Assembly: GCA_020848455.1 (NCBI GenBank)
Contig: JADLAB010000206.1
Location: forward strand, 1-40,195
From: Polyangiaceae bacterium
GTDB taxonomy: Bacteria; Myxococcota_A; Polyangia; Polyangiales; Polyangiaceae
DNA length: 40,195 bases
Reading direction: 5' to 3'
The stretch's first letter is position 1. The number at the start of each line of letters is the position of its first letter. Under the pieces are notes generated by a model. It saw only the letters and a list, made by a program, of their open reading frames with translations. It did no database searches and was not told the origin of the DNA. The position numbers and the translations under genes were made by a program. Below are positions 1-40,195 of this stretch, one piece after another.

Positions 1-60
1 ACGACGGGCGTGAACGAGCAGGTAGTCTCCGAGCAGCTCATGCTCTACGCCGACAGCTGA
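1..60 (+). CDS. 3' end of an unidentified gene
   Basis: Frame 1 is open from the window edge and ends with TGA at 58-60, giving a 19-residue tail (TTGVNEQVVSEQLMLYADS). It stops 17 bases before the GTG start of the next lipoprotein gene, so the two could share a transcript. The piece is too short to name a family. The frame of the next gene is also open up to the edge but has no start codon upstream of 78, so it cannot be excluded that this short stretch is non-coding. Confidence 0.5.
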   Translation, partial: TTGVNEQVVSEQLMLYADS

Positions 61-77
61 GCGTCGTCTGCGTCGCC

Positions 78-1277
78 GTGACCCGACCGCTCGGGTACGC
101 GAGCCTCGTCGCGGCCACGACGTGCGCCCTCGGCGCGTGTGACGCGGGCCGTCCGGACGCGGACGAGCTCGTGCCGGTGAGCTTGGTCGGCGCGGAGGCG
201 ACGACCGGCTACCGCGCGCTGCCGCAGTACGCCGAGCAAGTCGCAACGTACAGCCCACTCGTCGAGGGCTCGGTGCTCCACGGGGTGTCGCGCGCGGCGA
301 CGCTGGCGCTCTACTTCGACCGGCTCCTCTTGCCCTCGACGGTGACGCGTCAGGCCGTGTGCGTGCGCAACGACGGGGCGCCGGTCGACAAGCTCGACCA
401 GTGCACGGGCCCCACCCAGGACTTCCTGGCGGTCGAGTACGATCCGGCCCGCCGCCGCGTGCTGTTCCGCGGCGCGACCTTCGACCCGGGCACCACCTAC
501 AAGATGACGCTGTTCGTGCCCGAGAGTCCCACGGACTGGGGCTTTCGTGCGTTCGACGGCGCGCCGCTCGCACGCAAGTACGAGCTCCTGTTCGAGACCG
601 CCCCGGACGTCACCGCCCCGCCGGCCGAGATCGCGCACACGGCCGCCGACTACTGCGACGCGGTGGGGTGTGCGAACGCGTGCCGGCTGGATCACCGGAC
701 CGACGCCGCGGCGCTGGCGGCGTGCGTCGCCGCCAGCTGCCCGTTCCGCGCCCAACAGGAGCCGCTGAAGGGCTGCGGCTCCGGCGGCTGCCACGAGGCA
801 ACCGAGGACGATCCCGACGCCGCTGCGGGCCTGCGCCTCCAGTCGCCGGAGGACATCCTCGCGAGCGCCATCGGGGTCACGGCGCACCAGACGGCCACCG
901 GCGCGGCTGCGCAGACGCCCACGCAGAACGGCCAGCCGTTCGGACGGGCCATGCCGATCCTCGACCGGGGCAACCCGGGCAACAGCTACCTCGTCTACAA
1001 GGCGGTCGCGCACGCCGACAGCTACTGCTCGCTGCGGGACGACTGCCCCGAGCCCGACGATCCCGGCCTGCGCGCCGAGATCGTGCGGCTTCGCGACGCC
1101 TTCGTCATCGGAGCGCCGATGCCCGCGAAGGGGTCCCTGCTCACCGTCACGAACGGGGCGCCCACGTTCGACGGCCTGCGCGTCATCTCGGACTGGATCG
1201 CCTGGGGGGCACCGTTCTGCACGTGTGTGGACGACGTCCTGTGCGCTCCCGATCCGACCTTGCCGCAGCCGCCGTGA
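78..1277 (+). CDS. lipoprotein with Ig-like and cytochrome-c-like CX4CH domain
   Basis: 399 aa from GTG at 78. A lipoprotein signal ends at the lipobox LGAC (Cys about 20), so the protein is probably anchored to a membrane facing the periplasm or outside. Residues of about 65-175 resemble a bacterial Ig-like (SbsA/Big_5) domain: a long beta-rich stretch with an 'LYFDRLLLPSTV' strand and a closing 'YELLFET'. The C-terminal half has CGSGGCH (a CX4CH motif), then 'PGNSYLVYKAV', 'GAPMP' and a last helix 'ISDWIAWGA'. That order matches the cytochrome-c-like domains common in myxobacterial and planctomycete surface proteins, where CxxCH binds haem and Met of MP is the axial ligand. The CX4CH spacing is unusual, so haem attachment is an inference. 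Several more Cys pairs suggest disulfides. It converges on the rlpA-like gene 10 bases downstream. Confidence 0.75.
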   Translation: MTRPLGYASLVAATTCALGACDAGRPDADELVPVSLVGAEATTGYRALPQYAEQVATYSPLVEGSVLHGVSRAATLALYFDRLLLPSTVTRQAVCVRNDGAPVDKLDQCTGPTQDFLAVEYDPARRRVLFRGATFDPGTTYKMTLFVPESPTDWGFRAFDGAPLARKYELLFETAPDVTAPPAEIAHTAADYCDAVGCANACRLDHRTDAAALAACVAASCPFRAQQEPLKGCGSGGCHEATEDDPDAAAGLRLQSPEDILASAIGVTAHQTATGAAAQTPTQNGQPFGRAMPILDRGNPGNSYLVYKAVAHADSYCSLRDDCPEPDDPGLRAEIVRLRDAFVIGAPMPAKGSLLTVTNGAPTFDGLRVISDWIAWGAPFCTCVDDVLCAPDPTLPQPP

Positions 1278-1287
1278 GGCGCAGCCG

Positions 1288-1719
1288 TCAGGGTACCCGG
1301 TAGAGCTCGACCTCGACCACGCCCGCGCTCACCATCCCGAGCGCCTCGGCCGCGGCGCGCGACAGGTCGATGACGCGCCCGGCCTTGAACGGACCGCGGT
1401 CGTTGACGCGGACCCGCACGCGGCGGCCGTCGGGGCGCACGACATCGACCCAGGTGCCGAACGGCAGCGTGCGGTGCGCGGCGGTGAGCGCGCGCGGATC
1501 GTAGCGCTCGCCGCTCGCCGTGGCGCGCCCGGCGAGGCTGTCGGCGTAGTAGCTGGCGCGACCGTGCTGGAACGGGGTCGGAGCCGCGCTCGTCGGCGGC
1601 GACGCGGGCAGCGCGGGCACGGGCGCCTGTGCGGGCACGGGCCCGGAGCCCGCGTGCCCACAGGCACCTGCGAGGGCCGCCGTGGCGGCGAGCCAACCGA
1701 GCCTGCGCGGCGCGTGCAT
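1288..1719 (-). CDS. rlpA: RlpA-like septal-ring lipoprotein (double-psi beta-barrel)
   Basis: 143 aa starting at ATG 1719. The signal peptide ends in LAGAC, a lipobox, so it is a lipoprotein. After an Ala/Pro-rich linker the rest is a double-psi beta-barrel of the RlpA family: '[22 protein letters not shown]', '[15 protein letters not shown]' and 'VRVNDRGPF' with the conserved Asp of NDRGPF, ending '[14 protein letters not shown]'. RlpA proteins act on denuded peptidoglycan glycan strands, as lytic transglycosylases in some species. No SPOR domain follows, so this is a short form. Its start codon overlaps the stop of the upstream gene by one base (TGATG), so the two are translationally coupled. 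The family call is firm; enzymatic activity is not shown by sequence alone. Confidence 0.88.
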
Positions 1720-2171
1720 CAGGCCGTGAGCGCCCGGGGTGCAGGGGCCGGGGTCGGTGCGGCGTGCGCGCGGACGAAGCGCGCGAGCTCTGGCAACGGC
1801 AGCCGCACGGGGCACGCGCCGACCTTCTGCTCGAGGACCTCGTCCGGCACGAACGCGAAGCCGCGCGCTGCGGCGTCGAAGTCCGGCATGCTGCGGCTCG
1901 AAGCCACGACCAGCTGCATCAGACCCGGGTAGGCGCCCTCCGACGCCTGCATGCGCTCGCCTTCCCCGAGGTCGCAGCGACCGCAGCTCAGGCAGCCGGA
2001 GAAGCGGGGCAGCGCGACGCGCTCGGTCGCATCGAGCGCCCGCAGCCGGTCGTCGCCGTAGTTGTCGTGGAAGAGTGTGAGCCCGGGCAGACGCTTGCGC
2101 AGGTGGCCCGCCAGCACGCGAACCAGGGACCAGCCGAGTATCGCCGCCGCGAGCGCACGTCCCGAGAGCAC
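1719..2171 (-). CDS. small membrane-anchored protein with CxxCxxC motif, function unknown
   Basis: 150 aa from GTG at 2171; I do not recognise the family. A hydrophobic stretch near the N terminus (about residues 6-22) could be one membrane segment. In the middle is [11 protein letters not shown], a CxxCxxC arrangement like half of a 4Fe-4S ferredoxin motif, with one further Cys about 60 residues later (VGACPV). The usual ferredoxin 'CP' after the third Cys is missing. The C terminus is Ala/Pro-rich. It is co-directional with, and overlaps by one base, the rlpA-like gene, and is divergent from the sigma factor gene. A metal site (iron-sulfur or zinc) is plausible but unproven. Confidence 0.6.
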
Positions 2172-2223
2172 GACCTTCCATAGCGCCCGGTGAGGCGCGA
2201 CGAAAGGGCGCGCGAGCGGGGTA

Positions 2224-2264
2224 CTGTTACGTCTGCCGAGACTGTTACGCGTAACACTGTTACG
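2224..2264. promoter_or_regulatory. CTGTTACG repeat cluster with 14-bp palindrome
   Basis: Three direct copies of CTGTTACG lie at 2224-2231, 2242-2249 and 2257-2264. The second copy and the sequence after it form a perfect 14-bp palindrome (TGTTACGCGTAACA) at 2243-2256. An outer GTACTG/CAGTAC pair (2221-2226 and 2273-2278) brackets the cluster. It lies in the divergent region between the Cys-motif gene and the sigma factor gene, about 100-145 bases upstream of the sigma factor start. This looks like a multi-site operator or an enhancer for a sigma-54 activator. Confidence 0.6.
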
Positions 2265-2339
2265 CTGTGACGCAGTACGACGGCGCCCGCCTGTCTTTCA
2301 TCTATTTGAATTTTCACATGTTTTGCTACTTGCGCGAGA

Positions 2340-2355
2340 TGGCACGTTCCGTGCG
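2340..2355 (+). promoter_or_regulatory. candidate sigma-54 (-24/-12) promoter
   Basis: TGGCACGTTCCGTGCG has GG at 2341-2342 and GC at 2353-2354, exactly ten bases apart. It agrees with the sigma-54 consensus TGGCAC-N5-TTGC except for one base in the -12 element. The expected start of transcription, about 12 bases past the GC, falls at about 2366, directly at the ATG of the sigma factor gene (2367), so the transcript would be leaderless. Confidence 0.5.
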
Positions 2356-2366
2356 TAAGCGGGTGC

Positions 2367-2984
2367 ATGGACCGTGACACCCAACCGCCGCAGGGCAACG
2401 ACGATCTCGAGCTGGTGGCCGGCCTCCTCCGGAACGAGGAGTCGAGCTGGCGCGAGTTCCACGTGCGCTACGACCGGCTGATCCAGCGCTGCATTCGCAA
2501 GGTGACGCACGCGTTCGCCGCCATCGTCCGCGGCGAGGACGAGCGCGAGATCCACGGCAACCTGGTCCTGTCGCTGCTCGCCAACGACAAGCGCAAGCTG
2601 CGGCGCTACGACCCGGCGCGGGGCTCGCGGTTCGGGACCTGGCTCGGCCTGCTCGCGACGAACGCGGCCTACGACTACCTCCGCTGCGCGCGCCGCGAGC
2701 TGCCGAAGGTGCCGCTCAGCGAGGCCGAGTGCACGCCCTGCACGGACGATGTCGCGTCGCCCTTCGATCTCATCGAGCGCAAGCAGCAGTCGCGCCTCGT
2801 GGCCGAGCTGCTCGACCAGCTGAGCGCGAAGGATCGCGCGTTCGTGGCGCTCTACTTCGCGCGCGGGCTCTCGCCCGAGGTCGTCGCCTCCGAGCTGCGC
2901 ATCAGCATCAAGACCGTCTACTCGAAGAAGCACAAGATCCAGACCCGACTCGAGTCCCTCTCGTCGCAGCGGCTGGCTGCGTGA
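2367..2984 (+). CDS. sigma-70 family (ECF-like) RNA polymerase sigma factor
   Basis: 205 aa from ATG 2367. Region 2 is visible at about residues 25-110, with the core/-10 recognition stretch 'RYDPARGSRFGTWLGLLATNAAYDYLRCARRE'. Region 4, with its helix-turn-helix, is at about 150-200 ('LSAKDRAFVALYFARGLSPEVVASELRISIKTVYSKKHKIQTRLES'). Regions 1.1 and 3 are absent, as in extracytoplasmic-function sigma factors. It would direct RNA polymerase to a small regulon. No anti-sigma factor is recognisable next to it. The lipoprotein gene 3032-3850 follows 47 bases downstream and may be a target or co-transcribed. Expression may depend on the upstream sigma-54-like site and the repeat cluster. No good Shine-Dalgarno precedes the start. 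Confidence 0.85.
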   Translation: MDRDTQPPQGNDDLELVAGLLRNEESSWREFHVRYDRLIQRCIRKVTHAFAAIVRGEDEREIHGNLVLSLLANDKRKLRRYDPARGSRFGTWLGLLATNAAYDYLRCARRELPKVPLSEAECTPCTDDVASPFDLIERKQQSRLVAELLDQLSAKDRAFVALYFARGLSPEVVASELRISIKTVYSKKHKIQTRLESLSSQRLAA

Positions 2985-3031
2985 CACGGGTTGTGGCGAC
3001 CGCGTGCGCAAGGTGTGGTAGATCCTGACGC

Positions 3032-3850
3032 ATGCGACGGCTGGCACTCGCAGCGTGCCTCGCGGTCTCGGGCCTCGTCGGCGCGGGCTGCGGCAGTGGC
3101 GGTGGTGATCCCTACGCCATCCCCGCGGCGGATCCCTACGGCTCGGGCGAGCGGCTCACCGATCTGCTCGGTCCGGCCACGTGGATCGAGGACGACAACC
3201 CCGACGGCGCCGCGTGCCTGTCGCTGCCGATCGACCGCGAGGTCGACGTCCCCGGCCTGACGATCAGCGCGATCGACAGCTTCGACGAGACGGGCTCCGG
3301 TGCGACCGGCAACGTCTACGTGCAGGATTCGCGCGCGGCCCCGGTCGCCTTCTCCGGCATCACGGTGTTCGAGCCCGGGTTCAGTCCGCCCGATCTCCGG
3401 GTGGTCGCGGGCGACGTCGTCGACGTGCGCGGGACGCTGAGCGAGTTCCCCGGGCCCTCGAGCGGCCCCTTCCCGTTCTGTCAGACGCTGCCCGAGATCG
3501 GCGGGGCGATGAACCTGCGCTTCGACGGCGCGGCGGTCCCGGTGGCCGACATCTCCGTCGAAGATCTCACCACCTACGACAAGATGCGCCAGTGGCTCGG
3601 CGTGCTCGTGCGGGTGAAGAACGTCACCATCGCCGCAGCGCCCACGAGCTCTTCGGGGCGCTACTCCGCGCTCCTGCAGGTCAGCGGCGGCGCCACGCAA
3701 CAACCCTCGATCAACAACGAGCTGTTCGACCTCGAGAACGACGGCCCTCCCCTCGCTCAGGGTACGGTGCTGAGCTCGGTGACCGGCGTCGTGACGTTCT
3801 TCTACGCCGTGCACATCGCACCGCGATCGCCGGCCGACATCGTGCCCTGA
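3032..3850 (+). CDS. secreted lipoprotein with OB-fold-like domain
   Basis: 272 aa from ATG 3032. A signal peptide with lipobox VGAGC (Cys about 20) marks a lipoprotein. The remainder is beta-rich. The ending 'VLSSVTGVVTFFYAVHIAPRSPADIV' and the phrase 'VVAGDVVDVRGTLSEF' are typical of the OB-fold-like modules found in bacterial extracellular nucleases and in many uncharacterised myxobacterial lipoproteins. Two Cys outside the lipobox (about residues 61 and 150) could pair. No nuclease domain is present. The M16-like lipoprotein gene starts 14 bases after its stop, so the two probably form a transcription unit. A TAGATC element 7 bases before the ATG suggests a leaderless transcript. The role is unknown. 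Confidence 0.65.
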   Translation: MRRLALAACLAVSGLVGAGCGSGGGDPYAIPAADPYGSGERLTDLLGPATWIEDDNPDGAACLSLPIDREVDVPGLTISAIDSFDETGSGATGNVYVQDSRAAPVAFSGITVFEPGFSPPDLRVVAGDVVDVRGTLSEFPGPSSGPFPFCQTLPEIGGAMNLRFDGAAVPVADISVEDLTTYDKMRQWLGVLVRVKNVTIAAAPTSSSGRYSALLQVSGGATQQPSINNELFDLENDGPPLAQGTVLSSVTGVVTFFYAVHIAPRSPADIVP

Positions 3851-3864
3851 CGTCGAGGCGGTTC

Positions 3865-6336
3865 GTGGCCCACGCGGACCGCGCTCGGCGCCTGTTGCAG
3901 GCGGGGACCCTGGTGCTCGGGCTCCTCGGCGGTAGCGCGTGCGAGCCGCCCGCGCCGGCGCTGCCCATCGCGGAGCCGGTGACGGCCCAGCTCGTGCGCT
4001 TCGCCGGCAGACCCGCGCTCCGGGTGGCGGTGCGCGAGGGCGATCCCGCCGCCGCGCTCGCGGTCGCGGTCGCAGGCGACGGCGGGGCCACCGACGCGGC
4101 GCTCGGCGCCGCCTTGGTCGAGAGTCGGCTCGCGGCGGCAGGGCTCGACGGGCTGCGCGTCACGAGTGACGCCGCCGGGCTGCGCCTCGTCTGGTTTCCG
4201 GTCGAGGTCGAGCGGCTCGGAGCCTTCTTCGAGGCGCTCGTGGCGACCTTCGCGCACCCCGTGGATCCGGGCGGCAGCGACGCCGAGGGGGTGCTCGCGG
4301 CGGCGCGCCTGCGCCTCGCCACGCTCGGGAGGGTGCCGCGCGTCGCGGACGCGCTCGCCCCCGTCATGGCCTGCCAAGGCGGTGCGAGGCCCGCCGCGGA
4401 CGCCGGCGGCGTCCCGTCGGCCGCGCCCGAGCTCGCCGCGGCGCTCGAGGCGGCGCGGGTCCGCTTCCTCGTCACGGAGCGCGCGGCGATCGGCATCGTG
4501 GGGGACTCCGAGACAGCACGGCGCGTCACCGTGGCCCTCGAGCAGTCGGGCCCGTGGCCGCACGGGTCGGGGCCGTTGGACGCACCGCTCGAGGCACGCG
4601 GCTCGGAGCGCCACGGCGTCTACGCGGCGACCGAGCTCGGTCCGGGCGGGGCGCGGCTCGACGTCGCGCTGCCGGCGCCGCGCGCCATCGACCTCGTGCG
4701 CCTCGCGCGGCGGCTCGCGCCGCGTGCAGCGCCGCTCGCCGCTCGGCTCGCGGCCGACGCGCCCGACTTCCAGCCCACGGCGCTGCAGGTCACCGCGCTG
4801 CCGGGTGCGGGCTGCCTCACGGCGAGCTTCGTGGCCCGCGCCGCAGCGGTGGATGCGGCCGGGCTCGTGCGCGAGGCCGCGTTGCTCACCGAGGCCGTGC
4901 GCCGCGAGGCGAGGCTGGCCGCGAGCGCCTCCGACGCGGCGAACGAGACCGCGCACGCGCGCCGCAGCGTGTTCGCTCACCTCGGCGACGTGCGCGAGGC
5001 AGCGCAGGTCGCCGCGTGGTGGGAAGCGTGCGGACAAGGCGACGCCCCCGCGGCGACGGGCGGGCCCGACGATGCGCGGAGCGAGCTCGACCCGAGCGGC
5101 GGTGGCCCCCGGCTCGACAGCGCGCTCGGCGTGTCGGCGCTGGGCGCGCAGGCGCTCGCGCCCGATGAGGTGCAATCCGCCTACCGTGACGCTCTGTCCC
5201 GCGTCGCGGCGGCGCGCGCCAGCGCGGCGATCGAGACGACCGTTCGCGAGGAGCGAGGCCAGGGCGAGCTCTGGCTCCTGCTCGCGCCGCGCTGCGGGCT
5301 CGAGACCGAGGCCCCGGCGGAGCACGGTCTCGCGGCGCTCGCCGCAGAGGCGGCGGTCCTCGGGCAACCCGCCGATGGCGGAGTCGTCGTCGAGCCGTGG
5401 CTGAGCGGCGACGGAGTGGGCCTGCTGGCGCACGGGGCCGCCGGATCGACCGCGGAGACCTCGACCGAGCTCGCGACCCGCGTGGCCGCAGCGCTCGGCC
5501 ACACCCTGGCGCGCGTGCCGGGCACCGAAGGCGCGGTGGAGGAGGCGCGCGCGGTATGGCTCGGCGGGCTCGAGCGGCCCGAGGAGCGCGCCGCCGCGGC
5601 CTTCGCGGCCATCGCGGCCCCCGAGCACCCGGCGCGCCTCGCCCCACGCGGGGTCCTGGCGGTCGGCCTGCAGGCGGGCGCCAGCGCGACCGCGGCACGC
5701 TGGCGCGCGCTGTGGGAGCGGCCCGTGCGACTGGCGGCGCTGACGAATGCGAGCGCGGCGCAGCTGCTCGCAGCCGAGCAGGAGATCGAGCGCTGGCTGC
5801 CACCCCGCGCCGGAGGCTCGTGCCCCTCGCCCACCCCGCCCGACCCGCCGCGTGCCGGGACCTTCGCGACGAGCGAGATGCCCGAGCTCTGGCTCACGGC
5901 GGGCGCGCTCGTGCCCGGCGACGCCCTGCCGCTCGCCGAGCTCGCCGAGCTCGCGCTCGCCGGTGACGGCGGCGCGGTGGCACGCGCGACACCAGACAGC
6001 GCGGAGCGCTGGCACGTGCGGGTCGCCGGCGGGGCCTTCGGCGCGGCGCTCACCGTGCACGCGCGTGCCCGTCCCGGGCGCCTCGAGGCGCTGCGCGACG
6101 CGCTCGTGCGCTCCTTCGCGTCGCTCGACGCACTCGACGAGCCGGCCTTCGCGGAGCTCCTCGCGCGCGCGGCGCGCCGCTCCATCGAGCGCCGGCTCGA
6201 GCCGCGCGAGCGGCTGCGCGATCTGTGGCGAGGGACCTCGCCCGGCGCCGCAGCGGCCCCGAGCTACGCCGACTGGCGGCGCTTGGTGCGCGAGCGGCTC
6301 GCCCCCACGGCCCTCATCGTCGTGCGGGGGCCGTGA
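3865..6336 (+). CDS. M16 (insulinase-like) family lipoprotein, probably without peptidase activity
   Basis: 823 aa from GTG 3865. This start gives a signal peptide ending at GGSAC, a fair lipobox (Gly instead of Leu at -3). The protein is built like an M16 peptidase with repeated alpha/beta halves: 'LRVAVREGDPAAALAVAV', 'LGAFFEALVATFAHPV', 'VRFLVTERAAIGIVGD', and a last unit 'MPELWLTAGALVPGDALPLAELAELALAGDGG...LRDALVRSFASLDAL...LAPTALIVVRGP'. The zinc motif HxxEH, expected about 25-35 residues after the first strand, is missing; that helix reads GGATDAALGAALVESRLA. Inactive M16 partners normally work with an active subunit, but none is in the window. Composition is very rich in Ala, Leu and Arg. 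Its end overlaps the convergent DUF1285-like gene by 23 bases. The fold is inferred from pattern; loss of activity is likely. Confidence 0.65.
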   Translation: MAHADRARRLLQAGTLVLGLLGGSACEPPAPALPIAEPVTAQLVRFAGRPALRVAVREGDPAAALAVAVAGDGGATDAALGAALVESRLAAAGLDGLRVTSDAAGLRLVWFPVEVERLGAFFEALVATFAHPVDPGGSDAEGVLAAARLRLATLGRVPRVADALAPVMACQGGARPAADAGGVPSAAPELAAALEAARVRFLVTERAAIGIVGDSETARRVTVALEQSGPWPHGSGPLDAPLEARGSERHGVYAATELGPGGARLDVALPAPRAIDLVRLARRLAPRAAPLAARLAADAPDFQPTALQVTALPGAGCLTASFVARAAAVDAAGLVREAALLTEAVRREARLAASASDAANETAHARRSVFAHLGDVREAAQVAAWWEACGQGDAPAATGGPDDARSELDPSGGGPRLDSALGVSALGAQALAPDEVQSAYRDALSRVAAARASAAIETTVREERGQGELWLLLAPRCGLETEAPAEHGLAALAAEAAVLGQPADGGVVVEPWLSGDGVGLLAHGAAGSTAETSTELATRVAAALGHTLARVPGTEGAVEEARAVWLGGLERPEERAAAAFAAIAAPEHPARLAPRGVLAVGLQAGASATAARWRALWERPVRLAALTNASAAQLLAAEQEIERWLPPRAGGSCPSPTPPDPPRAGTFATSEMPELWLTAGALVPGDALPLAELAELALAGDGGAVARATPDSAERWHVRVAGGAFGAALTVHARARPGRLEALRDALVRSFASLDALDEPAFAELLARAARRSIERRLEPRERLRDLWRGTSPGAAAAPSYADWRRLVRERLAPTALIVVRGP

Positions 6337-6856
6337 CCTCGTCAGGCCCACGCTCCCGCTGCGAGCCGATCGCCGGAACGGCGTGGCGGCGCCCCTCGAG
6401 CGCGACGCAGAGCACACCGTCGTCGTCCTCGCAGAGCAGCGGCTCCATCGAGAGCTGCGCGTGACGCGAGAACCGCGCCTCGAAGCTGCCGCCCTTCACC
6501 CGCGCTCGCAGCTCACCCTCCGCGCCGATGGCGAGGGAGCCGGGGTCGAGCGGCTCGCGCGTCCCGTCCGAGAGCTCGAGCTCGGCGCGGTCTGCGTCGC
6601 GCTGCAGCGCCACGACGAAGTAGGGCGTGTCCTCGACGGTGAGGTAGCACCAGTCGTGGCCGTTCGTGAGGACGTAGCGCCGGTCGACGGGGTGGCGGGC
6701 GATCCAGCGTCCGAGTGCGGCCCGGAGCGCGGGGTGGGCTACCCGCTCGCCCTCGTGCCAGAAAGAACCGTGGCGGTCGAGGACGATGCGGCTCTCGCGG
6801 CTCTGGCCACCTGGCGGGGCGACGCGAAAGAAGTCCGGGTGTTCGGCGGGTTTCAC
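6314..6856 (-). CDS. DUF1285-like protein
   Basis: 180 aa, with GTG at 6856 taken as start because it begins just before the conserved part. The stretch 'RIVLDRHGSFWHEGERVAHPALRAALGRWIARHPVDRRYVLTNGHDWCYLTVEDTPYFVVAL' matches the order of the DUF1285 family: a strand with FWHEG, a conserved 'HPAL' helix start, a 'YxL' strand and 'VEDTPYFV'. A second beta-rich half follows ('LCEDDDGVLCVAL'). The length fits the family. The biochemical function of DUF1285 proteins is not settled as far as I know. There is no signal peptide, so it is probably cytoplasmic. Its 3' end overlaps the M16-like gene on the opposite strand, which could allow antisense interference. Confidence 0.65.
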   Translation of the reverse strand: MKPAEHPDFFRVAPPGGQSRESRIVLDRHGSFWHEGERVAHPALRAALGRWIARHPVDRRYVLTNGHDWCYLTVEDTPYFVVALQRDADRAELELSDGTREPLDPGSLAIGAEGELRARVKGGSFEARFSRHAQLSMEPLLCEDDDGVLCVALEGRRHAVPAIGSQRERGPDEVTAPARR

Positions 6857-6904
6857 GGTAGGACGGCGGCACGTGCCGCCTGCGCTCCGGGTCCTGCTTG
6901 CGGT

Positions 6905-6950
6905 CGGCCCCGGCGCGCACCATGTTGAGCACCACGGAGCGCCGGGGCCG
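6905..6950. repeat. 12-bp perfect inverted repeat between divergent genes
   Basis: CGGCCCCGGCGC (6905-6916) and its exact reverse complement (6939-6950) flank a 22-base spacer. It lies between the divergent DUF1285-like gene and the methyltransferase gene. No T-run follows on either side, so it is more likely an operator or a leader hairpin than a terminator. Confidence 0.5.
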
Positions 6951-6991
6951 GAGCGCCGGCGGCGAGACGATTCCCCCATAGCAGGGCCAAC

Positions 6992-7741
6992 GTGGTCACG
7001 CACGACGAAGGACGACACCTCGAGCACACGCGGCGCTACTACGACGCCTTCTCGCGACGCTACGACGCGGCGCGCGGCGGGCGCGTTCCGGGCGGCTACC
7101 ACGACCTCGTGGACGACCTGGAGCTCGACTTCCTGTCGCGTCACGCCCGGGGCAAATCGGTGCTCGAAGTGGGCTGCGGCACCGGTCTGTTGCTCGAGCG
7201 GATGCGCGACTTCGCGGGTGATGCGCGCGGCATCGACCTGTCGCCGGGCATGCTCGAGCGCGCCCGCTCGCGCGGTCTGGACGTCGTCGAGGGGAGCGCG
7301 ACCTCCCTGCCCTTTGCGGATGCCTCGTTCGACGTGGCGTGCTCCTTCAAGGTGCTGGCGCACGTGCGCGACGTGCGTCGCGCGGTCGGGGAGATGCTGC
7401 GCGTCGTGCGGCCAGGCGGCGTGGTCGTCGCGGAGTTCTACAACGCTCGCAGCCTGCGCGCGCTCGTCAAGCGGCTCGGGCCTGCGGGTGCGGTGGCGCA
7501 CGACCGCGACGAGAGCGAGGTCTACACGCGCTTCGACACGCCCGACGAAGTGGCCGGCCTCTTCGCGGCGGCCGCGCGCATCATCGACCGGCGCGGCGTG
7601 CGCATCGTCACGCCGGCGGCCCGGGCGCTCGAGCTCCCGGTGGTCGGCGCCGCGTTGCGGCGCGCGGAGCAGCGGCTGTGCGACACGGTGCTGGCGCGCT
7701 ACGCCGGCTTCCTGAGCGTGGCGGCGCGCAAGCATGCCTGA
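6992..7741 (+). CDS. class I SAM-dependent methyltransferase (UbiE/Methyltransf_11 type)
   Basis: 249 aa from GTG 6992. The SAM-binding motif I is 'VLEVGCGTGLLLERM' (about residues 54-68). The acidic end of strand 2 is 'GIDLSPGMLERAR', followed by 'VEGSATSLPFADASFDVACSFKVLAHV' and 'LRVVRPGGVVVAEF'. This full series is typical of the Methyltransf_11/UbiE-like group acting on small molecules or lipids. The N terminus 'RRYYDAFSRRYDA' is the usual substrate-cap helix. The substrate cannot be read from the sequence. It is divergent from the DUF1285-like gene and convergent with the TPR-like gene. No signal peptide or membrane segment is seen, so it is cytoplasmic. Confidence 0.85.
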   Translation: MVTHDEGRHLEHTRRYYDAFSRRYDAARGGRVPGGYHDLVDDLELDFLSRHARGKSVLEVGCGTGLLLERMRDFAGDARGIDLSPGMLERARSRGLDVVEGSATSLPFADASFDVACSFKVLAHVRDVRRAVGEMLRVVRPGGVVVAEFYNARSLRALVKRLGPAGAVAHDRDESEVYTRFDTPDEVAGLFAAAARIIDRRGVRIVTPAARALELPVVGAALRRAEQRLCDTVLARYAGFLSVAARKHA

Positions 7742-7762
7742 GCGCCTGAGCCCACGCCGTCG

Positions 7763-8731
7763 CTAGAAGACGCCGCGCAAGCCGACGAACGCGCCGTCCG
7801 GTGACAGGCTCACGGTCGGTGCCGGGCGCAGCTCGGGGGGCAGCTCACGGGGACGCTGGGTGCTGCTCTCGTCCTCGAAGGCGACCTGTGCCTCGATGAT
7901 CCCCGTGACGACGAGCGCGAGCGTGCTGCCGAAGGACGCCCACTGAACCGCCCGGGCGACCTCGAAGTTGCGCTCCAGCTTCACGAGGTCGAGCTGGCCG
8001 TCGGCGACCGGCTCGCAGGGCACCACCTCGGCCCCGTTGCAGCGCGGCTGCGACACGGCCTGCGCGTAGTGCAAGGCGAGCCCGGCCGACACCACGGTCG
8101 AGGCGAGCGTCAGCGTCTCGCTCGTCGCGAAGAACGCCCCGAGCCCCGGCGCGTCGTTCTGGAACTGTCCGACGCCGAAGGGGATCGCGGCGATCCACCG
8201 CGAGCGCGACGCGACGACGGTCTCCTCGGCCGCCAGGGCCTCGAGCGCCGCGACCCGCTTCTTCTCGCGTTCGCGGGCCTCGCGGGCCTTGCGCTCGCGC
8301 TCGCGCTGGGCCTCGATCTTCTCGCGCATGATGCGCTCGAGCTCCTCGCGCAGCTCGGCGCGCACCTCGATCACGCGGTCGATGTAGGCCTGAGGGTAGA
8401 GGCCGGGGGTCGGGCTGTAGGTCGGGTCGGCGCGCAGCAGCGTGGCGATGGCGATCTTGCCCTCGTCGATGCGCTCGAGCGCGATGAGCGAGGCGGCGTT
8501 CATCTGGCTCGCCTCGAAGCGCAGGCGCTCGTCGCGCAGGTACTGCGCGCTCTGTCGGTCGAGCAGCGGCGTGAAGCGCGCGACCGCCTCGCCCCACTTG
8601 CCCTGGTCGAAGCGGCTCTTGGCGAGCTCGTAGTCTGCGAGCTCGTCGGCCTGCGCGCTCCTTGCCGGCACGAGCCCGAGCCCCCCGGCGAGGGCGAGGG
8701 CGAGCAGGATGGCGGCGCCTCGTTTCGGCAC
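7763..8731 (-). CDS. secreted TPR-like protein with coiled coil and membrane helices
   Basis: 322 aa from GTG 8731. A signal peptide ends near ARSAQA-D (about residue 28). The mature part begins 'LADYELAKSRFDQGKWGEAVARFTPLLD', a TPR-like helical pair, and continues with helical repeats. Then comes a strongly charged coiled coil, 'LERIMREKIEAQRERERKAREAREREKKR' (about 135-165). The C-terminal half has hydrophobic stretches around 'IPFGVGQFQN', 'TLTLASTVVSAGLALHY' and 'STLALVVTGIIEAQV', which could be membrane helices, and ends in a short beta-rich tail. This architecture is common next to Ser/Thr kinases in myxobacteria. It lies 57 bases downstream of the kinase gene on the same strand and is probably co-transcribed. 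The function is unknown; an envelope scaffold is a guess. Confidence 0.65.
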   Translation of the reverse strand: MPKRGAAILLALALAGGLGLVPARSAQADELADYELAKSRFDQGKWGEAVARFTPLLDRQSAQYLRDERLRFEASQMNAASLIALERIDEGKIAIATLLRADPTYSPTPGLYPQAYIDRVIEVRAELREELERIMREKIEAQRERERKAREAREREKKRVAALEALAAEETVVASRSRWIAAIPFGVGQFQNDAPGLGAFFATSETLTLASTVVSAGLALHYAQAVSQPRCNGAEVVPCEPVADGQLDLVKLERNFEVARAVQWASFGSTLALVVTGIIEAQVAFEDESSTQRPRELPPELRPAPTVSLSPDGAFVGLRGVF

Positions 8732-8788
8732 GACCGCCCTGGTGTATCGGAAATCCGACCGCGCGGGGAGATTTCGCCGCTCGCCCCC

Positions 8789-10789
<2,001 letters not shown>

Positions 10790-10985
10790 GACGGGGGACC
10801 CGGATCGCGTGGGCAAGGGGGCACGCAGCCGAGACCGATGCGGCTTGCTCCCGCCCTGGCACGACCACCGAGCACGAGGGTGAGCATGACATGGCGCGCC
10901 CTCCGGGCAAAAGGGGACGCTTCCGGCGCGCCCACGGCTCTGATACGTGGCCGCCTCGAGCGCGGTCCGCGCGCCGAGCCTCGCC

Positions 10986-12254
10986 ATGCTGCAACGAGAC
11001 CCTCTGGGACGCGCCGTCTTCGCCGGTGAGCCGCTCGTGGACCTCCTCGGGCGCGCCGCTTGCCCGACCCCCTGCTACGTGTACGACCTCGGGGCCATGG
11101 CCGCCGAGGCACGCGCCCTCGCCGCGGGCTTCGACGACGCCCCGCACCTCGTCGCCTACGCGGTCAAGGCGAACAGCGCGGGGCCGGTGGTGCGCGCGCT
11201 CGCGGCGGCCGGCTGCGGCTGCGAGGTGGGCTCGGCGGCGGAGCTCGAGCTCGCGCTGGCCAGCGGCGTCGCGCCGCGCGCCATCCTCTTCAGCGGCGTC
11301 GCCAAGAGCGACGCCGAGCTCGACCACGCCATCGGCGGCGACATCCTCGCCATCCAGCTCGACTCGGTGGGCGAGGTGGCGCGGGTGCGCGCGCGCGCCG
11401 TCGCGGCCGGCCGCCGAGCTCGCGTGACCCTGCGCGTGAACCCGGACGTCGAGGCCGACACCCACGCCCACATCGCGACCGGCCACGGTGAGGCGAAGTT
11501 CGGCATCGCGCTCGGCGACCTGCCCGAGGCGTGGGCGGAGCTCGCGCGCGCGCCCGAGCTCGAGCTGTGCGGGCTCGGCGGACACGTGGGCTCACAGCTC
11601 GTGAGCACCGACGCGTACCTGCGGGCCGCGGAGCGGCTCTTCGAGCTGGTGCGCGAGCGCGAGCGGGAGCACGGGCCGCTCGAGCTCGTCGATCTCGGTG
11701 GTGGCTTCGGCATCGACTACGGGCAGGGGTGCCCCGTGCGCCCCGCGGATTTCGCCCGCGGGATCCGCCGCCTGGCCGCCCGCATGGGCCTGGGCCCTCG
11801 GAGGCTCGTGGTCGAGCCCGGCCGCGCCCTCGTCGGGCCGTTCGGCGTCCTCGTCGCCGGGGTGCTCGCGACCAAGCGCTCCTACGCGCAGCGCTGGCTC
11901 ATGATCGACGCCGGCATGAACGACCTGTTGCGCCCCGCGCTCTACGGTGCGCGCCACCGGGTCGAGGCGCTCGACGCCGCGACGGGCAGCGCCCGAGCGA
12001 CGTACCGCGTGGTCGGTCCGGTGTGCGAGAGCGCCGACGATTTCGGCGCCTTCGAGCTCCCCGATCCACCGCCCGCGCGCGTGCTCATCCGGGACGCGGG
12101 CGCGTACGGCTACACGATGGCGAGCCACTACAACGGCCGTGCGCTACCCGCGGAGATCTTCGTCGGCCGGGGCGGCGCGCTCAGCGTCGGCCGGACGGGG
12201 AGCGCCGCCGACTGGGTGCGCTCGCGCGTCGACGTGCCCTCGCCACCGCTTTGA
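10986..12254 (+). CDS. lysA: diaminopimelate decarboxylase
   Basis: 422 aa. It removes CO2 from meso-diaminopimelate to give L-lysine, the last step of the pathway, with pyridoxal phosphate. The PLP lysine is in YAVKAN (Lys61). The substrate and cofactor motifs follow in order: 'CEVGSAAELELAL', 'HVGSQL', 'DLGGGFGIDY' (phosphate-binding Gly loop), 'EPGRALVG', 'GPVCESADDF' with the active-site Cys of the partner subunit (about residue 346), and 'DAGAYGYTMASHYNGR'. ATG 10986 is preferred; an in-frame GTG at 10947 would add 13 residues with no family likeness. It is divergent from the kinase gene and converges within 7 bases on the next gene. There is no lysine riboswitch-like leader in the short upstream gap. 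Confidence 0.95.
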   Translation: MLQRDPLGRAVFAGEPLVDLLGRAACPTPCYVYDLGAMAAEARALAAGFDDAPHLVAYAVKANSAGPVVRALAAAGCGCEVGSAAELELALASGVAPRAILFSGVAKSDAELDHAIGGDILAIQLDSVGEVARVRARAVAAGRRARVTLRVNPDVEADTHAHIATGHGEAKFGIALGDLPEAWAELARAPELELCGLGGHVGSQLVSTDAYLRAAERLFELVREREREHGPLELVDLGGGFGIDYGQGCPVRPADFARGIRRLAARMGLGPRRLVVEPGRALVGPFGVLVAGVLATKRSYAQRWLMIDAGMNDLLRPALYGARHRVEALDAATGSARATYRVVGPVCESADDFGAFELPDPPPARVLIRDAGAYGYTMASHYNGRALPAEIFVGRGGALSVGRTGSAADWVRSRVDVPSPPL

Positions 12255-12261
12255 TCGTCCG

Positions 12262-14472
12262 TCACGACCGCGAGCGGTTGTTGCGGATGTCGGAGGGACG
12301 CCAGGACACGCGACGGTTGGTCTCGCTGCGCTTCGGCGGCGGCATGCTCGCCGGTCGCGCGCGCTGCCGTCCATCCTCGAGCTGGACCTCCACCCCGAGG
12401 GCACGACAGCGGCGCACCAGCTTCTCGAGGTCGACGCCGGGGCCGAGCAGCAGGCCCGCGGGTGGCGACGGATCGACGAACAGCTCTGCGGTGGGTAACC
12501 GCGTACGCAGCAGCTCGCGCACCTCGGGGTCGTCGACCCAGAGGAAGCCGGAGGCGCCGACGAGCGTCGCGCGCCCCACCACCTCGCCGGCCTGCGTGAG
12601 CGCTTCGGCGAGCTCCGACGCGAGCGGAGCGAGCGCGGCGATGCGCTCGCGCATGGTGCTCGCCTCGACGCCCGCGGCCAGACCACGCGACACGGCGGGT
12701 GCCGCGAAGCAGAGCTCGAGCGTGGTGCCCACGGCGCCGACGTCGGCGAAGGCGCACAGGTCGAGGACCTGGTAGCAGCGCGCACCCTCGCCGACGGCGA
12801 GGGTGCGTCCGGCAGTGAACTCCGCGACGAAGGGGGGGGTCTCGGGCGGGACGGCCGCGAGCAGGGCGCGACCACGCCCCGTGAGGCGCACGCTGAGCGC
12901 GTCGGTGGACGCCGCAGCGTAGGCGCCGCTTCCGGTCGCGGTCCGGTTCCCCACCTCCTCGTCACCGACGTCGACGACGCCGAGCGCCGGCAGGGACTCG
13001 AGCAGGACGCGCCGCGCGACCTGCTGCACCACGGGCAGCGGCTGCCCCGTGCGCTGGGCCCAGCGCGCGAAGAGCCGCTCGAGGGCCGCCACGCGCCCAT
13101 CGGCGGCGAGGTAGCTCTCGAAGGCCGAGCACGGCACCCACAGGCCCTCGCCCAGGTCTCGCAGCGCCCCCAGGACCATCTCGCGCACCGCCGTGGCGGG
13201 GCTCGGGTCGCGGTGGTCGGCCGCCACGCGCAGGGTCTCCGCGTCGGAGCGCGCCTCGTCCCAGGCGCCACCCCGCCGCCACGTGTCGAAGAGCACCTGC
13301 GCGAGCTCGCGCAGCTCGAGCGAGCCGGGTGGCGTGGCGCGCGCGATGCCGGCCGGCTCCCAGAGCCCGACGGCGCGTGACAGGGCGCCGACGAGCGCCG
13401 TCGACTCGACGTCGCGCCCGAACCGCTGGGCGAGGCGCGCCACGAGCGAGCGCGGCGTGCCCACGCCGAACCGGAGCTCGGCGGAGAGCTCGCGCACGGC
13501 GAGGGCCAGCCCGAGCGCGAAGGGAGCGACCGGCGTCGAGAAGCGCGCGCGGCGCGGCAGGTGGTCCTCGGCGCGCACCGCCGAGCGGATGGTGCGGCGT
13601 CGCTGCTCCTGCGCGCTGCGCCGGGCCTCGCCGACCAGCACCGCGACCTCGGTCGGGATGACGTAGCGATTCGGGTGCAGGGGAAACAAGAGGCCGCGCT
13701 TCTCGAGGGAGAAAGCCGCGCCCCTGCGCCCGGCCGCGATCCCGTACACGCCGCGCACGCGCATGGGCTCGCGCTCGAGCTCCATGAGCTCCTGCGTGTC
13801 GACCTCGCCGCCCACCTGCTCGACCGCCTCGAGCAGCCGCCGCTCCTGGTGCGCGATGCGCTCGAGCTCGAGCCTCAGCACCTCCGGGTCGCCCAGGACC
13901 TCCCACGCGGCCTCGAGCGACAGCGCCAGCGGTGGCGTGCTCGGCCGGCCGAGGTAGTGGCTCGCAATCGCGCTCGCCGTCTCGAACGGCGCCTCGGACA
14001 GCAGGGCCCGCAGCGAGCGCGGATCCTCGCCGTCCCAGCCGCGCAGCTGCACGACGAAAGCCGTCGGCAGGACGAGCTCCACGCGGTCGCCGAGCACGCG
14101 CGCAAAGAGCAGCCCCCGCCGCACGAGCAGCTCGACGCCCGTGGGCAGGGCGTAGACGACGAGCGAGCCCCCCGCCTCGGCGACGCGGCGCAGGAGCTCC
14201 TCGCTCGCGGCGGGCAGCCGCGAAGGCTCGCGGATTTCCGGCAGGCGCACGAGCGCTCGCGCGGCCTGCGCCGGCGCATCGATGCGCTTCTGGGCGTCGA
14301 CGCGCACGCCCATGCGTTCCATGAGCGCGGCGAGCTCCTCGGCGCCGAGGCTGCGGAGCACGGACTCGAGGCGCCGCTCGGCGCGGGTGGACGGAGGTGC
14401 GGGCGCAACCCCGCTCACCGTGCCGGTCGCCACCGGTCGGTCGCCATCCGTGCTCTTTCGGGTGCGCTTCAC
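12262..14472 (-). CDS. large protein with helicase-associated (Helicase_C_3-like) C-terminal region
   Basis: 736 aa from GTG 14472. The protein is helical, Arg/Glu/Ala/Leu-rich and lacks Walker A and DEAD/DEAH motifs. The last about 230 residues ('FVAEFTAGRTLAVGEG', 'TTLELCFAAPAVSRGLAAG', 'EALTQAGEVVGRATLVGASGFLWVDDPEVRELLRTR', 'LLLGPGVDLEKLVRRCRALGVEV') follow the pattern of the 'helicase-associated' domain (Helicase_C_3), known in actinobacteria from proteins often encoded near XPB-type helicases. No XPB helicase is in the window. The middle includes 'RGLLFPLHPNRYVIPTEVAVLV', also a pattern of that family. The C-terminal tail is basic, so nucleic-acid binding is plausible. It is divergent from the HD phosphohydrolase gene. 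Its leader carries overlapping hairpins. The family assignment is from memory of the pattern and is moderate. Confidence 0.6.
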   Translation of the reverse strand: MKRTRKSTDGDRPVATGTVSGVAPAPPSTRAERRLESVLRSLGAEELAALMERMGVRVDAQKRIDAPAQAARALVRLPEIREPSRLPAASEELLRRVAEAGGSLVVYALPTGVELLVRRGLLFARVLGDRVELVLPTAFVVQLRGWDGEDPRSLRALLSEAPFETASAIASHYLGRPSTPPLALSLEAAWEVLGDPEVLRLELERIAHQERRLLEAVEQVGGEVDTQELMELEREPMRVRGVYGIAAGRRGAAFSLEKRGLLFPLHPNRYVIPTEVAVLVGEARRSAQEQRRRTIRSAVRAEDHLPRRARFSTPVAPFALGLALAVRELSAELRFGVGTPRSLVARLAQRFGRDVESTALVGALSRAVGLWEPAGIARATPPGSLELRELAQVLFDTWRRGGAWDEARSDAETLRVAADHRDPSPATAVREMVLGALRDLGEGLWVPCSAFESYLAADGRVAALERLFARWAQRTGQPLPVVQQVARRVLLESLPALGVVDVGDEEVGNRTATGSGAYAAASTDALSVRLTGRGRALLAAVPPETPPFVAEFTAGRTLAVGEGARCYQVLDLCAFADVGAVGTTLELCFAAPAVSRGLAAGVEASTMRERIAALAPLASELAEALTQAGEVVGRATLVGASGFLWVDDPEVRELLRTRLPTAELFVDPSPPAGLLLGPGVDLEKLVRRCRALGVEVQLEDGRQRARPASMPPPKRSETNRRVSWRPSDIRNNRSRS

Positions 14473-14477
14473 GGCGT

Positions 14478-14510
14478 GCTTGCCTCGTGGGGCAAGCCCA
14501 AGGCTTGCCC
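14478..14510 (-). promoter_or_regulatory. overlapping, mutually exclusive hairpins in the leader of the helicase-associated protein gene
   Basis: GCTTGCC (14478-14484), GGCAAGC (14491-14497) and a second GCTTGCC (14503-14509) can pair in two ways. The central arm forms either a 9-bp stem with the right copy (14490-14498 with 14502-14510, 3-base loop) or a 7-bp stem with the left copy. On the minus-strand transcript the left copy lies 6 bases before the GTG start at 14472, so the choice of stem could expose or hide the ribosome-binding region. No T-run follows. Confidence 0.45.
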
Positions 14511-14579
14511 ATCATGAAACCAGACGATAGTACCGCCAAGGGTCGCCGATAACAGCACAAAAGACCGCGCGGCCGTGGC

Positions 14580-14606
14580 GCACGTTACTACGCTACGCGT
14601 ACGTGC
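14580..14606. repeat. inverted repeat GCACGT/ACGTGC upstream of the HD gene
   Basis: Six-base arms GCACGT (14580-14585) and ACGTGC (14601-14606) are separated by 15 bases. The pair is centred about 60 bases upstream of the HD phosphohydrolase start in the divergent region. It is a possible regulator site; short arms make chance plausible. A TAGACT hexamer at 14641-14646, six bases before the GTG at 14653, is a candidate -10 element giving a leaderless transcript. Confidence 0.3.
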
Positions 14607-14652
14607 CCGCGTTTGGCATCGCGGAGCACGCGGGCTCGGATAGACTCCCGCC

Positions 14653-16038
14653 GTGATCCTCCGCGACCCCGTCCACGGCCTCGTGAGCTTCGAAGGCGAG
14701 GAGGAGCGTTGCGTGGTGCGGTTGCTCGGCACGCCCGAGGTGCAGCGCCTGCGGCGCATCCGCCAGCTCGGGCTCACGAGCCTCGCCTACCCCGGGGCCG
14801 AGCATACGCGCTTCGCGCACGCCATCGGCGCGGCTCACGTGATGCAGCTCTTCGTCGCCCGGCTGCGCCGCATCGACGGCGAGCTCCCGTTCTGGCAGCG
14901 GCTCACGAGCGAGCGCGCTCGCGACGCCATCGCGGCGGCGCTGCTCCACGACCTCGGGCACGGTCCGCTCTCGCACCTGTTCGAGGAAGCGCTCGCGTAC
15001 GCCCGGCCCGTGCGCGCGCTCGGCTCGCAGCCCGGCCAGGTCGGCCTGCCGGAGGAGCGGCGCAGGACGGGCTCGACCGAGGCTGGTTCCCTCCTCGAGC
15101 GCGCGCATCACGAGGACTGGACCGAGGCGATCCTCCTCGACCCCTCCACCGGCGTCGGGCGCGTGCTCCGCGCCGAGGACTCCGAGCTGCCGCGGCGCGT
15201 CGCAGGCCTCATCCGGGGCCGCCACGAGCTTCCGTACCTCGCGCGGGCGGTGAGCGGGACGTTCGACGTGGACCGCTGCGACTACCTGCTGCGCGACGCC
15301 CACGCCACCGGCGTGCGCTACGGCGAGCTCGACCTGCCGTGGCTCCTGCGCAGCCTGTGCTTCGCCGTGTCGCCGCACGGCGAGGCGCCCGGGCTCGGCA
15401 TCGACGGGCTCAAGGGCCTCGCGGCGATCGAGGCCTTCGTGATGGCGCGCCTCTTCATGTTCCAGCAGGTCTACTTCCACAAGGCGACCCGCGCCGCGGA
15501 GTGGATGCTGCAGGTGATCCTGCGCCGCGCCCTCGAGCTCCTGCGCGACGGGACGCCGCTCGAGTCGGTACCGGCCGCCTTCTACGCCTTCGCCGTGGGG
15601 CGCCAGCCCACGCTCGGCGAGTACCTCGCGCTCGACGATCTCACGCTGCTCACCGCGATCGACGCCTGGCAGGGGGCGGCCGATCCGATCCTGGCGGATC
15701 TGTGCCGGCGCCTGCGCGCGCGCGAGCTCTTCAAGACCTACGAGCTGCTCGGCGAGGCGGCCGCCCCGGATGCCGCTGGGCGGTGGCTGGCGCTCGCGCG
15801 CGACGTGGCGGTCGCGCGCGGCCTCGATCCCGAGGTGTACGTGGGGCTCGACGTCGCGCAGGACGTCCCCTACGGCGAGGACGGGTCGCTCGACATCGTC
15901 TTCCCGCGGGGAGCTACCCGGCGTCCCTCGGAGGTGTCGTTCGTGCTCGGCCGCCTCAAGGACGAGCCACTCCGCCGCGTGCGACTCATCTTCGCCAGTG
16001 AGCTCCGAGAAGCGGTGCACGCGGTCATGCAGTCATGA
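14653..16038 (+). CDS. HD-domain phosphohydrolase (SAMHD1/dGTPase-like, COG1078 type)
   Basis: 461 aa from GTG 14653. The start 'MILRDPVHGLVSF' and 'LRRIRQLGLTSLAYPGAEHTRFAHAIGAAHVM' are signatures of this family. Metal ligands can be placed as His56 (RFAH), His99-Asp100 (LLHDLGHGPLSH) and an Asp at about 207 (FDVDRCDYLLRDAHATGVRYG). Relatives hydrolyse deoxynucleoside triphosphates or act on other nucleotides. The motif set is complete, so it is probably active. It is cytoplasmic. Its stop overlaps the start of the next gene by four bases (ATGA), indicating translational coupling with a predicted exported protein, an odd pairing. It is divergent from the helicase-associated protein gene, which may hint at a shared nucleic-acid context. 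Confidence 0.87.
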   Translation: MILRDPVHGLVSFEGEEERCVVRLLGTPEVQRLRRIRQLGLTSLAYPGAEHTRFAHAIGAAHVMQLFVARLRRIDGELPFWQRLTSERARDAIAAALLHDLGHGPLSHLFEEALAYARPVRALGSQPGQVGLPEERRRTGSTEAGSLLERAHHEDWTEAILLDPSTGVGRVLRAEDSELPRRVAGLIRGRHELPYLARAVSGTFDVDRCDYLLRDAHATGVRYGELDLPWLLRSLCFAVSPHGEAPGLGIDGLKGLAAIEAFVMARLFMFQQVYFHKATRAAEWMLQVILRRALELLRDGTPLESVPAAFYAFAVGRQPTLGEYLALDDLTLLTAIDAWQGAADPILADLCRRLRARELFKTYELLGEAAAPDAAGRWLALARDVAVARGLDPEVYVGLDVAQDVPYGEDGSLDIVFPRGATRRPSEVSFVLGRLKDEPLRRVRLIFASELREAVHAVMQS

Positions 16039-16688
16039 CGGCGCGCGGGGCTCGCCGGACCGCGCTCCCCGAGGCCGTCGCAGCCGTCGTGGCGCTGGCG
16101 TGTCTCACGTCGGCGCGCGCGGCGCGCGCCGACGACGACGACGGACTCTACGGCCGCTTCGACGGCGACCTCATGCTGAGCGCGGAGGTGGGGCCCACCG
16201 AGTCCTTCCCCGGCGAGGCGTTGAGCGTGCGGCTCGGGCTCCACTACCTCGTCACGGCGGGTGTGTTCGCGGCGTACGACGAGAGCTTCGGTCTGTCCGC
16301 CCAGCCCGTGTGGCGCGCGTTCGCGGGCGGCGTCGAGCTGCGGCCGCTGTTCCTCGCGCGCTTCGCGACCGACTTCGAGCACGGGCCCGCCCTGCTCGAC
16401 CTCTTCGCGGACTCGTTCGCGCTCGCCCTCGGAGGCTACGTCGCGGAGCTGCCCCCGGGCTCGTGCGAGCCCCCGGTCCGTTGCCTCGACACGGGCCTCG
16501 TCGCCGCCGCCAGCATCGAGCTGCCGCTGCTGCCGCAGATCGACGGCCCCTTCCTCGCCGTGCGCACGTCGCTGCGCTGGAGCGAGCAGGAGGAGGTCGC
16601 GCTCGACGGCATGGTCGGGCTGACGCTCGGCTGGCACGGCATCGTGCCGACGCACCTCGTCGACGCTTCAGACCGGCTCGTGCCGTGA
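16035..16688 (+). CDS. secreted beta-barrel-like protein, unknown
   Basis: 217 aa from ATG 16035, overlapping the HD gene stop by four bases. A signal peptide with the cleavage pattern ARAARA-D ends near residue 33. The mature protein consists of alternating amphipathic beta strands ('LMLSAEVGPT', 'ALSVRLGLHYLVTAGVF', 'RAFAGGVELRPLFLARF', 'VRTSLRWSEQEEVALDGMVGLTLGWHGI'). This suggests a small outer-membrane barrel or a periplasmic beta protein. One Cys pair (CEPPVRC) could form a disulfide. It does not end with the usual C-terminal aromatic residue of Bam-inserted barrels, so the outer-membrane location is uncertain. I do not recognise a named family. Confidence 0.6.
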   Translation: MTARGARRTALPEAVAAVVALACLTSARAARADDDDGLYGRFDGDLMLSAEVGPTESFPGEALSVRLGLHYLVTAGVFAAYDESFGLSAQPVWRAFAGGVELRPLFLARFATDFEHGPALLDLFADSFALALGGYVAELPPGSCEPPVRCLDTGLVAAASIELPLLPQIDGPFLAVRTSLRWSEQEEVALDGMVGLTLGWHGIVPTHLVDASDRLVP

Positions 16689-16705
16689 GGACGTGCGAAG
16701 AGTCC

Positions 16706-16734
16706 TTCGACCGACGCGCTCCTTGGGCTAACAT
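16706..16734 (+). promoter_or_regulatory. candidate housekeeping-type promoter of the MYXO-CTERM gene
   Basis: TTCGAC (16706-16711) and TAACAT (16729-16734) are spaced by 17 bases, a good sigma-70 fit for this GC-rich DNA. The predicted transcript start, about 16741, is only a few bases before the ATG at 16744, so the message would be leaderless or nearly so. Confidence 0.5.
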
Positions 16735-16743
16735 GAACGGACG

Positions 16744-18057
16744 ATGCGTCGATTCGTCGTTTGCTTGGCACTTGCGGCGGCCGCGCTGCCGCTCCTCGCG
16801 GCGCGCACGGCCTCGGCCGAGACGATCCCCGCGGGCTCGACCGTCACCCTCGGGGGCGACAGGGTCGACGACGTGTACGACATCGCCGGGACGATCCTGG
16901 TCCCGGCCTACAACCCGAACGTGTCCAACACCGGGTACCTGCACCTGCGGGCGAACACCATCACCGTGCAGACGACCGGGGTGGTCTCGGCCACGGGCGC
17001 GGGCTTCGGGTACACCGTGAGCTCCGGCGGGCAGGGTGTGGGCACGACGCCCGCTCCCACCGCCGCCAACGAGCCCGGCGGCGGTGGCTCGCACACCGGC
17101 CTCGGCGGCACGGGGTTCCAGTTCGCGGCCGGCCAGCCTTGCATCCCGTTCCCGGCAGGCCCCGGTCTGGTCTACGACGCCACGGCGCTCGCGCCGGCCG
17201 CCCTGGTCGCCCCGCTCACCGGTCTCGGCAGCGCGGGTGGCGGCAGCAACACCGTCAACAACCCCGCGGTCCAGCCCGGTGGGGCGGGCGGCGGGGTCAT
17301 CATCCTCGAGGCCGCCGTCGTCGTGATCGACGGGCAGGTGCGCGCGGAGGGGCGCAGCCCTGCGCCGGTGCTCGGGACGGGCGCAGGCGGTGGTGCCGGC
17401 GGCACCATCGTCATCCGCTCCAACGGACTCACGCTCGGCGCCGCCGCGACCATCTCCGCGCGGGGCGCGGCCGGCGCGATCGGCAACAGCCTCGGCGGCG
17501 CCGGCGGTGGTGGCCGCGTGCTGCTGCAGGCGCAGAACGAGCCCACCCTGCTCGACCGGGTCGAGGCGAGCGGCGGCGACCCCATCGGCGCGCCCAACCA
17601 GTCGGGCTGCACCTCGACCGGAGGCTCGGCCGGCCTCGAGGAGCTCGACCCGCTGCCGGGCTGCCTCGACGTCGACGGCGACGGTCACGGCAGCAGTCAG
17701 TGCGCGGGCGACGACTGCGACGACTCCGATCCGGCCGTGAGCCCGGACGCGAACGAGATCTGCAACGACATCGACGACGACTGCAACGGGTCGACCGACG
17801 ACCAGCTGAGCGGAGCGCCGCGGCTCTGCGCGGAGGGCTCGGTCTGCCAGGCCGGGGCCTGCGTACCGGTCGGCGACGGCGGCCCGCCACCGGTCGACGC
17901 GGCCGTCGGCGAGGCGCCGGAGCTCGCGCTCCGGGGAGGGCTGTGCTCGAGCGGCCTGCCCGGCGCCACTGCCGCCGGACGCGGTCTCATCGCATTCGGC
18001 GCGCTGGGACTGGCGATCGCCGGCGCGACGGCGCTCCGCCGCCGCCGCCGCCGCTGA
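16744..18057 (+). CDS. Gly-rich surface protein with MopE-type metal-binding motif and MYXO-CTERM-like tail
   Basis: 437 aa from ATG 16744. A signal peptide ends at ASA-E (about residue 27). A Gly-rich beta-repeat region follows (about 100-290; for example 'GGAGGGVIILEAAVVVIDGQVRAEG' and 'GGGAGGTIVIRSNGLTLGAAATISARG'), suggesting a beta-helix. At about 306-352 is the MopE-type motif 'CLDVDGDGHG...CAGDDCDDSDPAVSPDANEICNDIDDDCNG', an Asp-rich Ca/metal-binding repeat common in myxobacterial surface proteins. The C-terminal about 37 residues match the MYXO-CTERM pattern: Cys-Ser-Ser-Gly, a hydrophobic helix, then a run of Arg. In Myxococcus xanthus such tails are processed by the CPBP-family protease myxosortase and the protein goes to the cell surface. 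A CPBP-like protein is encoded at 31539. Confidence 0.85.
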   Translation: MRRFVVCLALAAAALPLLAARTASAETIPAGSTVTLGGDRVDDVYDIAGTILVPAYNPNVSNTGYLHLRANTITVQTTGVVSATGAGFGYTVSSGGQGVGTTPAPTAANEPGGGGSHTGLGGTGFQFAAGQPCIPFPAGPGLVYDATALAPAALVAPLTGLGSAGGGSNTVNNPAVQPGGAGGGVIILEAAVVVIDGQVRAEGRSPAPVLGTGAGGGAGGTIVIRSNGLTLGAAATISARGAAGAIGNSLGGAGGGGRVLLQAQNEPTLLDRVEASGGDPIGAPNQSGCTSTGGSAGLEELDPLPGCLDVDGDGHGSSQCAGDDCDDSDPAVSPDANEICNDIDDDCNGSTDDQLSGAPRLCAEGSVCQAGACVPVGDGGPPPVDAAVGEAPELALRGGLCSSGLPGATAAGRGLIAFGALGLAIAGATALRRRRRR

Positions 18058-18117
18058 GTCGCCCCGGACCGGGACGGCTCCGCGGGCCCGCCCGCCGCGC
18101 TGTAGTACGCTTGCGGC

Positions 18118-19017
18118 ATGCGGCTCGCGTGCGCGCTCGCGCTGGGGCTCGTGCTCCTCGCGCCCACCCCCGGTGTGGCGCGGGGGGCAGAGCCGCGCGC
18201 CGGGGCCGACGTCGCCGACGGCGTCGTGGTCCTGCGCGCCGAGGGACCGAGCGAGCTACTCGTGCGCGGGGGCTCCTTCATCATGGGCTCGGACGTCCCC
18301 GCGGTGATCGAGGCCTACGAGCTCTGCGCGCTCGAGCCGCGCAGGGACCAGTGCCTGCAGAACATGTTCGCCGACGAGCTCAGCGGGCATCGCGTGACCC
18401 TCAGCGACTTCTGGCTCGACCGGACCGAGGTCCCGAATCGGGCCTATCGCCGCTGCGTGGACGCCGGCGCGTGCGTTGCACCCACGAGCGCCGGTGCGCT
18501 CGCCTGGACGCGCAGCGACGACGAGCCCGCGACCCTCGTGACGTGGTCGGAGGCCGCGACCTACTGCCGCTGGGCGGGTCGCAGGCTGCCGACGGAGGCG
18601 GAGTGGGAGCGGGCCGCCGTGGGGTGGAGCCACCGCCGCTACCCGTGGGGCGATGTCTGGAACCCCATGATCTGCAACCACGGCCGCTATGCCTTCGGCA
18701 CGGCGTCGCTCGACGACGGCGACGGGTTCGCAGAGCTCGCGCCGGTCGGCTCCTTCCCGGCGGGGCGCACCCCCGAGGGCATCGACGACCTCGCCGGAAA
18801 CGTCGAGGAGTGGGTGGCGGACTGGTACAGCCCCGGCTACCTCGATGGCGCAGCGCTCGATCCACGCGGCCCGGACAGCGGTGACCATCGTGTCGTGCGC
18901 GGCGGCAGCTTCCAGTCCGGTCGCGCCTGGCTGCGCGGATCGGCGCGCGACCACGACATCCCGAGCGCGCGCCGCGCCTGGCGGGGCTTCCGCTGCGCCC
19001 GGGACGCCGCGCCTTGA
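18118..19017 (+). CDS. secreted SUMF1/formylglycine-generating-enzyme fold protein, non-FGE type
   Basis: 299 aa from ATG 18118. A signal peptide precedes residue about 24. The SUMF1 fold is clear: 'LLVRGGSFIMGSD', 'VTLSDFWLDRTEVPNRAYRRCV', 'PATLVTWSEAATYCRWAGRRLPTEAEWERAA', 'YPWGD', 'VGSFPAGRTPEGIDDLAGNVEEWVADWY' and 'VVRGGSFQSGRAWLRGSARDH...RAWRGFRCA'. In true formylglycine-generating enzymes the segment after GGS carries the catalytic Cys pair; here it reads GGSFQSGRAW with no Cys, so sulfatase activation is unlikely. Myxobacteria encode many such non-FGE members. Nearby Cys residues (CALEPRRDQC, CVDAGAC) probably form disulfides. A TACGCT hexamer six bases before the ATG could be the -10 of a leaderless transcript. 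Confidence 0.85.
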   Translation: MRLACALALGLVLLAPTPGVARGAEPRAGADVADGVVVLRAEGPSELLVRGGSFIMGSDVPAVIEAYELCALEPRRDQCLQNMFADELSGHRVTLSDFWLDRTEVPNRAYRRCVDAGACVAPTSAGALAWTRSDDEPATLVTWSEAATYCRWAGRRLPTEAEWERAAVGWSHRRYPWGDVWNPMICNHGRYAFGTASLDDGDGFAELAPVGSFPAGRTPEGIDDLAGNVEEWVADWYSPGYLDGAALDPRGPDSGDHRVVRGGSFQSGRAWLRGSARDHDIPSARRAWRGFRCARDAAP

Positions 19018-19112
19018 GGCGCTCCACGGCCCACGGCGCGCCGCGTGCGCGCCACGCCGTGGCCCGCTAGAGTGGTCGCTCGTCGGCGCCGCTGCCCGTC
19101 GCTCCCCCGACC

Positions 19113-20051
19113 ATGCGTATCGCCCACCTGTCCGACTTGCACCTGCTCTGCCTCGACGGTGCCGTGCCGTGGCGACTGTTCAACAAGCGCCTCACGGGCT
19201 ACGCGAATCTCCGGCTCCGGCGCGGCGCGATCCATCGACCGGGCCTCTTGCGGGCGGCCGCGGCAGCCGTGCGCCGGCATGCGGTCGACCATGTGGTCGT
19301 CACCGGCGACCTCACGAACCTGGCGCTCGAGGTGGAGTTCCAGCGGGTGCACGAGCTCCTGGCCGAGGAGCTGGGCGTCCCCAGCAGCGCCCTGAGCGTG
19401 GTGCCCGGCAACCACGACGTGTACACGCGCGGTGCCTACGTCGGCCGCCGCTTCGAGCGCTACTTCGCGGCGTGCATGACGAGCGATCTGCCCGCACTCG
19501 CCGTCGCGGACGGGCGCGGCTTCCCCTTCGTGCGCCTGCGAGGTCCGCTCGCCCTCATCGGCCTGTCGAGCGCGCTGCCGCGCGTACCCTTCGTGGCGGC
19601 TGGAGCCATCGGCGAGGCGCAGGCGCGCGCCCTCGAGGCCGTGCTGCGTCATCCCGAGGTGAGGAGCCGCACGCCCGTGCTGCTCCAGCACCATCCCTGG
19701 CACGGCCGCGCGGGCGTGCTCAGGCAGCTCCTCGAGGGCCTGCGCGATCGGCACCGCGAGGCTCGCGCGCTCTCGGACGTCGCGAGCGGGCTCCTCTTGC
19801 ATGGGCACCTGCACCGCCGCGTCCAGCGCTACCTCGCCACGCCTGCCGGCGGGCTCGACGCGTACGGCGCCACGAGCGCCTCGCTCGCCCACGCCGATGC
19901 GGCGCGCCGCAGCGGCTTCAACCTCTACGTCTTCGACGCCGCGGGGGGGCTCGTCGCGGCCCGCTCGTTCGTCGCCGCTGCCGCTTGCGACGACGCCGCG
20001 CTCGGCGACGGGGCGGTGGCCTTCGAGGAGACCGCACTGCCCCGCGCCTGA
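19113..20051 (+). CDS. calcineurin-like metallophosphoesterase
   Basis: 312 aa from ATG 19113. All the metal-binding blocks of the metallophosphoesterase superfamily are present: DLH in 'IAHLSDLHLLCLDG' (about 8-10), GD in 'VVVTGDLTN' (about 64), GNHD in 'VVPGNHDVY' (about 102-105), His in 'VLLQHHPWH' and GHLH in 'LLLHGHLHRRVQRY'. It should use two metal ions to cleave phosphoesters. The closest pattern is the cAMP phosphodiesterase/Icc-like and UDP-diacylglucosamine hydrolase-like group, but the substrate cannot be decided. There is no signal peptide, so it is cytoplasmic. A TAGAGT hexamer at 19068-19073 may be its -10 element. Confidence 0.88.
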   Translation: MRIAHLSDLHLLCLDGAVPWRLFNKRLTGYANLRLRRGAIHRPGLLRAAAAAVRRHAVDHVVVTGDLTNLALEVEFQRVHELLAEELGVPSSALSVVPGNHDVYTRGAYVGRRFERYFAACMTSDLPALAVADGRGFPFVRLRGPLALIGLSSALPRVPFVAAGAIGEAQARALEAVLRHPEVRSRTPVLLQHHPWHGRAGVLRQLLEGLRDRHREARALSDVASGLLLHGHLHRRVQRYLATPAGGLDAYGATSASLAHADAARRSGFNLYVFDAAGGLVAARSFVAAAACDDAALGDGAVAFEETALPRA

Positions 20052-20106
20052 GTACGCGGGGCGCCGAGGCGCGTAGCGCCAGCGCCTCAAGTGCGAAACT
20101 GTCTAC

Positions 20107-20120
20107 GCACCCGTGGGTGC
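20107..20120. repeat. short inverted repeat next to an AT-rich patch
   Basis: GCACCC (20107-20112) and GGGTGC (20115-20120) are separated by two bases and followed by TAAATATTC, rare in this GC-rich DNA. It lies between the metallophosphoesterase and the small gene at 20183. It could be the operator of the small gene or, read rightward, a weak terminator of the gene before it. The rest of 20052-20182 shows nothing else I can name. Confidence 0.35.
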
Positions 20121-20182
20121 TAAATATTCGACATCCATGACCTCAAACTTCGGCACGTAAGTCGCATGCGGTCCCGCCCATC

Positions 20183-20389
20183 ATGGCAAGCACCTGGGCC
20201 TCGGCCTCCGCTCCCTCTCCGGACGCACGTGGCGCCCGTATCCTCGCGAAGACCGTGTACCGGGAGCTCCGCGAGAACGGGCTCCGGCACGAAGACCTCA
20301 TCGCGTTCGCGGCGGAGATGATCGGCCTCGTGGCGAGCGGCATGAAGGGCACGGAGGCCGCACCGGGCGGCCCGACCTCGCGTACCTGA
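20183..20389 (+). CDS. small protein of unknown function
   Basis: 68 aa from ATG 20183. The core 'ILAKTVYRELRENGLRHEDLIAFAAEMIGLVASG' (about 20-53) looks like a conserved two-helix unit with an amphipathic pattern and a balanced composition, unlike the Arg/Ala/Pro-rich shadow frames of this genome. The N-terminal about 19 and C-terminal about 14 residues look disordered. It has no signal peptide, membrane segment or Cys. It stands alone between the metallophosphoesterase and the FHA/CpaF-like gene, with an AT-rich patch upstream and a promoter for the next gene 44 bases downstream. I do not recognise a named family. If it were not a gene, 20052-20562 would be an unusually long empty stretch. 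Confidence 0.55.
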   Translation: MASTWASASAPSPDARGARILAKTVYRELRENGLRHEDLIAFAAEMIGLVASGMKGTEAAPGGPTSRT

Positions 20390-20432
20390 GCCTCGCCGGA
20401 CGAGCCGCGCTCGCGCGCATGCGCAACGCCCT

Positions 20433-20460
20433 TTGGCGGCCCGGCGCGCCGTAGTAGGCT
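20433..20460 (+). promoter_or_regulatory. candidate sigma-70-type promoter of the FHA/CpaF-like gene
   Basis: TTGGCG (20433-20438) and TAGGCT (20455-20460) are spaced by 16 bases. The same two hexamers recur upstream of the lytic transglycosylase gene (29952-29981, opposite strand). The predicted start near 20467 leaves a leader of about 95 bases before the GTG at 20563, in which I see no known riboswitch. Confidence 0.5.
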
Positions 20461-20562
20461 GTCGGGGCTCGGGCGTTCTCGCCCTCGCGCCGCGCGGATG
20501 GGTCATGCTGGCTCGGCCTTGCGCGGGCGACGTGCGGTCGCCTCCCGGGCCACCCTGGTTTC

Positions 20563-22461
20563 GTGGCGGTCTCGATCATCATCAGCGAGAAGGGCGGGGC
20601 CGAGCGGCGCGAGCTCTACGACCAGCCCGAGGTGAGCATCGGGCGCGTCAAGGGCAACGACATCCTCTTGCCGAAGGGCAACGTCTCGAAGCGCCACGCT
20701 CGGCTCATCTTCCGCGACGGGCGGTGCATCGTCACCGACCTGAAGAGCACGAACGGCACGTACGTCAACCACCGCCGCATCACCCATGCGACGCTGGTGC
20801 GCGACGGAGACCGCATCTACATCGGTGATTTCGTGGTGCGCGTCGAGGGCGAGCCCACGGCGGGCCACGATCTCAGCCGCACGACGCTCGGCGGACTCGA
20901 CGCCCCTTCGGAGCCGAGCATCTCGAGTCGCGCCCAGCGCATGGTCGCTCCCGCGGTCGCGTCCTCTGGGCCGGCGACGCCCGAGGTGGTGAGCCACTTC
21001 CCCATCGAGCACGACCCCGACGAGTCGTCGCCGTTGCTCGAGGTTCCGGGTCCGCCGAGGGTGCCGGCCGGGCTGCGACCGATCCCCGCGACGGCGGCGC
21101 CCGCGCCTGCCGAGGGCCCGAGCACCTCCGAGCTCTATGCCGCGCCTCTCCACCAGAGCTCCGAGCCGGCGCCAGGGCCGGCGCACTCGAGCTCCAGTCC
21201 GCAGCCCGATGGCGACCGACTCGCCCTGCTGCAGCGCTGCCTTACCGAGCTCGTCGCGGCGCTCGAGGGGACCGGAGCGTGGAGCGACGACAGCACGGCG
21301 CCCGAGGCCGAGCGGGTGGCCGCGCTCGAGACCGAAGCGGCCCGCGTCGCTCAGGCGGCCGGGGGGGAGATCGACCTCGGTGCCCTGCGCGACGCGGCGC
21401 GCCGGGAGCTCCTCGACCTGGGGCCGCTCGCGGCGCTCCTCGAGGATGCGAGCGTGTCCGAGCTCCACGTGCTCGGCACCGAGATCAGCGTGGTGCGACG
21501 CGGCCGGCGCACGCTCCACCGGGGGCTCGGCTTCTCGAGCGACCGCGCGCTCGCGCGGGCGCTCGACCGGCTCGCGGCCCGCAGCGGGGTGACGCTCGAC
21601 CCGCGCGAGACGAGCCTGCACGTCCTGCTCGACACCGGCGTCGAGCTCTGCGTCGTGCGGCCGCCTGCGTCGCCGACCGGACACCTCGTCTCCTTGCGCA
21701 AGGCCCTGCGCTGCGAGGGCACGCTGAACGGCCTCGTGCGCAGCGGGGCCATCTCGCGCGGCATGGCGACCCTGCTCGGTCACGCCGCCATGGCGCGCGC
21801 CAACCTGCTCGTCACGAGCGCTCCGGGGGCGGGTGCCGAGGAGCTGCTCGGCGCGCTCGCCGACGGCGCGACCGCGTCCGGAGGGCGCGTCGTCTGGCTT
21901 CTCGACGGGCGGCAAGTACCCCCTGCCCCGGCAGCCTCGATCGAGATGGGCCGCTCGGCCGCCGAGCGGCTGCGCGCGCTCGAGATCGCCTGTCGACTCG
22001 GCCCGGCCCACCTCGTTGTGCCCGCCCTGACGGCCCCCGAGATCGGCGTCCTCGTCGACGCGGTGGCCGAGGGGCTCGAGGGCGTGATCCTGCGCGCGTC
22101 CGCGCCGACGCTGCGCCAGGCGATCGCGCGGCTCAGCGCCGACCTGGCGAGCTGCACGGCGGGCGGCAGCACCGAGGCGGCGCGCGAGCGACTGCTGTCG
22201 GCCTTCGACATCGTCCTCGAGGTGGCCCGGCTGCGAGACGGGCGCCTGCGGGTGCTGCGGCTCGCGGAGCTCCGCGCCGCGGTCGCGGGCGGGATCCACA
22301 TCACCGACATCTTCAGCTTCAGCTACCACCGCACGGCAGCGGGAGGCTCGATCGAGGGCTCGTTCGTCGCATCGGGCGCGATTCCGAGCATCGTGGAGGA
22401 GCTCGCTGGGCGCGGGATGCCGATGGACACCTCGATCTTCCGTCGCCACCCCTCTGGCTGA
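20563..22461 (+). CDS. FHA-domain protein fused to a degenerate CpaF/TadA-like ATPase
   Basis: 632 aa from GTG 20563. Residues about 5-95 are an FHA domain with the phosphothreonine-binding residues in 'VSIGR', 'VSKRHARLIF' and 'LKSTNGTYVN'. A Pro/Ser-rich linker follows (about 100-215). Residues about 220-600 follow the CpaF (secretion ATPase) layout: 'LGPLAALLEDASVSELHVLG', 'RALARALDRLAARSGVTLDPRETSLHVLLDTGVELCVVRPP', 'LVSLRKAL', 'GTLNGLVRSGAISRGMATLLGHAAMARANLLVTSAPGAGAEELLGAL', and an end 'LSAFDIVLEVARLRDGRLRVLRLAEL'. The Walker A Lys is gone (APGAGAEE at about 420-427 where GGTGSGKTT is expected). The Walker B region reads AHLVVPALTAPE, and the His box reads ILRAS instead of TIHAN. So it is probably an inactive adaptor that binds phosphorylated partners. 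No other tad/pilus genes are present. Confidence 0.8.
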   Translation: MAVSIIISEKGGAERRELYDQPEVSIGRVKGNDILLPKGNVSKRHARLIFRDGRCIVTDLKSTNGTYVNHRRITHATLVRDGDRIYIGDFVVRVEGEPTAGHDLSRTTLGGLDAPSEPSISSRAQRMVAPAVASSGPATPEVVSHFPIEHDPDESSPLLEVPGPPRVPAGLRPIPATAAPAPAEGPSTSELYAAPLHQSSEPAPGPAHSSSSPQPDGDRLALLQRCLTELVAALEGTGAWSDDSTAPEAERVAALETEAARVAQAAGGEIDLGALRDAARRELLDLGPLAALLEDASVSELHVLGTEISVVRRGRRTLHRGLGFSSDRALARALDRLAARSGVTLDPRETSLHVLLDTGVELCVVRPPASPTGHLVSLRKALRCEGTLNGLVRSGAISRGMATLLGHAAMARANLLVTSAPGAGAEELLGALADGATASGGRVVWLLDGRQVPPAPAASIEMGRSAAERLRALEIACRLGPAHLVVPALTAPEIGVLVDAVAEGLEGVILRASAPTLRQAIARLSADLASCTAGGSTEAARERLLSAFDIVLEVARLRDGRLRVLRLAELRAAVAGGIHITDIFSFSYHRTAAGGSIEGSFVASGAIPSIVEELAGRGMPMDTSIFRRHPSG

Positions 22462-22489
22462 GGGGGCCGCTGCGCCTACCCTCTGGACT

Positions 22490-22517
22490 TTTCGGGCATC
22501 GGTCGCATAAGTAACGT
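22490..22517 (+). promoter_or_regulatory. possible promoter upstream of def
   Basis: TTTCGG (22490-22495) and TAACGT (22512-22517) are 16 bases apart in a locally AT-richer gap (22462-22567) ahead of def. The match to -35 is weak, so this is only a candidate. Confidence 0.25.
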
Positions 22518-22567
22518 ATCGTCATCGAGCGGTCGTACCTCCGCAGCTCGCATCGTTCTCGTCTGCC

Positions 22568-23068
22568 ATGGCCATCCGCAGCATCCTGCACTACCCCGAC
22601 CCCCGCCTCCGCCAGAAGGCCGAGCCCGTCGCGACCATCACCCCGGAGATCCGCCGCCTCGTCGACGACATGGCCGAGACGATGTACGCGGCGCCCGGCG
22701 TCGGGCTGGCCGCGCCGCAGATCGGCGAGCTACACCGCGTCTTTCTCGTGGATGTGGCCGGTGACGACGAGCCGAGCGACCTGCACGTCTTCATCAACCC
22801 GGAGATCGCCGCGCGCGAGGGCACGCAGGTGTTCCGCGAGGGCTGCCTCTCCTTTCCCAAGGTCTCCGAGGACGTGGAGCGGGCGGCACGGGTCGTCGTG
22901 CGCGCCACCGACATCGAGGGCAAGCGCTTCGAGCTCGAGGCGGACGGCCTGCTGGCCGTCGCCATCCAGCACGAGCACGACCACCTCGACGGCGTGCTCA
23001 TGATCGACCACCTCGGGCCCATCAAGCGACGCATCGTGCACCGCAAGATGCTGCGGCGCGAGGACTGA
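22568..23068 (+). CDS. def: peptide deformylase
   Basis: 166 aa from ATG 22568. It removes the N-formyl group from new proteins in the cytoplasm. The three family motifs are intact: GVGLAAPQIG (44-53), EGCLSFP (91-97, metal ligand Cys93) and QHEHDHLDG (134-142, metal ligands His135 and His139 with catalytic Glu136). The length is normal for type 1 enzymes. The usual partner fmt is not adjacent in this window. It is convergent with the ribD gene, with a short stem-loop between them. Confidence 0.97.
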   Translation: MAIRSILHYPDPRLRQKAEPVATITPEIRRLVDDMAETMYAAPGVGLAAPQIGELHRVFLVDVAGDDEPSDLHVFINPEIAAREGTQVFREGCLSFPKVSEDVERAARVVVRATDIEGKRFELEADGLLAVAIQHEHDHLDGVLMIDHLGPIKRRIVHRKMLRRED

Positions 23069-23084
23069 CGCTCTGGCGCGGCGA

Positions 23085-23098
23085 CGCTCGGGCGAGCG
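23085..23098. terminator. possible bidirectional terminator stem between def and ribD
   Basis: CGCTCG (23085-23090) and CGAGCG (23093-23098) form a GC-only stem with a two-base spacer in the 45-base gap between the convergent def and ribD genes. There is no T-run, so the terminator call rests on position and stem alone. Confidence 0.3.
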
Positions 23099-23113
23099 CA
23101 GGCAGCGCGTTCG

Positions 23114-24250
23114 TCAGCTCTGGGACTCGCGGTCCGGGTAGTGGATGACGCCGAAGGCGTAGGCGTCCTGGCCGCACACTTCCCAGCTCGGGCTGTCGAT
23201 GCGGGGGGCCTCGGCGGGCGTCTCGGGGCCGGCCCAGTCGACCACCCCCGAGCGACCGCGCGGTCCGAGCAGCAGCGGCGCCACGAAGGCGTGGAGCTCG
23301 TCGGCGAGCTGTCCGGCGAGGAGACTGCCGATGAGCTCGGCGCCGCCCTCGAAGAGCGCCGAGACCACGCCCCGCTCGGCGATCGCGCGCAGGGCAGCGG
23401 GGACGTCGACGCGCCCCTCGGCGCTCGCCGCCACGCGCATCACCGTGCAGCCGGCATCGACGAGCGCCGCCTCGGCCTCGGGGCTTCCCTGCTCGGTCGT
23501 GAGCACCCAGGTGGGTACCTGGGGCGCAGTTGTCACGAGCCGCGAGCCGAGCGGCAGGCGCAGCTGGCTGTCGAGCACGATGCGTACCGGGTTCTTGCCC
23601 TCGGGCAGGAGCGTGCGATCGCGTACCGTGAGCCGCGGGTCGTCCTGCACGGCCGTACCGATGCCGACCGCCACGGCGTCGCACCGCGCCCGGAGCTCCT
23701 GCACCTTGGCGCGCGCCTCGGGCCCGGTCACCCACTTCGACGCACCGCTGCGCGACGCGATGCGCCCGTCGAGCGACAGCGCCAGCTTGAGCGCCACGTG
23801 GGGCATGCCCGTCGTGATGAACTTCGCCCAGGGGGCGATGAGCGTCCGGGACTCGACGGCCGCGACACCGATGTCGACCGTGATCCCGGCGGCCCGGAGC
23901 CGCTCCGCGCCGCCGCCCGCGACGTGCGGGTTCGGGTCGAGGCAGCCCACGACGACGCGCGTGACGCCGGAAGCGAGAATGGCGTCGACGCAGGGCGGTG
24001 TGCGGCCCTCGTGGTTGCAGGGCTCGAGCGTGACGTAGAGCGTGCCGCCGCGGGCAGCGTCGCGCGCCTCCTGCAGCGCCGCCATCTCGGCGTGCGGGGT
24101 GCCCGCCTCGAGGTGGTGAGCAGCCGCGACCAGCTGGCCGTCGGCGTCCACCACCACCGCCCCCACCGGGGGGTTGGGTGACGGACGCGCCCGCCGCGCT
24201 CGCTCGAGCGCCTTGCGCATCATCTGCTGGTCGAAGGCTTTGTCGCTCAT
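23114..24250 (-). CDS. ribD: bifunctional riboflavin biosynthesis deaminase/reductase
   Basis: 378 aa from ATG 24250. It deaminates the pyrimidine made from GTP and reduces the ribosyl side chain, two steps of riboflavin synthesis. The N-terminal deaminase domain (about 1-150) has zinc ligands in HAEM (His53, catalytic Glu55) and PCNHEGRTPPC (Cys78, Cys87). The C-terminal reductase domain (about 155-375) shows 'PHVALKLALSLDGRIASRSGASKWVTG', 'RCDAVAVGIGTAVQDDPRLTVR' and 'ALFEGGAELIGSLL' with the NADPH-site pattern. It starts 9 bases after fabF and is the last gene of the fab operon. I see no FMN riboswitch, as expected for an operon-internal position. Confidence 0.95.
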   Translation of the reverse strand: MSDKAFDQQMMRKALERARRARPSPNPPVGAVVVDADGQLVAAAHHLEAGTPHAEMAALQEARDAARGGTLYVTLEPCNHEGRTPPCVDAILASGVTRVVVGCLDPNPHVAGGGAERLRAAGITVDIGVAAVESRTLIAPWAKFITTGMPHVALKLALSLDGRIASRSGASKWVTGPEARAKVQELRARCDAVAVGIGTAVQDDPRLTVRDRTLLPEGKNPVRIVLDSQLRLPLGSRLVTTAPQVPTWVLTTEQGSPEAEAALVDAGCTVMRVAASAEGRVDVPAALRAIAERGVVSALFEGGAELIGSLLAGQLADELHAFVAPLLLGPRGRSGVVDWAGPETPAEAPRIDSPSWEVCGQDAYAFGVIHYPDRESQS

Positions 24251-24259
24251 GGCCCGCCG

Positions 24260-25498
24260 CTATCCCTCGTATCGAGACAAGACGAGCGTCGCGTTCGTGC
24301 CCCCGAAACCGAAGGAGTTGCTCATCGCATGTCGCAGCGGTCGGTCGCGCGCCGTGTGCGGCACGCAATCGACCAACACCTCGGGATCCTGGTTCTCGAG
24401 GTTGAGGGTGGGAGGCACCTTGCCGTCGGCGAGCGCGAGGGCGCAGAACGCCGCCTCGATGGCGCCCGCAGCCCCGAGCAGGTGCCCGGTCGCGCCCTTG
24501 GTGGAGCTCATCCAGAGCCTGCCGGACAGGGCGTGGTCACCGAACAGCGTCTGGACGGCCTTGGCCTCCTCGAGGTCGCCCTGCGGCGTGGAGGTGCCGT
24601 GGGCGTTGACGTAGTCGACATCGGTCGGATCGAGGCGCGCGTCGCCGAGCGCCTGGCGCATGGCCTTCACGGCGCCCTCTCCGCTCGGCTTCGTGACGTG
24701 GTAGGCGTCGCAGCTGGCCCCGTAGCCGGTCACCTCGGCGTAGATGCGCGCGCCCCGGGCACGGGCGTGGGTCAGCGACTCGAGCAGCAGCGACACGGCT
24801 CCCTCGGCGCACACGAAGCCGTCGCGGTCCCGGTCCCAGGGCCGGCTCGCCTTCGCCGGCTCGTCGTTGCGGCGCGACAGGGCGAACATGGCGGCGAACC
24901 CGGCGATGCCGAGGCCCGTGATCGTGGCCTCGGCGCCACCCGCCAGCATGACGGGCGTGCGGCCGAGGCGGATCCAGTCGCAGGCGTCGCCGATGGCGTG
25001 GGCGCTCGAAGCGCAGGCGCTCGTCGTGCAGTAGCTCGGGCCGCGAAGACCGAGGTCGATGGCCACCTGCCCGGCCGCCAGGTTGCCGATGACGCAGGGG
25101 ATGAAGTACGGGCTGACCTTGCTCGGCCCCTTGTCGTTCAGGGTGACGGCGTGCTTGTAGAGGAACTCGATGCCGCCGAGCCCGACGCCGATGAAGGTGC
25201 CGCACTGGTCGCGCAGCTCGTCGGTGAGCTCGAGCCCCGAGTCCGCGAGGCACTTCTGAGAGGCGGCGATGGAGAGCTGGGCGAAGCGCCCCATCTCCTT
25301 CACCCTGGCCTTGCCCATGTAGGCCAAGGGGTCGAATCCCTTGACCTCACCGGCGATGCGCACCGGATAGGCCGCCGCGTCGAACTGGCTGATGGGCCCG
25401 ACCCCGCTGTGGCCCTCGAGCACGGCGTGCCAGGACTCGCGCGCCCCGTGTCCACAGGGCGAGAGCATGCCGATGCCGGTCACCACCACGCGTTCCAC
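24260..25498 (-). CDS. fabF: beta-ketoacyl-ACP synthase II
   Basis: 412 aa from GTG 25498, preceded by a GGAG ribosome-binding site. It condenses malonyl-ACP with acyl-ACP to elongate fatty acids. The catalytic triad is complete: Cys162 in [11 protein letters not shown], His300 in [11 protein letters not shown] and His339 in [12 protein letters not shown]. '[13 protein letters not shown]' near the C terminus is the usual oxyanion loop. The length is normal for FabF. It lies between acpP (81 bases upstream) and ribD (9 bases downstream). Confidence 0.97.
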
Positions 25499-25579
25499 TG
25501 TTCCACTCCGCAGGCCCCGACGACCCCACGCGCGTCGCCGCCTCGAGCCCCGCAGCGCAGCGCAACTCGTCGAGAAAGC

Positions 25580-25828
25580 TCAGTTCTTGGCGTGCTTCTT
25601 GATGTAGTCGATGGCGTCCTGGACGGTGCGGAGCTTCTCGGTGTCCTCGTCTGGAACGTCGATCTCGAAGGCTTCCTCGAAGGCGAGCACCAGCTCCACC
25701 AAGCCGAGCGAGTCGGCGCCGAGGTCGTCGATGAACGTCGACTCCGGGGTGATGTCCTTCTCGCCGACGTCGAGCTGCTCGGTGATGATGCGCTTGACCT
25801 CGGCCTCAATGTCCCGACCTTCCGCCAT
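25580..25828 (-). CDS. acpP: acyl carrier protein
   Basis: 82 aa from ATG 25828. It carries growing acyl chains on a 4'-phosphopantetheine arm attached to Ser40 in [12 protein letters not shown]. It is acidic, with four predicted helices and the normal length. ATG 25828 is chosen over the in-frame GTG at 25843 because a strong GGGAGGA ribosome-binding site (25836-25842, minus strand) lies eight bases before it. It sits between fabG (127-base gap) and fabF (81-base gap) in the fab operon; the larger gaps and strong site fit the high protein levels ACP needs. Confidence 0.97.
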
Positions 25829-25835
25829 GGAGCGT

Positions 25836-25842
25836 CCTCCCA
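25836..25842 (-). promoter_or_regulatory. strong ribosome-binding site of acpP
   Basis: GGGAGGA on the minus strand ends 7 bases before the ATG at 25828. It decides the start of acpP and contrasts with the absent Shine-Dalgarno sequences of several other genes in the window. Confidence 0.7.
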
Positions 25843-25955
25843 CGAAAAAAAGTAACCCTCACTAGCCCATCGTGCGGCGGGTTGCCATCATCTTGCGCCG
25901 CCGGCCCGGGGACCCGGGCACGGGCTCGTGCTCGCAGGCCGACCGCGCCTTGCGC

Positions 25956-26702
25956 TCAGGCGTACATGCCGCCGTTCACGCGCAGGACCTGGCCGGTGAC
26001 GTAGGCGGCCTCGTCCGAGGCCAGGTACACGACGGCCGCGGCGACGTCGGCAGCGCTGCCCACCCGCCCGAGGGGGATGCCCTTCAGGAGCTCGGCGCGC
26101 GCCGTGTCGTGGATGGCGCGAGTCATGTCGGTGTCGATGAATCCGGGCGCGACGGCGTTCACGGTTACGTTACGGCTCGCGTACTCACGGGCGAGCGTCT
26201 TGCTGAGCCCGATGATCGCGGCCTTCGAGGCCGAGTACGCGGCCTGGCCCGCGTTGCCGGTCTCTCCGACCACGCTCGACAGGAAGATCACGCGCCCTTG
26301 GCGGGCCCGGATCATGGCCTTGATGGCGCCGCGCGCACAGCCGAGCGCACCCTTCACGTTGACCGAGAAGACCTGGTCGAGGTCCTCTTCCTTCACGCGC
26401 AGGAGCAGAGCGTCGATCGCGATGCCGGCGTTCGCGACCAGGATGTCGAGGCGACCGAGCCGCTTGGCGATGCCGGTCACCGCTTCCTCGGCGCGCGTCA
26501 TGTCGGAGACGTCGAAGCCGACGATCTCCGCCTTGCCGCCACGGGCGGCGATGCCGGCGACGACGTCGCGCGCCTGGTCCTCGCCGCGCACGTAGCCGAC
26601 CACCACGTGGGCTCCGCGCTCCGCGAGCGCCTCGGCCACGGCGCGGCCGATGCCGCGCGAGCCACCGGTCACGAGGGCGATCTTGCCGTTCAGGTCGAAC
26701 AT
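25956..26702 (-). CDS. fabG: 3-oxoacyl-ACP reductase
   Basis: 248 aa from ATG 26702, with a GAGG ribosome-binding site upstream. It is a short-chain dehydrogenase that reduces beta-ketoacyl-ACP with NADPH. The cofactor motif is TGGSRGIG (12-19) and NAG starts at 91. The catalytic residues are Asn115 (VNVKG), Ser143 (SSVVGETGN), Tyr156 and Lys160 (YSASK). 'PGFIDTDMT' and a C-terminal 'VTGQVLRVNGGMYA' complete the FabG signature. It follows fabD by 11 bases in the operon. Confidence 0.96.
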   Translation of the reverse strand: MFDLNGKIALVTGGSRGIGRAVAEALAERGAHVVVGYVRGEDQARDVVAGIAARGGKAEIVGFDVSDMTRAEEAVTGIAKRLGRLDILVANAGIAIDALLLRVKEEDLDQVFSVNVKGALGCARGAIKAMIRARQGRVIFLSSVVGETGNAGQAAYSASKAAIIGLSKTLAREYASRNVTVNAVAPGFIDTDMTRAIHDTARAELLKGIPLGRVGSAADVAAAVVYLASDEAAYVTGQVLRVNGGMYA

Positions 26703-26713
26703 TCGCTTCTACC

Positions 26714-27652
26714 TCATGCGCCAATGAATTGACTTACTTTTTCCAGATCCGCAGGCTCGGACAGACTCAGGGTCTCGAGCTCCTTGGCCGTGCGGCGCAC
26801 GAGCCCGGCGAGGACCTTGCCGGGCCCGATCTCGAGCACGTGCGTCACGCCCTCGGCGCGCATGTGCTCGACGGAGCGCTGCCACTCGACGGCGCTGTCC
26901 ACCTGTCGTTCGAGCCGGTCGCGCACGTCGGCGGGCGACGCGACGGGCGCAGCGTCCACGTTGGCGATGACGGGGAATGCCGGGGCGCGCACGGCGGTCT
27001 CGGCGAGGGCGCGGCGCATCACCTCGCGGACCGGCGCCATCAGTGCACAGTGGAACGGGGCGCTCACCTTGAGCGGGATGAGCTTGCCGCCGCGCGCCTT
27101 GACGAGCTCGGCGGCACGGGCGACCGCGCCCGCGTGGCCGGCGATGACCACCTGACCGGGCGCGTTGAAGTTCGCCGGGCTCACGATCTCCCCCTCGGCC
27201 GCCTCGGCGCAGAGCGCCGCCAGCGTCGTGGGGTCGACGCCCATGACCGCTCCCATCGCGCCGAGTCCCTCGGGGACGGCCCCCTGCATCGCCTCGCCGC
27301 GGCGGCGACACAGGCGGACCGCGTCCCCGAGGTCGAGCGACCCGGCGGCGCAGAGGGCGCTGTACTCGCCGAGCGAGTGCCCGGCAGCGCACACCGGCGC
27401 CGGCAGCGCCGGTAGCCGCTCGCGCAGGGCGGCCAGGATCGCCGCGCTCGCGGTCACGAGCGCAGGCTGGGTGTTGCGCGTGAGGGTGAGCTCCTCGATG
27501 GGGCCCTCGAAGCACAGGCGCGAGAGGGGCTCGCCGAGCGCGCGGTCGGCCTCCGCGAACACGGCGCGCGCGGCGGGGTAGGCGTCGGCGACCGCCTTGC
27601 CCATCCCGACCACCTGCGACCCTTGACCCGGAAACACCCAAGCGAGCTTCAC
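26714..27652 (-). CDS. fabD: malonyl-CoA:ACP transacylase
   Basis: 312 aa from GTG 27652. It moves malonyl from CoA to ACP. The family motifs are FPGQGSQVVGMG at the N terminus, the nucleophile Ser93 in GHSLGEY, the acyl-binding Arg in 'LCRRRGEAMQ' and His201 in APFHCALM. The end 'VTHVLEIGPGKVLAGLVRR' is normal. It is the first gene of the leftward operon fabD-fabG-acpP-fabF-ribD. fabH, plsX and rpmF, which often precede fabD, are not here. The 217-base gap to the divergent WYL regulator must contain the operon promoter; a TATTCG -10-like hexamer is visible there, but no clear operator. Confidence 0.96.
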   Translation of the reverse strand: MKLAWVFPGQGSQVVGMGKAVADAYPAARAVFAEADRALGEPLSRLCFEGPIEELTLTRNTQPALVTASAAILAALRERLPALPAPVCAAGHSLGEYSALCAAGSLDLGDAVRLCRRRGEAMQGAVPEGLGAMGAVMGVDPTTLAALCAEAAEGEIVSPANFNAPGQVVIAGHAGAVARAAELVKARGGKLIPLKVSAPFHCALMAPVREVMRRALAETAVRAPAFPVIANVDAAPVASPADVRDRLERQVDSAVEWQRSVEHMRAEGVTHVLEIGPGKVLAGLVRRTAKELETLSLSEPADLEKVSQFIGA

Positions 27653-27869
27653 GGCGCGCGCACCCGCCTGCCGCGGGCGGCACCGCAGCCCGGCCTGGCG
27701 GCGAATACCACAAAGGCCCGCGGACGGCTCGCCCGCGAGGTCGGCCGGGTGGCCGCTCGTACGGCGGGCAAGGTTCTTGCGCCGCACGAGACCGCCGCAC
27801 TGGGGCGGGATCGGGGGCGGCTCGCGACGGCGGGCTCGACCCTCGGCGCGCCTCGTGACATGAAGGCGC

Positions 27870-29243
27870 ATGCCGTCGCCACGCGGACCGCAGGGGCGGC
27901 GTGCCGGAGTCGGGGCGCGGCGAGACGTCGAGGACGTGCAGGCGCCGCCGCCCGCGAGCGCGCGTCCGGGCGCGCGGATCGCGTGGCCAGCCGCGCGCGC
28001 CCCCGAGAACGGGCCCGCGAGTCAGCGGCCCGTCGAGCCGTTCGGCGAGCGGGTGCCGCCCGACCGGCCGAGCCGGGTGCCGCCCGACCGGCCGAGCCGG
28101 GTGCCGCCCGACCGGCCGAGCCTGCGCGGCAACCTGCCGGGCCGCCCCGGAGGCAAGTTCACCCAGCACCGACGCATCGACGTCATGCGCCAGCTGCTCC
28201 TCCAGCACCCGAAGGGGCTCACGCTCTACGAGCTCAGCGAGCGCCTGCGCGTCACGCCCCGCTCGATGCGTCGCTACCTGTCCGAGGTGCGCCGCGACCT
28301 CGAGATCGAGCCGACGCGGGAGCGCGGCGGTGGCCCCACGCGGTGGCGCGTCGCGCCCTCCGAGATGCCGCGGCGGGTCGCGCTGCGTCGCACGCAGGCG
28401 TACGCCCTGCTCGGGGCGCGCCGACTGTTCGAGCCGCTGCGCGGCTCCTCGCTCTACGAGGAGATCGACCTCGTGGTGCAGCGCCTGCTCGGCGTCGCGC
28501 GCCTGCCGGGGCGGGGACCCAACGCCGGGCTCGGCGATGCCCGGCTCGAGGACCGCTTCCTGTACGTGCCGTTCGCGCCGAAGGACTACGGCGACCGGGT
28601 CGACGCCGTCGACGAGCTCTTCCAGGCGGTGGCCAACAACCGCCCGCTCGGCTGCCGCTACCCCCGCGCGGAGGACGGCACGCTCGAGCGGCTCGTCGTG
28701 CATCCGTACGCGATGGTGCTCTACAAGGACGAGGTGTTCTGCCTCGGCCGCAACGTCGCAGCGGGCGAGGTGCAGGCCCTCGCGCTCGACCGCATGCGCG
28801 ACGTGGCACCGACGGACGACCCCCCTTTCGAGCTGCCGCGCCGCTTCTCGCTCGAGAGCTACTGCCAGGGGCAGTTCGGGCTGTGGCGGGCGCGTGAGGA
28901 GCACGTCGTCGCGATCGACTTCGACCCGCGCGTGGCCGACTACGTGCGCTCGCGCCAGCTGCACCCGTCGCAGCGCGTCGAGCCGCTCGGCGGCGGGGGC
29001 GTGCGCCTGCACCTGCGCATGGGCGGGCTGGCGGAGCTCACGACGTGGGTGCTCGGCTTCGGTGCCCTGGCGCGCGTCGTCGAGCCGCCCGAGCTGCGCA
29101 CCCGCGTGCTCGAGGAGCTCGGGCGCGCCGTCGCGGCCTACGCCGACGCCCCCGTGGCCGGTGCGGTGCCGGCGCCGACGCCCCCGGCGCGCGAGGCGCC
29201 TCCCCGCGCGCCGCGCCAGCCCCGGCGCAGCCCCAAGGCCTGA
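27870..29243 (+). CDS. WYL-domain transcriptional regulator
   Basis: 457 aa from ATG 27870. The first about 90 residues are Pro/Arg/Ala-rich, disordered and contain a three-fold VPPDRPSR repeat. A winged helix-turn-helix follows at about 95-155 ('QHRRIDVMRQLLLQHPKGLTLYELSERLRVTPRSMRRYLSEVRRDLEIE'). The middle is a helical and WYL region (about 165-310), 'VDELFQAVANNRPLGCRYPRAEDGTLERLVVHPYAMVLYKDEVFCLGRN', in which the WYL-type strand carries a ligand-sensing pocket. A WCX-like C terminus reads 'HVVAIDFDPRVADYVRSRQLHPSQRVEPLGGGGVRLHLRM'. Such proteins bind DNA and sense nucleotides or other ligands. It is divergent from fabD and so may regulate the fab operon, which is inference. A later start, for example near 28053, is possible. 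It converges on the lytic transglycosylase gene. Confidence 0.85.
   Translation: MPSPRGPQGRRAGVGARRDVEDVQAPPPASARPGARIAWPAARAPENGPASQRPVEPFGERVPPDRPSRVPPDRPSRVPPDRPSLRGNLPGRPGGKFTQHRRIDVMRQLLLQHPKGLTLYELSERLRVTPRSMRRYLSEVRRDLEIEPTRERGGGPTRWRVAPSEMPRRVALRRTQAYALLGARRLFEPLRGSSLYEEIDLVVQRLLGVARLPGRGPNAGLGDARLEDRFLYVPFAPKDYGDRVDAVDELFQAVANNRPLGCRYPRAEDGTLERLVVHPYAMVLYKDEVFCLGRNVAAGEVQALALDRMRDVAPTDDPPFELPRRFSLESYCQGQFGLWRAREEHVVAIDFDPRVADYVRSRQLHPSQRVEPLGGGGVRLHLRMGGLAELTTWVLGFGALARVVEPPELRTRVLEELGRAVAAYADAPVAGAVPAPTPPAREAPPRAPRQPRRSPKA
28053..28124 (+). repeat. three tandem 24-bp repeats inside the WYL regulator gene
   Basis: Three nearly identical 24-base units (28053-28076, 28077-28100, 28101-28124) each encode VPPDRPSR; the last ends in Leu instead of Arg. 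The unit length is a multiple of three, so copy-number change would not break the frame. Confidence 0.9.
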
Positions 29244-29264
29244 GCTGCGCGCGGCGCGAGCTCA
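29241..29264. terminator. imperfect palindrome containing both stop codons of convergent genes
   Basis: TGAGCT (29241-29246) and AGCTCA (29259-29264) are perfect reverse complements around a GC-only core. The TGA of the WYL regulator and the stop of the transglycosylase gene are the two ends of the palindrome. Position suggests a two-way terminator or pause site; no T-run is present. Confidence 0.35.
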
Positions 29265-29939
29265 GTAGCCCGGCACCGGGGAGCTCGAGGCCGCCATCAC
29301 GTCGGGGACCGTCCGGTAGCGGTGGTAGTAGTGCAGCACCCTGAGCACGTAGTCCTGCGTCTCCTCGTAGGGCGGGATGCCACCGTAGCGCGTGACCGCC
29401 CCCTCGCCGGCGTTGTAGCCGGCGATGGTGAGCTCGAGGTCGCCGTTGAAGGTGTTGGCCAGGATGCGGAGGTAGCGCGTGCCGCCGAGGATGTTCTGCT
29501 GCGGATCGAAGATGTCGCGGACCTGCATGCGCCCGGCCGTCTGGGGCATGAGCTGCATCAGGCCGCACGCGCCGGCGTGGGAGACGGCACGTGGGTCGTA
29601 GTCGCTCTCGACCTTCATGACCGCGCGGATCAACGCCTCCGGGATCTGGTAGAGCGTCGCGGCCTGACGGATGGTGGCGTCGAAGCGCGTGAAGCGCTCG
29701 ACCGTGCGGTCGCTCGGCGCCGAGGGCTCGGCGGCGGGTCGACTCTTCCTGCGCTTCGCAGGCGCCGTGCGCGCGTAGAGCTTGTAGCGCGTGTCGCCGC
29801 CGGGGCGGTTCGTGAAGTGCACGACGCCCTCGGCGTCCGTGAAGCTGTAGATGTCGGCGCGCGCGGCGAGCGGAGCGAGCGCGAGCAACGAGCCCGCGCC
29901 GAGCACCACGAAGAGCGGTCGCAGACGGCGTGCACGCAT
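29262..29939 (-). CDS. secreted lytic transglycosylase with DUF4124-like N-terminal domain
   Basis: 225 aa from ATG 29939. A signal peptide ends at ARA-D (about residue 28). The next 25 residues, 'IYSFTDAEGVVHFTNRP', are the DUF4124-type beta hairpin often fused to these enzymes. The SLT domain (about 88-215) has the catalytic Glu111 in 'MKVESDYDPRAVS', 'GACGLMQLMPQTA', 'NILGGTRYL' and 'LTIAGYNAGEGAVTRYGGIPPYEETQDYV'. It cuts peptidoglycan between MurNAc and GlcNAc to form anhydro ends, in the periplasm. All motifs are intact. It is divergent from gltX, and a good promoter lies just upstream. Confidence 0.93.
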   Translation of the reverse strand: MRARRLRPLFVVLGAGSLLALAPLAARADIYSFTDAEGVVHFTNRPGGDTRYKLYARTAPAKRRKSRPAAEPSAPSDRTVERFTRFDATIRQAATLYQIPEALIRAVMKVESDYDPRAVSHAGACGLMQLMPQTAGRMQVRDIFDPQQNILGGTRYLRILANTFNGDLELTIAGYNAGEGAVTRYGGIPPYEETQDYVLRVLHYYHRYRTVPDVMAASSSPVPGY

Positions 29940-29951
29940 GGACTTGCCGTC

Positions 29952-29981
29952 AGCCTACGACGCCGGAAGCGCCCGCGCCAA
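29952..29981 (-). promoter_or_regulatory. candidate promoter of the lytic transglycosylase gene
   Basis: On the minus strand TTGGCG (29981-29976) and TAGGCT (29957-29952) are 18 bases apart. Both hexamers are identical to those proposed for the FHA/CpaF-like gene. Transcription would start near 29945, about six bases before the ATG at 29939. Confidence 0.5.
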
Positions 29982-30076
29982 ATCCGGGCTCACGAGCGCC
30001 CTGGCACGCGCGCCGGAGCGCTCGGCGCACGCCGCGCCCCTCGACGACGGGTCGCGCCCACGCTATTCGCCCCGAC

Positions 30077-31519
30077 ATGCCGCAACCTCGGCTCCGCTTC
30101 GCGCCCTCCCCGACCGGCATGCTCCACATCGGCGGGGTGCGCACCGCGCTCTTCAACTGGCTCTGGGCGCGCAAGACCGGGGGGACGTTCGTGCTGCGCA
30201 TCGAGGACACGGATCGCGAGCGCAGTACCCCCGAGAACGAGGCCATCATCCTGCGCGATCTGCGCTGGCTCGGTCTCGACTGGGACGAGGGGCCCGACAC
30301 GGGGGGCGCCTTCGGGCCGTACCGGCAGATGGAGCGGCTCCCGCTGTACCGCGAGTACGCCGACAAGCTCATCGCCGCGGGCGCGGCCTACCGCTGCTAC
30401 TGCACGAAGGAGGAGCTCGACGCGGCGCGCGAGGCCCTGAAGAAGAACGACCCGAAGCAGCAGTTTCGCTACCCGGGCACCTGCCGCGACAGGAAGAGCG
30501 CGCCCGACCGACCGAGCGTGGTGCGCTTGCGCGCCCCGAGCGACGGCGCGGTCGTGTACCGCGATCTCGTCTTCGGCGAAGTCACGACGCCGAACAGCGC
30601 GCAGCAAGACGTCGTGCTGGTGCGCTCGGACGGCATCCCGCTCTACAACTTCGGCTGCGTGGTCGAAGACCTCACGATGGGCATCACGCTCGTGGCCCGC
30701 GGCCGCGACCACATGATCAACACGCCGCTCCAGCTGCTGCTCTACGCGGCGCTCGGACGGACACCGCCCTCGTTCGCCCACCTGCCGATGATGCTGGCGC
30801 AGGACGGCCAGAAGCTGAGCAAGCGCCACGGCGCGGTGAGCGTGGCCGAGTACCGCGACCGCGGCGTGCCGGCGACCGCCCTCTTGAACTACCTCGTGCG
30901 CTTCGGCTGGTCCTTCGGCGACGAGGAGGTGTTCTCGGTCGCCGACCTCGTGGCGAAGTTCGACTGGGAGCGCTGCGGACGCGGCGACGGGAAGTTCGAC
31001 CTGAAGAAGCTCGGTGCCATCGCGTTCGAGCACCTGAAGCGCCCCGAGCTCACGAGCGATGCGCGCTACGTCGAGCTCGTCACGCCCTTCCTGGAGGCGC
31101 GCGGGCTCGAGGTCCGGGACCGCGAGCTCTGCCTGCGCGCGATCCCGCTCATCCGGCAGCGCGCCGAGACGCTCGCCTCCGCAGCGGACTGGCTCGACTG
31201 GGTGTTCCGCGACCCGCCCGCCATGGACGAGAAGGCGCAGAAGAAATTCCTCCTGCCCGAGCGGGCGCCTCACCTGCGCGCCCTCGCGGCGCGCCTGGCC
31301 GAGCTCGAGTCCTTCACCACGGCCGAGATCGAGCGCGTGGCGAAGGCGTACCTCGCCGACAGCGGTGCGCCGATGGGCGAGGTCGCCCAGCCGGCGCGCG
31401 TCGCCGTCACCGGGCGCGCCGCCTCGCCGGGCCTCTACGAGGTGATGGCCCTGCTCGGGCGCGAGCGCACGCTCGAGCGCCTCGAGCGCGGCGCAGCGCT
31501 CGCCGCGCCGGGCGCGTGA
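30077..31519 (+). CDS. gltX: glutamyl-tRNA synthetase
   Basis: 480 aa from ATG 30077, chosen because the conserved 'RLRFAPSPTGMLHIGG' starts there. It charges tRNA-Glu, and in bacteria lacking GlnRS also tRNA-Gln. The HIGH-type motif is LHIGG (16-20) and the KMSKS-type motif is KLSKR (246-250). The stretch 'FVLRIEDTDRERS' and 'GLDWDEGPDTGG' are classical. Zinc ligands of the short insert are partly seen (CYC in 'YRCYCTKEE', Cys in 'GTCRDR'). The C-terminal anticodon-binding helices end at 'GLYEVMALLGRERTLERLERG'. It is followed after 19 bases by the CPBP-like gene. Confidence 0.97.
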   Translation: MPQPRLRFAPSPTGMLHIGGVRTALFNWLWARKTGGTFVLRIEDTDRERSTPENEAIILRDLRWLGLDWDEGPDTGGAFGPYRQMERLPLYREYADKLIAAGAAYRCYCTKEELDAAREALKKNDPKQQFRYPGTCRDRKSAPDRPSVVRLRAPSDGAVVYRDLVFGEVTTPNSAQQDVVLVRSDGIPLYNFGCVVEDLTMGITLVARGRDHMINTPLQLLLYAALGRTPPSFAHLPMMLAQDGQKLSKRHGAVSVAEYRDRGVPATALLNYLVRFGWSFGDEEVFSVADLVAKFDWERCGRGDGKFDLKKLGAIAFEHLKRPELTSDARYVELVTPFLEARGLEVRDRELCLRAIPLIRQRAETLASAADWLDWVFRDPPAMDEKAQKKFLLPERAPHLRALAARLAELESFTTAEIERVAKAYLADSGAPMGEVAQPARVAVTGRAASPGLYEVMALLGRERTLERLERGAALAAPGA

Positions 31520-31538
31520 GCCGGAGTCGAAGTCGCGC

Positions 31539-32483
31539 ATGACGCCGCTCGTCGGGAGCGCCGCGGCGCCGGGACTGTCGCTCTGGGGCGGTCTCTCCGG
31601 CACGATCGTCGCGATCCTGCTGCCGATCCTGGCCTACTTCGCCGTGGCGCCGGTCCTGTGGCGCTTCTTCCGGACCACATGGCGCGAGATCGACGCCGAG
31701 GCGCTCGCCGAGCGCGAGCGCCTGGCCGCGAGCGCCGGCTTCGACCGGCGGCCGGCGGCGCTCTTCGCGATCGCCGCCCTGTGTCTCACGTTGCAGGAGT
31801 ACTACGGCAGCCTGCGCTTCTACATGTACGACGTCGAGCCGTGGCTGCGCGAGCTCGAGCGGGCCTCGGGAGGCAAGGGTCTCGTCAGCGTGTCGCGCTA
31901 CGGCGAGCTCTACAGCTTCGGCTGGTGGTCGCTCACCCGCGTGCTCGGCTACTTCGTGGTGCCGGTCACGGCGTACAAGGCGCTCTTCCCCAAGGACAGC
32001 GTGCTCGACCTCGGGCTGCGGCTGCGTGGCTTCACGCGCCACGCCTGGATCTACGGCGCTTGCCTCGCCGTCGTGGTGCCCTTCGTCATCGCCGTCTCCT
32101 ACTTGCCGGAGTTCAAGAACTACTACCCCTTCTACAAGCAGTGCTCGCGCTCGTGGTTCGACTTCCTCAGCTGGGAGGCCCTGTACTTCGCGCAGTTCTT
32201 CGCGCTCGAGTTCTTCTTCCGCGGGCTTCTGCTGGCGCCGCTGCGCCGGAGCCTCGGCAGCGGTGCCATCTTCGCGATGTGCGTGCCGTACGTGATGATC
32301 CACTTCGGCAAGCCGTTCTTCGAGGCATGCGGCGCCATGGTGGCGGGCGTGGCGCTCGGCTCACTCGCCATGAAGACGCGCAGCATCTACTTCGGCTTTC
32401 TCGTGCACGTCTCGGTGGCGCTCCTCATGGACACGCTCGCGATCGCGCACAACCACGGGCTGCCGACGCAGCTCTGGCCCTGA
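31539..32483 (+). CDS. CPBP-family intramembrane protease-like protein with altered catalytic residues
   Basis: 314 aa from ATG 31539, with about seven membrane helices. The CPBP (Rce1/Abi) blocks are visible: LEFFFRG (Leu223-Glu224...Arg228) for the EExxxR motif, YVMIHFGK (His255) for FxxxH, and FLVHVSVAL (His290) for the last helix. Compared with Rce1, the first Glu of EExxxR is Leu and the residue four after the last His is Ala instead of Asn. The second Glu, the Arg and both His are kept. Some CPBP proteins with a single Glu before xxxR are known, so activity is open. CPBP-family myxosortases process MYXO-CTERM tails in myxobacteria, and such a protein is encoded at 16744. It follows gltX by 19 bases and converges on the kinase gene within 8 bases. 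Confidence 0.75.
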   Translation: MTPLVGSAAAPGLSLWGGLSGTIVAILLPILAYFAVAPVLWRFFRTTWREIDAEALAERERLAASAGFDRRPAALFAIAALCLTLQEYYGSLRFYMYDVEPWLRELERASGGKGLVSVSRYGELYSFGWWSLTRVLGYFVVPVTAYKALFPKDSVLDLGLRLRGFTRHAWIYGACLAVVVPFVIAVSYLPEFKNYYPFYKQCSRSWFDFLSWEALYFAQFFALEFFFRGLLLAPLRRSLGSGAIFAMCVPYVMIHFGKPFFEACGAMVAGVALGSLAMKTRSIYFGFLVHVSVALLMDTLAIAHNHGLPTQLWP

Positions 32484-32491
32484 GGCTTCTG

Positions 32492-34702
32492 CTACTTCAC
32501 GAGCGCGAGCAGCAGGGCGAGCAGCCCGAGCCCGAGCGCCGCGACGAGCAGCCAGCCGGCGCGGGGATGGGCCGCGAGCCCGCGCACCCGGAGCTCGGCA
32601 CGATCGGCAGCCGGCAGGAGCGCCGGGCTCACGGGCTCGGGGCGCACCGGACGAGCGGGGACCTCGCCGCGCCGGAGTACGTCGATCTGCGCCTGCGCCG
32701 CGGCGAGCTTCTCGAGAGCGGCGAGCCGGTCGCCGCGCGAGGCGAGCAGCACCGCCTCGCACGCGACGCTCACGGCCTCCGCGGCGGCCTCGGCCGCGTC
32801 GGCCGCGCGCCGCGCGCTCCCGGCGGCGTCCGCCGCGGCGCCGAGCAGCTGGCGCGCGTCGGCGAGCAGCCTACCGGCACCCTCCGGCACGGTGGGTGCC
32901 GCGCCTCCCCGGCTCGCCGTGACGTCGGCGACGACGGGCGCGGGGGCGGCGGGAGCGACACCCTGGGAGCCGGGGCCGAGCGGTGCCGCGCTGCGCTGGG
33001 TGTCGAGCACGGAGACGCCGGGGGCGACCCGCGCGGGTGCGCGCTGCGACTCCTCGCCGCCGACGCCCTGGGCGGCACTCGTCGTGGGGGGCTGGGGGTC
33101 GGGACCACGGGCCGCGCTCGGCTGCACGGACGGGGGCGCGGCCGACGGGGAGCCGGCCGCCATGCCCGGCGGCGGCGGGCGCACCGACGGCACGGGCGGG
33201 GCGTCCGGGTCGGGAGGCGCGATGACGCCCGGTCGCGACGCGCCGGCGGCAGCCGTGACCGCGCGGCGGCGAGCGGTGTCATCGGCGTCGGATGGGGTCG
33301 CGGGCGGCACGACGGCCCCGGTCGGGCGGCCCTCGGTGAGCTTCGCGAGCGCGCGCGCGACCGCCGCGCGCCCCACGGGGCGCGTCTCGTCCTCCCCGCG
33401 CTCGCTCTTCTGCTCGCCGGCCACGGCCGGCCTCGCCGCGTTCGTCGCCGCGTTCCCGGCCGCAGTGTCGCGCGTCGCTGCCTTGCTCGAAGGGCGCGCG
33501 TCGCCCTGCGCTCCCGCTCCGCCGCCTCGCCCCTTGCTGCGCAGGGCGTCGATCATCGCGCGGGCGCTCTGCGACTTCTTGATGAGCGTGGGCCCGTCCT
33601 CGGCGCCCCAGTCGGAGTCCTCGGGCGGCGGTTGCTCGATCGACTCGTCCTCGTGGGTGTGATCGCGCGGCTCGGCGGGCCCGCCGCGGGCGCGGTCGGC
33701 GCGGCGCTCTTCGCGCGCCTGCTCGACGAACTCGCCGCCCACGGCGCGCTCGAACCAGCGCATCTGGCGCATGGCGTTGCGGCGCACGAAGCGCGACAGC
33801 GACTCCTGGTTGTCCTCGCGGTAGCCGTGCGCCGCGAGCCACTGGTCGAGACGCGCGCCGAGCTCCGAGGCGCTCTGGAAGCGCTTGTCGGGGCGCTTCT
33901 CGAGACAGCGCGCGACGACCTCCGCGAGCGCCCGGTCGATCTTGGGGCGCAGCGTGCGCAGGTCGACAGGAGCGCGCTCGGTGATGGCGCGCATCACGTC
34001 GAGCTCGTTCGTGGCGTTCCAGGGCCCGCGGCCCGCGAACAGCTCGAACAAGAGCACGCCGAGCGCGAAGATGTCCGAGCGCGCGTCGAGCGGCTCGGAG
34101 CGCACCTGCTCGGGCGACATGAACTGCGGCTGGCCCTTGAGCAGCCCCGTGAGGGTCTTGGTGAGGCGCGACTTCGCCTTGGCGAGGCCGAAGTCGGTGA
34201 TCTTCACCTCGCCGTCGAAGCCGAGCAGCACGTTGCCCGGGGTGAGGTCCCGGTGCACGAGGTGGAGGAGCTCGCCCGCGGCGGAACGCGCCGCGTGCGC
34301 CGCAGCGAGCCCCTCGCAGATGCAGGCGCCGAGGAACACGACCATGCGCTCGCTGAACACCTCGCCCGTGTCGAACACGGTCTTCATGAGGCGCGCGAGC
34401 GAGACGCCGCGTACGCACTCGACCGCCAGGTAGGGTCCCTCGGCGTCCTGCCCCCAGCCGAGCACCTCGACCACGTGCCGGTGCTTGAGCGCCGCGGTCA
34501 TCCAGACCTCGTCGCGGAACATGTCGAGGAACTGCGGATCCTCGGCGATGTAGGCGTGCAGCCGCTTGACGGCGACGAGCTCGCCCGTGCGTGCCCCGGT
34601 GGTGACGCGGCAGAGCTCGATGCGGGCGGTCGCGCCGACGGCGATCTCGGCGAGCAGCTCGAAGTCGAGCGCGCGCGGGGCTCCGTCGGGCGACAGCGAC
34701 AT
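32492..34702 (-). CDS. tail-anchored Ser/Thr protein kinase
   Basis: 736 aa from ATG 34702. The kinase domain (about 14-290) keeps the ATP lysine in VAVKRL (Lys46), HRDLTPGN (150-157), DFGLAK (170-175) and QFMSPEQ. The Gly-rich loop, however, reads AVGATARIE with one Gly instead of GxGxxG, which may weaken ATP binding. 'HRDLTPGN' is a common myxobacterial variant. A helical stretch with 'RQMRWFERAVGGEFVEQ' follows. Then comes a long Ala/Pro/Ser-rich, low-complexity region (about 340-580) and a helical region rich in Ala (about 600-700). One hydrophobic helix lies at the very C terminus ('GWLLVAALGLGLLALLLAL', last about 22 residues), so the protein is tail-anchored with everything in the cytoplasm. 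No outer sensor domain is present. It is the last gene of a same-strand run. Confidence 0.85.
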   Translation of the reverse strand: MSLSPDGAPRALDFELLAEIAVGATARIELCRVTTGARTGELVAVKRLHAYIAEDPQFLDMFRDEVWMTAALKHRHVVEVLGWGQDAEGPYLAVECVRGVSLARLMKTVFDTGEVFSERMVVFLGACICEGLAAAHAARSAAGELLHLVHRDLTPGNVLLGFDGEVKITDFGLAKAKSRLTKTLTGLLKGQPQFMSPEQVRSEPLDARSDIFALGVLLFELFAGRGPWNATNELDVMRAITERAPVDLRTLRPKIDRALAEVVARCLEKRPDKRFQSASELGARLDQWLAAHGYREDNQESLSRFVRRNAMRQMRWFERAVGGEFVEQAREERRADRARGGPAEPRDHTHEDESIEQPPPEDSDWGAEDGPTLIKKSQSARAMIDALRSKGRGGGAGAQGDARPSSKAATRDTAAGNAATNAARPAVAGEQKSERGEDETRPVGRAAVARALAKLTEGRPTGAVVPPATPSDADDTARRRAVTAAAGASRPGVIAPPDPDAPPVPSVRPPPPGMAAGSPSAAPPSVQPSAARGPDPQPPTTSAAQGVGGEESQRAPARVAPGVSVLDTQRSAAPLGPGSQGVAPAAPAPVVADVTASRGGAAPTVPEGAGRLLADARQLLGAAADAAGSARRAADAAEAAAEAVSVACEAVLLASRGDRLAALEKLAAAQAQIDVLRRGEVPARPVRPEPVSPALLPAADRAELRVRGLAAHPRAGWLLVAALGLGLLALLLALVK

Positions 34703-34794
34703 GGGGTGCGCTCCCCGCTAGCAGCCTGCGGCAGGGAGCGTCGGGGAGCCCATCACTCGCGGTGCCCGCGGTCGGGGTTTGCGCGGAGCCGGCC

Positions 34795-35448
34795 TCACGG
34801 CGTGCGGGCGGCGGCCAGCGCCTCGGCGATGCCCGACGGTGACGCGCGCAGCGACACGTCGAGATGGTCGTCGCGCGTGCTCACCGCACGCACCCCGAGG
34901 ACCGGCGTGATGACGCCGATCCAGCGCCGCACCTTGGCGTTGCCGGCGAGCTTCGGCACCTTCATGAGGTCGATCGTGACGCGGTCGTCCTTGGCCTCGA
35001 CCAGCATGTCGGGGCGCTTGGGCATGTAGGCGACGAGGTTGCCGGGCTTGGACAGGTCGAGCGCGCCGCTCAGGATCAGCCCCGCGAGCGGTGTGTCCTT
35101 GCCGTCGAGGACCTCGAGCTTCATGTCCGCGATGCGCAGCGTGATGCGCGCCTGCTCGGTCGTGACGTGCAGCTCCTCGACGAACAGCACGAGCGTCGCG
35201 CGCATCGTCGTGCCCATCTGCTTGACGGTGGCACCGAGCCGCAGGCCCGGCGGCGCGGCCTCGATGAGCACGTCCTGCGGGGCCTTCGGACCCTGCGCGA
35301 ACTCGCGCACCATGTAGCGGAGCGCGTCGAGGGGCAGCCCGAAGCGCAGGCCGAAGGCACCCTTGACCGCGCGCGCGATCTCCTCCGGATGCGTCTTGAG
35401 GTAGGCGGCAGCGGTGCGCAGCAGGACCTTGGGATTCGGCTTCGGCAT
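34795..35448 (-). CDS. conserved-looking protein of unknown function
   Basis: 217 aa from ATG 35448; I do not recognise the family. The N terminus is helical ('LLRTAAAYLKTHPEEIARAVKGAFGLRFGLPLDALRYMVREF'). The rest is beta-rich: 'LGATVKQMGTTMRATLVLFVEELHVTTEQARITLRIADMKLEVL', 'LVAYMPKRPDMLVEAKDDRVTIDLMKVPKL' and 'DDHLDVSLRASPSG'. There is no signal peptide, membrane helix or Cys. The strand pattern is loosely like lipid-binding barrel proteins (LmeA/DUF2993 type), but I cannot support that. It lies between PlsC (87-base gap) and the kinase (92-base gap) on the same strand. Composition is balanced and clearly coding. Confidence 0.65.
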   Translation of the reverse strand: MPKPNPKVLLRTAAAYLKTHPEEIARAVKGAFGLRFGLPLDALRYMVREFAQGPKAPQDVLIEAAPPGLRLGATVKQMGTTMRATLVLFVEELHVTTEQARITLRIADMKLEVLDGKDTPLAGLILSGALDLSKPGNLVAYMPKRPDMLVEAKDDRVTIDLMKVPKLAGNAKVRRWIGVITPVLGVRAVSTRDDHLDVSLRASPSGIAEALAAARTP

Positions 35449-35535
35449 CGGCGCGAAGATGAGCCGAACGCGCCGGCCGCTGCAAGCGCCTTCGCCAAGT
35501 CGAGGCTCGGGCCTCGCGCCCGTCGACGCGACCGC

Positions 35536-36417
35536 CTACTCGCCCTCGGACGCCGACGCGCCGAACGGGCGCACAGGCACGCCGCGCCGCCGCTCGGGCG
35601 CGCTCGGCCGCCCGCGCAGGTCGCGGAGCAGGTCGAGCATGGCGCCGCGCGTGCGGTCGCGGAGCTCCTCGACCCGGGCGCGCTCGTCCGGCCCGGTCGA
35701 CGCCCGCACGGTCGGGCCGACCCGCACGCAGACGACGCGCGCGGTGCTGCGGCCCCCCGCGGCGTCGACCGCGCCCTTGGGCATGAGGTCGAAGGTGCCG
35801 TCGACGACGACGGGCACGATCGGAGCCCCGGCGCGCACGGCCGCGAGGAACCCGCCGTTCTTGAAGGGACGGAGCTCGCCGTCCGTGCTCCGCGTTCCCT
35901 CCGGGAACACGAGCAGGGGCTTGCCATGGCGCAGGGTGCGCTCGAAGGCGGCGGTGGTGCGGGCCGCGGCCGCCGGACCGCTCTGCCGGTCCACCGGGAC
36001 GTGACCCGCGAGCCGCAGGTGCCAGCCGAGGAACGGCACGTGCATCAGCTGGCGCTTGGCCGCCCACTTGAAGTCGCCCGGCAGCGCGGCGCCGAGCACC
36101 AAGATGTCGAGCTGGCTCTGGTGGTTCGCGGCGTAGACGAAGCCGCCGTGCGGCGGCACGTGCTCGAGGCCGCTCGGCTCGACGCGAATCCCGAGACCAC
36201 GCAGGCTCGACTCGCTCCAGCGGCGCATCGCCCAGAGGCTCGCGCGTCGGTCCGGGGTGAGCGGACCGAGCGCGAGCGAGCAGGCGCCGTAGGCCACCGT
36301 GCGCGCCCCGAAGGGCCCCCACTGCCCGAGCCAGCGCAGCGCCTGACGGGCGCCCATGTCGCGCCGCGTGAAGATCCCCCACTGTCCGATCCACGCCACC
36401 GTTTCGCGCAAACCCAT
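35536..36417 (-). CDS. plsC: 1-acylglycerol-3-phosphate acyltransferase (PlsC family)
   Basis: 293 aa with ATG 36417 taken as start; upstream in-frame ATGs at 36474 and 36495 would add 19 or 26 residues of non-family sequence. It should acylate lysophosphatidate to phosphatidate at the inner membrane. Motifs: NHQSQLD (98-104, the HxxxxD site), a substrate Lys/Arg block 'WAAKRQLMHVPFLGW', FPEGTRS (171-177) and 'APIVPVVVDG'. One or two hydrophobic stretches occur before the catalytic part ('TVAYGACSLALGPL'). An odd feature is the repeated N-terminal segment, 'VAWIGQWGIFTRRDMG' followed by 'LRWLGQWGPFGART'. It lies in the same-strand run with a lipoprotein gene 82 bases upstream. Confidence 0.9.
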   Translation of the reverse strand: MGLRETVAWIGQWGIFTRRDMGARQALRWLGQWGPFGARTVAYGACSLALGPLTPDRRASLWAMRRWSESSLRGLGIRVEPSGLEHVPPHGGFVYAANHQSQLDILVLGAALPGDFKWAAKRQLMHVPFLGWHLRLAGHVPVDRQSGPAAAARTTAAFERTLRHGKPLLVFPEGTRSTDGELRPFKNGGFLAAVRAGAPIVPVVVDGTFDLMPKGAVDAAGGRSTARVVCVRVGPTVRASTGPDERARVEELRDRTRGAMLDLLRDLRGRPSAPERRRGVPVRPFGASASEGE

Positions 36418-36499
36418 CGTCCGAGCCCCGACGCGCGCCCGCTCCGAAGGCGCGCACGCCGACGTCTCTAGCATGCCCGGCCGGGGGGGCCGCAACGGC

Positions 36500-37393
36500 T
36501 CAGGTCGCGGGCGGCAGCATCACCCAGCCTGGACCCACCCAGGACAGGCCGCCGATGATCGGGCGCTTGACGAGCACGAGCCCGGGAGCCTGGAGCTCTC
36601 GCACCTCGCCGGGCTGCATGCGGCCGTTCTCCGGCACCCACACCTGCGCGCCCACCTTCAGCTTGAGGTCGAGAGGCAGCGGCCGCAGCACCGCCTCGTC
36701 CACCTGCAACGCCACCGACCCGTAGTCGAGCGCGAGCCAGCGGCGCTTGCCGTCCGCGTAGTCCGCGGACGACACGAGCAGCACGTGCCGCCAGGCTCCG
36801 TCCTTCGGATCGCGAAAGACCGCGCGGTTGCCGGGTGCGAGGCCGGGGCCGGCCGGCGCCACGTCCTCGACGTCGACCGCCTGCTCGCCGCGGTTGTCCC
36901 CGTCGTCGACGAAGCGCACGCCGAGCTGCTTCAGACCGAGCGAGGTCACGACCCCTTGGCGCAGCCTGCCGCGGTGGGCGACGAGCACGGGGCGCCCGTG
37001 ACGCGGTCGGCCCTCGGGCAGAGCGATGCAGTAGGCCGGGTGCACGCGATAGGGATAGGAGCCGGGCACGCGCACCACGAGGTCGCCGCCCTCGACCGAG
37101 TCGACGTGGACGCGCTCGAGCGGCATCACCTTGCCGAGCGCCGCGCCCCGGAGCGCCCGCTCGGTGACGGCGAAGACCTTCTCGGCCTTGGGGAGGCCAC
37201 CGCGCGGGGGCGGCAGCTTCAGGGGGTTCGAGTTGGGCGCGACCTCGTCCGGCAGGACGAAGCCCGCGCGACCGCGCGGAGCGCTCGCGCTCGGCGCCGC
37301 GGTGGGTGGCGCCTCGGGCGCCTGCGGCTCGGCCGGATCGGTGCTGCACGCGGCGAGCACGAGCGCGAGCGCGGTCGAGGGCCAGGGACGCAT
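36500..37393 (-). CDS. lipoprotein of unknown function
   Basis: 297 aa from ATG 37393. A signal peptide with lipobox LAAC (Cys about 16) and a Thr/Pro/Ala-rich linker (about 18-65) mark a lipoprotein. The rest is beta-rich with repeated short units: 'RVHVDSVEGGDLVVRVPGSYPYRVHPAYCIALPEG', 'RGRLRQGVVTSLGLKQLGVRFVDDG', 'GNRAVFRDPKDGAWRHVLLVSS', 'VGAQVWVPENGRMQPGEVRELQAPGLVLVKRP'. These look like small SH3- or Tudor-like barrels, but I cannot name a family. There is one Cys besides the lipobox. It sits 52 bases downstream of the kynureninase-like gene and upstream of plsC. Confidence 0.65.
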   Translation of the reverse strand: MRPWPSTALALVLAACSTDPAEPQAPEAPPTAAPSASAPRGRAGFVLPDEVAPNSNPLKLPPPRGGLPKAEKVFAVTERALRGAALGKVMPLERVHVDSVEGGDLVVRVPGSYPYRVHPAYCIALPEGRPRHGRPVLVAHRGRLRQGVVTSLGLKQLGVRFVDDGDNRGEQAVDVEDVAPAGPGLAPGNRAVFRDPKDGAWRHVLLVSSADYADGKRRWLALDYGSVALQVDEAVLRPLPLDLKLKVGAQVWVPENGRMQPGEVRELQAPGLVLVKRPIIGGLSWVGPGWVMLPPAT

Positions 37394-37445
37394 GGCGGCA
37401 GTCTTGCCGAGCCGAGCGGAGCGGGCAACCGCCGCGCCGCGCGCG

Positions 37446-38654
37446 TCACCCGAGCGCCCGAACCGTCTCCGCGAGGGCGTCGACCCCGGCGTCGAGCTCC
37501 TCGTCCGTGAGGTAGGGTGCCGGACCGAGCCGCAAGAGCTCGCCCCGCGCGTCCACGAAGACCCCGCGCTCGCGCAGGCGGCGCACGACCTCGCTCGCCC
37601 GCGGTGGCCGGACGGCGACGAACCCCGCGCGCCGCGCGGGCTCGCGGCTCGTCGCGAGCGGCAGCCCGGCGCGGTCGAGGGCGGCGACCAGGCGGGCCGT
37701 CTGGCGCACCGAGATGGCGCGCAGCTCGGCAACGCCGAGACCGAAGGCGTCGAAGTGGTCGAGCACGGCGCGCGCCCGGTAGAGCGAGGTGGGGTCGAAG
37801 GTCGCACCCGCGAAGCGCGCGCCCCCCGGCCCGTAGCCGACCGGAGCTCCCGCCACGCGCGCGCCCTCCAGGCCCGCAAAATCGGCATACCAGCCGGTGA
37901 ACGCGGGCCGCAGGGGCGAGCCCGGCGGCGAGCGCAGAAAGCACACGCCTTCGCCGAGCTCGCCGTACTTGTAGCCGCCGGCGACCACGTGCAGCGCGCC
38001 GGCGACCGGCCCCCAGTCGAGCGGCACGACGTTGAAGGCATGGTAGGCGTCGACGAGCACGAGCGCCCCCGAGGCGACCGCGCGGGCGCAGAGCTCGCCG
38101 AGCGACTCGACGATCCACGCGTCCTCGAACAGCACGGCCGAGAAGGCGAGCAGCGCCGCGGGGCGAGAGACGGCCTCGAACAGCCGCTCGGTCAGGGTGA
38201 CGCGTGGCTCGGCGGCGACCCAGTCGACGTCCACGCCGTCCTCGGCGAGGCGGCGGAGCTGCCGGTCGAGCGAGTGGAACTCACCCGTCGTCGTGACGAT
38301 GCGCGGACGCTCGGCGCCGGCCCCGCGCGGGGCGCCGCCGCGGGGCGAGAGCACGGCGCTGAGGAGCGCGTAGACGAGCGTGTGGCTGTTCGGCCCGAAG
38401 GTGACGGGGTCGGTCGGCGCGAAGCCGAGCCGCGCCGCGAGCCGCCCCGCGACCTCGGCGGCGAGCGGGAACACCGCCTCGGACCACTTGTCGTCGCAGT
38501 AGCGTGCCGCGTCGTCGAAGGCGGCGAGCGGCGCCGCGCGCGCGACGTCGGGCCAGGCCTGGTGCGAGTGGCCCGTGAGCAGGATGCGTCCGGGGCGCAG
38601 GAAGTGACCGTACGCAGCGCGCAGGCGCGGGAGGTCGATCGCGGCGCCGTCCAT
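37446..38654 (-). CDS. kynureninase-like PLP-dependent enzyme (class V aminotransferase fold)
   Basis: 402 aa from ATG 38654. The N terminus 'LLTGHSHQAWPDVARAA' and 'DDKWSEAVFPLAAEVAGRLAARLG' match the substrate-side region of kynureninases. 'PNSHTLVYALLSAV' is the PLP-phosphate region. 'VLVDAYHAFNVVPLDW' (Asp202, His205) binds the PLP ring, and the PLP lysine is Lys229 in 'VVAGGYKYGELGEG'. Kynureninase cleaves kynurenine to anthranilate and alanine; other close fold members act on different substrates, so the precise reaction is uncertain. No other tryptophan-catabolism gene is in the window. It is divergent from the large unknown gene at 38789. Confidence 0.75.
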   Translation of the reverse strand: MDGAAIDLPRLRAAYGHFLRPGRILLTGHSHQAWPDVARAAPLAAFDDAARYCDDKWSEAVFPLAAEVAGRLAARLGFAPTDPVTFGPNSHTLVYALLSAVLSPRGGAPRGAGAERPRIVTTTGEFHSLDRQLRRLAEDGVDVDWVAAEPRVTLTERLFEAVSRPAALLAFSAVLFEDAWIVESLGELCARAVASGALVLVDAYHAFNVVPLDWGPVAGALHVVAGGYKYGELGEGVCFLRSPPGSPLRPAFTGWYADFAGLEGARVAGAPVGYGPGGARFAGATFDPTSLYRARAVLDHFDAFGLGVAELRAISVRQTARLVAALDRAGLPLATSREPARRAGFVAVRPPRASEVVRRLRERGVFVDARGELLRLGPAPYLTDEELDAGVDALAETVRALG

Positions 38655-38752
38655 GCGCCCTGCGTCGCACGCGGGCGCAGGCCGTGCAAGGTCGGCGCGC
38701 GCCGGCCTCCGCGCTCTCCGGCGGCGCGCGCGCGGAAATCCGCCCCGGAGCT

Positions 38753-38780
38753 TTTGCCCGACCCCGAACGCCGCTATCCT
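38753..38780 (+). promoter_or_regulatory. candidate promoter of the large unknown gene
   Basis: TTTGCC (38753-38758) and TATCCT (38775-38780) are 16 bases apart. Transcription would start at about 38787, one or two bases before the ATG at 38789, so the transcript would be leaderless. There is no Shine-Dalgarno. Confidence 0.45.
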
Positions 38781-38788
38781 CCGCGCGA

Positions 38789-40195
38789 ATGCGCGAAGAT
38801 CTACTGGCGCGGCTCCTGGAGCTGCCTCGCATCGAGGATGCCGAGGCGCGCCGCGGAGCGTTCCGGCAGGCCTTCGCGGCGCTCGGCGTGGGCGACGCGC
38901 GCCTGGGGCCGCTGGCGCTCGCCGGCGTGGATCCGCAGGCGCTGGCGCGCGCGGTGGCGGTGGCGTCGGACAGCGGCCTGCTCGCCGACCTCGGCTTCCT
39001 CGCGCCGGCGGCGGCCGCCCTCGCGCTCTACGAGGTCGCCGGTGCCCTGCCCCTCGGGCGCGAGCGGCGCATCGTGGGCCGCATGGTGCTGAGCCACCTC
39101 TACCAGGGCAACGCCGAGACCTTCGCGGCGCTCGCGTCGCGCATGGCGCTCGGCACGACGCGCGGGCTGCAGGACGCGGCGGCCCGGACGCGCGTCGAGC
39201 TGTGCATGGCGCTGCGGGGCAACGCCGCGGTCGACCGCATGGCGCTCGCCTTCCTCATGCGGCGCGAGCTGGCACGCGACTACGTCGGGGTGCCGGCCCA
39301 GGGCTCCTTGCCCGAGCGGCGCCTGGCGGCGCGCCTCATCGAGCACGCCGCGCGCGAGGCGGCGCGCCGCGCCACCGGCGGCGACGAGCACCCGCTGCGC
39401 ATCTTCCGCGGCGTCTTCCAGCCGTGGCGGCAGACCTTGCTGCCGCGCGCCGAGACCTTCGACATCACCTCGGCCGCCTGGCACACGCTGCTCGCCGACC
39501 GCGAGACCCTGGTGTGGCGCCACGTGGCCGTGGCGCGCGGCCTGCTCTGCGGCGTCTTGCCCCACTTCGCCGAGGAGACGCGGGCGCTGCTCAAGCCCGA
39601 GCTGTCGCCGACCGAGTGGCGCCGCGGCGCGACCTCGCTCGTCGCGCGCATCGCCGTCGATCGCGAGACGGGGCTCACCGACGCGCTCGATCTGCTCGAC
39701 AGTCCGCTGCCGCGGCGCGACCCCGGCATCACCACGGCGATGATCTGGGGCCTCGGTGACGTCGCCGAGGTCGAGCCCGAGGCCGCCGACGAGCTCATCG
39801 AGGCCATCGCCGCCCTGTCGCCCATCTCGATCGCCGACGCCCTCGTCGAGCTGCGCCAGGAGGTGCCGGGCATCGGCGAAAAGGCCGCGAGCCTGTGCGC
39901 CGCCGCCCTGCGCCAGAACCTGGCGCGCCCTGAGGTCGACGACGGCTTGAGCGCGCTCGCGCGCGCCATCGTCGACGATCTGGGCGACGGGGGGCTGCAC
40001 CGCGAGCTCTACGCGGCCCTGCGCGCCGGCCTCGACGCCTTCGCGGAGCAGGGCTCGGCGCTCGCGCTCGACATCGCCCACACGGCGCTCGACGTGGCCG
40101 ACGCGCGCATCTCGGAGCTCGAGTCGCTCGACGTGAGCTACGACGCGAGCCCGCTCTCCGTCGAGCCGCGGCGCGCGGCGATGTCGCTCCTGCGC
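38789..40195 (+). CDS. large helical protein of unknown function, runs off the window
   Basis: From ATG 38789 the frame is open to the edge: 469 codons with no stop. I do not recognise the family. The sequence is Ala/Leu/Arg/Glu-rich and helical, with a repeat-like rhythm of paired helices ('GFLAPAAAALALYEVAG', 'GRERRIVGRMVLSHLYQGNAETFAALASRMALGTTRG', 'ITTAMIWGLGDVAEVEPEAADELIEAIAALSPISIADALVELRQEV', 'YAALRAGLDAFAEQGSALALDIAHTAL'), which suggests an alpha-solenoid scaffold. There is no signal peptide or membrane helix in this part. It is divergent from the kynureninase-like gene; the 134-base gap holds a strong GC-rich inverted repeat and the promoter described separately. Codon use matches neighbours. 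The C-terminal part is missing and might hold a recognisable domain. Confidence 0.8.
   Translation, partial: MREDLLARLLELPRIEDAEARRGAFRQAFAALGVGDARLGPLALAGVDPQALARAVAVASDSGLLADLGFLAPAAAALALYEVAGALPLGRERRIVGRMVLSHLYQGNAETFAALASRMALGTTRGLQDAAARTRVELCMALRGNAAVDRMALAFLMRRELARDYVGVPAQGSLPERRLAARLIEHAAREAARRATGGDEHPLRIFRGVFQPWRQTLLPRAETFDITSAAWHTLLADRETLVWRHVAVARGLLCGVLPHFAEETRALLKPELSPTEWRRGATSLVARIAVDRETGLTDALDLLDSPLPRRDPGITTAMIWGLGDVAEVEPEAADELIEAIAALSPISIADALVELRQEVPGIGEKAASLCAAALRQNLARPEVDDGLSALARAIVDDLGDGGLHRELYAALRAGLDAFAEQGSALALDIAHTALDVADARISELESLDVSYDASPLSVEPRRAAMSLLR

Follow-up and report, generated by a model that had tools for sequence, protein, structure and literature searches.

A conserved FHA-CpaF fusion protein of the Polyangiaceae with a predicted dead ATPase site, a candidate phosphothreonine-reading scaffold

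Results

The window, which here means the whole stretch of 40,195 nucleotides that was analysed, is contig JADLAB010000206.1 of a Polyangiaceae bacterium. One of its genes encodes a protein in which an FHA domain is joined by a disordered linker to a domain resembling the secretion ATPase CpaF. An earlier note on this DNA proposed that the ATPase part had lost its nucleotide motifs and that the fold had become a phosphorylation-controlled adaptor. The features of the locus are collected in Table 1.

Table 1. Features at the FHA-CpaF locus, with residue changes predicted by alignment to CpaF
Feature	Position	Strand	Basis or remark
Unlisted 68-aa ORF, upstream neighbour	20183..20389	+	tblastn matches in nearly all fetched loci of the taxonomic family of the window
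FHA and predicted catalytically dead CpaF-like protein	20563..22461	+	632 aa, GTG start
FHA domain, residues 24-88	20632..20826	+	Pfam PF00498, E 1.3e-18; ligand residues intact
Linker motif VSHFPIEHDPDES, conserved	20989..21027	+	surrounding linker variable and disordered (linker pLDDT < 50)
CpaF/TadA-fold domain, residues 218-631 (predicted)	21214..22455	+	8rjf_A Z 27.4; Foldseek 9e24_A 2.3e-24
Lost N-terminal-domain residues D215/R217/R223, now H353, L355, E361	21619..21645	+	alignment; CpaF residue roles from PMC12019362
Predicted dead Walker A, SAPGAGAEE for GGTGSGKTT (residues 419-427)	21817..21843	+	alignment to CpaF
Predicted dead Walker B, AHLVVPALTAPE (residues 482-493), E357 to A488	22006..22041	+	alignment to CpaF
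Predicted dead His box, ILRASAPT (residues 509-516) for TLHAN	22087..22110	+	alignment to CpaF
Peptide deformylase (def), first gene of the def-ribD-fabF-acpP-fabG block; context marker	22568..23068	+	Pfam, synteny

A Pfam scan for T2SSE gave no match in the 632-aa protein, so the case for homology to CpaF comes from NCBIfam, phmmer and the fold. TIGR03819 of NCBIfam matched residues 253-565 at 2.7e-21, which is below the model's own cut-off. The sequences of the CpaF structures 8rkd and 8rjf matched residues 281-605 at 1.2e-19. A monomer was modelled with AlphaFold2 from five sequences. Its pLDDT lies mostly between 73 and 91 in blocks over residues 221-570, with dips to about 60, and is lower towards the C-terminal end; it is 53-74 in the FHA domain and falls below 50 in the linker (residues 98-214). 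Compared with CpaF (8rjf_A), the model aligned 403 residues within 218-631 (Z 27.4, rmsd 8.9 Å). This high rmsd, the mobility of the CpaF domains and the five-sequence input place ring interfaces beyond the reach of the model. The modelled FHA domain matched solved FHA domains with Z of about 12. Both fold and homologous sequence assign the protein to CpaF/TadA by descent, and the model predicts that the complete fold is kept, in agreement with the CpaF layout recognised in the earlier note.

CpaF residues K287, T288, E312, R347, E357, D215, R217 and R223 have been named in PMC12019362. On CpaF numbering, K287 aligns with A425, T288 with E426, E357 with A488, D215 with H353, R217 with L355 and R223 with E361; the E312 position is no longer Glu and TLHAN has become LRASA. 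The sole survivor among the named catalytic residues is an R347-like Arg (R478). The set expected of a CpaF/TadA enzyme (Walker A Lys/Thr, Walker B Glu, Asp-box Glu and His box) is missing, and no intact P-loop was found elsewhere in the 632-aa sequence. Judged from the alignment, the ATP-hydrolysing site is gone. The three motif replacements lie exactly where the earlier note had placed them.

Conversely, the FHA ligand residues GR, SKRH and STNG are intact, as had been claimed, and nearly all are invariant across the family alignment. G27, R28, S42, H45, N64 and G65 are invariant, so that the domain carries the GR, SxxH and NG signature of phosphothreonine-binding FHA domains. A motif in the variable, disordered linker, VSHFPxExDPDES, is kept in part of the family only and was for that reason set aside as part of the mechanism.

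The relation of the protein to active CpaF proteins was examined by phylogeny. Twenty genome regions of relatives contain 20 FHA-CpaF ATPases, one of them with no FHA domain seen (either truncated at the end of its contig or overlooked), together with 11 second CpaFs. All 31 active sequences carry GG[TS]GSGK[TS], which was the requirement for entry into the tree. The intact FHA-CpaF group is labelled KilF-type here; KilF of Myxococcus xanthus is itself outside the tree. Motif-less proteins, KilF-type proteins and second CpaFs form three groups, each with 100% bootstrap, that separate at 100/98 and 100/100, and the window protein falls outside the KilF-type clade. By eye, its FHA type (EKGG...GRVQGND..LPKGNVSKRH...LKSTNGTYVNGRKI) is also unlike that of KilF-type sequences. 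The tree thus places the gene as a third CpaF-type paralogue, apart from both the KilF-type FHA-CpaF and the second active CpaF.

In relatives (L086, L090, L091, L096-L098, L101-L104) two active CpaF genes lie within a few kb of one another, one of them FHA-fused (KilF type). The genome of the window, a draft assembly, shows neither member of this pair. The secretion ATPases found in it are PilB/PilT/GspE-like only. A PF00482 scan of the draft (96.5% complete, 742 contigs) found four domains, two in each of two PilC/GspF-like genes (437-aa and 409-aa frames), and no TadB/TadC platform; no active CpaF or second CpaF-type match was found in the same draft. Tad and Kil are likely absent from this genome.

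A dead subunit might regulate a pilus or secretion machine in trans, mixing with or docking on an active KilF-type protein, a second CpaF, PilB or GspE and poisoning or positioning the motor upon phosphorylation. Active genes of the KilF type and for a second CpaF do occur in many relatives, and the genome of the window has PilB/PilT/GspE-type ATPases and PilC/GspF-type platforms. Yet the gene is strongly constrained while no CpaF-type partner was found in its own genome or in a same-genus relative. The family also split early from both active paralogues, and the gene is unlinked to kil/tad loci. Regulation in trans is therefore unlikely, though it fares best among the alternatives to an orphan scaffold.

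To follow the motif loss across the phylum, 95 genomes were searched with the CpaF-like domain alone as the query and 40 regions were then inspected. Proteins with an EKGG-type FHA and a CpaF-like domain are present in many Myxococcota families, and all 34 sequences of this protein family form one clade (100/98 support). Six orthologues from one taxonomic family (f22) keep GPxxxGK[ST]T, DECxG (the Walker B DE) and HG (the His box), and one of these Lys-keeping sequences passes Pfam T2SSE. The f22 versions are probably active. A seventh f22 sequence (L143) has lost the Lys. L139, from another family in the class of the window, keeps the Lys, the Asp-box Glu and GDLRG. The Lys position in most other sequences of the phylum is R, V, T or nothing.

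Within the order, the Walker A Lys (K287) is absent from 45/45 non-redundant sequences, which include the copy in the window. Some replacements are conservative (GPLGAGTTT, GSVGAGVTT), and at the other extreme the motif is wholly replaced (SAPGAGAEE). When regain was disallowed, 200 bootstrap trees gave 3-8 losses of the Lys (mode 6), a count that is approximate because deep branching in the family is weak and because L161 (GVGKRTV) and L144 (DTGKLTF), which keep the Lys with other residues changed, are outside the tree. Ordinary parsimony on the Lys position gave 4 changes. With K287, the Walker B DE and a His box still present in six orthologues from f22, loss of the ATPase is derived, repeated and lineage-specific. 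The earlier note had taken orthologues with normal Walker motifs as the mark of a one-off decayed copy. Such orthologues exist only in other lineages, namely in f22; the motif loss is conserved throughout the order but is not phylum-wide.

The intact predicted fold, the R347-like Arg, the remaining loop glycines and the motifs of the f22 orthologues are consistent with a divergent yet working nucleotide-dependent protein that holds its nucleotide in a rearranged site. Among close orthologues, however, the Walker A loop drifts freely (SAPGAGAEE, GPAGDTES, GAAASGGRG), unlike a site under selection, and a working site of this kind is quite improbable.

The FHA domain is the most conserved part of the protein. 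Mean identity in this protein family is 53% for the FHA domain and 30% for the CpaF-like domain; in the KilF-type proteins the values are inverted, at 37% for the FHA domain and 75% for the ATPase (sets of 17 and 7 sequences). Selection thus acts mainly on the FHA domain in this protein family and on the motor in the KilF type.

All 59 related genomes yielded matches, with a clear orthologue in about 55/59 by our reading of the listing, and nearly all members of the order carry the gene. One further ORF that clusters with the family (L045:3-2450) lies near the orthologue in G048, with a weak FHA match listed there. In a comparison with the same-genus copy, the pseudo-ATPase has a dN/dS of 0.098 and the control gene def one of 0.121, and dN is 0 over residues 1-100, which hold the FHA domain. 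Selection on the gene is purifying and the constraint is strong. Although active-site residues are lost, a decaying pseudogene is refuted by these values, by the lack of stops and by orthologues in most relatives, syntenic in the taxonomic family of the window; the one-off decayed copy that the earlier note had allowed for falls with it. Its main observation, motif loss with fold retained and FHA intact, holds order-wide.

At orthologue loci in the taxonomic family of the window, the gene adjoins def, ribD, fabF, acpP and fabG. These are housekeeping neighbours, and no tad or kil genes lie beside the gene, as had been noted for tad; the protein therefore differs from KilF in not being encoded with a tad/kil system. 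The synteny was rejected as a functional link, since def has the same orientation in some genomes and the opposite in others. The 68-aa ORF matched nothing in Pfam or NCBIfam. Codon changes relative to the same-genus copy (L038) are synonymous in 11 cases and non-synonymous in 3, and the ORF has the core RILAKTxYRELRxxGLxxxDxxxxAxExxxLV.

Pfam identified two protein kinases in the window, which agrees with the count in the earlier note. There they had been mentioned beside the proposed adaptor. The 9.2 Mb draft genome contains at least 152 protein kinase matches, with about 0.66 expected per 40 kb; the two kinases are thus uninformative and were rejected as evidence. No kinase occurs in the conserved neighbourhood of the orthologues.

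Of 14 wider regions from outside the order, at least 10 have a gene for a protein of 417-505 aa next downstream on the same strand. Those of the proteins scanned with Pfam have two FHA domains each, with a weak TPR match in one, and by eye there is a hydrophobic segment after the two FHA domains. The gene pairs at L176, L177, L178, L181, L183 and L185-L189 look operon-like. Within the order the two genes lie apart, the double-FHA gene not being adjacent. Partner candidates were found in seven order genomes, including that of the window (G000:C7:65713-66492, of moderate similarity and cut by a contig end), although FHA similarity alone could yield these candidates.

Discussion

These results suggest that the protein is an orphan, dead CpaF/TadA paralogue kept as a phosphothreonine-reading scaffold and not as a motor, a reading to which we give a probability of roughly 0.6. 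The phosphorylation-controlled adaptor proposed in the earlier note is what we infer as the best account of the sequences. Throughout the phylum, relatives retain the reader but have lost the engine several separate times, which suggests that a pilus-motor fold was reused as a signalling scaffold. In this reading the CpaF domain would still oligomerise, probably into a ring that displays several FHA domains to partners phosphorylated on threonine by Hanks-type kinases. Over the wider phylum, the double-FHA protein encoded next door, which has a single predicted transmembrane segment, is the likely partner and would place the complex at the inner membrane. ATP binding would be ancestral and have become dispensable in most lineages. 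For the taxonomic family of the window, the product of the neighbouring 68-aa ORF is a possible additional partner.

A fuller version of the scaffold reading is more tentative, and we hold it at somewhat less than even odds. A pilus motor would have become a phylum-wide, ring-shaped, phosphothreonine-reading hub that works with a double-FHA membrane protein independently of pili, and the ATPase would have been lost several times because only the FHA-bearing scaffold was selected.

Hanks-type kinases are very numerous in Myxococcota (at least 152 in this genome), and to our knowledge few readers of their phosphorylation have been described. If the scaffold reading is true, a near-universal and strongly constrained reader on a dead pilus motor would be a well-defined node for experiments. 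Because probably active (f22) and dead forms of one protein occur in the phylum, they can be compared directly; the phylum also provides a case in which a type IV pilus family motor has been converted repeatedly to a pseudo-enzyme.

Several known systems resemble the window protein in part. GarA and OdhI, whose FHA domains are similar to its own in sequence and fold, are small FHA proteins that act on 2-oxoglutarate metabolism and have no motor domain. The Tad pilus motor CpaF/TadA (8rkd, 8rjf, 9e24) shares the complete predicted fold over residues 218-631 and detectable sequence similarity, whereas the window protein has lost all catalytic and most arginine-finger residues and no Tad platform was found in its draft genome.

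The FHA-CpaF fusion itself is already known from the same phylum. KilF, which has an N-terminal FHA domain fused to the CpaF fold, belongs to the Tad-like Kil predation system of M. xanthus and acts in contact-triggered Kil assembly (eLife 2021, PMC8460266). The KilF type is a clade of its own, in which Walker A is intact, the ATPase domains are about 75% identical and the FHA domains vary, whereas the window protein is a motif-less orphan in another clade. No report of this conserved, repeatedly inactivated orphan FHA-CpaF branch, a pseudo-CpaF, was found in the literature searched. PilB of M. xanthus is also a type IV pilus family ATPase, and it goes on signalling when its ATP hydrolysis is deficient (PMC5544727), a precedent for a related motor that signals independently of ATPase activity. 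PilB differs in being a working motor with signalling as a second role, and the abstract describes no FHA fusion.
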